A stretch of 64,000 nt of DNA, taken from assembly GCF_014779665.1 (NCBI RefSeq), contig NZ_JACXYY010000002.1:372001-436000 (forward strand), given 5' to 3'. Shown here piece after piece: positions 1 to 64,000 of the stretch; the stretch's first letter is position 1; each line of letters begins with the position of its first letter. The position numbers and the translations under genes are program-made. The DNA is from Nocardioides hwasunensis (GTDB taxonomy: Bacteria > Actinomycetota > Actinomycetes > Propionibacteriales > Nocardioidaceae). Below the pieces are notes generated by a model. The model was given only the letters and a program-made list of their open reading frames with translations. It had not been told where the DNA came from and made no database searches.

Positions 1-126
1 CCCGCCGTCGCGGAACTCGGGAGCGCGCTCGACGACCACGACGTCCCAACCGGTGCGGCGCAGCCAGTAGGCGGCGGACAGGCCGGCGATGCTGGCGCCG
101 GACACGACGGCGAGTCTGTTGCTCAT
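1..126 (-). CDS. FAD-dependent oxidoreductase/monooxygenase, N-terminal fragment at window edge
   Basis: Only the first 42 codons lie in the window; the gene continues past base 1. Translation from the ATG whose complement is at 124-126 gives a start MSNRLAVVSGASIAGLSAAY followed by WLRRTGWDVVVVERAPEF. This is the beta-alpha-beta dinucleotide-binding start of FAD-dependent monooxygenases, with a GASIAG phosphate loop and an acidic residue closing the second strand (VVVVER). It is divergent from the next gene, with a short shared promoter region. The substrate cannot be told from so short a piece. Confidence 0.75.
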   Translation of the reverse strand, partial: MSNRLAVVSGASIAGLSAAYWLRRTGWDVVVVERAPEFRDGG

Positions 127-150
127 GCGGCCAGTTCAGCACGTGCGACC

Positions 151-156
151 TAGGGT
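151..156 (+). promoter_or_regulatory. -10 box TAGGGT for a leaderless start at 163
   Basis: TAGGGT sits 6 nt before the ATG, leaving no room for a ribosome binding site. The expected transcription start therefore falls at or next to the start codon. Confidence 0.55.
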
Positions 157-162
157 CGTGGC

Positions 163-1107
163 ATGGCTGACGTCGTGGTGGTGGGTGCGGGCATCTCGGG
201 AGTCGCCTGCGCGCGCGAGCTGCGCATGGCCGGGATCGACGTACGCCTGGTGGAGCGCGGGCACACCGCCGGCGGGCGGATGGCCTCACGCGGGCTGTGG
301 GACCGGCGGGTCGACCTCGGGGCGTCCTACTTCACGGTGACCGACCCCGGGTTCGCCGCGGTCGTCGACGACTGGTCGGCCCGCGGGCTGGCGCACGAGT
401 GGACCGACACCTTCTGCCTGCTCGACCGCGGCGACGTCTCGCTCAAGCAGGGACCGGTGCGGTGGGGCGCGGCGCGCGGCATCCGGTCGCTGGTCGAGGA
501 CCTGGCGACGGACCTGCGGCGAGACCGGCACGAAACGACGTCGCTTGCCGACCTCGAGGAGCAGGTCGTCGTGCTCGCCATGCCCGACCCGCAGGCGCGA
601 CGCCTGGTGGGGGAGCACCCGGTCGCCGAGCAGCTCGCCCGCGAGTGGGAGCCGGTCATCGCGCTCGCCGCGCGGTGGCAGGCGCGCACCTGGGACCGGG
701 TGAGTCCGACCGGTCGCTTCGACGGTGCCTTCGTGCACGGTGACGACGTCCTCGACTGGATCGCCGACGACGGGCGCCGGCGCGGTGACGACGCAGCCGT
801 CCTGGTGGCCCACTCGACGGCCGCGCACGCGCAGGCACACCTCGCGGACCCCCAGGCCGCGGGACCGTCGATGCTGGCCGCGCTGCGCGACCTCCTCGGG
901 CTGGACGAGCCGGCCCAGACCCACGCGCACCGCTGGACGTACGCCCGCCCGGCGGGTGAGCGAGACCTGCCGTACGCCCTCGCCGAGGGCGACCGGCTCG
1001 TCGGCGTCTGCGGCGACGGATGGGGCGCGGCACCCAAGGTCGAGACCGCCTGGCTCTCGGGCGCGCAGCTCGGCCGCGAGCTCGCGGGTCGGCTCAGCGC
1101 GACCTGA
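163..1107 (+). CDS. NAD(P)/FAD-dependent oxidoreductase, renalase-like
   Basis: A 314-residue soluble flavoprotein. The Rossmann motif GAGISG is at residues 8-13, an acidic ribose-binding residue follows in VRLVERG, then the GGRMASR stretch typical of flavin amine oxidase and renalase-like proteins. The C-terminus carries the second FAD contact, VCGDGWGAAPKVETAW, where the chain closes over the cofactor. Length and motif order fit the renalase-like NAD(P)/FAD-dependent oxidoreductases of Actinobacteria, whose physiological substrate is usually unknown. The ATG at 163 is favoured because a TAGGGT box lies 6 nt upstream. Its last 14 bases overlap the convergent SnoaL-like gene. Confidence 0.8.
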   Translation: MADVVVVGAGISGVACARELRMAGIDVRLVERGHTAGGRMASRGLWDRRVDLGASYFTVTDPGFAAVVDDWSARGLAHEWTDTFCLLDRGDVSLKQGPVRWGAARGIRSLVEDLATDLRRDRHETTSLADLEEQVVVLAMPDPQARRLVGEHPVAEQLAREWEPVIALAARWQARTWDRVSPTGRFDGAFVHGDDVLDWIADDGRRRGDDAAVLVAHSTAAHAQAHLADPQAAGPSMLAALRDLLGLDEPAQTHAHRWTYARPAGERDLPYALAEGDRLVGVCGDGWGAAPKVETAWLSGAQLGRELAGRLSAT

Positions 1108-1459
1108 AGCCCGAGCACAGCACCCGCAGGTGCTCGATCCGCTCGCCGCCGCGGTAGTAGGCCTGCTGCTCGGCGACGAACGCGCCGTCCGCGTTGGTCA
1201 GGTCGAAGCGATAGCTGACGCGCGCGGTGTCGGCGACGTCCGTGCCGTCCTCGACGTCGATGACCCGCTCGATGGTGTCGGACTCCTCGAACCACGACCC
1301 CAGCACCGTCTCCACCACGGCGTCGGGTCCGGTGCCCTCCCACAGCCGCCCGGGCGTCAGGCCCTTGAAGTCGACGTCGTCGGCGAGCAGGTCGCGCAGC
1401 GCGGCAGCGTCCTTCGCGGCGATGGCGTGCGCAAGCCGGCTGCCGAGGGACTCGTTCAT
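1094..1459 (-). CDS. SnoaL-like / nuclear transport factor 2 fold protein
   Basis: A 121-residue protein beginning MNESLGSRLAHAIAAKDAAA. It has the usual NTF2-like pattern: an amphipathic first helix, the LLADDVDFKGLTPG turn, then alternating strands ending in YYRGGERIEHLRV. Such small alpha+beta barrels act as ligand-binding or polyketide-cyclase-like domains, or as DUF4440/SnoaL proteins of unknown role. No catalytic assignment is possible. The in-frame ATG at 1459 is chosen because upstream codons have no family resemblance. It converges on the flavoprotein gene with a 14-bp overlap. Confidence 0.7.
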   Translation of the reverse strand: MNESLGSRLAHAIAAKDAAALRDLLADDVDFKGLTPGRLWEGTGPDAVVETVLGSWFEESDTIERVIDVEDGTDVADTARVSYRFDLTNADGAFVAEQQAYYRGGERIEHLRVLCSGFRSR

Positions 1460-1527
1460 CTGCTCAGTGTGCCCGCGTCCGGGCGGCCCGGGAAGGTGGC
1501 GGGCGAACCGGACGTCGCCGACCTCGC

Positions 1528-1533
1528 TAGAGT
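1528..1533 (+). promoter_or_regulatory. -10 box TAGAGT for a leaderless GTG start at 1541
   Basis: TAGAGT ends 7 nt before GTG 1541. This spacing decides the GTG over the ATG five codons further in. Confidence 0.5.
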
Positions 1534-1540
1534 CCGCGTC

Positions 1541-2386
1541 GTGGCCGGTCCCGACATGCGTGCACGCGACTCCGACCGCAACGAGGCGATCGAGGTCATC
1601 GAGACCGCGTGGAGCGACGGACAGCTCGCCCGTGAGGAGTACGACGCCCGCACCACGAAGGCGTTGACCGCGACCACGCTCGGCGACCTCGAGCGACTCG
1701 TCCGCGACCTCCAGGAGCCGGGCAAGAAGCGGGTCCGGGCGAGCCTCACCCGGCTCGCGGAGGTGCGCGGCAGGCCAGCGCCCACCCAGACCCAGGTGGC
1801 GATGGCCGAGGGGCTCGCCGGCTTCGCCCGCAGGTTCGGCACCGGGGTGCTCGTCATCGCCGTGACGGCGTTCGCCGTGCTGGTCGCCCTGCCGTGGCTG
1901 CTGCGCGGCTCGGCGGATCCCGCCGAGGGCACGCAGTCCTCGGCCCCGGTCGACCTGCTCACCGCCGACGGCTTCCGCACCTTCGTCGAGGCGGTCGACG
2001 ACAAGACCGGAAGCACCCTGGTCTTCGACGCCTTCGTGGGCTCGGAGAGCTACGGCGCGGCCACCGTCCCGGCCGACGCGACGAGCGACCGCTACGTCCG
2101 GTGGACCTGGCGCGACGCCGGGTTCGTGGACGGCGAGTCGACCGGCCGCGACGAGGGCGCCATCCGCTTCGACCTGTCCCGGATCGACGCCGACGCCGTC
2201 CCCGGCCTGGTCGAGCAGGCCGGGGACCTCGTCGACGAGCCCGACACCTTCACCCTCACCATCAGCCCGGACCCGTACGACCTGGAGCGCCAGTGCTACC
2301 GGGTGATGGCCGGCAACCGCTTCAGCGAGTACGCCACCATCACCGCGTCGTGCTCCGGGCGCGTGCTCAAGACCGACGCCCCCTAG
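1541..2386 (+). CDS. DUF1707 (SHOCT-like) membrane-anchored protein
   Basis: 281 residues. Residues about 5-55 (MRARDSDRNEAIEVIETAWS, then LAREEYDARTTKAL and LGDLERLVRDL) are a DUF1707 domain, a short two-helix module common at the N-termini of actinobacterial membrane proteins. A single hydrophobic segment (GVLVIAVTAFAVLVALPWLL, roughly 105-125) anchors an extracytoplasmic C-terminal domain of about 150 residues. That domain has acidic, aromatic strands and two cysteines (QCYRVM and TASCSG) that could form a disulfide. Its function is unknown. The last four bases (ctag) are shared with the stop codon of the convergent DinB-like gene. Confidence 0.7.
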   Translation: MAGPDMRARDSDRNEAIEVIETAWSDGQLAREEYDARTTKALTATTLGDLERLVRDLQEPGKKRVRASLTRLAEVRGRPAPTQTQVAMAEGLAGFARRFGTGVLVIAVTAFAVLVALPWLLRGSADPAEGTQSSAPVDLLTADGFRTFVEAVDDKTGSTLVFDAFVGSESYGAATVPADATSDRYVRWTWRDAGFVDGESTGRDEGAIRFDLSRIDADAVPGLVEQAGDLVDEPDTFTLTISPDPYDLERQCYRVMAGNRFSEYATITASCSGRVLKTDAP

Positions 2387-3192
2387 CCCGGCAGCTCGGC
2401 CAGGTCGCGCTCGGCGTAGAGCCGGTGCTCCCACTCCTCGTTGAGCACGACCTTCAGGCACTGCGCGACCGTGAGCCCCGACGCCTCGGTCATGAACGGC
2501 GTCGCCGAGGAGACCTCGCGGGCCAGGCCCTCGTCGGCCGAGCCTCCATCAGTGAGGCCGTCGAGCACCGCCTGCGCGGTGGCGCGCCGCTGCGCTCGCA
2601 CGCCGAGCACCTCGTCGAGCGAGGGTCGCACGTCGCGGTCCCACGGCACGCCGTCGACCGTCGGCGCCTCGTCCCACGGCAGGTCGAGCGGGTGCCAGGG
2701 CGACGGATCGGCCAGCACGATGCCGCCGACCCAGCAGGCGTGCGCGAAGCCGAGGTGCCGCAGCGTCTCGGTGAACGACCACTCGCCGTCGACCTGCTCG
2801 TGCAGCCGCTCCGGCGGCAGGGCGCGGGCCCGCTCGACCGTGCCGGCCCAGAGCCGGTCGAGCGTCGCGAACGCCTCGCGGAAGCCGGCCGCGTCGGTGG
2901 GCCGCATCAGCGCCCGCTCGGGCATCCGGCGGTCGAGCTCGGCCTCGACGAGCGGCACCACGTCGACGCCGTTGACCACGAGCCGTCCGAGCTCGCCGTG
3001 GATCTCCATGTCCGGCACCTCCACGCCGGTCATCCGCACGCCCTTGAGCCAGGCGGCCCGGACCCGGAGGTCGCTGAGGTCGGCGTCGCGCAGGTCGGCG
3101 CCCGCGAGCCGGACGCCGTCGAACGTCGAGCCGCTGAGGTCCACGCGCCGGAACGTCGAACCCGCCAGGTCCTGCTCGGTGAAGTCGGTCAT
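2383..3192 (-). CDS. Pentapeptide-repeat/DinB-family fusion protein
   Basis: 269 residues with two modules. Residues about 3-50 contain A(D/N)LXX-type pentapeptides (DLAGSTFRRVDLSGSTFDGV, LAGADLRDADLSDL), enough for roughly two turns of a right-handed quadrilateral beta helix. From about residue 95 a DinB/YfiT-like four-helix bundle follows (FREAFATLDRLWAGTVERAR, FTETLRHLGFAHACWVGGIV, LKVVLNEEWEHRLYAERDL). Its histidines HLGFAH and EWEHR are in the places used for metal binding in DinB proteins. Actinobacterial DinB relatives include thiol-dependent enzymes, but the substrate here is unknown. Start ATG 3192. It is convergent with the DUF1707 gene. Confidence 0.75.
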   Translation of the reverse strand: MTDFTEQDLAGSTFRRVDLSGSTFDGVRLAGADLRDADLSDLRVRAAWLKGVRMTGVEVPDMEIHGELGRLVVNGVDVVPLVEAELDRRMPERALMRPTDAAGFREAFATLDRLWAGTVERARALPPERLHEQVDGEWSFTETLRHLGFAHACWVGGIVLADPSPWHPLDLPWDEAPTVDGVPWDRDVRPSLDEVLGVRAQRRATAQAVLDGLTDGGSADEGLAREVSSATPFMTEASGLTVAQCLKVVLNEEWEHRLYAERDLAELPG

Positions 3193-3247
3193 GGCTGCAG
3201 GCTAGGAGGTGTTGCGGACGATCCGCGACCGGTTCGACACTGGCCTC

Positions 3248-4132
3248 ATGACCGATGCGCCCCGCACGCCCGGGACGGTCGCCGTCCCCGGCGCCGTCCT
3301 CTCCTTCACCGTGGTCGGGGACCTCGCCGACGCCACGGATGGTGCGCCGCCCCTGGTGCTCGCCGGATCACCGATGGACAGCACCGGCTTCGGCAGCCTG
3401 GCGGCCGGGCTCGAGGGACGGGTGCTCGTCCTCACCGACCCCCGCAACGTGGGCCGCAGCACCCGTGAGGACGACACGGCGGCCGTCACGCCCGAGCAGC
3501 ACGCCGAGGACCTGCACGCCCTCGTCGAGGCACTGGGCATGGGGCCCGTCGACCTGTTCGCGTCGTCCGGAGCCGCGGTCAACGCGCTGTTCCTCGTCGC
3601 CGCGCACCCCGACGACGTACGCCTGCTGGTGGCGCACGAGCCGCCGATGACCGCGCTGCTGCCTGACGCGGAGCCCATCGCCCGCGCGTGCGACGACCTG
3701 GTCGCGGCCTACGACGCCGCGGGCATCGGCCCCGGGATGGCGCGCTTCATCAGCCTGGTGATGCACCGCGGCGAGTGGACCGGGGACGAGCCGATCCCCG
3801 ACCCCGCGATGTTCGGCCTGCCGGCGGAGGACGACGGCTCCCGCAGCGACGCCCTGATGGCCAACATGCGCGGCGAGGGCTGCACCCGCGTCCCCGATCT
3901 CGACGCGATCCGCTCGGCGTCGACGACGGTGGTCATCGGCGTGGGCGAGGAGTCCGGCGGACCCGAGGACGGCGAGATCGCGGGCCGGTCGGCGTACGCC
4001 GTGGCGCGGGCGCTCGACGTCGAGCCGGCCGCTTTCCCGGGCGGCCACAACGGCTTCCTGGGCGGTGAGTTCGGTCAGACGGGCAAGCCGCAGGAGTTCG
4101 CCGCGCGGCTGCGCGAGGTGCTCGGCGACTGA
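3248..4132 (+). CDS. Alpha/beta hydrolase
   Basis: 294 residues, cytosolic. The fold is recognisable from the strand-turn PPLVLAGSPMD, the DPRNVGRSTREDD segment in the place where many of these hydrolases have DxRGxGxS, and the nucleophile elbow LFASSGAAVNAL (Ser in S-S-G-A). A conserved late His is in PGGHNGFL, and an acidic residue probably lies in the EESGGPED strand. Several close homologues are annotated only as alpha/beta hydrolases, so the substrate is unknown. ATG 3248 is preferred to an upstream GTG-type start because homology-like sequence begins at PGTVAVPGA. It is separated by six bases from the convergent amphi-Trp gene. Confidence 0.8.
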   Translation: MTDAPRTPGTVAVPGAVLSFTVVGDLADATDGAPPLVLAGSPMDSTGFGSLAAGLEGRVLVLTDPRNVGRSTREDDTAAVTPEQHAEDLHALVEALGMGPVDLFASSGAAVNALFLVAAHPDDVRLLVAHEPPMTALLPDAEPIARACDDLVAAYDAAGIGPGMARFISLVMHRGEWTGDEPIPDPAMFGLPAEDDGSRSDALMANMRGEGCTRVPDLDAIRSASTTVVIGVGEESGGPEDGEIAGRSAYAVARALDVEPAAFPGGHNGFLGGEFGQTGKPQEFAARLREVLGD

Positions 4133-4138
4133 GCCGAT

Positions 4139-4354
4139 CTACCAGGTGAGCTCGATCTCGACCTCGTTGTCGTCGCCGAGCTCGACCTCGACCTTGAGCC
4201 GCACCTCGTCGGGGACGGCCACGGTGATCCGTCCTCCGTCGCGCGCGAACTCGACCGAGTTGTGCTTGGCGAGGGAGTCGGCGAGCAGCCGCAGCCGGTT
4301 CGCGGCGTCCTCCCGGCTCATGGTCTGGGTCTGGTCCATGTCGAAGAGGTCCAT
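4139..4354 (-). CDS. Amphi-Trp domain-containing small protein
   Basis: A 71-residue protein starting MDLFDMDQTQTMSREDAANR and ending VEIELTW. It fits the amphi-Trp family: a short helix (LRLLADSLAKHN), two or three strands with alternating charged and hydrophobic residues (ITVAVPDEVRLKVEVELG), and a terminal Trp. The role is unknown. An in-frame start 13 codons earlier is rejected because a TACTTT box lies 6 nt before ATG 4354 and would fall inside the longer version. Confidence 0.8.
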   Translation of the reverse strand: MDLFDMDQTQTMSREDAANRLRLLADSLAKHNSVEFARDGGRITVAVPDEVRLKVEVELGDDNEVEIELTW

Positions 4355-4360
4355 GCCTCG

Positions 4361-4366
4361 AAAGTA
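4361..4366 (-). promoter_or_regulatory. -10 box TACTTT for a leaderless start at 4354
   Basis: On the minus strand TACTTT is followed by CGAGGC and then ATG. The region 4367-4437 is shared with the divergent MmyB-type regulator gene. Confidence 0.5.
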
Positions 4367-4437
4367 GCGAGAGGGTGGGAACGACAGACCCACCGTGAGA
4401 GCGCACCCGGCTGGTCGCAGGCTGGTTTGATCGGAGC

Positions 4438-5292
4438 ATGGACAGCGCGCTCGGCTCCCAGCTGCGGCTCTGGCGGGACCGGGTCACGCCGGCGGCCGTC
4501 GGGCTGCCGAGCCGGGCACGTCGGCGGGCGCCCGGCCTGCGCCGCGAGGAGGTCGCGCAGCTCGCCGGTGTCTCGGCGGACTACCTGGTCCGGCTCGAGC
4601 AGGGACGGGCCCGGCACCCGTCCGCGCAGGTGGTGCAGTCGCTGGCGCGGGCGCTGCGGCTCGACGACGAGGAGCGCGACCTGCTGCACCGCATGGCCGG
4701 TCTGCTGCCGCCGACGTCGGGCCGCATGGACCGGCACGTCACGCCGAGCGTGATGCGGCTGGTCGACCGGCTCGGTGACACCCCGGTCAGCGTGATCGAC
4801 GCGTCGTGGCAGACCGTCGTGCAGAACCGGGCCGCGGAGGCGCTCTTCGGCGACCTGTCCGCGATGACCGGGCTCGAGCGCAACCGTGCCTGGCGCACCT
4901 TCATGGACGTGCCGGGCATGGGACGCATGGAGCCCCAGACCCGCTCGATGGTCGAGCGCGACGTGGTCGCCGACCTTCACGCGGCGCTGCTGCGCCTGCC
5001 CGACGAGCCGGACATCGCCGCCGTCGTCGAGGCGCTGAAGCGCGACAGCCCGCGCTTCGCCGAGCTCTGGGAGACCACGCCGGCCAGGGTGCGCGGCGCC
5101 CAGCGCAAGACGCTGATCCACCCGCAGGTCGGTCGGTTGACCCTCGACTGCGACGTGCTCTCCGTGCACGGCAGCGACCTGCAGATCGTCGTCTTCACCG
5201 CCGAGCCCGGCACGCCGGACGCCGAGGCCCTCGCGCTGGCGGTGGTCGTCGGGCTCCAGCAGCTGGGACCCGAGCTCACCGCCGGCGGGTGA
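4438..5292 (+). CDS. XRE-family transcriptional regulator with MmyB-like ligand-binding domain
   Basis: 284 residues. Residues about 10-85 form a Cro/CI-type helix-turn-helix, with LRREEVAQLAGVSADYLVR as helices 2-3 and the LEQGRARHPS turn that marks this group. The remaining 190 residues match the MmyB-like (PAS-related) ligand-binding domain: VSVIDASWQTVVQNRAAEAL, then the acidic and aromatic segments typical of the family, ending at VVGLQQLGPELT. These regulators commonly control a neighbouring oxidoreductase gene. Here the convergent aldo/keto reductase 3' end is only 3 bp away, though that gene is frameshifted. The natural ligand is unknown. Confidence 0.85.
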   Translation: MDSALGSQLRLWRDRVTPAAVGLPSRARRRAPGLRREEVAQLAGVSADYLVRLEQGRARHPSAQVVQSLARALRLDDEERDLLHRMAGLLPPTSGRMDRHVTPSVMRLVDRLGDTPVSVIDASWQTVVQNRAAEALFGDLSAMTGLERNRAWRTFMDVPGMGRMEPQTRSMVERDVVADLHAALLRLPDEPDIAAVVEALKRDSPRFAELWETTPARVRGAQRKTLIHPQVGRLTLDCDVLSVHGSDLQIVVFTAEPGTPDAEALALAVVVGLQQLGPELTAGG

Positions 5293-5295
5293 TCC

Positions 5296-6193
5296 TCAGA
5301 GCTCGACGGGCTGGGGTCCGACCTCGTCGAGCCGGGTGAGGTCGGCCTCGTCGAGCACGATGTCGAGGACGGCCATGTTCTCCTCGAGGTGTGCGACCGA
5401 GCTGGTGCCCGGGATCAGCAGCACGCGGTCGTCCTGGGCGAGCAGCCAGGCCAGCGCCACCTGGCTGGGGGTCACGCCGTGCTTCGCCGCGACCGCCGAC
5501 ACGTGCTCGTCGGCCGCGAGCGCCTTCGGGCCGCCGTTGAAGGCCGAGCCGAGCGGGAAGTAGGGGACGTAGGCCACACCCAGCTCGCGGCAGGCGTCGA
5601 GCACCGGGCGGTCACGCTGGTCGAGGATGCTGAACGCGTTCTGCACCTCGCCGATCCCGACGAGCTCGTGCGCCCGGCGGACGGTCTCCGCGGTGACGCT
5701 GGAGACGCCGATCAGGTCGAGCTTGCCCTCGTCGCGGAGCTCGGCCAGCGCGCCGAGCTGGTCCTCCAGCGCGGGCTCGACACGGTCCGGGTCGTCGCGC
5801 TCGAAGCGGCGCAGGTTGACCAGGTCCATCCGCTCAACGCCGAGGGAGCGGAGGTTCTGCTCGACCTGCGCCTTGAGGTCGGCCGTCTCGGCGCCGGGGA
5901 CCCAGGCGCCCTGGTCGTCGCGGGTGGCGCCGACCTTGGTGACGAGCCGGAGGCCCTCGGGATAGGGGTGCAGGGCCTCGCGGATCAGGTCGTTGACGAC
6001 GTCGGGGCCGTAGAACTGGGCAGTGTCGACGTGGTCGACGCCGAGCTCGATCGCGCGCCGGAGCACGGCGCGCGCCGTCGGGATCGGCCGGCGGACCGAA
6101 GACGCCCGGACCGGCGAGCTGCATGGCACCGAAGCCGATGCGGTGGACGGGCCGGTCGCCGAGGAGGGAGGTGCGGGTGGTCTCTGTGGTCAT
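5296..6193 (-). pseudogene. Aldo/keto reductase, disrupted by a 2-nt slip in a GC run
   Basis: Two frames together give one complete aldo/keto reductase. The N-terminus reads MTTETTRTSLLGDRPVHRIG then FGAMQLAGPGVFGPP from ATG 6193. The remainder, from AVLRRAIELGVDHVDTAQFY to the stop at 5296, is in another frame. The second part holds the catalytic Asp and Tyr (DTAQFYG), Lys in VTKVGATRDD, and the NADPH-binding end LIPGTSSVAHLEEN. The break lies at the GC dinucleotide run 6067-6076. Adding one GC unit restores a 900-bp frame (298 bp of codons plus 2). A real slippage mutation or a sequencing error are equally possible from sequence alone. It converges on the MmyB-type regulator. Confidence 0.8.
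6067..6076. repeat. GC dinucleotide run at the frameshift site
   Basis: ggcgcgcgcc is a perfect GC palindrome and slippage-prone run. The aldo/keto reductase reading frame changes exactly here, and a 2-nt insertion would restore it. Confidence 0.6.
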
Positions 6194-6272
6194 GCCTCCA
6201 CCGTGCGCCGACGTCCGGCCCCGGACCAGTGGACCCGTTGTCATGGGAACGGCAGTGCCACCCTCCGCGGGC

Positions 6273-7421
6273 TCAGAGCCCCAGCATCCGCCCGATGATC
6301 TCCTTCTGGATCTCGGTCGTGCCGCCGTAGATCGTCTGGATCCGGGAGTCGACGTAGGCCTTGGCGATCGGGTACTCGTTCATGTAGCCGTAGCCGCCGT
6401 GCAGCTGCACGCCCGCGTCGACGACGCGCTTCTGGAGCTCGGTGGTCCACCACTTCGCCATCGACGCGAGGGCGGTGTCGACCTCGCCGGCGTTGAGCCG
6501 CAGCACGCAGTCGTTGATGAAGACCCGCGCGATGTGGGCCTCGGTCGCCATCTCGGCGAGCAGGAACCGGTTGTGCTGGAACGTCCCGATCGGCTTGCCG
6601 AAGGCCTCGCGCTCCTGGACGTAGGCCAGGCACAGGTCGAGGACGTGCTCGATCGCCGCGACCGCGATGCACCCGATCGAGACCCGCTCCTGCGGCAGGT
6701 TCTCCATCAGCGAGACGAACCCCGACCCCTCAGCGCCGAGGAGGTTCTCCTTCGGCACGCGCACGTCGGTGAAGCTGAGCTCGGCGGTGTCCTGCGCGTG
6801 CAGGCCCATCTTGTCGAGGTTGCGACCGCGCTCGAAGCCTTCCGTGCCCCGCTCGACGACGAGCAGCGAGATGCCCTGGTGACCGGCGTCGGGGTCGGTG
6901 CGGCAGACCACGACCACCAGGTCGGCCAGGATGCCGTTGGAGATGAAGGTCTTGGAGCCGTTGAGGACGTAGTGGTCGCCGGCGTCGACTGCAGTCGCAC
7001 GGATGCCCTGCAGGTCCGAGCCCGCGCCGGGCTCGGTCATCGCGATGGCGGTGACGAGGTCTCCGGAGACGCAGCCGGGCAGCCACCGCTGCTTCTGCTC
7101 GTCGGTGCCGAGGGAGGAGAGGTAGGGGACGATGATGTCGGTGTGCACGGCGAAGCCCGGGCCGGAGGCGCCGGCTCGCGCGGACTCCTCGGCGAGCACC
7201 ATGTTGTAGCGGAAGTCCCTGATGCCGGGGCCGCCGTAGGCCTCGTCCACGTCGAAGCACAGCAGCCCGCGCTCACCGGCCCTGCGCCACACCTCGCGAT
7301 CGACGATGCCGTCGCGCTCCCACTGCCCGTGGAAGGGCACGACCTCCTTGTCGAAGAAGGCGCGCGCCACCGCGCGGAAGTCCTCGTGCTCCTGCTCGAG
7401 GATGCTGGGCCGCTCGGGCAT
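6273..7421 (-). CDS. Acyl-CoA dehydrogenase
   Basis: 382 residues, the usual length for a soluble FAD-dependent acyl-CoA dehydrogenase that forms the trans-2-enoyl-CoA. Order of domains: N-terminal helices from EHEDFRAVARAFFDKEV, the FAD-contact strand AIAMTEPGAGSDLQGI, the middle beta domain (NGSKTFISNGILADLVVV), then the C-terminal four-helix bundle with AYVQEREAFGKPIGTFQHNR and QLHGGYGYMNEYPIAKAYVD. The position that carries the base in MCAD-type enzymes reads YGGTTE rather than YEGT, so the catalytic Glu probably sits elsewhere, as in IVD/LCAD-type enzymes (inference). It is co-transcribed with the upstream LLM oxidoreductase, 3 bp apart. Confidence 0.9.
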   Translation of the reverse strand: MPERPSILEQEHEDFRAVARAFFDKEVVPFHGQWERDGIVDREVWRRAGERGLLCFDVDEAYGGPGIRDFRYNMVLAEESARAGASGPGFAVHTDIIVPYLSSLGTDEQKQRWLPGCVSGDLVTAIAMTEPGAGSDLQGIRATAVDAGDHYVLNGSKTFISNGILADLVVVVCRTDPDAGHQGISLLVVERGTEGFERGRNLDKMGLHAQDTAELSFTDVRVPKENLLGAEGSGFVSLMENLPQERVSIGCIAVAAIEHVLDLCLAYVQEREAFGKPIGTFQHNRFLLAEMATEAHIARVFINDCVLRLNAGEVDTALASMAKWWTTELQKRVVDAGVQLHGGYGYMNEYPIAKAYVDSRIQTIYGGTTEIQKEIIGRMLGL

Positions 7422-7424
7422 GGG

Positions 7425-8465
7425 TCAGGACACCCATTCCTTGAGCTGCGCGACCGTGGCGGCGGGATCGTCGGAGGCGGGGACGACGGTGAGGTCGGTG
7501 ACACCGGCCTCCTCGAAGGCGGCGATCCGCTCCTTGACGTAGGACGCGGGACCGACGAGGTTGGCCGCCTCGAGCCACTCGGCGGGGACGAGCGCCTCGG
7601 CCTCCTTCTTCTTGCCGGAGAGGTAGAGGTCCTGGATCTTCTCCGCCTCCTCCTCGTAGCCGTAGGCGCGGGCGACGTCGTTGTAGAAGTTCTTGCCCTT
7701 CGCGCCCATGCCCCCGACGTAGAGGGCGAACAGGGGCCTCGCGAAGTCGAGCAGCGCCTTGGTCTCGGGGCCCTCGCCGATCGCGACCATCCCGCCGGCC
7801 ATCACCTGCAGCGGGCCCAGCCCGTCGAGCCGCTTGGCGTTGCCCGCCGCGAGGGCGTCGCCCCAGACGAGGTGCGCCTTCTCGGGGTGGAAGAGGTGGG
7901 GGATCCAGCCGTCGGCGATCTCGGCGGTCTGCTCGACGTTCTTCGGGCCGAGGGAGGCGATCCAGATCGGGATGCTGTCGCGCTCGACCTTGGTGAGCAG
8001 CTTGAGCGGCTTGCCGAGCCCGGTGACCGCGCCGTGCTCCCGGTCGAGCGGCAGGTGGAAGACGCCGTCCGCGGTCAGCGGCTCACGTCTGAGGCCGCGC
8101 CTGATCAGGTCGATGACCTCGGCGGTGCGGGCCATCGGTTTGCTGTAGGGGACGCCGTGGAAGCCCTCGATCACCTGAGGTCCGCTGACCCCGAGGCCGA
8201 GGATCGCGCGTCCGCCGCTGACGTTGTCGAGGCCGGCCGCGGTCTGCAGCAGGGCGCCGGGCGTGCGGGAGTAGATGTTGAGGATCGCCGATCCGATCTT
8301 GACGGTCTCGGTCTTCGCCGCGAGGTAGCCCATGAGCGTGGGGGAGTCGAAGCCGTAGGCCTCTGCGACCCACACGCTGTCGAGGCCCGCCTTCTCCAGC
8401 GCGACCACCTGGTCGGCCGCGGTGCGGGGGTTGCCGTCGTACATCAGGGAGGTCGCGAGGCGCAT
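7425..8465 (-). CDS. LLM-class F420-dependent oxidoreductase
   Basis: 346 residues of the luciferase-like monooxygenase TIM-barrel type. Recognisable pieces are the first strand MRLATSLMYDGNPRTAADQV, then WVAEAYGFDSPTLMGYLA, the GSAILNIYSRTPGALLQTAA cofactor-binding stretch, LGLGVSGPQVIEGFHGVPY, and the C-terminal FEEAGVTDLTVVPAS. These motifs are shared with actinobacterial coenzyme F420-dependent enzymes. The neighbouring acyl-CoA dehydrogenase suggests a fatty-acid or sterol-like catabolic operon, but that is inference. A 19-bp palindrome lies 9 nt upstream of the ATG and is the likely control site. Confidence 0.85.
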   Translation of the reverse strand: MRLATSLMYDGNPRTAADQVVALEKAGLDSVWVAEAYGFDSPTLMGYLAAKTETVKIGSAILNIYSRTPGALLQTAAGLDNVSGGRAILGLGVSGPQVIEGFHGVPYSKPMARTAEVIDLIRRGLRREPLTADGVFHLPLDREHGAVTGLGKPLKLLTKVERDSIPIWIASLGPKNVEQTAEIADGWIPHLFHPEKAHLVWGDALAAGNAKRLDGLGPLQVMAGGMVAIGEGPETKALLDFARPLFALYVGGMGAKGKNFYNDVARAYGYEEEAEKIQDLYLSGKKKEAEALVPAEWLEAANLVGPASYVKERIAAFEEAGVTDLTVVPASDDPAATVAQLKEWVS

Positions 8466-8474
8466 GCCACAACT

Positions 8475-8493
8475 GTGACAGTGACACTGTCAC
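8475..8493. promoter_or_regulatory. 19-bp palindromic operator upstream of the LLM/acyl-CoA dehydrogenase operon
   Basis: GTGACAGTG-A-CACTGTCAC is a perfect inverted repeat with 9-bp arms around one central base. Its edge is 9 nt from the start codon of the LLM gene. Size, symmetry and position suit a dimeric TetR- or GntR-type repressor site, overlapping the promoter or the 5' end of the mRNA. No regulator gene adjoins it in the window. Confidence 0.6.
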
Positions 8494-8500
8494 GATGGCA

Positions 8501-8540
8501 AGACTGCCCCGATCGCCCCCGATCGCCCCCGATCGCCTCG
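8501..8540. repeat. Short tandem repeat gatcgccccc
   Basis: Two exact 10-bp units (8511-8520 and 8521-8530) are followed by a partial third (gatcgcctcg) and preceded by a partial unit ending in gcccc. Confidence 0.6.
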
Positions 8541-8634
8541 GCGTCCGCCGCCGTCAGCTCGAAGAAGCCCAACCGGATCCTGCTGGTCGGCAGGTGATCG
8601 CGGACCTCGGCGAGCGCCGCGCGGCCGACATCCC
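8541..8634 (-). other. Coding-like stretch without a credible start or stop (possible gene remnant)
   Basis: On the minus strand, codons from about 8634 down to the tandem repeat read GRAALAEVRDHLPTSRIRLG and then FFELTAADAEAIG, with strong third-position GC. The frame then enters the tandem repeat and the operator, and runs into the LLM gene. It may be the eroded end of a lost gene. I do not recognise the family. Confidence 0.25.
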
Positions 8635-8647
8635 ACACGTGTCCGAG
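8635..8647. promoter_or_regulatory. First copy of the ACACGTGTCCGAG element
   Basis: It shares 13 identical bases with a second copy 53 bp downstream, including the palindromic core ACACGTGT. It lies between the exporter 3' end and the LLM promoter. Confidence 0.45.
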
Positions 8648-8684
8648 ATGTTGCCCTGTGGGAGCGCGATTCGGGGCGAGAAGC

Positions 8685-8698
8685 CGGACACGTGTCCG
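8685..8698. promoter_or_regulatory. 14-bp perfect palindrome CGGACACGTGTCCG
   Basis: Second, better copy of the ACACGTGT element. The 53-bp spacing to the first copy is close to five helical turns, so two bound dimers would face the same side. The sequence after each copy is also similar (gccctg at matching distance), so the unit is an imperfect direct duplication of about 30 bp. Confidence 0.5.
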
Positions 8699-8733
8699 AG
8701 TCGTCGCCCTGCCGGCGCGAGCGGGAGCCGGAC

Positions 8734-10497
8734 TCAGGCACCGCTCGAGGACGAGGTCCCGTGCCACGACTCCCAGAGGGCGGCGTACGACCCGCCGGCG
8801 GCGACGAGCTCGTCGTGCGAGCCGAGCTCGGAGATCACGCCGTCCTCGACGACGGCCACCCGGTCGGCGTCGTGGGCGGAGAAGAGCCGGTGCGCGATCG
8901 CGATGACCGTACGTCCCTCCAGCACCGCCGCGAGCGAGCGCTCGAGGTGCCGGGCCGCGCGGGGGTCGATCAGCGAGGTGGCCTCGTCGAGCACGAGCGT
9001 GTGCGGGTCGGCGAGCACCAGCCGGGCGAGCGCGATCTGCTGGGCCTGCGCGGCGGTGACGCTGCGGCCGCCGGAGCCGATGACCGTGTCGAGCCCGTCG
9101 GGCAGCGCGGTCGCCCACTCGTGGGCGTCGACGGCGACCAACGCGGTGTGGATCTCGTCCTCGGTCGCGTCGGGACGGGCGAGGATGAGGTTCTCGCGCA
9201 GGGTGCCGACGAAGACGTGGTGCTCCTGCGTGACGAGAGCGACGTGCCCGCGCAGGTCGCCCAGCGGCAGCTCGACCAGGCCGACGTCGCCGACGGTGAC
9301 CGCGCCCGAGCGCGGCGTGTGGATGCCGGCGAGCAGCCGGCCCAGCGTCGACTTGCCGGCGCCGGAGGGGCCGACCATCGCGATGCGCTCGCCGACGCCG
9401 ACGTCGAGGTCGACCCCGTGCAGCACGTCGCGGCCCTCGACGTAGGCGAAGCGCACGTCGTCGGCGTCGAGCTTCTCCGAGGACGGCACGCGACCGGACA
9501 CGGTGCGGTCGTCCGGCACCTGCGACACACCCAGCAGCCGCGACAGCGCGGCGGCGCCGAGCTGGAGCTCGTCGAGGATCGACACGATCCGGTCGACCGG
9601 GTCGATGAGCATCTGGACGTAGAGCGTCGCGGTCGTGACCTCCGCGAGCGACACCTCGCCGCGGGTGTAGAGCCAGCCGCCGAACAGCAGCGTCCCCACC
9701 ACCGGCAGGAGGTAGCTCAGCTCCATGCTGGGGAAGAAGACGGTCCGCAGGTGGAGGGTGTACTTCTCCGCCTCGAACGACGCCGCGCAGTCGTCGTCGC
9801 CCTGCTGCACCCGCTTGTCCCCGAGGCCGAGGGCCTCGACGGTGCGCGAGCCCTCGACGGTCTCCGAGAGGCTGGTCGTGATCTGGGAGTACGACGCCGT
9901 CTCGGCGAGGTAGCCGTCCTTGGCGCGGGCGAGGTACCACCGCAGCCCGACCACCAGGGGCGGCGTCGCCAGCAGGCAGGGCAGGAAGACCCACCAGCCC
10001 ACCGACAGCGCGGCGCCGAAGGTGAGCACGGCGGTGACGACCGCGATCGTCCACTCCGGCAGCGCCCACCGCACCGACCAGCCGAGGCGGTCGATGTCGG
10101 ACCCGGTCCGGGTGAGGAGGTCGCCGGACCCGGCCGCCTCGACGGTGCCGACCGGCAGCGCGAGGGTGTTGGCGACGAAGTCCTCGCGCAGCTCGGCGAG
10201 CACCAGCTCGCCCATCACCTGCGAGCGGTACCGCGCGTAGCGGGTGAGCACCGACTGCGCGACGAGGAAGACCGCGAGCAGCACCGCGATCCGGTCCACG
10301 TAGGCCCGGGTGGTGCCGTCCTCGACCGCCTGCACGAGGTCGCCGAGCAGTCGCGGTGCCGCCAGTGCTGTGACCGCCGCCAGCACGTGCAGGCCCAGCG
10401 CGGACCAGAGGAGGAAGGGGTGGCGGTGCGCGACCCGGCCGACGTAGCGGCGCACGGCCGGGCCGTCTGCGATCGGCAGGCGCGTGGTGACGCTCAT
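8734..10497 (-). CDS. ABC exporter half-transporter with active Walker motifs and degenerate signature
   Basis: 587 residues: an N-terminal six-helix exporter domain (about 20-320), then an ATP-binding domain. Walker A is GPSGAGKST, Walker B with catalytic Glu is TLVLDEATS, and the switch His is in AIAHRLFS. The signature that should read LSGGQ is instead VTAAQAQQIALARL. It pairs with the upstream half-transporter, which has the opposite defects, so only one composite ATP site should be catalytic. The ATG overlaps the upstream TGA by four bases (ATGA), implying coupled translation and a fixed 1:1 heterodimer. The substrate is unknown; drug or lipid export is the general role of the family. 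Confidence 0.88.
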   Translation of the reverse strand: MSVTTRLPIADGPAVRRYVGRVAHRHPFLLWSALGLHVLAAVTALAAPRLLGDLVQAVEDGTTRAYVDRIAVLLAVFLVAQSVLTRYARYRSQVMGELVLAELREDFVANTLALPVGTVEAAGSGDLLTRTGSDIDRLGWSVRWALPEWTIAVVTAVLTFGAALSVGWWVFLPCLLATPPLVVGLRWYLARAKDGYLAETASYSQITTSLSETVEGSRTVEALGLGDKRVQQGDDDCAASFEAEKYTLHLRTVFFPSMELSYLLPVVGTLLFGGWLYTRGEVSLAEVTTATLYVQMLIDPVDRIVSILDELQLGAAALSRLLGVSQVPDDRTVSGRVPSSEKLDADDVRFAYVEGRDVLHGVDLDVGVGERIAMVGPSGAGKSTLGRLLAGIHTPRSGAVTVGDVGLVELPLGDLRGHVALVTQEHHVFVGTLRENLILARPDATEDEIHTALVAVDAHEWATALPDGLDTVIGSGGRSVTAAQAQQIALARLVLADPHTLVLDEATSLIDPRAARHLERSLAAVLEGRTVIAIAHRLFSAHDADRVAVVEDGVISELGSHDELVAAGGSYAALWESWHGTSSSSGA

Positions 10498-12206
10498 GAG
10501 ATCGCCTCCACGTCGCGTACGACGACGCGGCGGTAGGCGGCGTGGTCGGCCAGCAGGTCGGCGTGGGTGCCGACCGCCGCCACACGTCCGTCGACGAGGA
10601 AGGCGACCTCGTCGACGGCGTCGAGCAGGAGCGGGCTGACGGTGGTCACCACGGTCGTACGCCCCGCGCGGTGCTCGCGCAGCCGGGCGGCGATGCGAGC
10701 CTCGGTGTGGGCGTCGACGGCGCTGGTGGGCTCGACGAGCACCAGGATCTCGGGGTCGGCCGCCAGCGCCCGGGCCAGGACCAGGCGCTGGCGCTGGCCG
10801 CCGGAGAAGGAGCGACCCTTCTCGGTCACGACCGTGTCGAGGCCGTCGGGCAGGGCGTCGAGGATGTCCTCGGCCGAGGCGGTGGCGAGCGCCTGCTGGA
10901 CCTCGCCGTTGCCCCGTTCGTCGAGACGGTCCGCGAGGCGACCCGCGAAGAGGGCGGCGCCGGTGTCGGAGACCATGATCCGCTCGCGCACGAGGGCGTG
11001 CGGCAGCGAGGTCAGCGGCGTGCCCGCGAGCATCACCTCGTCGTCCTGCTCGCCCGCGCAGAGGCCCAGCCGGTCGGCCAGGTGGGCGGAGTCGTCGGGC
11101 TGCTCGGAGACGATCGCGGTGAGGGTGCCCGGTCGGATCCGCAGACCGGTGCGGGCGTCGTGCAGCTCGGCGTCCGACGGCGGGGGATCGGCCGGCGTGG
11201 CGGGCTCGACCACGTCGGGGTCGAGCGCCAGCACCCGGCACACGCGGGCGGCGGCGACCCGCCCGCGGATCAGCTTGTTGGCGAACTCCGTGGCCGTGCG
11301 CAGGGGCAGCATCAAGAACGCGGAGTAGCCGTAGAACGCGACCAGCTCGCCGGCGGTGATCTCGCCGCTGACGGCGGAGCGGGCGCCGAGCCACACCACG
11401 AGCACCACGAAGACCCCGGGCAGGAACACCTGGAGCGCGTCGAGGACCGACTGCAGCTTGGCCACGTTGACGGCTGCGGTCCGGGTGGCCTGCGACTCGC
11501 GTCGGTAGCGGTCGAGGAAGACGCCCTCGCCACCGATGCCGCGCAGGACGCGGAGCCCGCCGACGATGTCGGTGCCGGTGTTCGAGAGGTCGGAGCGCAT
11601 CTGGCGCTCGGTCGCGCTGCGCGCCTGGAGCGGCTTGAGGAGCGGCCCCATCACCAGCAGCAGGAGCGGCACCCCGACGAGCACCACCAGACCGAGCTGG
11701 ACCGACGTGGACAGCAGGATCGCGGAGACGAGCAGGAAGGAGACGATCGCGCCGGCGAAGCGGGCGGTCACGTCCATGACGTTGCCGATGTGGTCGAGGT
11801 CGGTGGTGCCGATGGCGATCACCTCGCCGGTGCTCACCTTGCGCGGCAGCGAGCCGCCGAGCCGGACGGACTGGCGGGTGGTGATCTGGACGATGCGGTA
11901 GGACGCGGTGAGCCAGTTGGTGACCGCGAAGCGGTGGCGCATGATCCCGGTGACCGCCTGCAGCAGTCCGATCACGAGCATCACGCCGGCCCACAGCAGC
12001 AGCTGCCGGTCGTCGCGGGCGGCGATGCCGCGGTCGATGGCGCGGCCGAGGATCGCCGGCAGGACCGCCTGGCACGACATCCACACGATGCCGAAGCCCA
12101 TCCCCCCGAGGAGGGTCTGCCACTGGTGCCGGGCCAGCCACCACAGGAAGCGGTTCGGTGTGCGGTGGTCCGCCACTCCGGGATCGGGGACGGGAAGGGT
12201 TCGCAC
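10494..12206 (-). CDS. ABC exporter half-transporter with lost Walker A/B and switch His but intact signature
   Basis: 570 residues with an exporter-type membrane domain (about 20-320; coupling-region motif RSDLSNTGTDIVGGLRVLRG) and a C-terminal ATPase-like domain. Where Walker A should be, the sequence is TAIVSEQPDDSAHLADRL, lacking the glycines and GKS/T. The Walker B Asp is replaced by Val (ILVLVEPTSAVD) and the switch His is absent (VTTVSPLLLD). The signature FSGGQRQRLVLARAL is intact. It therefore can only donate its signature to the partner's ATP site. GTG 12206 is chosen because a TAGTAT box precedes it by 6 nt. Confidence 0.88.
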   Translation of the reverse strand: MRTLPVPDPGVADHRTPNRFLWWLARHQWQTLLGGMGFGIVWMSCQAVLPAILGRAIDRGIAARDDRQLLLWAGVMLVIGLLQAVTGIMRHRFAVTNWLTASYRIVQITTRQSVRLGGSLPRKVSTGEVIAIGTTDLDHIGNVMDVTARFAGAIVSFLLVSAILLSTSVQLGLVVLVGVPLLLLVMGPLLKPLQARSATERQMRSDLSNTGTDIVGGLRVLRGIGGEGVFLDRYRRESQATRTAAVNVAKLQSVLDALQVFLPGVFVVLVVWLGARSAVSGEITAGELVAFYGYSAFLMLPLRTATEFANKLIRGRVAAARVCRVLALDPDVVEPATPADPPPSDAELHDARTGLRIRPGTLTAIVSEQPDDSAHLADRLGLCAGEQDDEVMLAGTPLTSLPHALVRERIMVSDTGAALFAGRLADRLDERGNGEVQQALATASAEDILDALPDGLDTVVTEKGRSFSGGQRQRLVLARALAADPEILVLVEPTSAVDAHTEARIAARLREHRAGRTTVVTTVSPLLLDAVDEVAFLVDGRVAAVGTHADLLADHAAYRRVVVRDVEAIS

Positions 12207-12212
12207 CGATCG

Positions 12213-12218
12213 ATACTA
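12213..12218 (-). promoter_or_regulatory. -10 box TAGTAT for a leaderless GTG start at 12206
   Basis: Minus strand TAGTAT, then CGATCG, then GTG. It drives the two-gene exporter operon. Confidence 0.5.
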
Positions 12219-12254
12219 GGGAGCGCCCCGGGGCCCCGCTAATCCTTTACGGCG

Positions 12255-12926
12255 TCAGGCCTCGGCCCAGGAGGCGCCGTCGAGCACCTCGCGGACGGGT
12301 CGGGACCGGGCTGGGGTGCCGAGCAGCGTGGCGGTGACGAACTCGGCGGCGTAGCGCTCGAACGTACGCCCGTGGCGCAGCATCGCGTGCCGGCCGCCGG
12401 GGACCGCGACGTAGCCGACCCGGCCCGACTCCGACAGCCGCCGGGCCAGTTGGAGCGAGCGCTCGGGACGGGCGATGCGGTCGTCGGTGCCGTGCACGAA
12501 CAGCACGCGGGTGTCGCCGAGTCGCACGCGGTCGGTGGTCTGCACCCACGGGTTGAGGGCCACGATGCTGTGCACGCCGGGCTCGACCCCGCCGAGCAGG
12601 GCGGCGCGACCGCCGAGCGAGTGGCCGACGAGCGCGACGGGGAGGTCACCGTGTCGCTCGGCGACCCGACCGAGCGCCCAGGCCACGTCCATCACGGGGG
12701 TGGTGCTGGCGTCCCAGCCGCGGTGGCTGTTGAGCAGTCGGTGGACCGCGAGCCGCGACCGTCCGGCGTGGGCGATCCGGCGCGCCACGGGCACCATCCG
12801 GAGCACCGACAGCTGCGTGGGGCTGACCATCGCGCGCGTCCCGCGGCTGGCGCCCCCGTGCAGCACGAGCACGATCCCCTCGGGCTGCCGAGGCGTGTGG
12901 ACGTCGATCAGGCGGGCGTTGCTCAC
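12255..12926 (-). CDS. Alpha/beta hydrolase (dienelactone hydrolase-like)
   Basis: 223 residues, compact. The triad is visible: nucleophile in VALVGHSLGGRAALL (GHSLGG), acid in LFVHGTDDRIA, and His in VPGGRHAMLRHG. The oxyanion-region strand is VLVLHGGASRGTRA. The HGTDD and GGRH pattern resembles small serine esterases and dienelactone hydrolase-like proteins. The substrate is unknown. Start ATG 12926 overlaps the stop of the upstream YbaK-like gene by four bases, so the two are translationally coupled. Confidence 0.8.
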   Translation of the reverse strand: MSNARLIDVHTPRQPEGIVLVLHGGASRGTRAMVSPTQLSVLRMVPVARRIAHAGRSRLAVHRLLNSHRGWDASTTPVMDVAWALGRVAERHGDLPVALVGHSLGGRAALLGGVEPGVHSIVALNPWVQTTDRVRLGDTRVLFVHGTDDRIARPERSLQLARRLSESGRVGYVAVPGGRHAMLRHGRTFERYAAEFVTATLLGTPARSRPVREVLDGASWAEA

Positions 12927-13483
12927 CGACCGAGGTCCGCAACGACCTCGGCGCCGGGCAGGTCGGCCAGGAGCCGGCCCGGGACCAGCAGCTTCGAGGT
13001 GCGTACGCCGCTGCCGACCACGACGACCGGCTCGTCGAGCAGCGCCTCGTGGACCAGGACGCGCCAGCCGTCGGGCAGGCCGACCGGGGTGATCCCGCCG
13101 TGCTCCATCCCGGTCTCCTCGACCGCGCGGTCCATCGGCAGGAACGACGCCTTGCGCACGTCGAGCATCTTGCGGACCAGGGTGTTGACGTCGGCGCGGG
13201 TGTCGGCGCGGACCACGCAGGCGGCGATCCGCTCGTCACCGGCGCGTGAGCCCGAGACGACCACGCAGTTGCCGCTCGCGGTCATCGGGATGTCGTAGGC
13301 CTCGCTCATCGCCGCGGTGTCGGCGAGCCCGGGGTCGATCTCGACGACCGCGACCTCCGCGGCGCCCGGCCATGCGGCCAGCGCGGCCGCGACCGGCGGG
13401 GCGACGAGGTCGGGGTGGTCGACCGCGGGCAGCGAGGTGAGGGTCGCGAAGGAGGGGAGTGTCACGCGGTCATCATGCGCCAT
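12923..13483 (-). CDS. YbaK/aminoacyl-tRNA deacylase-domain protein
   Basis: 186 residues. The core (CVVVSGSRAGDERIAACVVR, DTRADVNTLVRKML, KASFLPMDRAVEETGMEHGG, ITPVGLPDGWRVLV and VVVGSGVRTSKLLV) is the YbaK/ProX fold that hydrolyses mischarged tRNA, with the conserved Lys in DVRKASF and the GGITPVGLP loop. In this free-standing form it probably trans-edits a misacylated tRNA; which one cannot be told. Two starts are possible: ATG 13483, or GTG 13465, which has a CATGAT box 6 nt before it. The first is kept as the outer limit. Confidence 0.8.
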   Translation of the reverse strand: MAHDDRVTLPSFATLTSLPAVDHPDLVAPPVAAALAAWPGAAEVAVVEIDPGLADTAAMSEAYDIPMTASGNCVVVSGSRAGDERIAACVVRADTRADVNTLVRKMLDVRKASFLPMDRAVEETGMEHGGITPVGLPDGWRVLVHEALLDEPVVVVGSGVRTSKLLVPGRLLADLPGAEVVADLGR

Positions 13484-13531
13484 TCACCCTGACGACACCG
13501 GGCGGTCCCGCAGCGCGCGCACCGTGGTGGC

Positions 13532-14539
13532 ATGACGGTGACCGCCGAGGCGCCCCTGGGTCGGATGAGCAGGGCCTCGTCGTTGGTCCTCACGCCCGCC
13601 GTGGTTGCGCACCGCGGCGCCAGCGGGCACCGTCCCGAGCACACGCTCGACGCCTATCGCACCGCGATCCGGATGGGCGTCGACGACATCGAGCTCGATC
13701 TCGTCTGCACCAAGGACGGGGTCCTGGTCGCCCGGCACGACCTCGAGCTCAGCACGACGACCGACGTCGCGCGTCGCGCCGAGCTCGCCCACCTCCGCCG
13801 CACCGTCACCGTGGACGGGGTGGCGCAGCGCGGCTGGTTCGTGCAGGACCTCACGCTGCCCGAGCTCAAGACCCTGGCCGCTCGCGAGCGGATGCCGGCC
13901 ACCCGGCCCGCCAACACGGCGTACGACGGTGCCGAGGGCGTGCCGACCCTCACCGAGGTGCTGGCGATGGTCGGCGCCGAGTCCGCCCGTCGTGGTCGTC
14001 CGGTCGGGGTGCTGCTCGAGCTCAAGCACGCGGACCACCACGACGAGATCGGCCTGCCGCTCGACGCGCCGCTGCTGCGCGACCTGGCCCGGCACGGCCT
14101 CGACCACCCGTGGGCGCGGGTCACGCTGATGTCGTTCGAGTCCCGGATCCTGCGGCGGCTGGCCGAGCGCACCCGACTGCCGGTCGTGCAGCTGATCGAG
14201 CGCGACGAGCCCGTCACGCCGGAGGTGCTGGACGGGATCGACGACTACGCCGACGGCATCGGCCCGCACACCTCGCTCGTCCTGCCGCGTGACGACCGGG
14301 GTGCCATCGCGGAGCCGTCGAGCCTGGTCCGTGAGGCCCACCGTCGCGGCTTGACGGTGCACGTGTGGACGGTGCGCGGCGAGAACCGCTTCCTGCCCAG
14401 CAACCTGCGGCACGGCGACGCCCCCGATGCGCTCGGGGACATGGCGGCCGAGGTCCGCGCCCTGCTCGCGGCCGGTGTCGACGGGGTGATCACCGACCAC
14501 CCCGAGGCCGCGCTCGCGGCCCGGCGCTCACCTGCGTGA
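13532..14539 (+). CDS. Glycerophosphodiester phosphodiesterase
   Basis: 335 residues of the GDPD TIM-barrel family, which cleaves glycerophosphodiesters to glycerol-3-phosphate and an alcohol with Mg2+ or Ca2+. Family marks are VAHRGASGHRPEHTLDAYR (catalytic HRG and metal-binding Glu), IELDLVCTKDGVLVARHD (metal ligands E and D, second catalytic His), VLLELKHADHH, and the closing GLTVHVWTVRGENRFL and GVDGVITDHPEAAL. No signal peptide is seen, so it acts in the cytosol. It is divergent from the YbaK-like gene, and its 3' end overlaps the following minus-strand gene by 12 bp. Confidence 0.88.
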   Translation: MTVTAEAPLGRMSRASSLVLTPAVVAHRGASGHRPEHTLDAYRTAIRMGVDDIELDLVCTKDGVLVARHDLELSTTTDVARRAELAHLRRTVTVDGVAQRGWFVQDLTLPELKTLAARERMPATRPANTAYDGAEGVPTLTEVLAMVGAESARRGRPVGVLLELKHADHHDEIGLPLDAPLLRDLARHGLDHPWARVTLMSFESRILRRLAERTRLPVVQLIERDEPVTPEVLDGIDDYADGIGPHTSLVLPRDDRGAIAEPSSLVREAHRRGLTVHVWTVRGENRFLPSNLRHGDAPDALGDMAAEVRALLAAGVDGVITDHPEAALAARRSPA

Positions 14540-14815
14540 GGGCCAGACCGACGCCGCGAGGCCGGCCGCACCGGCGGCGAGCCACGGGATCGGCAGCAGC
14601 CAGCGCAGGTCGCCGGTGGCGACCACGTCACTGCGGATGAGCGCCCACACCAGCACGATGCCGACGAAGGCGACGCCCATCACGAGCTGGCCGATGTTGA
14701 CCGGGTGGAAGCCCGACGGCTTCTCGGGGGCGTCGAGCGGGCCGGTCATCGGCTCGTCGTAGGTGGCGTGGACGGCCGTGTCGTAGCTGGTCTCGGGGTA
14801 CGTGTCGTCAGTCAT
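14528..14815 (-). CDS. Small two-helix membrane protein
   Basis: 95 residues. An acidic, Thr/Tyr-rich cytosolic start (MTDDTYPETSYDTAVHATYD) is followed by two hydrophobic segments, IGQLVMGVAFVGIVLVWALI and WLLPIPWLAAGAAGLAASV, and a basic tail SRR. I do not recognise a named family. It lies 11 bp after the PspC-domain gene on the same strand, so it is probably the last gene of that stress operon and a partner in the membrane. Confidence 0.7.
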   Translation of the reverse strand: MTDDTYPETSYDTAVHATYDEPMTGPLDAPEKPSGFHPVNIGQLVMGVAFVGIVLVWALIRSDVVATGDLRWLLPIPWLAAGAAGLAASVWPSRR

Positions 14816-14826
14816 GGCGATGCTCC

Positions 14827-16149
14827 TCAGGCCGCTTCGCGGACGAGGATCTCGCCGCCGACCAGGTCGATGGTGATGGACATGTCGGGGGCCTGGGTGC
14901 CGCCGTCCAGGAATCCGTTCTGGGCGACGTCGAAGCCGTCGCTGCGCTGGTCGAAGACCCGGCTGCTGCCGCCGACCACGCTGGTCCTCACGTCGACGTC
15001 GACGCCGTCGGGGACGATGACCTCGATGCGGCCGCCGACCCCGTCGATGGCGATGTCGCGACCGTCGAGCGCGTCGACGTCGGAGACCTCGGAGAGGTCG
15101 AGGGTGAACCGGCCGCCGCCGAAGTCGTAGCTGTCGCGCAGCTGGGCAGAGGTCGTCGGGGTGTAGGCGCGGTCGCCTGCGTCGAAGTCGTCGCCGACCG
15201 TGGCCGCGGCCGTGCCGAGCGCGGCGACGAGACCCAGGGCGATCAGGCCACCGGCGCGACCCCAGAAGGCTCCGACCAGCAGCATCACCGCGGTGATGGC
15301 GAGGGCCAGCGCCGGGTAGGCGCTCCCGGCCACCGCGACCCCGGCCAGGTCGACCACGCCGAGGACGCCGATGCCGAGCGCGATCAGCGCCAGGGTGAAG
15401 CCGAACAGGATCGGGCCGCGCCTGCGCGGGTTGCGGGGACGCTCGCGGACGTACGTCGTCGGCGGCACCCAGGCATAGGGCGGCTGGGCGTCGTGCTCGG
15501 CGTACGACCGGGTGTCGGGCTCGGCGTACGTCTCGCCGGTCGCACCGTCAGCCGGAGCGGCGTACGGCGCCGTGGCGGGCTCACCGGCAGGCGCGGCGTC
15601 ACCGCTCTGGTAGGCGGCTGCGTAGGGGTTCTGGTCGGGTCGGCCGGACGAGTAGCCGTAGCCCGACCTCGGGCGCGCCGAGCCCCTGTCCTTGCGGTGC
15701 AGGAACCACACGACGAGCGCGGCGAGGATGGCCAGCGGCCACGGGAACCAGAAGGCACCGGCCCAGTCGCCGACCGCGCACAGCACCGCGAGGATGCCGA
15801 CGCCCACGAGCGCGATCGTGCGGTTGCGCTTGTCGAGGCCGAGCGGCTCGTCCGCCGATCCCTCCTCGGGCACGAGCACCCAGGCGCCGACGTAGGCCAG
15901 CAGTCCGGCGCCGCCGAAGAAGATGCCCACGACGAGCACGACCCGCACGATGATGGGGTCGATGTCGAGGTGGCGGGCCAGGCCGCCGGCGACACCGGCG
16001 ATGTGCCGGTCGGTGACGCTGCGGCGCAGGCGGCCGAGGTCCTTGACGTCGTCGCGGCCGACCCGAGGGCCGGTCGGGCCGGTCGGGCCGGTCGGGCCGG
16101 CGGCGGGCTGCTCGGTGTCTGTGTCTGTGCCGGGGCTGGGGTTGTCCAT
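14827..16149 (-). CDS. PspC-domain membrane protein with C-terminal LiaF-like beta domain
   Basis: 440 residues. A GPT-repeat start (four 9-bp gggccggtc-type units in the DNA) precedes a PspC domain (LRRSVTDRHIAGVAGGLARH, then IDPIIVRVVLVVGIFFGGAG). Further helices follow, then a Tyr/Ala-rich cytosolic linker with YAEPDTRSYAEHD-type repeats, more helices, and a soluble C-terminal beta domain. That domain (FTLDLSEVSDVDALDGRDIA, then RIEVIVPDGVDVDVR and MSITIDLVGGEILVREA) matches the LiaF-type cell-wall-stress domain. It diverges from a histidine kinase that carries the same PspC module, indicating one envelope-stress sensing system. Confidence 0.85.
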   Translation of the reverse strand: MDNPSPGTDTDTEQPAAGPTGPTGPTGPRVGRDDVKDLGRLRRSVTDRHIAGVAGGLARHLDIDPIIVRVVLVVGIFFGGAGLLAYVGAWVLVPEEGSADEPLGLDKRNRTIALVGVGILAVLCAVGDWAGAFWFPWPLAILAALVVWFLHRKDRGSARPRSGYGYSSGRPDQNPYAAAYQSGDAAPAGEPATAPYAAPADGATGETYAEPDTRSYAEHDAQPPYAWVPPTTYVRERPRNPRRRGPILFGFTLALIALGIGVLGVVDLAGVAVAGSAYPALALAITAVMLLVGAFWGRAGGLIALGLVAALGTAAATVGDDFDAGDRAYTPTTSAQLRDSYDFGGGRFTLDLSEVSDVDALDGRDIAIDGVGGRIEVIVPDGVDVDVRTSVVGGSSRVFDQRSDGFDVAQNGFLDGGTQAPDMSITIDLVGGEILVREAA

Positions 16150-16292
16150 GGCTCAACTCTCGTCGGCGGGGACGGGCCGCACCATCGGGGACAGCCCTGA
16201 TTCGTCTGCTCCCGGCCGGGGTCCGGCTCAGGGTCGGCTCGGGGTCAGTCCTCATGGTCGCGCACCTGCGTGCCTGCGACGATGGAGGCACG

Positions 16293-17678
16293 ATGACGCA
16301 GCCCAGCTCCTCCCGACACGCCCTCCCGCCCCTCGCCGCGGCGGGCGGCGCGCGGTCGCGCCCGGGCGACTCGAGGGGCACCGCCGGTCCGCGACGCGCC
16401 TACCGCGACACCTCGTCCTCGATCGTCGGCGGCGTCGCCGCCGGGCTGGCCGCCCATCTGGCGGTGCCCGTGCTGTGGGTGCGCTGCTTCTTCGTGGCCA
16501 CCGCCCTGCTGGGTGGCTTCGGGCTGATGCTCTACGCCGGCCTCTGGTTCTTCCTGCCGGCCGGCCAGGGCTTCGACGTCAGCGCGCCCGGGCTGGAGAG
16601 CGCGACCCGCACCGGCAAGCGTCCAGGGCGACGCACCCGGCTGCGCGACGCCGGACCGGCGCTCGCGCTGGGTGCCCTGCTCTTCGGAGTCGTGCTGGGC
16701 TTCGAGGGGGTCTTCGGCCAGGGTGCGCTGTTCTGGCCGGTGGTGCTCGCGGTGGCCGGCGTCGCGCTGCTGTGGCGCCAGGCCGACGAGGCGCAGCGCG
16801 AGCGGTGGATCGACTCGACGGGCCGGATCGACCCGTTCCGCGCGGTCTTCGGCAACGGCGGCTGGGCGGCGTACGCCCGCATCGCCGCGGGTCTGGGCCT
16901 GGTCGTCACCGCCCTGATCGTGTTCGCCGTCGTCGCCGGTCAGGTGACCTTCGCGCTCCCGGTGCTGATCGCCGGGCTGCTCGGCCTGGTGGGGCTGGCG
17001 ATCGTGGTCGGGCCGTGGGTGATGAGGCTGGTCGACGACCTCGGAGCGGAGCGGGCCGAGCGGGTCCGCACCCAGGAGCGCGCCGACATGGCCGCCCACC
17101 TGCACGACTCGGTCCTCCAGACGCTCGCGCTGATCCAGAAGAACGCGCACGACGCGTCCACCGTCGCCCGCCTCGCCCGCTCCCAGGAGCGCGACCTCCG
17201 ACAGTGGCTCTTCGAGGCCGACACCGCCGACGCGACGACGCTCGCCGGCGCGCTCAAGGAGATGGCCGCCGACGTGGAGTCGCAGCACGACGTCGTCGTC
17301 GACGTGGTGACCGTCGGTGACTGCCCGCTCGACGAAGCGTTGCGCCCCCTCGTGCTCGCCGCCCGCGAGGCGGTCGTCAACGTCGCCAAGCACGCCGGCA
17401 CCAAGCGCGCCGACGTCTTCGCCGAGACCTCCGCCGCCGCGGTGGACGTGTTCGTCCGCGACCGCGGCGCGGGCTTCGACGTCGACGCGGTCGCCGCCGA
17501 TCGCCAGGGCGTGCGCACCAGCATCGTGGACCGGATGGCCCGCCACGGCGGACGGGCGGACGTACGCTCGGGCCCGGGTGAGGGCACCGAGGTCCGGCTG
17601 CACATGCCCCGCACCGACTCCCACTCCACCTCTCACACCACGTCCCGCGACCCCTCCCACGAGCAGGAGAACCGATGA
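16293..17678 (+). CDS. PspC-domain two-component sensor histidine kinase
   Basis: 461 residues. Residues about 35-100 are a PspC domain (SSSIVGGVAAGLAAHLAVPV, LWVRCFFVATALLGGFGLML), with further membrane helices to about 245. The kinase core is of the NarL-partner type: phospho-acceptor His in MAAHLHDSVLQTLALIQ, N box in LAAREAVVNVAKHAG, and ATP-lid glycines in FVRDRGAGFDVDA and RSGPGEGTEVRLHMP. It should phosphorylate the LuxR-type regulator whose start overlaps its stop. ATG 16293 is preferred over an upstream GTG because a ggagg site precedes it by 4 nt. Confidence 0.88.
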   Translation: MTQPSSSRHALPPLAAAGGARSRPGDSRGTAGPRRAYRDTSSSIVGGVAAGLAAHLAVPVLWVRCFFVATALLGGFGLMLYAGLWFFLPAGQGFDVSAPGLESATRTGKRPGRRTRLRDAGPALALGALLFGVVLGFEGVFGQGALFWPVVLAVAGVALLWRQADEAQRERWIDSTGRIDPFRAVFGNGGWAAYARIAAGLGLVVTALIVFAVVAGQVTFALPVLIAGLLGLVGLAIVVGPWVMRLVDDLGAERAERVRTQERADMAAHLHDSVLQTLALIQKNAHDASTVARLARSQERDLRQWLFEADTADATTLAGALKEMAADVESQHDVVVDVVTVGDCPLDEALRPLVLAAREAVVNVAKHAGTKRADVFAETSAAAVDVFVRDRGAGFDVDAVAADRQGVRTSIVDRMARHGGRADVRSGPGEGTEVRLHMPRTDSHSTSHTTSRDPSHEQENR

Positions 17679-18349
17679 GCCAGGCCAGTCCCGCCGCCCC
17701 GGGAGGTCCCGTGCGGGTCGTCCTGGTCGACGACCACGCGATGTTCCGCGCCGGGGTCCGCGCCGAGCTGGCCGCGTCCGGGACCGGCGTGGTCGAGGTC
17801 GTCGGGGAGGCGGCCGACGCCGACGCCGCGATCGCCGTGGTGCGCGACCTCGCGCCGCAGGTGGTGCTGCTCGACGTGCACCTGCCCGGCGGAGGTGGCG
17901 TGGAGGTGATGCGCCGCCAGCCCTCGCCCGACACGCTCTACCTCGCGCTGTCGGTCTCCGACGCGGCCGAGGACGTCATCGGCACGATCCGCGGTGGTGC
18001 CCGGGGCTACGTCACCAAGACGATCACCGGCCCCGAGCTGGTCGACGCGATCAGCCGGGTCGCCGGCGGTGACGCCGTCTTCTCGCCGCGGCTCGCGGGC
18101 TTCGTGCTCGATGCCTTCGCCGGCTCGATCGACGTCTCGGCGGTCGACGAGGACCTCGACCGGCTGACCGAGCGCGAGCGCGAGGTGATGCGGCTGATCG
18201 CCCGCGGCTACGCCTACAAGGAGGTCGCCAAGGAGCTCTTCATCTCGGTGAAGACCGTCGAGACCCACATGTCGTCGGTGCTGCGCAAGCTGCAGCTCTC
18301 CAGCCGGCACGAGCTCACCAAGTGGGCCTCGGACCGGCGCCTGCTCTGA
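17675..18349 (+). CDS. LuxR/NarL-family response regulator
   Basis: 224 residues. Receiver domain: acidic pair in VVLVDDHAMFRAGVR, phospho-acceptor Asp in VVLLDVHLPGGGG, Thr/Ser in YLALSVSDAAED, Lys in GYVTKTITG. The C-terminal LuxR helix-turn-helix is LTEREREVMRLIARGYAYKE, then LFISVKTVETHMSSVLRKLQ. ATGA overlap with the kinase shows they are one transcription unit. It probably activates the divergent pspC-type operon, though no operator was identified. The Ala-Tyr-Lys replacement in the GYAYKEVA turn (usually xSNKEIA) is a mild deviation. Confidence 0.9.
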   Translation: MSQASPAAPGGPVRVVLVDDHAMFRAGVRAELAASGTGVVEVVGEAADADAAIAVVRDLAPQVVLLDVHLPGGGGVEVMRRQPSPDTLYLALSVSDAAEDVIGTIRGGARGYVTKTITGPELVDAISRVAGGDAVFSPRLAGFVLDAFAGSIDVSAVDEDLDRLTEREREVMRLIARGYAYKEVAKELFISVKTVETHMSSVLRKLQLSSRHELTKWASDRRLL

Positions 18350-18449
18350 GGTGTGGCGATCCCCCTCGGGGTGGTCGACGGTTGACATCGGCTCGCCGAA
18401 CCGCTGGGGTCGGGTGATCGCACTCGCCTCTCGGAAGTGAGGGCCACCC

Positions 18450-19862
18450 GTGGCCGACACCGCAACAGCACCGGCCGTGGACGACGAGGGCGGCCTCAAA
18501 CGGTCGATCACCGGACGGCTGCTCTTCTTCTACGTGCTCGGCGACGTGCTCGGGTCGGGCATCTACGTGCTCATCGGCTCCGTTGCCGGCGAGGTGGGAG
18601 GGGCCTTCTGGGCCGCCTTCGCGGTCGGGGTCACGGTCGCCGGGTTCACCGGCCTGGCCTACGCCGAGCTCGCGACCAAGTATCCCCAGGCGGCCGGCGC
18701 CTCGCTCTACGTCAACAAGGCCTTCGGCAAGAAGCCGCTGACCTTCCTCACCACCGTGCTCTACCTCTCGGCCACCTTCGCCGCCGCCGGGTCGCTGGCC
18801 GCCGGGTTCTCCCAGTACGTCGCCGAGGTGTGGGACGCGCCCCCGGCCCTGCTGGTGATGATCGCCTTCATCATCTTGCTCGCGGTCCTCAACTTCATCG
18901 GCATCACCGAGTCGGTGGTGGCCAACATGCTGATGACCTTCGTCGAGGTCACCGGTCTGCTCATCGTGCTCGTCATCGGGGTGATCTACGTTGGGCAGGG
19001 CAAGGCCGACTTCTCGGTCCTCGCCGACTTCTCCACCGACGACAACATCATCTTCGCGATCGTCGCCGGCGTCGCGCTGTCGTTCTTCGCGATGACCGGC
19101 TTCGAGAACGTCGCGAACGTCGCCGAGGAGACCGTCGACCCCCACAAGAACTTCCCGATCGCCCTCATCGGCGGCATGGCCACCGCAGGCGTCATCTACG
19201 TCCTGGTGTCGATGGCGGCCGCGCTGACGGTCCCGGTCGACACCCTCGCCGACTCCGACGCGGCCCTGCTCGAGGTCGTCAAGGCCGGCATCCTGCCGAT
19301 CTCGGTGACCGTGATGACGCTCGTCTTCGCCGTCATCGCGATGATCGCGATCACCAACACCACGCTCGTGCAGGTCGTCACCCAGTCGCGGATCCTCTAC
19401 GGCATGGCCCGCGAGGACGTCGTACCCGGCGCGTTCGGCAAGATCCACAGCTCGCGCCGCAGCCCGTGGGTCGCGCTGCTCTTCAGCGCCGTCGTCGTCA
19501 TCGGACTGGTCGTGACCGGCGACGTGCTCGGCCGCATCGGCCTCGACGTCGACATCGTGAGCCGGCTGGCCTCGGTCACCGTCGCACTGCTGCTGGTCGT
19601 CTACGCCGGTGTGATCGTCTCGTGCTTCAAGCTCCGCGGGAGCGACGAGTCGGAGAAGACGTTCCGCGCGCCGAGCGCGCTCCTCGTGCTGGGGCTCATC
19701 GGCAACGTCGTGCTGCTCGGCTACGTCATCGCCACCGACCCGACCTCCCTCATCTGGTGCGCCGGCCTGGTGGGCCTCGGCGGACTCCTCTACGTCGTCG
19801 AGGCGGTCTTCGGCTCGCGCAACCCCGACTCGACCGACACCGGCGCCGTGAAGGGAGCCTGA
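18450..19862 (+). CDS. APC-family amino acid permease
   Basis: 470 residues with about 12 hydrophobic segments. The first unwound helix of the LeuT-like APC fold is FFYVLGDVLGSGIYVLIGSV (GSGIYVLIG loop). Other family pieces are AYAELATKYPQAAGASLYVN, FFAMTGFENVANVAEETVDP and RILYGMAREDVVPGAFGKIH. It probably takes up an amino acid or amine in symport with a cation; the substrate is not predictable. GTG 18450 follows a weak purine-rich site. A universal-stress protein follows one base after its stop, an arrangement often seen with APC permeases and possibly regulatory. Confidence 0.87.
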   Translation: MADTATAPAVDDEGGLKRSITGRLLFFYVLGDVLGSGIYVLIGSVAGEVGGAFWAAFAVGVTVAGFTGLAYAELATKYPQAAGASLYVNKAFGKKPLTFLTTVLYLSATFAAAGSLAAGFSQYVAEVWDAPPALLVMIAFIILLAVLNFIGITESVVANMLMTFVEVTGLLIVLVIGVIYVGQGKADFSVLADFSTDDNIIFAIVAGVALSFFAMTGFENVANVAEETVDPHKNFPIALIGGMATAGVIYVLVSMAAALTVPVDTLADSDAALLEVVKAGILPISVTVMTLVFAVIAMIAITNTTLVQVVTQSRILYGMAREDVVPGAFGKIHSSRRSPWVALLFSAVVVIGLVVTGDVLGRIGLDVDIVSRLASVTVALLLVVYAGVIVSCFKLRGSDESEKTFRAPSALLVLGLIGNVVLLGYVIATDPTSLIWCAGLVGLGGLLYVVEAVFGSRNPDSTDTGAVKGA

Positions 19863-19863
19863 C

Positions 19864-20313
19864 ATGCACGTCGTCGTCGCCACCGACGGTTCGCGCCAGT
19901 CGCTCGCCGCAGCCAAGCAGCTCAAGGCGTTCGCCGACCCGGCGAAGATCACCGAGATCTCGGTGGTGGCGGTCATCCGCCCGCTGGCCTCGGTCGCCTT
20001 CGCCGACGACGTGTCGGGGAGCGGGTTCGACGGGTCCTTCCGCGACGCCGCCCAGAGCGCCGTCGACGCCATCGCCGCGGTCTACGACGGCTGGGGGCCG
20101 AAGGTCAACAAGCGGATCCGCAGCGGATCGGCGGCCAACGAGATCATCAAGGCGGCCCGGCAGTACGACGCCGGGCTGGTCGTCGTCGCCGCCGGCGGAC
20201 GCGGGCTCAGCGACAGCGTGCTCGTCGGCAGCACCGCCCAGCGGGTCCAGCACTACGCACCGTGCCCGGTGCTCGTCGTACGCCCCGCGCCGAAGAAGGC
20301 GCGCAAGGGCTGA
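19864..20313 (+). CDS. Universal stress protein (UspA family)
   Basis: 149 residues, single Usp domain. The first strand is MHVVVATDGSRQSLAAAKQL. The ATP-binding type G-2x-G-9x-G-S/T pattern is present near the end: VVVAAGGRGLSDSVLVGSTA, then RVQHYAPCPVLVVRP. It starts one base after the permease stop, so both genes are on one mRNA. It probably binds ATP and may modulate the permease (inference from gene pairing). Confidence 0.88.
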   Translation: MHVVVATDGSRQSLAAAKQLKAFADPAKITEISVVAVIRPLASVAFADDVSGSGFDGSFRDAAQSAVDAIAAVYDGWGPKVNKRIRSGSAANEIIKAARQYDAGLVVVAAGGRGLSDSVLVGSTAQRVQHYAPCPVLVVRPAPKKARKG

Positions 20314-20318
20314 CTCAC

Positions 20319-20324
20319 TAGGGT
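20319..20324 (+). promoter_or_regulatory. -10 box TAGGGT for a leaderless start at 20332
   Basis: TAGGGT ends 7 nt before the ATG. It supports ATG 20332 over a GTG three codons earlier, which would sit inside the box. Confidence 0.5.
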
Positions 20325-20331
20325 GTGCGCC

Positions 20332-20688
20332 ATGGAGACGCTCCGCCTGGTCCTGCTGTTCCTCCACATCCTCGGCTTCGCCGCCCTGCTCGGCGGCCTC
20401 CTCGTGCAGGTGCGCGAGGACGTCAAGTCGGTCAACCCGCTGATGCGCGACGGCGCCGGCACGGCGTTCCTCGCCGGCCTGCTGCTGGTCGGGGTGCTGG
20501 AGGCCGGCGACGGCGAGGTCAACCACGCCAAGATCGGCGTGAAGTTCGCCATCGGCCTGGTCATCCTGGTGCTCGTGATGGTCAACATGCGCAAGCCGAG
20601 CATCCCGCAGGGGCTCTACCTCGGGTTGCTCGCGCTCACGATCATCAACATCGCGGTGGCCGTCTTCGTCTCGCCCGCGCACGTCTGA
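20332..20688 (+). CDS. Small four-helix integral membrane protein
   Basis: 118 residues, almost entirely hydrophobic, with four predicted helices: LRLVLLFLHILGFAALLGGL, FLAGLLLVGVLEAG, FAIGLVILVLVMVNM and LGLLALTIINIAVAVFV. The conserved-looking polar points are H13 in the first helix, and the EAGDGEVNHAKIGVK loop with a second His and Lys. This His-containing pattern resembles the CopD-like or DUF2269-type small membrane families, but I cannot assign it firmly. It is an independent unit with its own promoter. Confidence 0.65.
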   Translation: METLRLVLLFLHILGFAALLGGLLVQVREDVKSVNPLMRDGAGTAFLAGLLLVGVLEAGDGEVNHAKIGVKFAIGLVILVLVMVNMRKPSIPQGLYLGLLALTIINIAVAVFVSPAHV

Positions 20689-20744
20689 CCCGCGGCACCC
20701 TCCACAGGCCGCGGGCAGGGGCCGCGGGTGTCGTACCGGCCGCA

Positions 20745-20750
20745 TAGGCT
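20745..20750 (+). promoter_or_regulatory. -10 box TAGGCT upstream of pcrA
   Basis: It ends 9 nt before ATG 20760, with gggcaggac between. Transcription should start only 1-3 nt before the start codon. Confidence 0.45.
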
Positions 20751-20759
20751 GGGCAGGAC

Positions 20760-23150
20760 ATGAGCCCCACCGAAGCCTCCGACCGTGCGCTGATCGACAA
20801 CCCCCTCCTCGAGGGCCTCAACGAGCCCCAGCGGGCCGCCGTGACGCACGCCGGCGCACCCCTGCTCGTGGTGGCCGGCGCAGGATCGGGCAAGACCCGC
20901 GTGCTGACCCGGCGCATCGCCTGGTTGATCAACGAGCGCAAGGCCCATCCGGGCTCGATCCTGGCGATCACCTTCACCAACAAGGCCGCCGCCGAGATGA
21001 AGGCGCGGGTCCAGGAGCTCGTCGGCAACCGGGCTCGGATCATGTGGGTCTCCACCTTCCACTCCTCGTGCGTGCGGATCCTGCGCAAGGAGATCGACCG
21101 GCTCGGCTTCAAGTCCAACTTCTCGATCTACGACGCCGCCGACTCCAAGCGGCTGATGACCCTGGTGCTGCGCGACCTCGAGCTCGACCCCAAGCGCTAC
21201 CAGCCCAACGCCGTGCTCAACTGGGTCTCGGACCAGAAGAACGAGCTGCGCGACGCCGAGGACGCCGCCAAGGAGGCGCGCAACTCCTTCGAGGAGGCCT
21301 ACGCCAAGGCGTTCGTCGCCTACCAGCGCCGCCTGCGCGAGGCCAACGCGCTCGACTTCGACGACCTGATCATGACCACGGTCCACCTGCTGCAGGCGTT
21401 CCCCGACGTGCGGGAGCTCTACCGCCGCCGGTTCCGCCACGTGTTGGTGGACGAGTACCAGGACACCAACCACGCTCAGTACAGCCTGATCCAGCAGCTC
21501 TGCGGCGCGTCCTTCGAGATCGGCACCGATCCTGACGCCGAGCTGGCCGGGGAGCGGGTCGAGCCGAGCGAGCTGATGGTCGTCGGTGACGCCGACCAGT
21601 CGATCTACGCCTTCCGCGGCGCCGACATCCGCAACATCCTCGACTTCGAGAAGGACTTCCCCGACGCCACCACGATCCTGCTCGAGCAGAACTACCGCTC
21701 CACGCAGACGATCCTCAGCGCCGCCAACTCCGTCATCGGCAACAACCGCGGCCGCAAGCCCAAGCGGCTGTGGACCGACGCCGGCGCGGGGGAGCGGATC
21801 GTCGGCTACGTCTCCGACGACGAGCACGACGAGGCACGCTTCGTCAGCCAGGAGATCGACCAGCTCGTCGACGACGCCGGCATCCGGCCCGCCGACGTCG
21901 CCGTCTTCTACCGCACCAACGCGCAGTCGCGCGTGTTCGAGGAGGTGTTCATCCGCACCGGCCAGCCCTACAAGGTCGTCGGCGGGGTCCGCTTCTACGA
22001 GCGCAAGGAGGTCCGCGACGCGCTGGCCTACCTCCGGATGCTCGTCAACACCGCTGATGAGATCTCCCTGCGCCGGGTGCTCAACACGCCCAAGCGCGGC
22101 ATCGGCGATCGGGCCGAGGCGTGCATCGCCGCGCTCGCCGACCGCGACCGCACCACGTTCTGGGAGGCCCTGGTCCGGGCCGACGAGGCGCCGGGCCTGG
22201 CGACGCGGAGCCTCAAGAACATCCAGGCCTTCGTCGCCATGGTCCAGGAGATCCAGTCGATGGTCGAGGCCGACGAGCGCCCCGACGTCATCCTCGAGTC
22301 CGTGCTCGAGCGATCGGGCTACCTCACCGAGCTCGAGGCCAGCGACGACCCGCAGGACGGCACCCGCGTGGAGAACCTCGCCGAGCTCGTCGCCGTCGCG
22401 CGCGAGTTCGCCGAGGACCCGCAGCCCGGCCCGAGCGCCGATCCGGCCGAGGTCGAGGCCGGCACCGTCTCCGTGGGGCTCGGCGACTTCCTCGAGCGCG
22501 TCGCGCTGGTGGCCGACGCCGACCAGATCCCCGACAGCCCCGACGGCGACGACTCGGGCGTGGTCACCCTGATGACCCTCCACACCGCCAAGGGCCTCGA
22601 GTTCCCCGTCGTCTTCCTCACCGGCCTCGAGGACGGCGTCTTCCCCCACCAGCGCTCGCTCGGCGACCAGCCCGAGCTCGAGGAGGAGCGCCGGCTGGCC
22701 TACGTCGGCCTCACCCGCGCCGAGAAGCGCCTCTACATCTCACGTGCGCTCGTCCGCTCGGCCTGGGGCGCGCCCAGCCACAACCCCGCCAGCCGCTTCC
22801 TCGACGAGCTGCCCGTCGACCTCGTCGACTGGCGGCGTACGGCGTCGGAGCAGACCAGCTGGGGGCGCCAGGACCTCTCCGGCGGCTCGACGCGCCTGGG
22901 CACCCCGACCGACGCCGGACGGCGCAACTTCAGCTCCGCCGCCCTCCGCGCCGACGCTGCCTCGAAGGCCAAGCCCGCCCGCGAGATCCCGAGCCTCGCG
23001 CCCGGCGACCGGGTGGTGCACGACTCGTTCGGGATGGGCACCGTCGTCGCCGTCGACGGGGTCGCGGAGAAGTCCGTCGCCTCGATCGACTTCGGCTCCG
23101 AGGGCGTCAAGCGGCTGCTGCTGCGCTACGCCCCGGTCGAGAAGCTGTAG
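20760..23150 (+). CDS. pcrA: ATP-dependent 3'-5' DNA helicase UvrD/PcrA
   Basis: 796 residues, full length for PcrA/UvrD, the superfamily 1A helicase of nucleotide excision and mismatch-type repair and of replication-fork clearing. The motifs are all present: Q motif LNEPQRAAV, Walker A VVAGAGSGKTRVLTRRI, Ia ILAITFTNKAAAEM, II VLVDEYQDTNHAQY, III MVVGDADQSIYAFRGAD, IV EQNYRST, V VTLMTLHTAKGLEFPVVF, VI LAYVGLTRAEKRLY. The C-terminal Tudor-like tail that can contact RNA polymerase is recognisable (PGDRVVHDSFGMGTVVAV). It is monocistronic. Repeats and a convergent M23 gene follow. Confidence 0.95.
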   Translation: MSPTEASDRALIDNPLLEGLNEPQRAAVTHAGAPLLVVAGAGSGKTRVLTRRIAWLINERKAHPGSILAITFTNKAAAEMKARVQELVGNRARIMWVSTFHSSCVRILRKEIDRLGFKSNFSIYDAADSKRLMTLVLRDLELDPKRYQPNAVLNWVSDQKNELRDAEDAAKEARNSFEEAYAKAFVAYQRRLREANALDFDDLIMTTVHLLQAFPDVRELYRRRFRHVLVDEYQDTNHAQYSLIQQLCGASFEIGTDPDAELAGERVEPSELMVVGDADQSIYAFRGADIRNILDFEKDFPDATTILLEQNYRSTQTILSAANSVIGNNRGRKPKRLWTDAGAGERIVGYVSDDEHDEARFVSQEIDQLVDDAGIRPADVAVFYRTNAQSRVFEEVFIRTGQPYKVVGGVRFYERKEVRDALAYLRMLVNTADEISLRRVLNTPKRGIGDRAEACIAALADRDRTTFWEALVRADEAPGLATRSLKNIQAFVAMVQEIQSMVEADERPDVILESVLERSGYLTELEASDDPQDGTRVENLAELVAVAREFAEDPQPGPSADPAEVEAGTVSVGLGDFLERVALVADADQIPDSPDGDDSGVVTLMTLHTAKGLEFPVVFLTGLEDGVFPHQRSLGDQPELEEERRLAYVGLTRAEKRLYISRALVRSAWGAPSHNPASRFLDELPVDLVDWRRTASEQTSWGRQDLSGGSTRLGTPTDAGRRNFSSAALRADAASKAKPAREIPSLAPGDRVVHDSFGMGTVVAVDGVAEKSVASIDFGSEGVKRLLLRYAPVEKL

Positions 23151-23234
23151 CTCGCCCGCCGGCCGCGCGGCGCTGACGTCATGGCGCGTGGCCGCCCGGG
23201 CAGCCGGTGGCCATGACGTTGCTGTCGCTTCGTG

Positions 23235-23288
23235 GAGCGGTGACCCACCCACGTCTCCAGCGTCAGGAATGTCGCTCCATCACCGCTC
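23235..23288. repeat. REP-like palindromic repeat, copy A1 (degenerate)
   Basis: GAGCGGTGA opens and TCACCGCTC closes a 54-bp element with a diverged centre. It lies between convergent pcrA and the M23 gene, 22 bp before copy A2. Confidence 0.6.
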
Positions 23289-23310
23289 GAGCTTCGGCTC
23301 TGGGCACCAA

Positions 23311-23358
23311 CGGTGAGTGGTGCAGGTTCTGCGCGGCGAGAACATGTCTCACTCACCG
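23311..23358. repeat. REP-like palindromic repeat, copy A2
   Basis: CGGTGAGTG ... CACTCACCG arms, with an inner pair AGGTTCT / AGAACAT around gcgcggcg. The whole element resembles copy C almost throughout and copy B2 in reverse orientation. Confidence 0.75.
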
Positions 23359-23383
23359 CTCGGAGCAGGGCCCCGATCAGGTG

Positions 23384-24226
23384 TCACGGAACGATGCCGT
23401 GCTCCACGAAGGCCTGGAAGGGGTCGACCGGGCCGCCGCCGCCGGGGCGGACCTCGAGGTGGAGGTGCGAGCCGGTGACGTTGCCGGTGGCGCCGACGGT
23501 GCCGATGGTCTCGCCGCCGTTGACGCGCTCGCCGACGGAGACGTAGATCGTGGTCTGGTGGCAGTACCAGATCTCGGTGCCGTCGTCGAGGACGACGGCG
23601 GTCTTGTTGCCGTACGCGCCGTCGTAGCCGGTGAAGGTCACGGTGCCGTTGGCGATGGCGTGGATCGGGTCACCGGTGTTGCCGTTGAAGTCGAGACCGG
23701 TGTGGTAGTTCGCCCAGAGGCCGTACTGCCCGAAGACGGCGGTGATCTGGTAGTTGTCGAGGGGGAGAACCCACTTGTTCTCCTTGATCTTCACCGCCTG
23801 CTTCTCGGCGTCCTTGCGCATCTGGGTGAGCTTGGCGTCGCGCTCGGCCTTCTGCTTCTCGGCGAGGGCGACGAGCTGCGGGTCGGTGTCCTCCCCGGCC
23901 TCGCGGGTCTCGCTGCGGCTCACGACCTCGCCGCGGCGGGCGAGGGCCTGACCGGCGGCGGCGCCGACCGAGGCACGGGCCTCGACCGAGGAGCCGGTGG
24001 GGGCCAGGGCGGACACGCCTGCGCCGGACGCGGTGACAGCACCGCCGGCGGACACGGCGAGGACCGCCACCCCGGCCACGAGGGGCAGGGACGGCAGGCG
24101 CAGCGGGGAGCGACGAGGCGGTGTGGCGGCACGTCGCTTGCCCGTCACCGGGGTGACGGGAGTGCTGACGAGGGTGGTCGCCGAGGTGCGTCGCCGGGGG
24201 GCGCGCTCCGCTCGGTGGTTGCCCAT
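23384..24226 (-). CDS. M23-family murein endopeptidase, membrane-anchored or secreted
   Basis: 280 residues. A basic start (MGNHRAERAPRRRTS) and one hydrophobic segment (LPLVAGVAVLAVSAGGAVTA, about 47-66) lead to export. A charged, coiled-coil-like region follows (LVALAEKQKAERDAKLTQMR, then KDAEKQAVKIKEN). The C-terminal domain is a LytM/M23 zinc peptidase: VFGQYGLWANYHTGLDFNGN supplies H and D ligands and GSHLHLEVRPGG the HxH. It should cut peptidoglycan stem peptides or cross-bridges in the cell wall. ATG 24226 is preferred to an ATG-like start 5 codons earlier. Its 5' region is about 55 nt long with a recognisable promoter. Confidence 0.87.
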   Translation of the reverse strand: MGNHRAERAPRRRTSATTLVSTPVTPVTGKRRAATPPRRSPLRLPSLPLVAGVAVLAVSAGGAVTASGAGVSALAPTGSSVEARASVGAAAGQALARRGEVVSRSETREAGEDTDPQLVALAEKQKAERDAKLTQMRKDAEKQAVKIKENKWVLPLDNYQITAVFGQYGLWANYHTGLDFNGNTGDPIHAIANGTVTFTGYDGAYGNKTAVVLDDGTEIWYCHQTTIYVSVGERVNGGETIGTVGATGNVTGSHLHLEVRPGGGGPVDPFQAFVEHGIVP

Positions 24227-24282
24227 AGGGGTAGTTACCAATCTGCCGGGTCAGGGGGGTCGGGTCGGCAAGACCGCGACCG

Positions 24283-24313
24283 ACCATAACGGAAAGATCA
24301 CGGGAAAGTGCAA
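24283..24313 (-). promoter_or_regulatory. Sigma-A-like promoter of the M23 peptidase gene
   Basis: On the minus strand, TTGCAC (24313-24308) and TATGGT (24288-24283) are spaced by 19 bp. The longer AT-rich leader after it is unusual for this window, where most genes look leaderless. I see no recognisable c-di-AMP riboswitch in the leader. Confidence 0.4.
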
Positions 24314-24382
24314 CCGTGGATCAAATTGATGTGCACAACCCGGTCGTCGTCCGGATTCCGGACGAGGTCCGTCGCAGCGACC

Positions 24383-25705
24383 TCACCCTCGCACGGCCTG
24401 GTAGCGGTCGAGGGCCTCGCGCCGCTCGTCGGCGTGGTCGACGATCCGGAGCGGGTAGTCCTTCTCGTAGCCCACGTCGGACTTCCACGGCTCGTGCGCG
24501 GACTTGCCGGGCAGGTGGGCGAGCTCGGGCACCCAGCGGCGCACGTAGTCGCCCTGCGGGTCGAACTTCAGGCCCTGGGTGATCGGGTTGAACACCCGGA
24601 AGTAGGGGGAGGCGTCGGTGCCGGTGCCGGCCACCCACTGCCAGCCGTGGTTGTTGGAGGCGACGTCGCCGTCGATGAGCAGGTCGAGGAAGTGCCGCGC
24701 ACCCACGGGCCACCACACGTGCAGGTCCTTGGTGAGGAAGGAGGCGGTGATCATCCGCACCCGGTTGTGCATCCACCCGACCTCACGCAGCTGGCGCATC
24801 CCGGCGTCGACGATCGGGAAGCCGGTCGTGCCGGTGCGCCACGCCTCGATCGCGTCCTCGGGCTCGTCGTAGCGCAGCCCCTTCAGCGCCGGCTTGAGGT
24901 CCTCCCACGCCGACGACGGCGTGTGCCACAGCACGTCGGCGTAGAACTCGCGCCACGCCAGCTCGTTGGCGTACGTCGTCGAGTGGTCGATCTCGGCCAG
25001 CAGCGAGCGCGGGTGCAGCACCCCGAGGTGGAGGTAGGGCGAGAGCCGCGAGGTGCCGTCGTGGTCGGGACGGTCGCGCTCGGAGGAGTACGAGCCCAGG
25101 CCCTCGTCGCGAAACGAGCGCCAGCGACGCCAGGCGGCGTCCTCGCCGGCCCCCGGCAGGTCGAACGGCGCGTCGGCCACCGCCTGCTCCAGCATGTCGA
25201 TCGCCTTCTGGTGGGAGTCGCCGGCGACGACGTCGGGGGAGCGGGGCGTGCGCGCGGGCTCGGGCCACCCGCGCTCGCGCCAGGCCCGGGAGAAGGGGGT
25301 GAAGACCTGGTAGGGCTCGCCGCTGCCGTTGCGCACCAGCCCCGGCCCGACGGCGTACGGCGACCCGGTGGCCACCAGCTCCACCTCGTCGGCGACGGCG
25401 TCGTCGCGGCGTCGGCCGTAGGGCGTGGTCTCGGCGGAGACGTGCACCCGGCGGCCGTCGGCCACGCGAGGCACGACCGTGCGCGGATCGCCGTGCTGGA
25501 TGGTCAGCGGGATGCGCTCGGCGAGGGCGAGCACGTTGGCCGCGAGCCAGGCGCGTCGCGCCGCACCTGCCCCCGACCAGATGGCCGGGTCGACCACGAA
25601 CAGCGCCGTCACCGACCCCTCGTCGAGCGCGGCGAGCAGCGCCGGGTTGTCCCGCACCCGCAGGTCGCGACGGAACCACATCACCGAGGAGCTCTTGGCC
25701 GACAT
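24383..25705 (-). CDS. phrB: Deoxyribodipyrimidine photolyase (cryptochrome/photolyase family)
   Basis: 440 residues, typical of class I CPD photolyases, which use FAD and an antenna pigment to split pyrimidine dimers in blue light. The N-terminal Rossmann-like antenna domain starts SSVMWFRRDLRVRDNPALLA. The FAD-binding domain holds TSRLSPYLHLGVLHPRSL, ELAWREFYADVLWH, FPIVDAGMRQLREVGWMHNR, VRMITASFLTKDLHVWW, and NNHGWQWVAGTGTDASPYFR. The Trp residues of the electron-transfer chain appear at the expected places. TAGGTT lies 7 nt before ATG 25705. It stands alone, divergent from sucC. Confidence 0.92.
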   Translation of the reverse strand: MSAKSSSVMWFRRDLRVRDNPALLAALDEGSVTALFVVDPAIWSGAGAARRAWLAANVLALAERIPLTIQHGDPRTVVPRVADGRRVHVSAETTPYGRRRDDAVADEVELVATGSPYAVGPGLVRNGSGEPYQVFTPFSRAWRERGWPEPARTPRSPDVVAGDSHQKAIDMLEQAVADAPFDLPGAGEDAAWRRWRSFRDEGLGSYSSERDRPDHDGTSRLSPYLHLGVLHPRSLLAEIDHSTTYANELAWREFYADVLWHTPSSAWEDLKPALKGLRYDEPEDAIEAWRTGTTGFPIVDAGMRQLREVGWMHNRVRMITASFLTKDLHVWWPVGARHFLDLLIDGDVASNNHGWQWVAGTGTDASPYFRVFNPITQGLKFDPQGDYVRRWVPELAHLPGKSAHEPWKSDVGYEKDYPLRIVDHADERREALDRYQAVRG

Positions 25706-25712
25706 GGTCCTC

Positions 25713-25718
25713 AACCTA
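25713..25718 (-). promoter_or_regulatory. -10 box TAGGTT for a leaderless photolyase start at 25705
   Basis: Minus strand TAGGTT, 7 nt (GAGGACC), then ATG. It rejects longer in-frame starts further upstream. Confidence 0.5.
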
Positions 25719-25776
25719 GCCGCGGAGTGAGCACCACCACGCTCGCCCGGCCTCGTGGTGGCCCCCTCGACAGGTC

Positions 25777-25782
25777 TAGGGT
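25777..25782 (+). promoter_or_regulatory. -10 box TAGGGT of the sucCD operon
   Basis: It sits about 50 nt before GTG 25834, so sucC has an untranslated leader with a purine-rich site (aaaagga) 11 nt before the start. It is the only TAGGGT-type promoter here not touching its start codon. Confidence 0.4.
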
Positions 25783-25833
25783 GCCGAGAGGTAATCCCGG
25801 GAATGACCGCAGACGAAAAGGACTGGGTACGTC

Positions 25834-27003
25834 GTGGACCTGATGGAGTTTCAGGCGAAGGAGCTCTTCGCCAAGCATGGAGTGGCGACCACCCTCGGGG
25901 TGGTCGCAGAGACGCCGGAGGCCGCACGTGCCGCCGCCGAGGAGATGGGCGGGGTGACCGTCGTCAAGGCCCAGGTCAAGGCTGGCGGCCGGGGCAAGGC
26001 GGGCGGTGTGAAGATCGCGAAGAGCGCCGACGAGGCGGAGTCCTACGCCCGCGACATCATCGGCATGGAGATCAAGGGCCTGCGCGTCAACCGCGTCCTG
26101 GTCACCCCGGCGACGCCGCCGGTGGAGGAGTACTACTTCTCCTTCCTGCTCGACCGCTCCAACCGCTCGCACCTGTGCATCGCCTCGGTCGAGGGCGGCG
26201 TGGAGATCGAGGAGGTCGCCAAGACCAACCCCGACGCCGTCAAGCAGATCCCCGTCGACGCCATCGAGGGCGTGACGCCGGAGAAGGCCGCCGCGATCGT
26301 CGACGAGGCGAAGTTCCCCGCCGAGCTGCGCGACCAGGCCATCGAGATGGTGCAGGCGCTCTGGAAGGTCTACGTCGAGGAGGACGCCACCCTCGTCGAG
26401 GTCAACCCGCTGGCTCGGCTCGAGGGCGACAAGCTCGAGGCGCTCGACGGCAAGGTGTCGCTCGACGACAACGCCTCGGAGGTCCGCCACCCCGACCACG
26501 AGCAGTTCGAGATCCGCGAGGAGGCCGACCCGCTCGAGGCCAAGGCCAAGGACAAGGGCCTCAACTACGTCAAGCTCGACGGCGAGGTCGGCATCATCGG
26601 CAACGGCGCGGGCCTGGTCATGAGCACCCTCGACGTCGTCGCCTACGCCGGTGAGGCGCACGGCGGCGTGAAGCCTGCCAACTTCCTCGACATCGGCGGC
26701 GGCGCGAACGCCCAGGTGATGGCCGACGGCCTCGACGTGATCCTCAACGACGAGCAGGTCAAGAGCGTCTTCGTCAACGTCTTCGGTGGCATCACCGCCT
26801 GCGACGAGGTCGCCAACGGCATCAAGGGTGCCCTCGAGATCCTCGGCGACAGCGCCACCAAGCCGCTGGTCGTGCGTCTCGACGGCAACAACGTCGACAA
26901 GGGCCGCGCGATCCTCGACGAGCTCAACCACCCCCTGGTCACCCAGGTCGACACGATGGACGGCGCGGCCGACAAGGCCGCCGAGCTCGCCCACCAGGCC
27001 TGA
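25834..27003 (+). CDS. sucC: Succinate--CoA ligase (ADP-forming), beta subunit
   Basis: 389 residues. It makes the nucleotide-binding subunit of the heterodimer or heterotetramer that converts succinyl-CoA, ADP and Pi into succinate, CoA and ATP. The ATP-grasp domain includes [20 protein letters not shown], the Mg2+ site [16 protein letters not shown], then [29 protein letters not shown] and the [16 protein letters not shown] helix that faces the alpha-subunit phosphohistidine. GTG 25834 is chosen over ATG three codons later because of the aaaagga site. sucD follows after 19 bp. Confidence 0.95.
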
Positions 27004-27022
27004 GAGAGAGAAACAGAACGCA

Positions 27023-27904
27023 ATGTCTATCTACTTGAACTCTGACTCGAAGATCATCGTCCAGGGCATGACCGGCGGCATGGGTGCCAAGCACACGACC
27101 CTCATGGTCGAGTCGGGCGCCGACATCGTCGGCGGCGTCAACGCCCGCAAGGCCGGCACCACCGTCGAGCTCGGCGGCAAGGAGCTGCCGGTCTTCGGCA
27201 CCGTCGAGGAGGCCATGAAGGAGACCGGCGCCAACGTGTCCGTCGCCTTCGTCCCGCCGGCCTTCACCAAGGACGCCTGCATCGAGGCCATCGACGCCGA
27301 GATCCCGCTCCTCGTGGTGATCACCGAGGGCGTCCCGGTCCTCGACACGGCCGAGGTCGTCGCCTACCTCGAGGGGAAGTCCACCCGGATGATCGGCCCG
27401 AACTGCCCCGGCATCATCACGCCGGAGGAGTCGCTGGCCGGCATCACGCCGCACACCATCGCGGGCAAGGGCCCCATCGGTCTGGTGTCCAAGTCGGGCA
27501 CGCTGACCTACCAGATGATGTTCGAGCTGAAGGACTTCGGCTTCACCACCGCCATCGGCATCGGCGGCGACCCGATCATCGGCACCACCCACATCGATGC
27601 CCTCGAGGCCTTCGAGAACGACCCGGAGACCAAGGCGATCGTGATGATCGGCGAGATCGGCGGAGACGCCGAGGAGCGTGCCGCGGCCTACATCAAGGAG
27701 CACGTGACCAAGCCGGTCGTCGGCTACGTCGCCGGCTTCACCGCTCCCGAGGGCAAGACCATGGGCCACGCCGGCGCCATCGTGTCCGGCTCCTCGGGCA
27801 CCGCGCAGGCCAAGAAGGAGGCCCTCGAGGCCGCCGGGGTCAAGGTCGGCAAGACGCCGTCGGAGACCGCCGAGCTCATGCGTGAGGTCCTGAAGGCCCT
27901 CTGA
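27023..27904 (+). CDS. sucD: Succinate--CoA ligase (ADP-forming), alpha subunit
   Basis: 293 residues, partner of SucC. The CoA-binding Rossmann domain starts [20 protein letters not shown], with [20 protein letters not shown] next. The ligase domain has [53 protein letters not shown], and the phosphohistidine in [20 protein letters not shown]. It is downstream of sucC with a gagagagaaac leader. A hairpin about 15 bp after its stop probably ends the transcript. Confidence 0.95.
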
Positions 27905-27919
27905 TCAGGGTTGCTCGAG

Positions 27920-27949
27920 ACGGCTCCGCAGGTCCGCCTGCGGGGCCGT
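27920..27949 (+). terminator. Hairpin after sucD
   Basis: 12-bp arms (acggctccgcag / ctgcggggccgt) with one mismatch and a 6-nt loop. There is no T-run, as is common in GC-rich actinobacterial terminators. Confidence 0.55.
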
Positions 27950-28108
27950 CCGCGATTTCGGCTGGAGGTCGAGGTGGCGGGTCTCCCAGAGCAGTCGCCA
28001 CACGACGTGGGCGCCCAGCAGGCGCACCGGCGTCGCAGCGCTCAGCCTGCTCGGCGACGGCAGCGTCGGGCAGGCCGAGCTGGCCAGCGTGGAGGGTATG
28101 GACATGTC

Positions 28109-29404
28109 TCAGCACCCCGTCTTCGTGAACGCGCACATCGCGGAAACGATCTGCCCGGTGGTCTCGGTGACCCCGTCGGCCTGGCTCCCCAGCGATGCGA
28201 GCGAACCCTCACCGTACGTCTGCACCATCAGCCGAGCAGAACCGACCCGAGTCACCTGGAAGACCGAGCTGCCGAGCCCGTCGTCGTAGGTCAGCCCCAT
28301 CGTCACCGTGTCGTAGCCGGTGTCGCGCTCGAGGTCGGTCCACACCTGGTTGTCGAGCGAGCGGCACTCCTCGGCCGCCTGCCGGAGCGCCGCCATCCCC
28401 TCGACGGCAGCGTCGGCGTCCTCGTGGACGATGAGCTCGCGGGCGTCGAAGTACTCGGGGCCGAGGGCGCTGGTGACCAGACGCTCGGTCGGGCCGACCT
28501 CGACGCCGCGGGCGTGGGGCCACACGACGCGGCCGCACATCTCGACCTCGCCCATCCCGTCGCCGTCGGCCGACGGGGGAGACACCTCGGTCTCGCCGTC
28601 GCCGTCCGGCAGGCCGACGCCCAGTGGGAAGTCGGCGGGGATCGTGGCGGCCGCGCCGGTGGACGCGGGGCTGGGTGTGCTGCTGGGCGTGCTGGGCGAC
28701 GCCGCCTGGTCGGCGAAGACCGCGAGGGAGGCGACCGTCCGGGCGAGAGGCTCCGCGGTCGAGCTGATCTGGGCCTCCAGGTCGTCGGCACCCCACTCGC
28801 CGTACGTCGACGTGGCCAGGAGGGCGGCTCCGGCAGGCACGACCTGGATGATCGTCGCGCCCGGGCCGGGCTCGCCGTCGAGGGTGTAGGTCTGGACGAG
28901 GGTGGCGGCCGGGCTCGGCCCGAACGGCGAGCGCCGGACCTCGGTGGTCGTCTCGGTGCGGCCGCTGGTCTCGGTGGCCCCGCACGTCGTCGGCAGCTCG
29001 CTGATGGTGGTGGCCAGCGCGGCCGCCTGGCCCGGGTCGCCCAGCAGCACCAGCTCGCGGGTGTCGGCAGCCTCGCCGCCGCTGTTGTCGGCCACCATCC
29101 GGTCGCGTGTGGGCAGGCCGCGCAGCGGGGTCGTGCCGCACAGCGTGAGGTCGCGCAGCCCGGTGCCGGACCGGGAGGTCACGATGGTGTCCTGCGGCCC
29201 GCCCATGCCGTCGGCGAGAGGGAAGTCGTCAGGGATCGCACCGACCGCTCCGGTGGTGCCCGTCGCAGGGCTCGTCGTGCCGGTGGCGTCGGCGGCGTCG
29301 CCGGCGCCCCCGGACGAGGCGTCGTCGGGAGCCCGCTCACCGCACCCGGCCACGGCCAGGGTGCCGGCCAGGGCGGCCGTGGCGATCGCTGCGCGGAACC
29401 TCAC
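28109..29404 (-). CDS. Lipoprotein with two copies of a secreted domain
   Basis: 431 residues. From GTG 29404 the protein starts with basic and hydrophobic residues (RFRAAIATAALAGTLAVAGC) and a lipobox (AVAG-C), so the Cys at about 22 should be lipidated and the protein anchored outside the membrane. After a Thr/Gly-rich linker come two related segments, one from IPDDFPLADGM and one from IPADFPLGVGLPDGDGE. Each has a Cys, a V/LVLL-type strand, and an acid-rich ending; a linker of PSTPSSTPSPAST separates them. The function is unknown. It lies 70 bp after the sigma-fusion gene on the same strand, so it may be its regulatory target or partner. Confidence 0.75.
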   Translation of the reverse strand: MRFRAAIATAALAGTLAVAGCGERAPDDASSGGAGDAADATGTTSPATGTTGAVGAIPDDFPLADGMGGPQDTIVTSRSGTGLRDLTLCGTTPLRGLPTRDRMVADNSGGEAADTRELVLLGDPGQAAALATTISELPTTCGATETSGRTETTTEVRRSPFGPSPAATLVQTYTLDGEPGPGATIIQVVPAGAALLATSTYGEWGADDLEAQISSTAEPLARTVASLAVFADQAASPSTPSSTPSPASTGAAATIPADFPLGVGLPDGDGETEVSPPSADGDGMGEVEMCGRVVWPHARGVEVGPTERLVTSALGPEYFDARELIVHEDADAAVEGMAALRQAAEECRSLDNQVWTDLERDTGYDTVTMGLTYDDGLGSSVFQVTRVGSARLMVQTYGEGSLASLGSQADGVTETTGQIVSAMCAFTKTGC

Positions 29405-29474
29405 GCCTATGAAGACTCCGCGGAGGGCGAAAAGGTTGCCCCGGAGCGGGTCCCGCTCGCGCGCGAGTGGCGTG

Positions 29475-31367
29475 TCAGGCCGAGTCGAGGGTGTCGAGAC
29501 GGTCGAGCACACGGCGGGCCAGGGCCACGAAGTCGGGCCGCGCCATCGTCATGTCGCGATCGGGGGCGAAGCCGAGCTGGGAGACCGCGGTCCCCTCCCG
29601 CGCGATGGCCATCAGGAAGGGGTAGGACTGCTTGTCGTTGAGCTGGATCGTCATGGCCCAGACACTGAGGTCCCGCTTGTCCGACGAGGTGGAGGCGAGC
29701 GGCGTCACGCTCGTGCCGAGGTTCTCCTGGGCGCACTGCCGGATCCGGTTGCGCACCTGCTCGACGAACGAGCGCGCCCGGGCCGGCCTCATCTTCCCGA
29801 CCGTCTGGGTGAGGCCGAGCTGCTGGGCGTTCGGCGTCTCGGGGAAGACGAAGGTGCGGGTCAGCGCCTGGCTGATCCCCTTGCCCTGGAACGACGTCTC
29901 GTCGCACCTGGTGGCGGCGGTGTTGGTCTTCGCCCGCTCGGGGTCGGTGCCCACCCACGGCCCCCGGACCGCGGCGACGGGGGGCAGGTCGACGACCGAC
30001 AGCACTCCCGGAGGGTTCCCGATGTCGAGAGGGCGGGTGACGTTGGACCGGGGGCGGCCGGCACAGGCGCCGACGGCGTCGGAGGTGCACAGGCCGTTGA
30101 CCGAGGCGGCCAGGCCGGCGAGCGCGTCGCGGTCGCTGACCGGCCTGCCCTGGCTGCGCACGGCGCTAGTCACGACCAGGCTGCCGGTGCGGGCGACGCC
30201 GACGGTGATGGAGGCCGGCTCCGATCCCCACGACCGGAGCCGGAAGAGCCGGGCGTCGTCGCCGATCCGCTTGACCGCCTGGGTGCTCATGAGCTGGGTG
30301 CGCACGTCGGTGCACGCGGCGAACCACATGATCGAGGTCGCAAAGCCGGCCTCGGCGCTGGCGACGTCCTGCGACAGCTCGACCGTCTCGACCGCGGTGG
30401 CGGTCACGTCCGTGACCTGCCGTTTCCTGCTCCGCTGCTGCTTGCCCTGGCCGACCTTCTTCTCCACGGTGCGGGTCGCGGAGCCCTCCCAGGTGCGGGT
30501 CAGTGCGCCCACGTTGGCGGGGTCGGCGAACCGGTCGCGCTGGCAGGGGACCACGAGCCCGTCGCCGTCGAGGTTGTCGCCGGTCGAGGTCTCCTGCCAG
30601 TCCAGGCCCGGGCCGAAGCGGGTGAGCTGGTCGGGGGCGAGCAGCGAGTCCGCGCTGATCAGCTCCCCGCCGGTGTCGCTGACGGGCTCGTGGACGGTGA
30701 CGCCGCCGTTGGCCTTCTCCTGGCTGAGGCTGGTCGCCTCGGCGCCCGAGCCCGTCGCCACCAGCGAGCCGGAGGCGATCAGCGCGGCGGTCGCGACCCC
30801 GGCGCCGATCACCGTGTGCGTGCGCCGGCGAGCGGCACCGGCGCGCCGGACGACCGTCGCGCGTGGCCAGCGGATCTCCTCGAGGGGAGCCGCGAGCTCC
30901 TGGACCAGGCGGCGGATCTCGGTCGTGGGCAGGTCGCGGTGCAGGGCGAACTGCGACGTCGCGGTCTGCAGCTCGCGCTCGGCGTCGGAGCGGGTGAGAC
31001 CGACCTCACGTCCCATGTCGGCGAGGCTCAGCGTGGTGAGGTTCGTCAGCACCAGCAGCTCGCGCTGGCGCGAGGTGAGCTTGGACAGCGCGTCGAGCGT
31101 CGAGCGCACCTCGGGATCGAGCGACTTGTCGCGGTGCCAGATGCGCGCGGTGTGGCGCCGGCGGGCGCGCCGGAACGCGAGCGGACGGACGTAGGAGTCG
31201 CGGTCGTCGAGGGCGGCGACCTTGCGCCAGTGGTGCCAGGCGACCACGAAGGCGTCCCGCACGGCGGCGCGCGCGGCCGGTGCGTCGCCGGTCAGCGCGT
31301 AGGCCTCGTGCAGGAGTCGCGTGCGTGTCTCCGCGTAGTAGGCGTCGAACGTCTCCGGGCTCCTCAT
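29475..31367 (-). CDS. ECF-type sigma factor fused to a transmembrane segment and large extracytoplasmic domain
   Basis: 630 residues. Residues about 5-75 resemble sigma region 2 (FDAYYAETRTRLLHEAYALT, AFVVAWHHWRKVAAL). About 110-155 resemble region 4 (LSKLTSRQRELLVLTNLTTL, SLADMGREVGLTRSDAE). A basic stretch (RRAGAARRRTHT) leads to one hydrophobic helix (VIGAGVATAALIASGSLVAT, about 188-208), and then about 420 residues lie outside the membrane. This outer part repeats a cysteine-bearing pattern of unknown fold. A sigma factor tethered to the membrane by its own C-terminus could be released by proteolysis; that mechanism is inference. The lipoprotein gene follows downstream. Confidence 0.7.
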   Translation of the reverse strand: MRSPETFDAYYAETRTRLLHEAYALTGDAPAARAAVRDAFVVAWHHWRKVAALDDRDSYVRPLAFRRARRRHTARIWHRDKSLDPEVRSTLDALSKLTSRQRELLVLTNLTTLSLADMGREVGLTRSDAERELQTATSQFALHRDLPTTEIRRLVQELAAPLEEIRWPRATVVRRAGAARRRTHTVIGAGVATAALIASGSLVATGSGAEATSLSQEKANGGVTVHEPVSDTGGELISADSLLAPDQLTRFGPGLDWQETSTGDNLDGDGLVVPCQRDRFADPANVGALTRTWEGSATRTVEKKVGQGKQQRSRKRQVTDVTATAVETVELSQDVASAEAGFATSIMWFAACTDVRTQLMSTQAVKRIGDDARLFRLRSWGSEPASITVGVARTGSLVVTSAVRSQGRPVSDRDALAGLAASVNGLCTSDAVGACAGRPRSNVTRPLDIGNPPGVLSVVDLPPVAAVRGPWVGTDPERAKTNTAATRCDETSFQGKGISQALTRTFVFPETPNAQQLGLTQTVGKMRPARARSFVEQVRNRIRQCAQENLGTSVTPLASTSSDKRDLSVWAMTIQLNDKQSYPFLMAIAREGTAVSQLGFAPDRDMTMARPDFVALARRVLDRLDTLDSA

Positions 31368-31513
31368 GACCGCTCCACGGTACGGGAGCGGTCCATGCCG
31401 TGCACATCGGTCGGACGGCTCGTCCGGGCCCCCGACCGCGGCGTTCCCGGAGCGTCGGCGGGGCGGCGTGGGAGCGCGATCCGCGCCACCGGCCGGGTGA
31501 TGATGGCCCGGCC

Positions 31514-32845
31514 ATGACGTCGCTCCTCACCCGACCCGACCGCGCCCGGACCGAGGCTGTCCCGCCGCGTCCGCTCGTGCTGATCGCGACGCTCGGGGGA
31601 GCGCTGGCGGCGCTCGGTCCGCTGGTCGTGCTGCTGGCGGTGGGCGTGATCGGCTGGTTCATCTCCGACGCCGGCGTCCACGGCGCCCCGCGCGACGGCA
31701 TGCGGATGGGCGCGCTCGCCTGGCTGGCCGGTCACGGGTCCGGCTTCACCGTCGAGGGGGCGCGGGTCACGATCGTGCCGCTCGGCGTCACCGCCGTCGT
31801 CGCGTGGTCGATGTGGCGGCTCGGCCACCGCGTCGGTGATGCGGTGTCGGGACACGGGCCCGACGCGGACCGGATCTCCGACGGCGAGCGCGACTTCACC
31901 GTGCCGACGGCGATCTCGCTGTTCTTCGCCGGCTACGCCGTGGTCGCCGTCCTGGTGGCCACGCTCGCGGCTGGCACCACCGCCGACCCGTCCGTGCCGC
32001 GGGTGCTCGCGTGGACCCTCGTGCTGACCGCGCTGGTGGCCGCGCCGGCGATCGCGACCGGCTCGGGGCGGGCGGCGATCTGGGCCGCCCTCGCACCGGC
32101 GACCGTGCGTGCCGGCGCGGCCGTGGCGCGAGCGGTGCTGACCAGCCTGCTCGCGGTCTCCGCCCTGCTCTTCCTCGTGGCGCTGGTCCTGTCCTTCGAC
32201 GAGGCCGCCACGATGATGGCCCGGCTCCACACCAGCCCGTCCGAGGCGGGTCTCTACACGCTCGTCAACGCCGCCTTCCTCCCCAACGCCTCGCTCTTCG
32301 CCGGCTCGTGGCTGCTCGGCCCCGGGTTCGCCGTCGGCGGAGCCACGCTGGTCTCGCCCGGTGCGGTGGTGCTGGGTCCGCTGCCGGTGGTCCCGCTCCT
32401 CGCCGCACTGCCCGCAGCCGGCACGCCGGCGGGATGGGTGGCGTCGCTGATGGTGCTCCCGCCCCTGGCAGCGGCACTCGTCTCGTTCCGCGCCCTGCGC
32501 CGGAGCGCGCTCTCGTGGGACCGGATCGCCCTCGCCGGGTGCGGTGGCGGGCTGGCCGCGGGCGTCGGCCTCGCGGTGCTCGCGGCTCTGTCGGGCGGCG
32601 CGGCCGGTCCAGGTCGGATGCGGTTCATCGGCCCGTTCGTCCCCGACGTGCTGGTGCACGCCATGACCGCCTGCGGTCTCGGCGCCCTGCTCGGCGCGGC
32701 GGTCCCGGCCTTCCTCGCCTGGCGCACGGCCCGCGGCCGGGCCGCCGAGGTCGTCCGGCAGGATGACGACATGCCCGAGGACCGGACCCGCGTCGCCGCG
32801 GACGACACCCAGGCCATCAGCGCGACCGACCTCGACGAGGACTGA
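31514..32845 (+). CDS. DUF6350-family polytopic membrane protein (PerM-like)
   Basis: 443 residues with about ten hydrophobic helices, e.g. VLIATLGGALAALGPLVVLL, ISLFFAGYAVVAVLVATLAA and TSLLAVSALLFLVALVLSF. A short acidic cytosolic tail follows (DDDMPEDRTRVAADDTQAIS). The arrangement matches the DUF6350 family, for which a role in cell division has been proposed in mycobacteria (PerM). Placing it upstream of YibE/F, purN and purH is a common actinobacterial order, which supports the call. ATG 31514 is used although two in-frame alternatives lie close by. Confidence 0.75.
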   Translation: MTSLLTRPDRARTEAVPPRPLVLIATLGGALAALGPLVVLLAVGVIGWFISDAGVHGAPRDGMRMGALAWLAGHGSGFTVEGARVTIVPLGVTAVVAWSMWRLGHRVGDAVSGHGPDADRISDGERDFTVPTAISLFFAGYAVVAVLVATLAAGTTADPSVPRVLAWTLVLTALVAAPAIATGSGRAAIWAALAPATVRAGAAVARAVLTSLLAVSALLFLVALVLSFDEAATMMARLHTSPSEAGLYTLVNAAFLPNASLFAGSWLLGPGFAVGGATLVSPGAVVLGPLPVVPLLAALPAAGTPAGWVASLMVLPPLAAALVSFRALRRSALSWDRIALAGCGGGLAAGVGLAVLAALSGGAAGPGRMRFIGPFVPDVLVHAMTACGLGALLGAAVPAFLAWRTARGRAAEVVRQDDDMPEDRTRVAADDTQAISATDLDED

Positions 32846-32848
32846 GCG

Positions 32849-34051
32849 TTGGGGGCTGGCCACAGCCACGGCGAGCGTCCTGCACTGGGACCCGCGCCGC
32901 GGGACATCAGGACGCTCATGGCGGTCCTGGTCGGACCGCTCGTGCTCGCGACCCTGGTGGGCCTGGTGACGTTCTGGCCCGACGGCGACCTCGAGCTCAC
33001 CGGCCCCGGCCTGGAGGTGCAGCGCGGGACCGCCGAGGTGACCGGGTTCGTCCCCTGCCGGCTCGTCGACGGCAAGGAGATCGAGGGCTGCCAGGCGGCG
33101 ACCGTCGACGTGCTCAGCGGCACCGGGAAGGGCAGCGAGCAGGTGGCGGTGCTGCCCTACGGCGAGAAGGCGCCCCAGGTCGACGTCGGCGACCGGATCA
33201 TCGTGTCCTACGCCGAGCAGGCCCCTGAGGGCGAGCAGTACTCCTTCCAGGACTTCGACCGCGGACCACCGCTCCTGCTCCTGACGATCCTCTTCGCCGT
33301 CGGCGTCCTCGCGCTCTCGCGCTGGCGCGGCATCGGCGCCCTGGCCAGCCTGGCGTACTCCCTCGTGCTGATCGTCGTCTTCACGCTGCCGGCGATCATG
33401 GAGGGCTCCTCGCCGCTGGGCGTGGCCGTGGTGACCGCGGCGGCGATCATGCTCGTCACGCTCTACCTCTCCCACGGCTTCACCATCCGCACGACCGTCG
33501 CCATGCTCGGCACGCTGGTCTCGCTGGTGGTCATCGGCGTGATCGGCTGGGTCTTCACCCGGATCGGTCACTTCACCGGGCTGGTGGACGAGGGCAGCCA
33601 ATACATCTCCGGCATCGCCGCGCAGGTCGATCTCCGCGGTCTCCTGCTCGCCGGGCTGGTGATCGGCGCGCTCGGCGTGCTCGACGACGTCACCGTCACC
33701 CAGACCTGGGCGGTGTGGGAGCTCGCCGACGTCGACCCCGACGCCAGCGCGCGCTCGCTCTTCGTCCGGGCGATGCGGATCGGTCGCTCGCACGCCGCCT
33801 CCACCGTCAACACCCTCGTCCTGGCCTACGTCGGGGCGACGCTCCCGCTCATGCTCGTCTTCTCCGCGCTCGAGCTGCCGTTCGGGATCGCGGTCAGCCA
33901 GGAGGTCGTCGCACAGGAGGTCGTGCGCGGCCTCGTCGGCGGGCTCGGGATCCTGGCCGCGGTGCCCGTGACGACCGCGATCGCCGCCCTGGTGGCCGGC
34001 CGGCTGGTCCGCGACCGGACAGCCGACGGCCCGCCCTCCCACCGGGCCTAG
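32849..34051 (+). CDS. YibE/F-family membrane protein
   Basis: 400 residues. One helix near the N-terminus (LMAVLVGPLVLATLVGLVTF) is followed by an extracytoplasmic beta domain with a Cys pair (PCRLVDGKEIEGC). Seven further helices follow, carrying family pieces such as LLTILFAVGVLALSRWRGIG, IMLVTLYLSHGFTIRTTVAM, and LVIGALGVLDDVTVTQTWAV. The function of the YibE/F family is unproven; a transport role is suspected. It begins with TTG 32849 three bases after the DUF6350 stop, with gaggact before it, so the two are co-translated. Its TAG stop overlaps the -10 box of purN. Confidence 0.85.
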   Translation: MGAGHSHGERPALGPAPRDIRTLMAVLVGPLVLATLVGLVTFWPDGDLELTGPGLEVQRGTAEVTGFVPCRLVDGKEIEGCQAATVDVLSGTGKGSEQVAVLPYGEKAPQVDVGDRIIVSYAEQAPEGEQYSFQDFDRGPPLLLLTILFAVGVLALSRWRGIGALASLAYSLVLIVVFTLPAIMEGSSPLGVAVVTAAAIMLVTLYLSHGFTIRTTVAMLGTLVSLVVIGVIGWVFTRIGHFTGLVDEGSQYISGIAAQVDLRGLLLAGLVIGALGVLDDVTVTQTWAVWELADVDPDASARSLFVRAMRIGRSHAASTVNTLVLAYVGATLPLMLVFSALELPFGIAVSQEVVAQEVVRGLVGGLGILAAVPVTTAIAALVAGRLVRDRTADGPPSHRA

Positions 34052-34054
34052 ACT
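34049..34054 (+). promoter_or_regulatory. -10 box TAGACT of purN, made from the upstream stop codon
   Basis: The TAG of the YibE/F stop (34049-34051) is also the first half of TAGACT. It ends 6 nt before GTG 34061. Confidence 0.5.
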
Positions 34055-34060
34055 CCTGCG

Positions 34061-34675
34061 GTGCCCGAAGCCCGTCTCGTCGTCCTGGTGTCCGGCTCCG
34101 GCACCAACCTGCAGGCCCTGATCGACGCCTGTGCCGATCCGGCGTACGGCGCCCGCATCGCGGCGGTCGGCGCCGACCGTGAGGACATCGAGGGACTCGC
34201 GCGCGCCGAGCGGGCGGGCATCCCGACCTTCGTCCGGCAGGTGTCCGACTTCGAGACCCGCGAGGGCTGGGACTCCGCCGTCACCACCGTCGTGGAGCGG
34301 TTCGAGCCCGACATCGTGGTCTCGGCCGGCTTCATGAAGCTGCTCTCGCAGGACTTCCTCGACCGCTTCCTCACCCTCAACACCCACCCGGCGCTGTGCC
34401 CGTCGTTCCCCGGCATGCACGGGCCCCGCGACGCGCTCGAGCACGGCGTCAAGGTCACCGGCGCGACGCTCTTCGTCGTCGACGCAGGCGTCGACACCGG
34501 TCCGATCGTGGCGCAGGTCCCGGTCGCCGTGGAGGAGGACGACGACGTCGCGTCCCTGCACGAGCGGATCAAGACCGCCGAGCGCGCCATGCTGGTGGAC
34601 GCGGTCGGTCGCATCGCCCGCGAAGGCGTCAGCGTGGACGGGCGCAAGGTGCGCATCGGCACGTCTGCTGGGTAG
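34061..34675 (+). CDS. purN: Phosphoribosylglycinamide formyltransferase
   Basis: 204 residues. It transfers a formyl group from 10-formyl-tetrahydrofolate to GAR in step three of purine synthesis. Visible marks: LVVLVSGSGTNLQALIDAC (phosphate-binding loop), VVSAGFMKLLSQDFLDRF, the catalytic NTHPALCPSFPGMHGPRDAL with His, and the Asp of VVDAGVDTGPIVAQVPV. The GTG start is leaderless. Its TAG stop (34673-34675) again forms part of a -10 box, TAGTCT, for the purH riboswitch transcript. FolD downstream supplies the folate cofactor. Confidence 0.93.
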   Translation: MPEARLVVLVSGSGTNLQALIDACADPAYGARIAAVGADREDIEGLARAERAGIPTFVRQVSDFETREGWDSAVTTVVERFEPDIVVSAGFMKLLSQDFLDRFLTLNTHPALCPSFPGMHGPRDALEHGVKVTGATLFVVDAGVDTGPIVAQVPVAVEEDDDVASLHERIKTAERAMLVDAVGRIAREGVSVDGRKVRIGTSAG

Positions 34676-34678
34676 TCT
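34673..34678 (+). promoter_or_regulatory. -10 box TAGTCT of the purH transcript
   Basis: The stop codon of purN is its first half. The expected transcript start (about 34685) coincides with the 5' edge of the ZTP riboswitch. Confidence 0.45.
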
Positions 34679-34686
34679 GCGGCTCA

Positions 34687-34777
34687 CACGACTGGCGCAG
34701 GTGGGACACCACCAGGGAGTGACGCGCGAGGACATCGAACGCCTGGGTGCCCTCGACTCGATCCGCAACGAGGAGTC
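34687..34777 (+). promoter_or_regulatory. ZMP/ZTP riboswitch (pfl motif) controlling purH
   Basis: The conserved strings of the pfl RNA are present in order: CGACTGGCG at 34689-34697, a P2-like stem (ggtgggacaccacc), GGGAG at 34715-34719, and CGCCTGGG at 34740-34747. It sits directly before purH, whose substrate is ZMP. After the aptamer, GACTC (34755-34759) can pair with GAGTC (34773-34777), covering the gaggag ribosome site, which suggests translational control. This is established knowledge of the family plus direct matching; no covariance model was run. Confidence 0.8.
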
Positions 34778-34779
34778 CC

Positions 34780-36354
34780 GTGTCCGACAGCACCCCTGAC
34801 CAGATCGCCATCAAGCGCGCGCTCGTCTCCGTCTACGACAAGGCCGGCCTCGACGACCTCGTCCGCGGCCTGCACGACGCCGGCGTCGAGCTCGTCTCCA
34901 CCGGCGGCTCGGCCGCACGCATCGAGTCGCTCGGCCTGCCGGTGACGAAGGTGGAGGACCTCACCGGGTTCCCCGAGTGCCTCGACGGCCGGGTCAAGAC
35001 GCTGCACCCGCGGGTGCATGCCGGCATCCTGGCCGACCGCCGCCTCGACTCCCACGTCGAGCAGCTCAAGGAGCTCGAGGTCGAGCCGTTCGACCTCGTC
35101 GTCAGCAACCTCTACCCCTTCACCCAGACCGTCGCCTCGGGAGCGAGCCCCGACGAGTGCGTGGAGCAGATCGACATCGGCGGGCCGTCGATGGTGCGCG
35201 CGGCAGCGAAGAACCACCCGAGCGTCGCCATCGTCACCTCGCCCGCGACGTACGCCGACGTGCTGGCCGCCGTCGCCGCCGGGGGCTTCACCCTGGCCGA
35301 GCGCCAGCGCCTCGCCGCCGAGGCTTTCGTGCACACCGCGACCTACGACGTGCACGTCGCCTCGTGGATGGGCAACGTGCTCACCGACACCGGCTCGGAC
35401 GGTGGCTCCGGCTTCCCGGCGTGGATGGGCGGCACGTGGGACAAGGCCGGCGAGCTGCGCTACGGCGAGAACCCGCACCAGTCCGCCGCGCTCTACACCC
35501 AGCCCGCGGGCGGTGGGCTGGCGCGTGCCGAGCAGCTCCACGGCAAGGAGATGTCCTACAACAACTACGTCGACGCCGACGCGGCCCGCCGGGCGGCCTA
35601 CGACTTCGACGAGCCGGCCGTGGCGATCATCAAGCACGCCAACCCCTGCGGCATCGCGGTCGGCGCGGACGTGGCGGCGGCGCACCGCAAGGCCCACGCG
35701 TGCGACCCCGTCAGTGCCTTCGGCGGTGTGATCGCCACCAACGTCGCGGTCTCGGTCGCGATGGCCGAGCAGGTCGCCGAGGTCTTCACCGAGGTCATCG
35801 TGGCCCCGGGCTACGAGGACGGCGCGGTGGAGGTGCTGCAGGCCAAGAAGAACATCCGCATCCTCACCTGCGAGCCCGTCGTCCGGGGCGAGGTGGAGAT
35901 GCGACCGGTCTCCGGCGGCCTGCTGGTGCAGCAGCGCGACTACGTCGACGCCCCCGGTGACGACGTCTCCACCTGGACCCTCGCCACGGGCGAGGCCGCC
36001 TCGCCCGAGGTGCTCGCCGACCTGGCCTTCGCCTGGCGCGCGTGCCGCGCGGTGAAGTCCAACGCGATCCTGCTCGCCGCTGACGGCGCCTCGGTGGGCG
36101 TCGGCATGGGTCAGGTGAACCGCGTGGACTCCTGCCGCCTCGCGGTCGAGCGCGCGGGGGACCGGGTCACCTCCGCGGTGGCCGCCTCCGACGCGTTCTT
36201 CCCCTTCGCCGACGGGCCGCAGATCCTCATCGACGCCGGCGTGAAGGCGATCGTGCAGCCGGGTGGCTCGGTCCGCGACGCCGAGGTCGTCGCGGCCTGC
36301 GAGGCCGCCGGAGTGACGATGTACCTCACCGGCACCCGCCACTTCTTCCACTGA
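34780..36354 (+). CDS. purH: Bifunctional AICAR formyltransferase / IMP cyclohydrolase
   Basis: 524 residues, catalysing the last two steps of IMP synthesis. N-terminal IMP cyclohydrolase (MGS-like): [53 protein letters not shown], and [15 protein letters not shown]-terminal AICAR transformylase: [13 protein letters not shown], the catalytic Lys-His pair in [23 protein letters not shown], and [15 protein letters not shown]. The GTG at 34780 is chosen because gaggag precedes it, 5-10 nt away, and because the riboswitch platform folds over that site. folD follows after 82 bp. Confidence 0.95.
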
Positions 36355-36423
36355 TGTTGCGCATCCCGCACTGCGTGGCGCATGGCGGAACATTCGGACT
36401 GTCGGAAGGACCTCTCCCGTGCC

Positions 36424-36429
36424 TAGGAT
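36424..36429 (+). promoter_or_regulatory. -10 box TAGGAT for a leaderless folD start
   Basis: TAGGAT ends 7 nt before GTG 36437. This excludes the ATG at 36428 and the GTG at 36419, both of which would overlap the box. Confidence 0.5.
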
Positions 36430-36436
36430 GCCCACC

Positions 36437-37285
36437 GTGACCGCACAGACCCTCGACGGCGCAGCCACCCTGCGGACCATCAAGACGGAGCTCGCCCAGC
36501 GCGTCGCCGCCCTCAAGGAGCAGGGGGTGGTCCCCGGGCTCGGCACCGTGCTCGTCGGCGACGACCCCGGCTCGCACTGGTACGTCGGTGCCAAGCACAA
36601 GGACTGCGCCGAGATCGGCATCACCTCGATCCGGCGCGACCTGCCGGCCACGGCCACCCAGGCCGAGGTGGAGGCCGTCATCGACGAGCTGAACGCCGAC
36701 GACTCCTGCACGGGGTTCATCGTGCAGCAGCCGACCGGGCTCGACGAGTTCGCCCTGCTCTCGCGCGTCGACCCCGACAAGGACGTCGACGGCCTGCACC
36801 CGACCAACCTCGGCAAGCTCGTCCTCGGCGAGGCGGGACCGCTTCCCTGCACGCCGGTGGGCTCGATCGAGCTGCTGCGTCGTCACGGGGTGGACATCGC
36901 GGGTGCGGAGGTCGTGGTCGTCGGCCGCGGCATCACCGTCGGCCGTCCGCTCGGCCTGCTGCTGACCCGGCGCTCGGAGAACGCGACCGTCACGCTCTGC
37001 CACACCGGCACCGTCGACCTCGCCGCCCACGTGCGCGACGCCGACATCGTCGTCGCCGCGGCCGGAGTGCCCGGCATCATCACCGCCGACATGGTCAAGC
37101 CGGGAGCGGCCGTGCTCGACGTCGGCGTCTCGCGGGTCGACGGCAAGGTCACCGGCGACGTGGACCCCGGCGTCTGGGACGTCGCCGGCTGGGTCTCGCC
37201 CAACCCCAAGGGCGTGGGCCCGATGACCCGCGCGATGCTGCTGAGCAACATCGTCGAGATCGCGGAGAGGTCCGTCCGGTCCTGA
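36437..37285 (+). CDS. folD: Bifunctional methylenetetrahydrofolate dehydrogenase / methenyltetrahydrofolate cyclohydrolase
   Basis: 282 residues. FolD converts 5,10-methylene-THF to 10-formyl-THF in two steps, supplying PurN and PurH. Family signs are [20 protein letters not shown] (Tyr and Lys of the catalytic YxxxK), [14 protein letters not shown], the [20 protein letters not shown] block, [20 protein letters not shown], and the nucleotide-binding loop [17 protein letters not shown]. Compared with most FolD proteins, CTP-type residues before [11 protein letters not shown] are normal. The next gene's ATG overlaps the TGA stop by one base. Confidence 0.93.
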
Positions 37286-37662
37286 TGACCGAGCCCGACC
37301 TGCCCGACCGTTCCGACCACATCCATCCGCCGGAGTCGGTCGAGCCCGTCTCGGCCGAGCCGGTCGACCCCGACGAGCCGCGGCGCTATCCCTCGACCAT
37401 CGGAGGCGCCTTCTACCTGATGGTCCTCGCCGTCGTCGGGGCCGCGCTGGTCCTGGTGTTCCTCCACGAGTGGCGCACCGGCATCCGGGTGATGGGCGGG
37501 GCGCTCGTCTTCGCCGCCCTGGTCCGGCTGCTCCTCCGGGCCCGCGACGCCGGCATGCTCGCCGTACGCCACAAGGTGCTCGACGCGCTCGTGCTGGTCG
37601 CCCTCGGGGGCGCGCTGATCTTCCTGGCCGGCTCGATCCCGGACCAGCCCGGCGGGTTCTGA
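37285..37662 (+). CDS. DUF3017 small membrane protein
   Basis: 125 residues. A Pro/Glu/Asp-rich start (residues 1-35) is followed by three hydrophobic segments: [35 protein letters not shown], and [20 protein letters not shown]. Position directly after folD (TGATG overlap) is the hallmark of DUF3017 in Actinobacteria. The function is unknown. A strong hairpin 9 bp after the stop ends the purH-folD-DUF3017 group. Confidence 0.8.
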
Positions 37663-37671
37663 CCGAGACGC

Positions 37672-37706
37672 ACGAAGGGCCGGACCCAGCGGGTCCGGCC
37701 CTTCGT
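37672..37706. terminator. Bidirectional terminator between the DUF3017 gene and mdh
   Basis: A perfect 16-bp stem (acgaagggccggaccc with its complement) with a 3-nt loop. It lies between two convergent genes and ends 8 bp before the mdh stop. Confidence 0.85.
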
Positions 37707-37713
37707 CGTCGGC

Positions 37714-38700
37714 TCAGATGAGACCGAGCTCGGTGACCGCGTCGCGCTCCTCGGCGAGCTCGGCGGTGGAGGCGTCGATCCGGGCGCGGGAGAAGTCGTC
37801 GATCTCGAGGCCCTCGACGATCGTCCAGTCGCCGCCGGAGGTGGTGACCGGGAACGACGAGATCAGGCCCTCGGGCACGCCGTACTCGCCCTGCGAGGCG
37901 ACGGCCATCGAGACCCAGTCGTCGGCCGCGGAGCCGAAGAGCCAGTCGCGGGCGGCGTCGATCGTGGCGGACGCGGCCGAGGCGGCCGAGGACGAGCCGC
38001 GGGCGTCGATGATCGCGGCGCCGCGCTTGGCGACGGTCGGGATGAAGTCGTTCTCCAGCCAGGCCTGGTCGCCGACCAGCTCGGCGGCGTTCTGGCCCTT
38101 CACGTTCGCGTGGAAGAGGTCGGGGTACTGCGTCGCGGAGTGGTTGCCCCAGATCGTCATGTGCGTGATGTCGGTGACGGCCGCGCCGGTCTTGGCCGCG
38201 AGCTGCGAGATCGCGCGGTTGTGGTCGAGGCGGGTCAGCGCGGAGAACCGCTCACGCGGGATGTCGGGCGCGTTGGTCATCGCGATGAGGGCGTTGGTGT
38301 TGGCCGGGTTGCCGGTGACACCGATGCGCACGTCGTCGGCCGCGACCGCGTTGAGGGCCTTGCCCTGCGCGGTGAAGATCGCACCGTTGGCCGAGAGCAG
38401 GTCGCCACGCTCCATGCCGGGACCGCGCGGGCGGGCGCCGACGAGGAGGGCGAGGTTGACGCCGTCGAAGATCTTCTCGGCGTCGGAGCCGATCTCGACG
38501 CCGGCGAGGTTCGGGAACGCGCAGTCGTCGAGCTCCATGACGACGCCCTCGAGCGCCTTGAGGGCGGGCTCGATCTCGAGCAGGCGGAGCTCGATCGGGC
38601 GGTCCGCCGCGAGCGCGCCGCTCGCGAGGCGGAACAGCAGGCTGTAGCCGATCTGACCGGCGGCGCCGGTGACGGCCACCTTGAGAGGTGCGGAGGTCAC
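37714..38700 (-). CDS. mdh: Malate dehydrogenase
   Basis: 328 residues, NAD-dependent, cytosolic, converting malate to oxaloacetate. The Rossmann loop is [14 protein letters not shown]. The second-strand [20 protein letters not shown] follows, then the mobile loop with substrate Arg residues in [28 protein letters not shown], catalytic Asp in [14 protein letters not shown], and catalytic His in [14 protein letters not shown]. The type with SAAAxxTVD-like [20 protein letters not shown] matches actinobacterial mdh. It has its own promoter and is a single-gene unit. Confidence 0.95.
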
Positions 38701-38789
38701 GGTGGGTTGTCTCCTCGTGATGATGGTCTCTGGTGCCGCTGACGCTAGCAGCGCCGAATTCCTCGTCAGCGGCTGGCATGCTGGCGCCC

Positions 38790-39509
38790 ATGCCTCGAGA
38801 CGTACGACGTCCGCGTGCGGCCGTCGCCGTGGCTGCCGGGCTGGCCGCCGCCGGTGTGCTGGGCCTGTCGGGGTGCGCCGGCATCGGGCAGCCGGCCCCC
38901 TACGACTCGCCCGGCATCAACGGCCTGGTCATCCCGACGCCGACGCCCGACCCCTCGGACTTCACCGACGCCGTCGACAACCCGTGGCTGCCCCTGGCCG
39001 TCGACGCGACCTGGCGCTACGACGTCACCGGTGCCGGTCGCACGATCGGCACGATCGACGCCGAGGTGGTCGACGGCACGACCGACGTCGCCGGCCTGAG
39101 CGCCACCGCCGTGCTGACCCGCACGACGATCGAGGACCGGACCTCCGCTGTCACCCGCTTCTACGCCCAGGACGTGACCGGCAACGTCTGGCTCGTGGGG
39201 GAGGATCTCGACGGCATCGGCTGGCGGGCCGGCACGGACGGGGCGGAGGCCGGGCTGGCGATGCCCGCCGATCCCCGCCTCGGCGACGGCTGGCGGCCCT
39301 ACGTCGTCCCCGGGCTGCCCGGGGCGGGCACCACGATCGATGACCAGTCGGCCTCGATGCTGCAGACCAGCGAGACCGGGACGGGCGTGGACGGCGACGA
39401 GGCCGGCACCACGACCCGCAACGTGTACGAGAGGGGTGTCGGCCTCGTCGGTGTCGAGGACCTCGACGCCGGCTGGACGGCCCGCCTGGTGGGGCAGTCC
39501 GGCTCCTAG
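38790..39509 (+). CDS. Secreted lipoprotein, unknown function
   Basis: 239 residues. After [20 protein letters not shown] comes a lipobox (VLGLSGC), so the protein is exported and lipid-anchored at about Cys 29. The mature part is rich in Thr and Asp, contains [20 protein letters not shown] then a W(R)YDV strand, and has repeated TxxxV-type strands that suggest a beta-sandwich. I recognise similar actinobacterial proteins only as hypothetical or LppX-like in general shape. ATG 38790 is preferred because CATGCT, a weak -10 box, lies 7 nt before it. Confidence 0.65.
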
Positions 39510-39530
39510 GAAGCCTCCGGCGTGCCGGGA

Positions 39531-40649
39531 TCAGTCGGGACGGCGGACCTGTGTGCGGCCGTCGTCGTCACCGTCCGGGTTGCCCCAGTGGCCGGGCGCG
39601 CTCTGCTGGCCGGGCTGGGCGGGCTGCTGCTGCTGGGGGGCACCCCACTGGCCGGGCTGCGCCGGGGGCTGCTGGGGCTGCTGCGGCTGCTGCTGGGGAG
39701 CGCCCCACTGTCCGGGCGGCGCGGCCTGCGGTGCGCCGTACGCCGGGTCGGGTTGCTGCGGCTGCTGCTGCGGGGAGGGCTGGCCCCACTGCTGCTGCGG
39801 GGGAGCGCCCCAGGCGGCACCGGGCTGGCCCCAGCCGCCCTGCTGGCCCTGGTTCCACTGGGCCTCGTAGTTGCCGGGGACGAACTGGTCGCCCTTCTTG
39901 CCGCCGCCGAAGTTCAGGCCGGATCCCGCGACCGGCTCGGCGCCCTGGCCGAAGAGGAGCGGGTAGGTCAGGCCGGCGATCGCGGCGCCGACGAGCGGGG
40001 CGAGCACGAAGACCCACAGCTGCACGATCGCGTCCGTGCCGGCGAAGACGCCGACGCCGATGGAGCGGGCCGGGTTGACCGAGGTGCCGGTGGCGCCCAT
40101 CGAGGCGAAGTGGATCATCGCCAGCGTGAGACCGATGGCCAGCGGGCCCATCAGGGCGTTGACCTCGTTGCGCTCGTCGGTCACCGCGAGGATCACCCAG
40201 AGGAACACGGCCGTCAGGAGGATCTCGATGACCAGGGCTCCCCAGAGGGCGAAGTTGCTCGCGCTCTGGTCGCCGTAGCCGTTCTGGGCGAGGCCGGCGA
40301 CGGAGACGTCGTAGCCCGGGAAGGCGTTCATGATGCCGAACAGCGCACCACCGGCCACGAGGCCGCCGAGGAGCTGCGCGGCCATGTAGATGCCGGCCTG
40401 GTTCCACGGCAGCCGGCCGCCGAGCACGGCACCCAGCGTGACGGCCGGGTTGAAGTGGCCGCCCGAGATGCGGCCCACGGCATAGGCCATCACCACGACG
40501 GTGAGGCCGAAGGTGAGTCCGGTGGCGACGTAGTCGCCGCCACTCATGAGGGCGGCGCCACAGCCGAAGAACACGAGCACGAAGGTGCCCATCGTCTCCG
40601 CGGTGAACTTCTGCCCGGTGCTCGGTGTGTCTTCGACGGTGTCGCTCAT
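39531..40649 (-). CDS. MIP/aquaporin-family channel with Gln/Pro-rich C-terminal tail
   Basis: 372 residues. The first 245 form a six-helix aquaporin with both NPA boxes: [15 protein letters not shown] and [15 protein letters not shown]. The second half-helix Arg that filters substrate is present (NPAR). The residues next to the filter look like those of water channels rather than glycerol facilitators, but this is uncertain. The last 125 residues are unusual: Gln/Pro/Gly-rich low complexity with repeated QWG(A/Q)P units and runs of Q. It ends with acidic DDDGR and RRPD. Such a tail is cytosolic and may mediate protein contacts. Confidence 0.85.
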
Positions 40650-40761
40650 CGCGAGTCCCTCCAGAGTCTGATGGCCGCCCCCCGGCGGCCACCGTGACTC
40701 TAGCGGCGCCGTTGCGGGGGTGCGAGGGTAGGCGAGTCGCAACCCAGCCCAGCGTCAGGTA

Positions 40762-40775
40762 TCTTGACGTCAAGA
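40762..40775. promoter_or_regulatory. 14-bp perfect palindrome in the icd promoter
   Basis: TCTTGACGTCAAGA contains a -35-like TTGACG. With 17-18 bp spacing a weak TGAGAT could be the -10 box, so a bound dimer would block the polymerase. It lies 45 bp before ATG 40820. No other TCA gene in the window has this site. Confidence 0.55.
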
Positions 40776-40819
40776 GTTATGCCCGGATGAGATCGCGATC
40801 TACAGGAGCTGTCGTACCC

Positions 40820-43030
<2,211 letters not shown>

Positions 43031-43041
43031 GCGAGCACCGC

Positions 43042-43743
43042 ATGACCACGGGGGAGCAGGGACTGCCACGCGCGTCCCTGCTCTCCACCTTCGGGCTGGT
43101 CGTCGGCAACCTGGTCCCCCTGTGGGCGGTGTGGGCCGGCCACATGTCCGTGGGCGACGTGCTGATCGCCTACTGGCTCGAGAACGTCGTCTACTGGGCC
43201 CTCACGATCGTCAAGATCAGCACGGCCCAGGGCCTGGCCGCGGACGGCCGCCAGCCCACCATCCGGGTCAACGGTCGCGTGGTCGACGCCTCCCGCAACC
43301 GGGGGATGCTGGCCGGCTTCTTCGCCCTGCACTACGGCATCTTCACGCTCGTGCACGGGGTGTTCGCCGGGGTGATGGCCGTGCTCGTCGGCGGCGACCT
43401 GAGCGTGCGGACCGCGGCGCTGGCCGGTCTCGCCCTCGTGCTGGGGCACGTCGTGTCGCTCTGGCTGAACTGGTTCGGCGACGGCGAGCGGCTGCGGGTC
43501 TCGCCCACCACCGCGATGTGGGAGCCCTATCCCCGGATGCTCGTCCTGCACGTCACGATCCTCGTGGGCTTCGGTCTCGCGATCCGCTCCGTCGGGACCA
43601 GCGACTCGACGAGCGGTCTGGTGCACCTCGCACCCGTGCTGCTGCTGGTCGGCCTCAAGACCGTCGTGGACCTCGGTCTCCACGTCTGGTCCCGCCGCCG
43701 GGCGGCGCCGGACGCGACTGCCCCGTCGCCGGCGACGTGGTGA
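43042..43743 (+). CDS. DUF6498-family membrane protein
   Basis: 233 residues and about six helices. The first (LLSTFGLVVGNLVPLWAVWA) is followed by the family marker VLIAYWLENVVYWALTIVKI, then LAGFFALHYGIFTLVHGVFA, with conserved YWxEN and HYGxFTLVH blocks. Later helices end in ARG-rich residues (WSRRRAAPDAT). Function unknown; the conserved polar residues inside helices suggest ligand or ion contacts. It begins 11 bp after icd and may be transcribed with it. Confidence 0.75.
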   Translation: MTTGEQGLPRASLLSTFGLVVGNLVPLWAVWAGHMSVGDVLIAYWLENVVYWALTIVKISTAQGLAADGRQPTIRVNGRVVDASRNRGMLAGFFALHYGIFTLVHGVFAGVMAVLVGGDLSVRTAALAGLALVLGHVVSLWLNWFGDGERLRVSPTTAMWEPYPRMLVLHVTILVGFGLAIRSVGTSDSTSGLVHLAPVLLLVGLKTVVDLGLHVWSRRRAAPDATAPSPATW

Positions 43744-43804
43744 TCCGGGACACGCCGGGCCTCGCGGGGGAACAATCCTCGGCCGGCTCGTCTTGCGGCA
43801 GGTG

Positions 43805-45046
43805 ATGACCACGACTGCCGCCACCGACTCCTCGTCGGCCGAGGTCGACGTCCCCTCGGTCACCGCCCGCCACTTCGGCCTGGCGGTGCTCGCGCTCGCC
43901 ATGGGCGGCTTCGCCATCGGCACGACCGAGTTCGTCACCATGGGACTGCTGCCGCAGATCGCCGGCGGCGTCGACGTGTCCATCCCGACGGGCGGCCACG
44001 TCATCTCGGCGTACGCCGTCGGGGTCGTGGTGGGAGCCCCCCTGCTGGCCTTCCTCGGTGCCCGACTCCCACGGCGCGCGCTGCTCGTCGCGCTGATGGC
44101 CGCCTTCGCCGCGGGCAACGCGGTCAGCGCACTCGCGGCCAGCTACGAGCAGCTCATGCTCGCCCGGTTCGTCGCCGGTCTGCCGCACGGCGCCTACTTC
44201 GGCGTCGCCTCACTGGTCGCCGCCAGCATGGCCCGCCCCTCGCGCAAGGGCCGTGCGGTCGCCCAGGTGATGCTCGGTCTGTCGTTCGCCAACGTCGTCG
44301 GTGTGCCGGCCGCGACCGTGCTCGGCCAGGAGCTCGGCTGGCGCGCGGCCTTCTGGGCGTCCTCCGCCCTGGCGCTGGTGACGCTGGCGATGGTGGCCTG
44401 GTTCGTCCCGTCGGTGCCGGGCGACGCCGCGGCGAGCGGGCGACGCGAGCTCGCCGCCTTCAAGGTCCCGCAGGTGTGGCTGACGCTCCTCGCCGGAGCG
44501 GTCGGCTTCGGCGGCATGTTCGCCGTCTACTCCTACATCGCGCCCGTCGTCACCGACGTGGCCGGGCTGGGGGAGCGGTCGGTCGCGGTGTTCCTGCTGT
44601 TCTTCGGGCTCGGGATGGTGGCCGGCACGTGGGTGGCCGGGATCATGGCCGACTGGTCGATCTTCCGCTCGCTGATCATCGGCGGCACCGGCATGGCCGT
44701 CACGATGCTGCTGTTCTGGTTGGCCGCCCCGCACGGCTGGGCCGCGCTGCCCGTCGTCTTCCTCATCACCGTGCTCGGCTCGGTCCTCGTGGTGAACCTC
44801 CAGCTGCGGCTGATGGACGTGGCCGGGGACGCCCAGACCCTCGGCGCCGCGATGAACCACGCCTCGCTCAACGTCGCCAACGCCCTCGGTGCCTGGCTCG
44901 GCGGTCTGGTCATCGCCGCCGGCTGGGGACTTCGCGCCCCGGCGCTGGTCGGTCTCGCGCTCTCCCTGGGCGGGGTCGCGATCCTGCTCCTCTCGGCGAA
45001 GCTCCACGTGCGCGAGCGCTCGACCGAGCAGCTGACCACCAGCTGA
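43805..45046 (+). CDS. MFS transporter, DHA1-type (AraJ/SotB-like)
   Basis: 413 residues and 12 helices. The first helix reads FGLAVLALAMGGFAIGTTEF, then VTMGLLPQIAGGV, which is the sugar-efflux/AraJ-type start (GTTEFVxMGLLPxI). Motif A-like GARLPRRALLVALMAAFAAG and the VAGLPHGAYFGVASLVAASM block support a drug/arabinose exporter subfamily. Closing helices contain LGAAMNHASLNVANALGAWL. Export of sugars or small amphiphiles is likely but unproven. ATG 43805 is taken because ggcagg precedes it; a TTG four codons upstream is possible. Confidence 0.85.
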   Translation: MTTTAATDSSSAEVDVPSVTARHFGLAVLALAMGGFAIGTTEFVTMGLLPQIAGGVDVSIPTGGHVISAYAVGVVVGAPLLAFLGARLPRRALLVALMAAFAAGNAVSALAASYEQLMLARFVAGLPHGAYFGVASLVAASMARPSRKGRAVAQVMLGLSFANVVGVPAATVLGQELGWRAAFWASSALALVTLAMVAWFVPSVPGDAAASGRRELAAFKVPQVWLTLLAGAVGFGGMFAVYSYIAPVVTDVAGLGERSVAVFLLFFGLGMVAGTWVAGIMADWSIFRSLIIGGTGMAVTMLLFWLAAPHGWAALPVVFLITVLGSVLVVNLQLRLMDVAGDAQTLGAAMNHASLNVANALGAWLGGLVIAAGWGLRAPALVGLALSLGGVAILLLSAKLHVRERSTEQLTTS

Positions 45047-45218
45047 CCACGGACTCATCGCGGGCTGACGGCGCAGCCTGCAAGCGAGATGCGTGCACGT
45101 GTTTTCCGCTGATGTTGCGTGGAGTTAACACAACCGGAACTCTTGCGTAGCCCGACCTTGGAACGATCAAATCCATGACGGGTGGAGGTGCCACCCGCAA
45201 TCTTCCGGAGGGGGAGTC

Positions 45219-45380
45219 ATGGTGGATGAGGAGAAGGTCGCAGCAGAGATGGAGCGCCGTCGCTTCCTCGCCGACCGCAACGTGGGCGACGTGGTGAGCC
45301 TCCTGCAGCGCCGGGCCGAGCTGCGCGGGGTCTATCCCGCGGCCGACCTGGTCGCCGACAACGTGGGCTGGGTCGTCTGA
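45219..45380 (+). CDS. Small protein of 53 residues with strong ribosome binding site
   Basis: ATG 45219 is preceded by ggagggggag, the strongest Shine-Dalgarno in the window, 3-9 nt away. The product begins MVDEEKVAAEMERRRFLADR and ends LVADNVGWVV. It has even third-position GC, a charged amphipathic first half (KVAAEMERRRFLADRN), and a hydrophobic end. I do not recognise it. The 170-nt region before it is comparatively AT-rich, with a possible TTGCGT element and a GGGTGG/CCACCC hairpin. It is too short for a usual length cut-off, and may be a regulatory or membrane-associated peptide. Confidence 0.55.
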   Translation: MVDEEKVAAEMERRRFLADRNVGDVVSLLQRRAELRGVYPAADLVADNVGWVV

Positions 45381-45914
45381 CCCGGTCCCCGGACCGACGG
45401 CCCCGTGGGCCCTGTCCTGGCTCAGCCGACACGCTCAGCTGAACCCCGGCAGGGGCTGCGGGGCCCAGGTGGTTCCGTCGTCGGAGCACCGCAGCGTGTC
45501 GACCGGATCGCCGTCCACGACCACGCAGACGGCGTCCTCCACGACGAAGGCCGCGGAGTCGCGCGGTGAGAGCGGCGTCGCCTTCGCGTTGCCCTCGGGG
45601 TCGACCCGGACCAGTCCGTCGCTGGTGGTGAGGTACGTCGACCCGCCCGGGGTCACGACCATCGAGGACAGGTCGTGCAGACCGTCGGCGCCGTCGAGGT
45701 CCAGCCCGGCGGGCTCGGACCAGGTCACGCCGGCGTCGTGCGAGACCAGCACCTGCTTGACGGGCACCGGGGGCCGCCCGCCGTCGGGGGACAGGTAGTC
45801 GTCGCCGACGGCGACGGCGATGTGGTCACCGGACCCCGCCATCTCGGTGATGTCCTCGAACTCGGCAGACCTGGTCACCACCGGCTCCTCCCAGGTCCGC
45901 CCGTCCGGCGCTCC

Positions 45915-45923
45915 CGGGCCTGG
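45915..45923. repeat. Left inverted 9-mer at the edge of the flipped segment
   Basis: CGGGCCTGG matches the complement of 46124-46132 (CGGGCCCGG) at 8 of 9 bases. The plus- to minus-strand coding switch occurs here. Confidence 0.4.
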
Positions 45924-46123
45924 TCCAGGACTGGGACGGCACGCCCGAGGTGGATCCGAGACTTCCCGACGCCGTCGAGACGCTCCTGCGGGACGGGCAG
46001 CCCGAGGTGTACGACGTCGCGTCGTCCGCCGAGGGCACCGCCGTCGTCTGGAGATCGTGTCCGGACACGCCGGTGTGCCGGTTCGTGCTGACCATCGGCT
46101 CGATCGACCGGCTGTCCGAGCGG

Positions 46124-46132
46124 CCGGGCCCG
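46124..46132. repeat. Right inverted 9-mer at the edge of the flipped segment
   Basis: CCGGGCCCG, inverted partner of 45915-45923. The hydrophobic helix on the minus strand begins just beyond it. Confidence 0.4.
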
Positions 46133-46177
46133 ACCGCGAACCCGATCCCGGCGACGACGACGGCGGCCGCGAGTCCC

Positions 46178-46483
46178 GAGGCGGTCGTCCGGCAGGTCGG
46201 CGTACGCCTCCTCCGCGACGAGGCGGTGGCTGACGTCGCGGAAGAAGCGGCTGCGCCGCCACCGGGTGCGGGTCACGTTGACCGCGACGGTGCGCAGCCA
46301 CGCCTCCGGGTTGTCGGCGGCGAGGAAGGAGCGCGAGGAGTTCACCGCACGGGCGAACGCCTCCATGACGGCGTCCTCCGCCTCGACCGGGTCACCGGTC
46401 ACGCCGGTCAGCTGGCCCACGAGCCGGCGGTAGGAGGTGGCGTACACCTCCTGCACGCGGTCCACCGTGCTCGCTCGGGGCAT
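46178..46483 (-). pseudogene. SigE-family ECF sigma factor, truncated after region 2
   Basis: From ATG 46483 (with ggagggtgggcc before it) the product reads MPRASTVDRVQEVYATSYRR, LVGQLTGVTGDPVEAEDAVM, AFARAVNSSRSFLAADNPEA and WLRTVAVNVTRTRWRRSRFF, a clear sigma region 2. It continues to DLPDDRLG, after which the frame becomes arginine-rich nonsense. Region 4, needed for -35 recognition and normally about 50 residues with a helix-turn-helix, is missing. The deletion joined the remnant directly to the membrane helix of a partner gene. A sigma-factor/sialidase-like pair is plausible as the intact ancestor. Confidence 0.7.
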
Positions 46484-46668
46484 GGCCCACCCTCCCACTC
46501 GTCGTCGGCTCTCACGAGCCCTCGCCAGCACGACTCGTGGGACGCCCGTGCGGTTGCATCCGGGCGGCGGAGCGGCAGTGGCGTCGCCCCAACATGTGAC
46601 GTCGGTCGCACTCGAGCGCTCGCGGGACCCCGTCGGTGCCCAGGGCGCGGCGATGAGAGACTTGTCGC

Positions 46669-47688
46669 ATGCCCTCAGCTCCAGCCGCGCGCCCGCGGGT
46701 CCTGTCCGGCATCCAGCCGACGGCCGACTCGTTCCACCTCGGGAACTACCTCGGTGCGCTGCGACAGTGGGTGGCGCTCCAGGAAGACTTCGAGACCTAC
46801 TACTTCATCGCCAACCAGCACGCGATCACCGTGGAGCAGGACCCGAAGGTGCTGCTCGAGCGCACGCTCGTGTCGGTCGCGCAGCTCCTCGCGGCGGGCG
46901 TCGACCCGGTGCGCTCCACGATCTTCGTGCAGAGCCAGGTGCCGGCGCACAACCAGCTCGCCTGGGTGATGGAGTGCCTCACCGGCTTCGGCGAGGCCCG
47001 GCGGATGACGCAGTTCAAGGACAAGTCCGCCAAGGGCGGCGAGGGTGCGGCCAGCGTCGGCCTCTTCACCTATCCGATCCTGCAGGCGGCCGACATCCTC
47101 CTCTACCGCCCGCAGTACGTCCCGGTGGGGGAGGACCAGCGCCAGCACCTCGAGCTGACCCGCGACGTGGCCAACCGGTTCAACCACCGCTACAAGAAGA
47201 CGTTCCGCGCGCCCGAGCCCTACATCCTCGAGTCCACGGCGAAGATCTACGACCTGCAGCTGCCCGAGAAGCAGATGTCGAAGTCGATCGGCGGCCAGGG
47301 CTGCGTGTGGGTGCTCGACGATCCCCAGGTGCTGACCAAGAAGTTCCGCTCGGCGGTCACCGACTCCGAGACCGAGATCCGCTTCGACCGCGAGGCCAAG
47401 CCGGGGGTGAGCAACCTGCTCACCATCCACTCGGCCCTGTCGGGGGAGAAGGTGGAGGCCCTCGAGGCGACCTTCGAGGGACGCGGCTACGGCGACCTCA
47501 AGTCGGAGGTGGCCGAGGTGGTGCTCGAGACCCTGACGCCGCTGCGCGAGCGCACCCGGGAGCTGCTCGGCGACCGCGCCGAGCTCGAGCGGATCCTCGC
47601 CGGGGGCGCCGAGCGGGCGGGTGCCGTGGCAGAGGCGACGCTGCGCGACGTCTACGACCGCGTCGGCTTCCTCCCCCCGGCTCGCTAG
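46669..47688 (+). CDS. trpS: Tryptophan--tRNA ligase
   Basis: 339 residues, class I aminoacyl-tRNA synthetase, activating tryptophan for tRNA-Trp. The HIGH-like box is [17 protein letters not shown]. The Trp pocket lies in [14 protein letters not shown] and [20 protein letters not shown]. The second ATP motif is [15 protein letters not shown] (KMSKS). The middle stretch [20 protein letters not shown] matches TrpS and not TyrS. GAGACT, a poor -10 box, lies 7 nt before ATG 46669. Its stop TAG forms part of the next gene's -10 box. Confidence 0.95.
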
Positions 47689-47691
47689 GGT
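47686..47691 (+). promoter_or_regulatory. -10 box TAGGGT overlapping the trpS stop codon
   Basis: The TAG stop is its first half. It ends 6 nt before GTG 47698, so the next gene can be transcribed separately as a leaderless mRNA. Confidence 0.5.
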
Positions 47692-47697
47692 CGACGC

Positions 47698-48207
47698 GTG
47701 CCGACCATCGGAGTAGCGATCGCGATCCCCGAGCCGTGGGCCAGTGAGCTCCAGGACTACCGCACGTCCGTCGGCGACACGATGGCGACGCAGATCCCCA
47801 CGCACATCACGCTCATCCCGCCGGCCGAGGTCGCGAGCGACGACCTCGACGAGGTGACGTCACACCTGGCGGAGGCGGCGACCAACGTCGACCCCTTCGA
47901 CATCCACCTGCGCGGCACCGGCACCTTCCGACCGGTCTCGCCGGTCGTCTTCGTCACGCTGGCCGAGGGCATCTCGGCGTGCGAGCTGCTCGCCGACGCC
48001 GTACGCCAGGGGCCGCTGGCGGTGGACCTGGACTTCCCCTACCACCCGCACGTGACGGTCGCGCACCACCTCGACGACCCCACGCTCGACCGCGCGTTCG
48101 ACGAGCTGGCCGACTTCGAGTGCCGCTTCGCCGTCGACGCGTTCAACCTCTATGTCCACGACCAGCGCTCCGGCTGGCAGCCCACCAGAGAGTACGGTCT
48201 CGGCTGA
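47698..48207 (+). CDS. 2'-5' RNA ligase / cyclic phosphodiesterase-like protein (2H family)
   Basis: 169 residues. The two HxT/S motifs that define the 2H phosphoesterase fold are TQIPTHITLIPPAEV and DFPYHPHVTVAHHLDD, about 100 residues apart. These proteins hydrolyse or join 2',3'-cyclic-phosphate RNA ends; the exact reaction of this member is unknown. No signal peptide is seen, so it acts in the cytosol. The stop and the YihY start overlap by one base (TGATG). Confidence 0.85.
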   Translation: MPTIGVAIAIPEPWASELQDYRTSVGDTMATQIPTHITLIPPAEVASDDLDEVTSHLAEAATNVDPFDIHLRGTGTFRPVSPVVFVTLAEGISACELLADAVRQGPLAVDLDFPYHPHVTVAHHLDDPTLDRAFDELADFECRFAVDAFNLYVHDQRSGWQPTREYGLG

Positions 48208-49268
48208 TGTCGCTCGTCTCGGGAATCAAGCAGCGCATCGCGGACCTTCGTGAGCGACGTCCGTTCGTCGATCATGTCTTCCGGATGATCGAGCACTACG
48301 GCAACGTCAACGGCAACGCCCTGGCCGCCGCGGTGACCTACTTCGCGTTCTTGTCCTTCTTCCCGATCCTGGCGCTGTCGTTCGCGATCTTCGGCCTCGT
48401 CGCCAAGGTCTACCCCGATGCCCAGGACACGCTCGTCGACGCGGCCAACTCGGTGCTGCCGGGACTGGTCGGCCCGCCCAACGGCGTCTCCCTCGACACC
48501 CTCCAGTCGGCCGCGCCGGGCATCTTCAGCGTCGGCATCCTGCTGACGCTCTACTCCGGGCTGGGCTGGCTCTCCGGCATGCGCCAGGCGCTGGTCGCGG
48601 TCTTCGAGGAGCCGGAGCGCGAGCAGCCGGGCTTCGTGCCCGGCAAGATCCGAGACATCCTCGCCATGCTCGCGCTGGGCTCGGTGCTGATGCTCAGCGT
48701 CGCGGTCTCCGGCGTCGCGACCAAGCTCCTCTCGCCGATCCTCGACGCGCTGGGTCTCGGCCTGGTCGCGGGTGTCTTCCTCGCGGTGCTGGCGATCGTG
48801 CTCGGCCTGGCGGCCAACACGCTGCTCTTCTTCGCGTTCTTCCGCCTCCTCGCGCAGCCCGAGATCCCGTCGAGGTCCCTGTGGCAGGGGGCGCTGCTCG
48901 GCGCGGTCGTCTTCGAGCTGCTCAAGCAGGCCTCGACCTTCCTGCTCAAGTCCACCGCGAACTCCGAGGCCTTCCAGGCCTTCGGCATCGCGCTGATCCT
49001 GCTGGTCTGGATCAACTACTTCTCCCGCGTCGTCGTCTACGCCGCCGCGTTCGCGTACACCTCGCGCGAGGCCCGCGCGATCCGCGAGGCTCGGACGATC
49101 GCCGAGCAGACCGTCGAGGGCCCGCAGATCGACCTCGCTGCGGCAGCGGCCGTCGTACCCTCCTCGGCCTCGGCGTCCGCCGCCTCCACCACCTCGCCCC
49201 AGGCTGCCTTCGCCGCCGGCGCAGCCTCGATGCTCGGCCTCGTCGCACTCCTCCGCCGCCGCCGCTGA
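48207..49268 (+). CDS. YihY/BrkB-family inner membrane protein
   Basis: 353 residues with six hydrophobic helices, e.g. ALAAAVTYFAFLSFFPILAL, FSVGILLTLYSGLGWLSGMR, MLALGSVLMLSVAVSGVATK and FQAFGIALILLVWINYFSRV. The family marks are AVTYFAFLSFFP in helix 1 and the acidic loop VFEEPEREQPGF. The role of YihY/BrkB proteins is not established (not RNase BN). A poorly conserved Ala/Ser-rich tail ends with a hydrophobic stretch and basic residues (AASMLGLVALLRRRR), as in C-terminal anchor signals. The start overlaps the upstream stop, so both are translated together. Confidence 0.85.
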   Translation: MSLVSGIKQRIADLRERRPFVDHVFRMIEHYGNVNGNALAAAVTYFAFLSFFPILALSFAIFGLVAKVYPDAQDTLVDAANSVLPGLVGPPNGVSLDTLQSAAPGIFSVGILLTLYSGLGWLSGMRQALVAVFEEPEREQPGFVPGKIRDILAMLALGSVLMLSVAVSGVATKLLSPILDALGLGLVAGVFLAVLAIVLGLAANTLLFFAFFRLLAQPEIPSRSLWQGALLGAVVFELLKQASTFLLKSTANSEAFQAFGIALILLVWINYFSRVVVYAAAFAYTSREARAIREARTIAEQTVEGPQIDLAAAAAVVPSSASASAASTTSPQAAFAAGAASMLGLVALLRRRR

Positions 49269-49284
49269 CGCGTCTCGCCCCGCT

Positions 49285-49340
49285 CGAGCGGTGAGTGAGA
49301 CATGCTTTGACACGCGTTTTCGTGTCTCACGCACCGCTCG
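49285..49340. repeat. REP-like palindromic repeat, copy B1
   Basis: CGAGCGGTGAGTGAGACATG opens and a complementary CGTGTCTCACGCACCGCTCG closes it; the arms are near-perfect over 20 bases with a variable AT-rich centre. It begins 16 bp after the YihY stop. Confidence 0.8.
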
Positions 49341-49357
49341 GCGATGTGAGGTGATCG

Positions 49358-49410
49358 GAGCGGTGAGTGAGACATGATTCGGCGGCGAGAAACCTGCCTT
49401 ACGCACCGCG
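49358..49410. repeat. REP-like palindromic repeat, copy B2 (opposite orientation to A2/C)
   Basis: GAGCGGTGAGTGAGACATG leads into gattcggcggcgagaaacctgc, which is the reverse complement of the centre of copies A2 and C. It lies 17 bp after B1. Confidence 0.75.
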
Positions 49411-49476
49411 CGTGAGCCACGAGTCGTTCACAGGAGCTCGTACGTCGCTGTCGTCCACAGGCGCTCGTCGATCGCG

Positions 49477-50460
49477 TTGGAGAGACGTCTGCGCTCGTGG
49501 CTGCATGGATTCGTGTTCACGGTCACGGACAGCTTCCGCCGCCGGCCCTTCAGCAGGGCTGAGGCGCTCGACAGCGGCATCACCAGAGGCGTGCTTCAAG
49601 GTCGGCACTTCATTCGGGTCCACGAGGGCGTCTACGTGCATCGGGACCATGAGATGACGTAGGCCGATCGCGTCAAGGCGGCCCGACTGGCGTTGCCCGA
49701 CTCAGCGCGTACGACGGGCACCACCCGCTTGCGACAGCTCGGCTACGACATCGGGCCACCGTTCCCGCTGCACTTCGTGGTCGAGGGTGACCACCACCTG
49801 GCGCTCGACGGTGTCTTCCTCCATCGCACGGTGAAGATGCCGCCGTGCGACGACGCGGGCGTCACGGTGGAGGCAGCGTTCGTCGCCTACTGCGCCGACG
49901 TCCGACTCATCGATGCGATCGAGGTCGGTTGCTTCCTGTTGCACAAGGAGTGGATGCACGGCGACCTCCTCGACCAGCTCCTCACCGACGCGAAGTGGCG
50001 CCGCGGGGCGCCGGAGACGGCGTACGCCCTGCCGTTCCTCGACGACCGGCCCCGCTCGATGCCTGAGGCGGTGCTGCTGGCGTACGTCGTGTTCTCGGGC
50101 CTGCTGGTCCCCGAGGTCAACCTCCGGGTCGAGATCGCCCCCGGTGTCCGGGTGACGCCGGACCAGTGGTTCGGCCGGTTGCGTGCCGCCGTCGAATACG
50201 AGGGCGGCCACCACCAGGACGATCGCGCGCAGTACAACGCGGACATCGATCGTTACGCCGACTATCGCAAGCACGACGTCGCCTACGAGCTCGTGACCAA
50301 GGAGCGGATGAGGACGCCCAAGACGGTGATCCGGAAGGTCCACTCCATGCTGGTGAGTCGCGGGTACGACGGACCGCCGCCGGACTTCGACGAGACGTGG
50401 GACTCGCTCTTCCGGCCGCTGCAGGAACTCGTACGTCCGCGGACACGTGGGAAGCGGTGA
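49477..50460 (+). pseudogene. AbiEi/DUF559-like protein interrupted by an in-frame amber codon
   Basis: One reading frame of 328 codons. From TTG 49477 the first part reads a winged-helix start, ERRLRSWLHGFVFTVTDSFR, RAEALDSGITRGVLQGRHFI and RVHEGVYVHRDHEMT. It is cut by TAG at 49660-49662 and continues as ADRVKAARLALPDSARTTGT. The second part includes a PD-(D/E)XK-like core: VEYEGGHHQDDRAQY, then YADYRKHDVAYELVTKERM. The gene is therefore an abortive-infection-type antitoxin-domain/endonuclease-like protein that lost function, unless the amber is read through. REP-like copies lie on both sides; its stop TGA lies inside copy C. Confidence 0.65.
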
Positions 50461-50504
50461 GTGGCGCAGGTTCTTGGCCGCGAAGACATGTCTCACTCAC
50501 CGCT
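50453..50504. repeat. REP-like palindromic repeat, copy C
   Basis: AGCGGTGAGTG ... CACTCACCGCT, with cgcaggttcttggccgcgaa-type centre shared with A2. The TGA stop of the AbiEi/DUF559-like pseudogene (50458-50460) is part of the left arm, so the repeat or the gene end shifted relative to the other. Confidence 0.8.
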
Positions 50505-50525
50505 CCATCGGCACCCCGCAGTGCC

Positions 50526-50575
50526 GCGGTGAACAGGACATGTTCTGAGGCGCCAGAGGATGTCTCACTCACCGC
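50526..50575. repeat. REP-like palindromic repeat, copy D
   Basis: GCGGTGA ... TCACTCACCGC with the inner ggacatgttct block; the right arm is identical to copies A2 and C over 13 bases. It lies 21 bp after C. Confidence 0.7.
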
Positions 50576-50598
50576 CCACCCCACCCCGGGAGACGCAG

Positions 50599-50628
50599 CG
50601 AGGGCCGGGGATCGCTCCCCGGCCCTCG
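50599..50628. terminator. Bidirectional terminator after sdhB
   Basis: A perfect 13-bp stem (cgagggccgggga with its complement) with a 4-nt loop, 17 bp past the sdhB stop, on the boundary with the repeat cluster. Confidence 0.85.
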
Positions 50629-50645
50629 TCAGTCGTGCAGCAGGA

Positions 50646-51385
50646 TCAGTGGCCGTGCCGGATGGCCGTGCGGAGGTCCTTGTTGAGCTGGGAGATCACG
50701 TCGAGCGGGATCTCCTTCGGGCAGGCCGCGGTGCAGGCGCCGATGTTGGTGCAGCCACCGAAGCCCTCGAAGTCGTGCTGGGCGACCATGTTGACCACGC
50801 GCTCGTCCCGCTCGGGCTGTCCCTGGGGGAGCAGGCCGAGGTGGGTGATCTTGGCCCCCATGAAGAGGGAGGCCGAGCCGTTGGGGCAGGCCGCGACGCA
50901 CGCGCCGCACCCGATGCAGGTCGCGACGTTGAAGGCGCGGTCGGCGTCCTCCTTCGGCACGGGCACCGAGTGGGCCTCGGGGGCAGATCCGGTGTTGACC
51001 GAGACGTAGCCGCCCTGCTGGATGATGCGGTCGAAGGCGCTGCGGTCGACGATGAGGTCCTTGACGACCGGGAACCCCTCCGAGCGCCACGGCTCGATGG
51101 TGATCGTCTCGCCGTCCTTGAAGGAGCGCATGTGCAGCTGGCAGGTCGTGGTGACCTCCGGGCCGTGCGCGTCGCCGTTGATCATCAGCCCGCACGCGCC
51201 GCAGATGCCCTCGCGGCAGTCGGAGTCGAAGGCGATGGGCTCCTCGCCCTCGGCGTTGAGCTGCTCGTTGAGCACGTCGAGCATCTCGAGGAACGACATG
51301 TCCTCCGAGACGTCGGCGAGCTGGTAGGTGTGCATCGCCCCGGCACTCGAGGCGTCCGGCTGGCGCCAGATCTTCAGGGTCAGGT

Positions 51386-51389
<4 letters not shown>
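50646..51389 (-). CDS. sdhB: Succinate dehydrogenase iron-sulfur subunit
   Basis: 247 residues. It carries three iron-sulfur centres that pass electrons from SdhA to the quinone site. [2Fe-2S] ligands: [20 protein letters not shown] plus CQLH. Ferredoxin-type ligands: [18 protein letters not shown], and [20 protein letters not shown]. The GTG start overlaps the sdhA TGA by four bases (GTGA). It is the last gene of sdhCAB. The gene order and protein lengths match the menaquinone-linked type used by many Actinobacteria. Confidence 0.95.
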
Positions 51390-53380
<1,991 letters not shown>

Positions 53381-53393
53381 GAGCAGTGACCCC

Positions 53394-54107
53394 TTACTTG
53401 GTGATGATGCCCGCGAGGACACCGAGCGGGACGAGGGAGAAGCCGACCGAGACGATCAGCGCGAGGGCGAGGGCGAGGCGCTTGGCGCGGACCCGCTTCG
53501 CGGCGTTGCCGGTCCAGCCCAGGGTCTGCGCCGCGCTCCAGACGCCGTGGTTGAGGTGGAGGCCGAGCGCGACCATGGCGACGAGGTAGATGAGCGTCAG
53601 CCACCAGACGTCGAAGGTGTCGACGAGCAGGTTGTAGGGGTCGTTGGTCGCCCCGCCCTGCGGGTTGATCTTGCCGATCGTGAAGTTGAGCAGGTGCCAG
53701 ACCAGGAACACCAGGATGGTCAGGCCGCCCCAGCGCATCGTCAGGCTGGACCGCGAGGCGCCGGTGTTCTTCTTGGTGACGTACTTCGTGCCGCGGGCGT
53801 GCGACGCGCGGCGCCACAGCACGACCGCGCAGTAGACGTGGACGACCAGCGAGACGATCAGCCCGACGCGGAGGATCCAGAGCACCCCCTCGTGCGGCAG
53901 CATCGGCTCGCCGATCTGGCGCAGGTGGTGGGCGTAGTCGTTGAACGCGTCGTGCCCGGCGAACGCCTTGAGGTTGCCGTACATGTGAGCGAGCACGAAT
54001 CCGATGAAGATGAAGCCGCTCACCGCCATGCCGAGCTTCAGCGCGATGGTGGTCCGAGCGGCCCGCGCGTTCTTCACCAGGGTGGGGGGAGTGAGTTGGG
54101 TTGCCAC
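53394..54107 (-). CDS. sdhC: Succinate dehydrogenase cytochrome b subunit (five-helix type)
   Basis: 237 residues with five helices, a single-subunit membrane anchor of the Bacteroides/B. subtilis type that binds two b hemes and needs no SdhD. Heme-ligand His candidates are in [43 protein letters not shown] and [15 protein letters not shown], with [10 protein letters not shown] later. The start GTG 54107 is leaderless, preceded 6 nt upstream by TAACGT. It reads toward sdhA 13 bp further on. Confidence 0.93.
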
Positions 54108-54113
54108 GTGGGC

Positions 54114-54119
54114 ACGTTA
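54114..54119 (-). promoter_or_regulatory. -10 box TAACGT of the sdhCAB operon
   Basis: Minus strand TAACGT, GCCCAC, then GTG 54107. Confidence 0.5.
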
Positions 54120-54167
54120 TCGCGGTACGCGGGCGTGCGACGCGCCGAGTGGGTGTGACCTTCTCGA

Positions 54168-54204
54168 TGGCGCGTCACGACCGGCTCCGCTGTGACGTAC
54201 GCCA
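54168..54204 (-). terminator. Hairpin terminator after the Hsp20 gene
   Basis: Arms tggcgcgtcac and gtgacgtacgcca pair with a 2-nt bulge. It lies 11 bp past the Hsp20 stop and before the sdhC promoter. Confidence 0.5.
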
Positions 54205-54214
54205 TAGCGGCGCG

Positions 54215-54721
54215 CTAGGCGTTCGGGGGCCGCACGCGGCGCTGGGTCGTCGCACGTCCGCGGTGCGCGACCTCGATGCGGCTGCTCTCGCGGTCGGCGG
54301 CGGCGCCGGACACGGTGATCGTGACGAGGCCGTCCTCGAACGCCGCCTCGATGTCGTCGGCCGTGACGGCCTCCGGGAGGGTGATCGAGCGGCGGAACTC
54401 GCCGTAGTAGCGCTCGCGGACGAGGAACGCCGAGGCGTCCTGGCCGTCCTCGTCGGCGTGCCGCACCCCGGAGACGGTGAGCACGCCGTGGCTGAACCTG
54501 AGGTCGACGTCGGCCGGGTCCACCCCGGCGAGCTCGATCCGGATCACCAGGTCGTCGCCGGCCGCGAGGATGTCGGTGCTCGGCACCCAGGCCGAGGCGT
54601 GGGTGCGCTCGGCGACCTCGCCGGTCGCCTCCACGGTGCCGTGCATGCCGAGGGAGCGCAGCCGCGACAGCTCGCTGACGAAGTCGGTCACGCCCTCGAA
54701 GGGATTGCGGCGGTCGGGCAT
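54215..54721 (-). CDS. Hsp20/alpha-crystallin-family small heat shock protein
   Basis: 168 residues. ATP-independent chaperone of the small heat shock protein type. The alpha-crystallin core runs from about ASAWVPSTDILAAGDDLVIR to TVSGAAADRES. Diagnostic pieces are IELAGVDPADVDLRFSHGVL, ERYYGEFRRSITLPEAV and the AAFEDGLVTITVSG strand. The C-terminal IxI/V anchoring motif is not evident; the tail is basic (RGRATTQRRVRPP). It is not in an operon with its neighbours. No HAIR element or CIRCE was seen upstream. Confidence 0.87.
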   Translation of the reverse strand: MPDRRNPFEGVTDFVSELSRLRSLGMHGTVEATGEVAERTHASAWVPSTDILAAGDDLVIRIELAGVDPADVDLRFSHGVLTVSGVRHADEDGQDASAFLVRERYYGEFRRSITLPEAVTADDIEAAFEDGLVTITVSGAAADRESSRIEVAHRGRATTQRRVRPPNA

Positions 54722-54770
54722 CGGCTCTGCTCCTGCTCTCGGGGTGCGTGCGGTGGCGCGGCGGTGGGGT

Positions 54771-55709
54771 CTAGCGGTTGCGCAGGGGCGTCATCAGGCC
54801 GACGCGGCGCAGGAACGACCGGGCGACGTCGCTCTCGCTGCGGCCGTCGGTGACCTCGGCGTTCATCTCGACCATGGCGTCCTCGCTCAGCTCGGAGTTC
54901 ACGGTGTCGATGACGTTCATGAAGGCCTCGGAGTCGATCGAGGCGAGCTTGTCCTCGTCGACGACCATCACGACGTTCTGCGAGCCGAAGAGCAGCTCGG
55001 GGTCCTCGAGCAGGGTGTACTTCCCGCCGCTGAGCTGCGGGTCGGTGGTGAAGGCGTCGACGGCCTGGGCGTCGCCGTCGTCGAGCATCGCGTACTGCTC
55101 GCCCAGCTCGGCCGGCACGAACTCGGCGTTGTCGAGGCCGTAGACGTCGCGCAGCCCGGTGAGGCCGAGCTGGAGGTCCTCGAACTCCGGGCGGGCACCG
55201 AGCACGAAGGAGTCGAGGTCGCCCAGGTCGCCGATCGAGGAGAGGCCGTTGTCCTCGGCGAAGGCGTCGGCCACCGCGATGGCGTCCTTGTTCTGGAAGG
55301 GCGTCTGCTCGCTGACGACCATGCCCTGGCCCTCGTAGTAGTCCCGGACCGCGTCGTAGGTCGCCGTGGGATCGAGCCCGGTCACCTCCTGGTCGGCCAC
55401 GATCGAGAGCACGGTGCCGGTGTAGGCGACGTAGCCGTCGACGTCGCCGTCGCGCAGCGCCTGGTCGAGGTCCTCCGCCGGGCCGACGGCCTTGCGCAGG
55501 TTGACGGCGTAGCCGTTGACGGCCAGCGCCTGGCGCCACAGCTCGCCCAGGACGAGTGCCTCGGGGAACTCCTGGGTGCCGATGGTGACGCGCAGGGTCG
55601 CGCCCTGCGGCTGCTGGGAGGCGTCGCGCTCGGTGTTGGCCCCGCAGGCGCCGAGCGCCAGCGTGGCGAGCACGACCAGGGCGAGGAGCGGGGACGTACG
55701 TCGGCTCAC
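54771..55709 (-). CDS. Glycine betaine/quaternary amine ABC-type substrate-binding lipoprotein
   Basis: 312 residues from a GTG whose first bases overlap the BCCT stop. Lipobox LATLALGACG gives an anchored, exported protein. The mature part is OpuAC/ProX-like: LRVTIGTQEFPEALVLGELW, GDVDGYVAYTGTVLSIVAD, VVSEQTPFQNKDAIAVADAF, GKYTLLEDPELLFGSQNVVM, and a late VSELSEDAMVEMN block. No ABC permease or ATPase gene lies near. Instead it is coupled to a BCCT carrier, which normally works without a binding protein. Its job may be to sense or deliver betaine-like ligands. Confidence 0.82.
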   Translation of the reverse strand: MSRRTSPLLALVVLATLALGACGANTERDASQQPQGATLRVTIGTQEFPEALVLGELWRQALAVNGYAVNLRKAVGPAEDLDQALRDGDVDGYVAYTGTVLSIVADQEVTGLDPTATYDAVRDYYEGQGMVVSEQTPFQNKDAIAVADAFAEDNGLSSIGDLGDLDSFVLGARPEFEDLQLGLTGLRDVYGLDNAEFVPAELGEQYAMLDDGDAQAVDAFTTDPQLSGGKYTLLEDPELLFGSQNVVMVVDEDKLASIDSEAFMNVIDTVNSELSEDAMVEMNAEVTDGRSESDVARSFLRRVGLMTPLRNR

Positions 55710-57271
55710 GAGGCGTCTCCCGACCGCGCCGGCGCCTCGACGGCCACGTCGTCCGCTGACCCGTCGGGTGGATCGGTGCGGGTCTCCTCGCGTAGCGCCT
55801 TGAGCCAGCACCAGGCGACACCCACGAGCACGAACGTGAAGGGAACCGAGCCCAGCACGGCTGCCTGTTGCAGTGCGGTCAACCCCCCGACCAGCAGCAT
55901 CGCGCACGCGATGCCGCCCATCAGGACGCCCAGCACGATGACGACGAACTTCGACGGCGCGATCGACCCGCGCGAGGCCATCGTCGCCATCACCACCGAG
56001 GCGGCGTCGGCGCCGCTGATGAAGAAGAGCGCGATCAGCACGATGCAGAGGAACGAGCTGATCGCCGACAGGGGCAGTGCGTCGAGGGCGGTGAAGAGGA
56101 CGAGCTCGGGTGTGTCCAGCGAGCCGACGATGTCGGCCCGGCCGCTGCGCTGCAGCTCGATGCCGACGCCGCCGACGACGGCGAACCACAGGAAGCCGAA
56201 GCCGGTCGGGGCCGCCGCGACGCCGATGATGAACTCGCGGATCGTGCGACCGCGCGAGATGCGCGCCACGAACATGCCGACGAAGGGTGCCCACGAGACC
56301 CACCAGGCCCAGTAGAAGATCGTCCAGCCGGCCATCCACTGCTCGTCGCCGACCCCGGTCTGGAGCGACATCGGCAGCACCTGCAGGACGTAGTTGCCGA
56401 TCGACTCGATGCCCTGCGAGATGACGAGCACGGTCGAGCCGCCGACCACCAGGAAGAAGAGGAAGAGGCCGATGGTGGCGAAGGACCCCATGTTGGCCAG
56501 GAAGTTGATGCCCTTCTCGACCCCGGACGTCGCCGAGACCACGAACAGCAGGGTCACCATGACGATCACGATCACCGTGACTGCGTTGGACTTCGGGATT
56601 CCGAAGAGATAGTTCAGACCGCTGTTCAGCTGGAGCCCGTTGAGGCCGAGCGCCGTGGCGGTGCCGAAGAGGGTGGCGACGATGGCCAGCGCGTCCACGA
56701 GCCGGCCGAGCGGCTTGGTGGAGGCATCGGGGCCGAGGACCGGGGTGAAGGTCGAGCTCACCAGGACCGGCAGGCCCTTGCGGAAGCTGAAGAAGGCCAT
56801 CGCGCCGCCCATGACGGCGTACATCGCCCAGCCGTTGAAGCCCCAGTGGAAGTAGGAGTAGCGCAGCGCGACCAGCGCGGCGGCCTCGGACTCGGGGTCG
56901 GCCAGGCCGTGCGGCGGCGAGGTCCAGTGGGAGACCGGCTCGGCCACGCCGTAGAAGAGCAGGCCCGCGCCCAGCCCGGCGGCGAACATCATCGAGACCC
57001 AGGAGAACGTGCTGAACTCGGGGCGCGAGTCGTCGGGTCCGAGGCGGAGGCGGCCCCAGGGGTGGAGCACCAGGAAGATGCAGAGCACCAGCACGGAGAA
57101 GGCGATCAGGATGAACGCCCAGCCGAAGTTGCCGATCACCCAGTCGAGCGCGGTCTTCATCACCGTGCCCAGGCTCGACGGGCCGAGCAGGCCCCAGCCG
57201 ACGAACACCGCGATCAGTCCGGCCGAGCCCCAGAAGACGACCGGGTCGACGTCCTTGAGCATGCGCTTCAT
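55706..57271 (-). CDS. BCCT-family betaine/choline/carnitine transporter
   Basis: 521 residues with 12 helices. The signature region GWTIFYWAWWVSWAPFVGMF followed by ARISRGRTIREFI identifies the family and holds the Trp box that binds the quaternary amine. Another mark is FHWGFNGWAMYAVMGGAMAF, with SFRKGLPVLVSS. It imports betaine-like solutes with sodium or protons; many relatives are osmo-regulated. The C-terminus is short (KALREETRTDPPDGSADD), so a long osmosensing tail is absent. ggggag-type ggg agacccg precedes ATG 57271. The binding-protein gene overlaps its stop. Confidence 0.9.
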   Translation of the reverse strand: MKRMLKDVDPVVFWGSAGLIAVFVGWGLLGPSSLGTVMKTALDWVIGNFGWAFILIAFSVLVLCIFLVLHPWGRLRLGPDDSRPEFSTFSWVSMMFAAGLGAGLLFYGVAEPVSHWTSPPHGLADPESEAAALVALRYSYFHWGFNGWAMYAVMGGAMAFFSFRKGLPVLVSSTFTPVLGPDASTKPLGRLVDALAIVATLFGTATALGLNGLQLNSGLNYLFGIPKSNAVTVIVIVMVTLLFVVSATSGVEKGINFLANMGSFATIGLFLFFLVVGGSTVLVISQGIESIGNYVLQVLPMSLQTGVGDEQWMAGWTIFYWAWWVSWAPFVGMFVARISRGRTIREFIIGVAAAPTGFGFLWFAVVGGVGIELQRSGRADIVGSLDTPELVLFTALDALPLSAISSFLCIVLIALFFISGADAASVVMATMASRGSIAPSKFVVIVLGVLMGGIACAMLLVGGLTALQQAAVLGSVPFTFVLVGVAWCWLKALREETRTDPPDGSADDVAVEAPARSGDAS

Positions 57272-57445
57272 CGGGTCTCCCGCCCGCAGGTACGGGCGAG
57301 GGCTCACCCGAGATCGATCCACCTTGGTGGGGCGGCGGGCGCCGTGTCAATGGCATTGTCCACTCGTTGAGTCGACTTTGATGTCGGCCGTCGAGTGAGA
57401 CCTATCCCATAAGCCCACGCGGTGCCGGGCGGGTGACGAGCGTCC

Positions 57446-57451
57446 TATTGT
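57446..57451 (+). promoter_or_regulatory. -10 box TATTGT of the mutA-mutB-meaB operon
   Basis: TATTGT ends 6 nt before ATG 57458. Confidence 0.45.
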
Positions 57452-57457
57452 GCGCTC

Positions 57458-59254
57458 ATGACCGACGTCGCCGGTGGACTGGACGAGCCCGAGGAGCTGC
57501 AGCCCGAGGAGGGCTCGCTCCGCCTCGTGGGCGAGGGCGACTCGTACGACGTCGCCGCGTGGGAGGCAGCCACGGCCGCGGTGCTGCGCAAGGCGCGCCG
57601 CCTCGGCGAGGACGCCCCTGACGCCGACGTCTGGTCCGCGCTGACCCGCACCACCCTCGACGGCATCGCCGTCGCACCGATCGGCCAGGCCTCCGACCTC
57701 GAGGGCCTCACCACCGCCGGCCGGCCCGCCCGTGCAGGCGCCTGGGACGTGCGTACGTCGCTGGTCGGCGACGACGCGGCCGCGGTCAACGAGGCGGCGC
57801 TGGTCGACCTCGACAACGGCGCCACCTCGCTCCACCTCGACCTCGCCCACGGCACCGACCTGGCCGCGGCGCTGCGAGGTGTGCTGCTCGACCTGGCCCC
57901 GGTCACCCTGGAGCGGCCCGACGCCACACAGTCCGAGGCCCTGGCCCGGCTGCTCGAGGAGACGCCCGGCGACCCCCACCCCGGCAGCAACCTCTCGGCC
58001 GACCCGGCGACGGCCCTGGCCCTCGGCGACGGCGTGGACGACGGCAGCACCCTCGTCGAGGGGTTCGTCGCGACCGTGCGGCGCGCGCAGGCGCTCGGCG
58101 TGCTCGGTGCCGTCGTGGACGGCACCGCCCTGCACGACCTCGGTGCGAGCGACGCGCAGGAGCTGGGCTGGACGATGGCCGTCGGCGTGCACTACCTGCG
58201 CCTGTTGACCGAGGCCGGACTCCCGGTCGACGAAGCCGCCGGACTGATCGAGTTCCGCTATGCCGCGAGCGACGAGCAGTTCCCCACGATCGCCAAGCTG
58301 CGCGCCGCCCGCCGGCTGTGGGCGCGGGTGCTCGAGGCGTCCGACTGCTCCGACGTCCCGCAGCGCCAGCACGTCGTGACCAGCCGCGCGATGATGGGCA
58401 AGGTCGATCCCTGGGTCAACATGCTGCGCGGCACCGTCGCAGCCTTCGCCGCCGGCGTGGGTGGCGCCGACGCGATCACCGTCGTGCCGTTCGACGAGCG
58501 TCTCGGCCAGCCCGACGCGCTGGGTCGACGGATCGCCCGCAACACCTCCTCCCTGCTGATCGAGGAGTCGCACGTCGCCGCGGTCACCGACCCGGCCGGC
58601 GGCTCCTACGCAGTCGAGAGGCTCACCGATGACCTCGCCGTCGCCGGCTGGGCCGAGCTCGGCCGGATCGAGTCCGACGGTGGCGTCGGCCAGCAGGCCG
58701 CGGCGGGCGTGAAGGAGCGGGTGTCCGCTGTCCGGGCCGAGCGCGAGGCCGGGATCGCCGACCGCTCACGCCCGCTGACGGGCATCTCGGAGTTCCCGAA
58801 CCTCGCCGAGACCCTGCCCGAGCGCGAGCCGTGGAGCCGTGCGGGCGTGCACTACGGCCAGGCCTACGAGGACATGCGCGCGGCACCCGCGGTGCAGCCG
58901 GTCTTCCTCGCCACGATGGGCACGGTGGCGGCCCACACGGCCCGCGCCACCTTCGCCACCAACCTCCTCGCCGCCGGCGGTGTCGCCGTCGAGGCGGCGG
59001 GCGCCACCTCCGACGTCGCGTCGGTGACGACGGCCTACGCGGGCCAGCCCGTCGTGTGCCTCGCCGGCACCGACGCGGCCTACGCCGAGTGGGGCGCCGA
59101 CCTGGTCGCCGCGCTGCGGGCGGCAGGCGCGGCGTACGTGGTGCTGGCGGGCAAGCCGGGGGAGCGGACCGTGACAGAGGTCGACGACTCGTGCGCCATG
59201 GGAGTCGATGCGCTCGGCTTCCTCGGCCGGATCCGAGAGGAGCTCGCGAAGTGA
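57458..59254 (+). CDS. mutA: Methylmalonyl-CoA mutase small subunit
   Basis: 598 residues. The alpha/beta mutase rearranges (R)-methylmalonyl-CoA to succinyl-CoA; this small subunit is not catalytic. It has a TIM-barrel-like N-terminal domain with [54 protein letters not shown] and [21 protein letters not shown] degenerate B12-like end ([20 protein letters not shown]) lacks the DxHxxG His. The last bases GTGA overlap the mutB start. This points to odd-chain fatty acid or branched amino acid breakdown. Confidence 0.93.
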
Positions 59255-61419
59255 GCATCCCGAAGAACTTCGCCGAGGTGGGCCTCGGCTTCGACACGCC
59301 TCGTTCCTCGGCGGCTCGACCGGCGGCCCAGTCCGAGCCGTGGGCGAGCCCGGAGGGGATCGACATCCTCCCGGTCTACGGACCCGAGCACCTCGCGGGC
59401 CTCGACGGCCTCGACACCTGGCCGGGCATCGCGCCGTTCCTGCGCGGGCCCTACCCGACGATGTACACGACCCAGCCGTGGACGATCCGGCAGTACGCCG
59501 GCTTCTCCACCGCGGAGGCGTCCAACGCGTTCTACCGCCGCAACCTCGCGGCCGGCCAGAAAGGGCTGAGCGTCGCCTTCGACCTCGCCACCCACCGCGG
59601 CTACGACTCCGACCACCCGCGGGTGCGCGGCGACGTCGGCATGGCCGGCGTGGCGATCGACTCGATCTACGACACCCGCACCCTCTTCGACGGCATCCCG
59701 CTCGACGAGATGTCGGTGTCGATGACGATGAACGGCGCGGTGCTGCCGGTGCTCGCGCTCTACATCGCGGCGGCCGAGGAGCAGGGGGTGAAGCCGGAGC
59801 AGCTCGCGGGGACCATCCAGAACGACATCCTCAAGGAGTTCATGGTCCGCAACACCTACATCTACCCGCCGTCGCCGAGCATGCGGATCATCAGCGACAT
59901 CTTCGCCTACACCTCGCAGAAGATGCCCCGCTTCAACTCGATCTCGATCTCCGGCTACCACATCCAGGAGGCCGGTGCGACGGCCGACCTCGAGCTGGCG
60001 TACACGCTGGCCGACGGCGTGGAGTACATCCGCGCGGGCCTCGAGACCGGGATGACCATCGACCAGTTCGCGCCGCGGCTGTCGTTCTTCTGGGCCATCG
60101 GGATGAACTTCTTCATGGAGGTCGCCAAGATGCGCGCGGCCCGGGCGCTGTGGGCGCGGCTCGTCGATGACTTCGACCCGCAGAACCCCAAGTCGCGCTC
60201 GCTGCGCACGCACAGCCAGACCTCGGGCTGGTCGCTCACCGCGCAGGACGTCTTCAACAACGTCGGGCGCACCTGCATCGAGGCGATGGCGTCCACGCAG
60301 GGCCACACGCAGTCGCTGCACACGAACGCCCTCGACGAGGCCATCGCGCTGCCGACCGACTTCTCCGCGCGCATCGCCCGCAACACCCAGCTGCTGCTGC
60401 AGCAGGAGTCGGGCACCACCGAGATCATCGACCCGTGGGCCGGCTCCTACTACGTGGAGAAGCTCACCCACGACCTCGCCGAGCGCGCGTGGGCGCACAT
60501 CCAGGAGGCCGAGCGCGCCGGTGGCATGGCCGCGGCGATCGAGCAGGGCATCCCGAAGATGCGCATCGAGGAGGCGGCCGCCCGCACCCAGGCGCGGATC
60601 GACTCCGGCAGCCAGAAGGTCATCGGCGTCAACACCTTCCGCCTCGCCGCCGAGGACAAGCTCGACGTGCTCCGCGTGGACAACGACGACGTCTACCGCC
60701 AGCAGGTCGCCAAGCTCGAGCGGCTGCGCGCCGAGCGCGACGACGACGACGTACGCCGGGCGCTGGAGGCGCTGACCAACAGCGCCGAGCGCGGCCCGGT
60801 CGGCGGCGGCTCCCTCGACGGCAACCTCCTCGCGCTGGCCGTCGACGCGGCCCGCGCGAAGGCCACGGTCGGGGAGATCTCCGACGCGCTGGAGAAGGTC
60901 TACGGCCGCCACCAGGCGGTCATCCGTACGATCAGCGGCGTGTACCGCGACGAGGCAGGCGCCGCCGAGGGCAGTGCCGTTGCTGCCGTGCTCGCCGCGA
61001 CCGAGGAGTTCGAGGCCGAGGAGGGTCGCCGCCCGCGCATCCTCGTCGCCAAGATGGGCCAGGACGGCCACGACCGCGGTCAGAAGGTCGTGGTCACGGC
61101 GTTCGCCGACCTCGGCTTCGACGTCGACGTGGGGCCGCTCTTCTCGACGCCCGAGGAGGTCGCCCAGCAGGCGATCGACGCCGACGTGCACATCGTCGGG
61201 GTGTCCTCGCTCGCGGCCGGGCACCTGACCCTGCTGCCCGCGCTCAAGCAGGCGCTGGCCGACCAGGGCCGGCCCGACATCATGATCGTCATCGGCGGCG
61301 TGATCCCGCCCGACGACGTGCCCACGCTCAAGGAGATGGGTGCCGCGGCGGTCTTCCTGCCCGGCACCGTGATCGCGGAGTCCGCGCTCGACCTGCTGGC
61401 GCGGCTGCGCTCGGAGTGA
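59251..61419 (+). CDS. mutB: Methylmalonyl-CoA mutase large subunit, cobalamin-dependent
   Basis: 722 residues, the catalytic subunit. The substrate barrel includes [40 protein letters not shown], and [20 protein letters not shown]; the radical-chemistry Tyr lies in MYTTQPW. The C-terminal B12 domain has the DxHxxG motif ([13 protein letters not shown]) and the S(x)L / GG pattern in [20 protein letters not shown] and [12 protein letters not shown]. It starts with GTG 59251 overlapping the mutA stop, so the 1:1 partner is coupled. Confidence 0.95.
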
Positions 61420-61426
61420 CCGCCTG

Positions 61427-62479
61427 ATGGCCCGGCCCTCCCGAGTGGTCGACGTCGCGGCGCTGGTCGAGGGCGTCCGCTCCGGCCGGCGTGCCGACGT
61501 CGCGCGCGCCATCACGCTGGTCGAGTCCTCCCGCGCCGAGCACCGGGCGGCCGCGCGCGAGCTGCTGACCTCGCTCGCCGACGTGCCGGTCGAGCAGCGA
61601 GCGCCGGCGAGCGTGTCGAGACCCGCGTCGCGGCCCGGCCTCGCCACCCGGGTCGGCATCTCCGGCGTGCCCGGCGTCGGCAAGTCCACCTTCATCGAGT
61701 CCCTCGGCACCCGCCTGACCGCGGCCGGCCACCGGGTCGGCGTGCTCGCCGTGGACCCGTCGTCGGTGCGCACCGGTGGCTCGGTGCTCGGAGACAAGAC
61801 CCGCATGGCCGCGCTGTCGGTCGACCCGAACGCCTTCATCCGGCCCTCGCCGGCGGCCGGCACGCTCGGTGGCGTCGCCCGCGCGACCACGCAGGCGATG
61901 CTGGTGCTGGAGGCGGCGGGCTACGACGTCGTGCTGGTCGAGACGGTCGGCGTCGGGCAGTCGGAGGTGACGGTGGCCGGGATGGTCGACACGTTCCTCT
62001 TCCTCACCATTGCCCGCACCGGCGACCAGCTCCAGGGCATCAAGAAGGGCATCCTCGAGATCGCCGACGTGGTCGCGGTCAACAAGGCCGACGCGCAGGG
62101 AGGCGACCACGAGTCCGAGGCCCGGGTGGCCGCGCGCGAGCTCGCCGGGGCGTTGCGACTGGTGCGCGGGCACGCGGAGTGGGCGCCGCCGGTCGTGACC
62201 TGCTCGGGGCTGACCGGGGTCGGCGTCGACGACGTCTGGGACCGCGTCGGACAGCACCGCGAGCACCTCGGCGTCGACGGGCTCGCGCACAAGCGCGCCG
62301 CGCAGCAGCTCGAGTTCACCTGGGCACTGGTCCGGGACGAGCTCGACGAGCGGCTGCGCTCCTCCACCGGCGTCGCGGCGGTGCGTGACGACGTACGGCG
62401 TGCCGTGCTCGCCGGAGACCTGCCGGCCCCACTGGCCGCGGACCGGATCCTCGCCGCCTACGACGGTGACGCGAACTAG
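61427..62479 (+). CDS. meaB: MeaB-type GTPase chaperone of methylmalonyl-CoA mutase
   Basis: 350 residues. G3E-family GTPase that guards and reloads the mutase with adenosylcobalamin. Walker A is GISGVPGVGKSTFIESLG. Other G motifs are the DPSSVRTGGSVLGDKTRM block, VVLVETVGVGQSEV (Mg2+ Asp/Glu with switch), and VVAVNKADAQGGD (NKxD). The MeaB C-terminal dimerisation part follows. It begins 7 bp after mutB and is part of the same operon. Its TAG stop starts the -10 box TAGACT of the next gene. Confidence 0.93.
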   Translation: MARPSRVVDVAALVEGVRSGRRADVARAITLVESSRAEHRAAARELLTSLADVPVEQRAPASVSRPASRPGLATRVGISGVPGVGKSTFIESLGTRLTAAGHRVGVLAVDPSSVRTGGSVLGDKTRMAALSVDPNAFIRPSPAAGTLGGVARATTQAMLVLEAAGYDVVLVETVGVGQSEVTVAGMVDTFLFLTIARTGDQLQGIKKGILEIADVVAVNKADAQGGDHESEARVAARELAGALRLVRGHAEWAPPVVTCSGLTGVGVDDVWDRVGQHREHLGVDGLAHKRAAQQLEFTWALVRDELDERLRSSTGVAAVRDDVRRAVLAGDLPAPLAADRILAAYDGDAN

Positions 62480-62482
62480 ACT
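62477..62482 (+). promoter_or_regulatory. -10 box TAGACT overlapping the meaB stop codon
   Basis: The meaB TAG (62477-62479) is its first half. It ends 9 nt before ATG 62492, spaced like the pcrA box. Confidence 0.45.
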
Positions 62483-62491
62483 GGGCAGGTC

Positions 62492-63685
62492 ATGCCTTCC
62501 CAACCAGCATCAGCTGCCACCGCCGTCATCGCCGAGGTCGTCGACAAGCACGCCGACGACCTCGTTGCGTTGCGGCGTGATCTCCACGCCCACCCCGAGC
62601 TGAGCTGGAAGGAGGACCGCACCTCCGAGGCGGTCGAGTCCGCCCTCGCCGGCTCCGGCTGGCGGGTCACCCGACCCGAGGGCGGGGGAGTGCTGGCCGA
62701 CATCGGCGCCGACGGCCCGCTCGTCGCGCTGCGCGCGGACCTCGACGCGCTCCCGGTCGACGACCTCACCTCTGACCCGTGGAAGAGCACCCAGCCCGGT
62801 GTCGCCCACGCGTGCGGACACGACGTGCACACCGCCGGGCTCGTCGGCGCCGGGCTGGCGCTCGCGGAGGTCGCGGCCCGCGGCCTGCTGCCCGGACGGG
62901 TGCGACTGATGTTCCAGCCCGCCGAGGAGGTCATGCCCGGCGGTGCGCTGCACCTCATCTCGGAGGGCGCGCTCGACGGCGTCTCCCACGTCTTCGGCCT
63001 GCACTGCGACCCCAGCCTCGACGTCGGTCAGATCGGGCTGCGCGAGGGGCCGCTCACCGGTGCCGCCGACGCGCTGACCATCCGGCTGTCCGGCCAGGGC
63101 GGGCACACCTCGCGCCCGCACCTGACCGAGGACCTCACCTTCGCGCTCGGCAAGGTCATCACCGAGCTGCCCGCGATCCTCAGCCGCCGCCTCGACCCGC
63201 GCGCCGGCGTGAGCGTCGTGTGGGGCATGGTCCGCGCCGGCTCGACGCACAACGTGATCCCGCACGGCGGCGTCGTCGCCGGCACCGTCCGGATGCTCGA
63301 CGCGGTCGCCTGGAGCGAGGCCGAGCACCTGATCCGCCAGCTGATCACCACCATCATCGCGCCCTACGGCGTCGCCGCCGAGGTGACCTACCAGCGCGGT
63401 GTCCCGCCGGTGGTCAACCACCCGGTCTCGACGGAGCTGCTCGGCTCGGCGCTCGACACGGTCCTCGGCCCGCAGGGCCACGTCACCACCGCGCAGAGCC
63501 TGGGCGGTGAGGACTTCGGCTGGTACCTCGACTCGGTCCCCGGCGCCATGGCCCGCCTCGGCACCCGCACCCCCGGTGGACCGACCTACGACCTGCACCA
63601 GGGCAACCTCCGCGTCGACGAGGCAGCCACCTGCCTCGCCTCGCGCGTCCTCGCCGAGGCCGCGGTCGGCGCGCTCAGCTCCTGA
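62492..63685 (+). CDS. M20-family amidohydrolase (N-acyl amino acid aminoacylase-like)
   Basis: 397 residues. Metal-dependent amidase of the M20D group, with substrates such as N-acetyl or hippuryl amino acids, or auxin-like conjugates. Metal ligands: VAHACGHDVHTAGLVG (Cys/His pair), FQPAEEVMPGGALHLI (Glu-Glu), FGLHCDPSL (His), and a late His in YDLHQGNLRVD. The inserted dimerisation domain has LSGQGGHTSRPHLTEDLTFA. No signal peptide. It has its own start box and could be read through from mutAB-meaB. Confidence 0.87.
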   Translation: MPSQPASAATAVIAEVVDKHADDLVALRRDLHAHPELSWKEDRTSEAVESALAGSGWRVTRPEGGGVLADIGADGPLVALRADLDALPVDDLTSDPWKSTQPGVAHACGHDVHTAGLVGAGLALAEVAARGLLPGRVRLMFQPAEEVMPGGALHLISEGALDGVSHVFGLHCDPSLDVGQIGLREGPLTGAADALTIRLSGQGGHTSRPHLTEDLTFALGKVITELPAILSRRLDPRAGVSVVWGMVRAGSTHNVIPHGGVVAGTVRMLDAVAWSEAEHLIRQLITTIIAPYGVAAEVTYQRGVPPVVNHPVSTELLGSALDTVLGPQGHVTTAQSLGGEDFGWYLDSVPGAMARLGTRTPGGPTYDLHQGNLRVDEAATCLASRVLAEAAVGALSS

Positions 63686-63691
63686 GCCTGT

Positions 63692-64000
63692 CGTGCCCTG
63701 TTCGATGCTCACCGGGTGGAGCTGGCCGGTGGCATCGATCTCCGCGACCGTGGCGATCGTCGCGCCAACCTGCCCTACGTCGTCTTCGCGCCGCGCCGAC
63801 GTCGAGGGCCGCCCGCGAAGCGGTCGGGCTCGCCACGAGCTGGGCTCTGGGTCACCTTCCGGTCGACGCCGTCGTGGCCGTGATCGATGTGGACAACCAG
63901 CCCTCGCGGGCCACGGTCGAGAAGGCCGGCTTCGTGTGCGAGGGCCTGGCCGAGCGGTGGGAGTACGACGAGTCCGGGCCGTCGTTGAGGTACGTGTATA
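63692..64000 (+). pseudogene. GNAT-type acetyltransferase remnant, 5'-truncated and frameshifted (window edge)
   Basis: Two plus-strand frames are needed. The first reads RALFDAHRVELAGGIDLRDR and GDRRANLPYVVFAPRRRRG. About base 63810 the frame changes and continues AREAVGLATSWALGHLPV, VVAVIDVDNQPSRATVEKAG, then FVCEGLAERWEYDESGPSLR. The NQPSRATVEKAGF block is the conserved acetyl-CoA region of GNATs (N-x-x-S-x-x-V-x-E-x-x-G-F). It has no start codon of its own: the first part follows directly after the M20 stop with no N-terminal third. The gene therefore looks dead, though the end lies beyond the window. Confidence 0.6.

Follow-up and report, generated by a model that had tools for sequence, protein, structure and literature searches.

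In the window, by which is meant the whole 64-kb stretch of DNA that was analysed, purN is followed on the forward strand by purH and folD (Table 1). Between purN and purH lies a match to RF01750 (ZMP-ZTP), the family of the ZTP riboswitches, which are RNA sensors of an alarm molecule of the purine pathway. Among named PurH proteins, the one from Nocardioides cavernae matches best (89% identity, in a comparison that may omit the organism's own and very near records), which points to a Nocardioides-like actinobacterium. From the end of the RF01750 match at 34755 to the purH start codon at 34780 there are 24 nt, and the ribosome-binding site lies within them. An in-frame GTG at 34747, inside the aptamer, was considered as the purH start and rejected because GAGGAGTC followed by GTG, matching the start at 34780, is kept in 29 of the 30 close loci, these being the 30 nearest to the window by DNA with the window's own locus included. 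Elsewhere in the window, an 871-aa frame at 28902-31517 (+) has no Pfam match and could have arisen by chance, the DNA being GC-rich.

Table 1. Genes and RNA features at the purN-purH junction, with positions in the window.
Feature	Position	Strand	Basis or remark
purN (phosphoribosylglycinamide formyltransferase), upstream	34061..34675	+	Pfam PF00551, 158.5 bits; stop TAG 34673-34675
Predicted -10 box TAGTCT	34673..34678	+	TAG is the purN stop; TANNNT conservation
ZMP/ZTP riboswitch aptamer (RF01750 match)	34678..34755	+	44.5 bits, gathering score 39
P1 5' strand CAC	34687..34689	+	Pairs with GUG 34719-34721
Pseudoknot strand GGCG	34694..34697	+	Pairs with CGCC 34740-34743 in the P3 loop
P2 hairpin GGUGG 34700-34704 / CCACC 34709-34713	34700..34713	+	100% of cells paired
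Extended P3 hairpin CGAGG-A-CAUC / GGUG-C-CCUCG	34727..34755	+	One A-C mismatch; -10.7 kcal/mol
Candidate OFF helix, P3 3' strand 34745-34755 with 34769-34779	34745..34779	+	-10.8 kcal/mol
Candidate hairpin GACUC 34755-34759 / GAGUC 34773-34777	34755..34777	+	-4.7 kcal/mol
Shine-Dalgarno GAGGAG	34770..34775	+	Sequence; GAGGAGTC then GTG in 29/30 close loci
purH (AICAR transformylase / IMP cyclohydrolase), GTG start	34780..36354	+	PF01808, 384.7 bits; PF02142, 70.9 bits
folD (tetrahydrofolate dehydrogenase/cyclohydrolase), downstream of purH	36419..37285	+	PF02882, PF00763

A ZTP aptamer between purN and purH

The RF01750 match, found with cmscan (E 0.0005), is the sole Rfam match above threshold in the window, and the same model applied genome-wide gives one match in the whole genome. 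An earlier note, made from the letters of this stretch, had called a ZTP riboswitch here and named the Rfam model as the check; the resulting covariance score (44.5 bits; gathering score 39) bears it out, as do the gene context, the sequence conservation and the changes in P3. The three pfl blocks that the note described between purN and purH can be read directly (CGACTGGCG at 34689-34697, GGGAG at 34715-34719, and CGCCTGGG at 34740-34747), and so can the elements further downstream, GACTC (34755-34759), GAGGAG (34770-34775), GAGTC (34773-34777), and GTG (34780-34782). The note's extent for the riboswitch begins at 34687; the Rfam match begins earlier, at 34678, because the 10-bp P1 of the model enters DNA that is probably not transcribed.

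In an alignment of 72 distinct purH-linked sequences, counted without regard to their kinship, all 72 carry the core blocks CGACTGGCG, GGGAG, and CGCCTGGGT unchanged. The named structure has 91.1% of cells paired, a share that falls to 38 to 47% once partners are slid 1-3 columns out of register, and 0 of 500 shuffles reach the observed value of any of five whole-structure measures. The covariation score is 0.079, with slid partners close to it (0.070 at slide -1 and 0.071 at slide +3), and the two-sided pairs number 9 against 8 at slide +3. P3 is the main carrier of variation, with two-sided changes in seven of its ten pairs and 79% of cells paired; its outermost pair is formed in just 18 of the 72 sequences, so the outer pairs are not general. 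At the window locus, P3 consists of nine pairs around the A-C mismatch (34727-34736 with 34746-34755). Each of the three P1 pairs is standard in at least 70 of the 72 sequences and variation is almost nil, there being one two-sided pair, in 1 sequence. P2 also has one two-sided pair, in 2 sequences, and its segment (34700-34716) has a computed energy of -9.5 kcal/mol. All four pairs of the pseudoknot, between J1/2 and the P3 loop, are invariant across the 72 sequences, and covariation therefore lends the pseudoknot no support. Aligned to RF01750, the window locus is non-standard at four of the ten model P1 pairs and at one P3 pair.

With a score just 5.5 bits above the cut-off, it might be supposed that the match arose by chance or that the aptamer has decayed and lost its function. 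Invariant core blocks throughout the alignment and two-sided changes in most P3 pairs are hard to reconcile with this, and together with the score they rule it out for practical purposes. The ZTP aptamer before purH is confirmed, as far as comparison of sequences can establish it. The window RNA resembles the RF01750 class in its core blocks, its pseudoknot, the order P1-P2-P3, the purH context, and its above-gathering score. It differs from the class in its P1, which has only 3 contiguous bp where the model has up to 10 and which apparently lies at the first transcribed bases, and in its downstream part, where the ribosome-binding site directly follows P3 and a terminator was not found.

The P1-P3 linker (alignment columns 43-72) gains as much as about 28 nt in some relatives, such as L202, L213, and L215, where it looks able to form an extra hairpin.

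Predicted promoter and transcription start

The family sample consists of 108 related loci, which are all the remaining matches listed in the search of the family's genomes, and the window, giving 109 RF01750 matches from the Nocardioidaceae. The order purN-ZTP-purH is found in 58 of these, and 47 are followed by a serA-type gene, the protein start of which is phosphoglycerate dehydrogenase-like. The serA-type call was made by reading the translated start, and one representative is a 2-hydroxyacid dehydrogenase by Pfam.

Every one of the 58 purH loci has a TANNNT box whose end lies 8-12 nt upstream of CGACTGG, the distance being 9-10 nt in 55 of them. When the 60 upstream bases were shuffled base by base in 200 rounds, and boxes counted at the wider distance of 6-14 nt, a mean of 1.76 loci and a maximum of 8 had such a box. 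The presence of the box in 58/58 loci, against about two in shuffled sequence, suggests that transcription probably starts within the 3-bp P1. The start would lie at about 34684-34686, and with such a start P1 would consist of CAC/GUG only. Three contiguous P1 pairs are found in 50 of the 58 purH-linked loci, a count in which two loci were not measured. At the serA-linked loci the nearest box is mostly 13-16 nt away (35/47, counted without a shuffle control), and P1 has at least 5 contiguous bp in 28/47 and 2-3 bp in 18/47. A larger distance to the box, together with a P1 that is often longer, is what would be expected if the RNA starts within the 5' strand of P1.

The purN stop codon overlaps the TANNNT box in 32 of the 58 purH loci, no -35 consensus was found at these loci, where the -35 region is weak, and a generic sigma-70 promoter scan gave no match. 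The overlap and the missing -35 consensus would fit transcription of the aptamer by read-through from purN only, with TAGTCT a stop codon in a conserved context. This is unlikely, since in the 26 loci for which no overlap was found (in one of them, G043, the purN match ends far upstream) TANNNT still lies 8-12 nt from the core, and since the box stands farther off at the serA-linked loci, with their often longer P1. With an overlap in 32 of the 58 loci, the box is therefore not merely the purN stop codon, and the -10 box that the note had placed over the end of purN gains comparative support from its retention in 58/58.

Probable control of purH translation

The note had proposed that the pair GACTC/GAGTC sequesters the ribosome-binding site and serves as the expression platform. 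Among the 29 close loci with GAGGAGTC, GACTC is present in 26, CCTCG/CGAGG in 19, both in 16, and neither in 0. GACTC is expected by chance in a mean of 0.86 of 30 loci (maximum 4) when the linkers are shuffled base by base in 1000 rounds. The pair is thus kept in 26/30 close loci, but GAGTC covers only GAG, the 3' half of GAGGAG. Its link to the aptamer is one base only, G34755, which is common to the GACUC hairpin and to extended P3. One shared base would make GACTC/GAGTC alone a poor ligand sensor.

A second partner for the ribosome-binding site is the 3' strand of P3. The ribosome-site sequence CGAGGA (34769-34774) repeats the CGAGGA of the P3 5' strand (34727-34732), and the helix that it would form with the P3 3' strand is of equal computed energy to P3 itself (-10.8 against -10.7 kcal/mol). 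Ranked against the window's 205 further AGGAG sites, the duplex of the P3 strand with the ribosome-binding site stands at the 9th percentile; over 55 purH loci, three without AGGAG having been dropped, the median percentile is 0.22 and 28 loci fall in the top quarter, which is a moderate effect. Shuffled P3 strands pair less well with the ribosome-binding site (-8.1 against -11.0) in 48 of the 58 loci. When partners were swapped between the 58 purH loci, the swapped pairs were nearly as good as the loci's own (-10.6 against -11.0; own better in 34/58, p 0.17), and pair-specific co-evolution is therefore not shown overall. The form CTC...GAGG occurs at 28 of the 58 loci; there, flanking bases are paired in 22 against 17.6 expected (permutation p 0.0005, kinship ignored), and the helix extension totals 66, above the maximum of 63 reached by 5000 permutations, in which kinship is likewise ignored. 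Among the close loci, CCTCG/CGAGG occurs in 19/30 and is missing from 10 of the 29 with GAGGAGTC.

In folds of the free leader, the probability that the ribosome-binding site has the P3 3' strand as its partner is just 0.24 at the window locus and exceeds 0.5 in 31 of the 58 loci, without a shuffle control. Forcing P3 to form raises the opening of the ribosome-binding site in 40 of the 58 loci, from a mean of 0.33 to 0.43, again without a shuffle control, and from 0.23 to 0.46 at the window locus. The forcing costs a mean of 9.2 kcal/mol in a computation that leaves out the pseudoknot and the ligand. On the computed helix energies, the helix of the P3 strand with the ribosome-binding site appears at least as likely as GACTC/GAGTC to be the ligand-dependent competitor at this locus.

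Strand exchange of this kind has a precedent in Clostridium, where two reports (PMC10085676; PMC10907184) describe a strand after P3 that begins to pair at the 3' nucleotides of P3 and leads to a terminator. The window RNA would resemble the transcriptional pfl ZTP riboswitch of Clostridium beijerinckii in having a strand downstream of P3 that can invade the 3' side of P3; the invading strand builds a terminator in C. beijerinckii, whereas in the window RNA the ribosome-binding site would itself be the invader. An intrinsic terminator was considered as the platform and rejected, as none was found in 34500-34900. With no terminator found and the ribosome-binding site in the position of the invader, it is translation that this competition would affect. 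According to PMC9481103, the ON type is typical of ZTP switches, with a tandem ZTP pair before moeA as a predicted OFF exception. By analogy, the ligand would be expected to raise expression here also, and the RNA is predicted to bind ZMP/ZTP.

The element is probably a ZTP riboswitch at the 5' end of the purH mRNA, with its promoter at the purN end, that switches translation on by strand exchange. The purH mRNA would start from this promoter at about 34684-34686. At low ZMP/ZTP, the P3 3' strand, GACUC, or both would pair with the ribosome-binding site GAGGAGUC, and purH would be poorly translated. When 10-formyl-THF is short, ZMP/ZTP would accumulate, and the ligand would lock the pseudoknot and P3 and so withdraw the strand from the ribosome-binding site. 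The site would then be uncovered and PurH, a consumer of ZMP, would be produced.

Two other forms of control were weighed against this one. The off-state could be due solely to the GACUC/GAGUC hairpin, from which the formation of P3 would remove G34755. The retention of GACTC in 26/30 close loci, far above its frequency in shuffled linkers and despite a varying loop length and a changing P3 end (CCTCG, CCCG, CCCCG), argues for it, as does the fall in hairpin energy from -4.7 to -1.8 kcal/mol when G34755 is removed. It is nevertheless the less probable account, as the overlap with the aptamer is a single base, the fold predicted for 34685-34785 contains both the hairpin and P3, and just 7 of the family sample's 58 purH loci have GACTC together with GAGTC, which would make it a clade-specific solution. 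Control could alternatively be transcriptional, through premature termination that is possibly Rho-dependent. The Clostridium ZTP switch acts by way of an intrinsic terminator (PMC10085676), and Rho-dependent control is compatible with the data, but there is no terminator-like site in 34500-34900 and just 24 nt, which hold the ribosome-binding site, lie between the end of the match and the start codon. This makes control by termination very unlikely.

Translational strand exchange at this locus may be one case of a wider arrangement. It is tentatively suggested, with somewhat more doubt than confidence, that a ZTP sub-architecture extends throughout Nocardioides, in which a -10 box is locked to the aptamer so that the RNA begins with the 5' strand of P1, P1 is reduced to 3 bp, and a ribosome-binding site that mimics the P3 5' strand is the invader. 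If so, a choice of start site differing by one or two bases would set the stability of the aptamer. The window RNA provides a compact test case for the way in which a ZTP switch could function if it lacks a terminator and nearly all of P1.

The ZTP class itself, its association with purH, the strand exchange in P3, and the serA-type target are already in print, and the understanding of the class is unchanged by the window RNA. Targeted literature searches, which gave partial coverage, met no account of a ZTP RNA in Nocardioides, and an earlier description is possible.

ZTP aptamers among relatives

Of 149 Nocardioidaceae genomes 106 have an RF01750 match, as do 188 of 215 from the genus, in both cases with stricter filters under which weak matches can be lost. 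In this bacterium, purH, and perhaps folD, is predicted to be under direct ZMP/ZTP alarmone control. purH is among the commonest genes of RF01750 RNAs in Weinberg 2010 (PMC2864571). Twenty named purH loci were scanned among 80 listed, and six of these contain RF01750. It lies upstream of purH in five, those of N. cavernae (L032), N. agariphilus (L035), Cellulomonas aerilata (L058), Pseudactinotalea terrae (L061), and Arsenicicoccus piscis (L072), of which the last three are like the window in this respect while belonging to other genera. In Actinomadura (L069) the match is downstream of purH, and the other 14 scanned loci have no RF01750 match over threshold.

The four matches of the family sample that precede neither purH nor a serA-type gene are followed by folD (G012), by glyA (G003), by a BenE-type transporter (L146), and, in a likely false positive (L147), by no one-carbon gene. 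folD and glyA were identified by reading translated starts, and the transporter by Pfam. The L147 match, a second RF01750 match in one relative at 34.6 bits, is below the cut-off and was rejected on this ground and on the translated start of the gene after it.

The serA-linked loci are among L149-L218; at L170, for example, the aptamer is at 801-889 and the gene runs from 922. PMC9481103 describes tandem ZTP/glycine switches upstream of the gene for the first step from 3-phosphoglycerate to serine. In 32 of the 47 serA-linked loci, clusters of in-frame Met/Thr codons (MMMTMT, MTMMTMT) stand at the protein start, just past the riboswitch.

The aptamer at L146:801-877 (-) is the second in one Nocardioides genome and scores 39.0 bits, exactly the cut-off. 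It precedes the gene of a BenE-type benzoate transporter (L146:1-777 (-), PF03594), an unexpected target; one guess is that the link is to the uptake of p-aminobenzoate for folate.

In G083, a strong serA-linked aptamer (52 bits) is accompanied by a weak, sub-threshold purH-linked one (34.5 bits, L219:801-888 (-)). Some genomes without a listed purH match may therefore hold sub-threshold copies. In G290, a ZTP aptamer of 54 bits (L221:1501-1583 (-)) is followed by a frame that is folD-like rather than purH, from a reading of the DNA. Within the genus, two or three RF01750 matches per genome are found in G149, G190, G290, and G291, besides G085 and G143.
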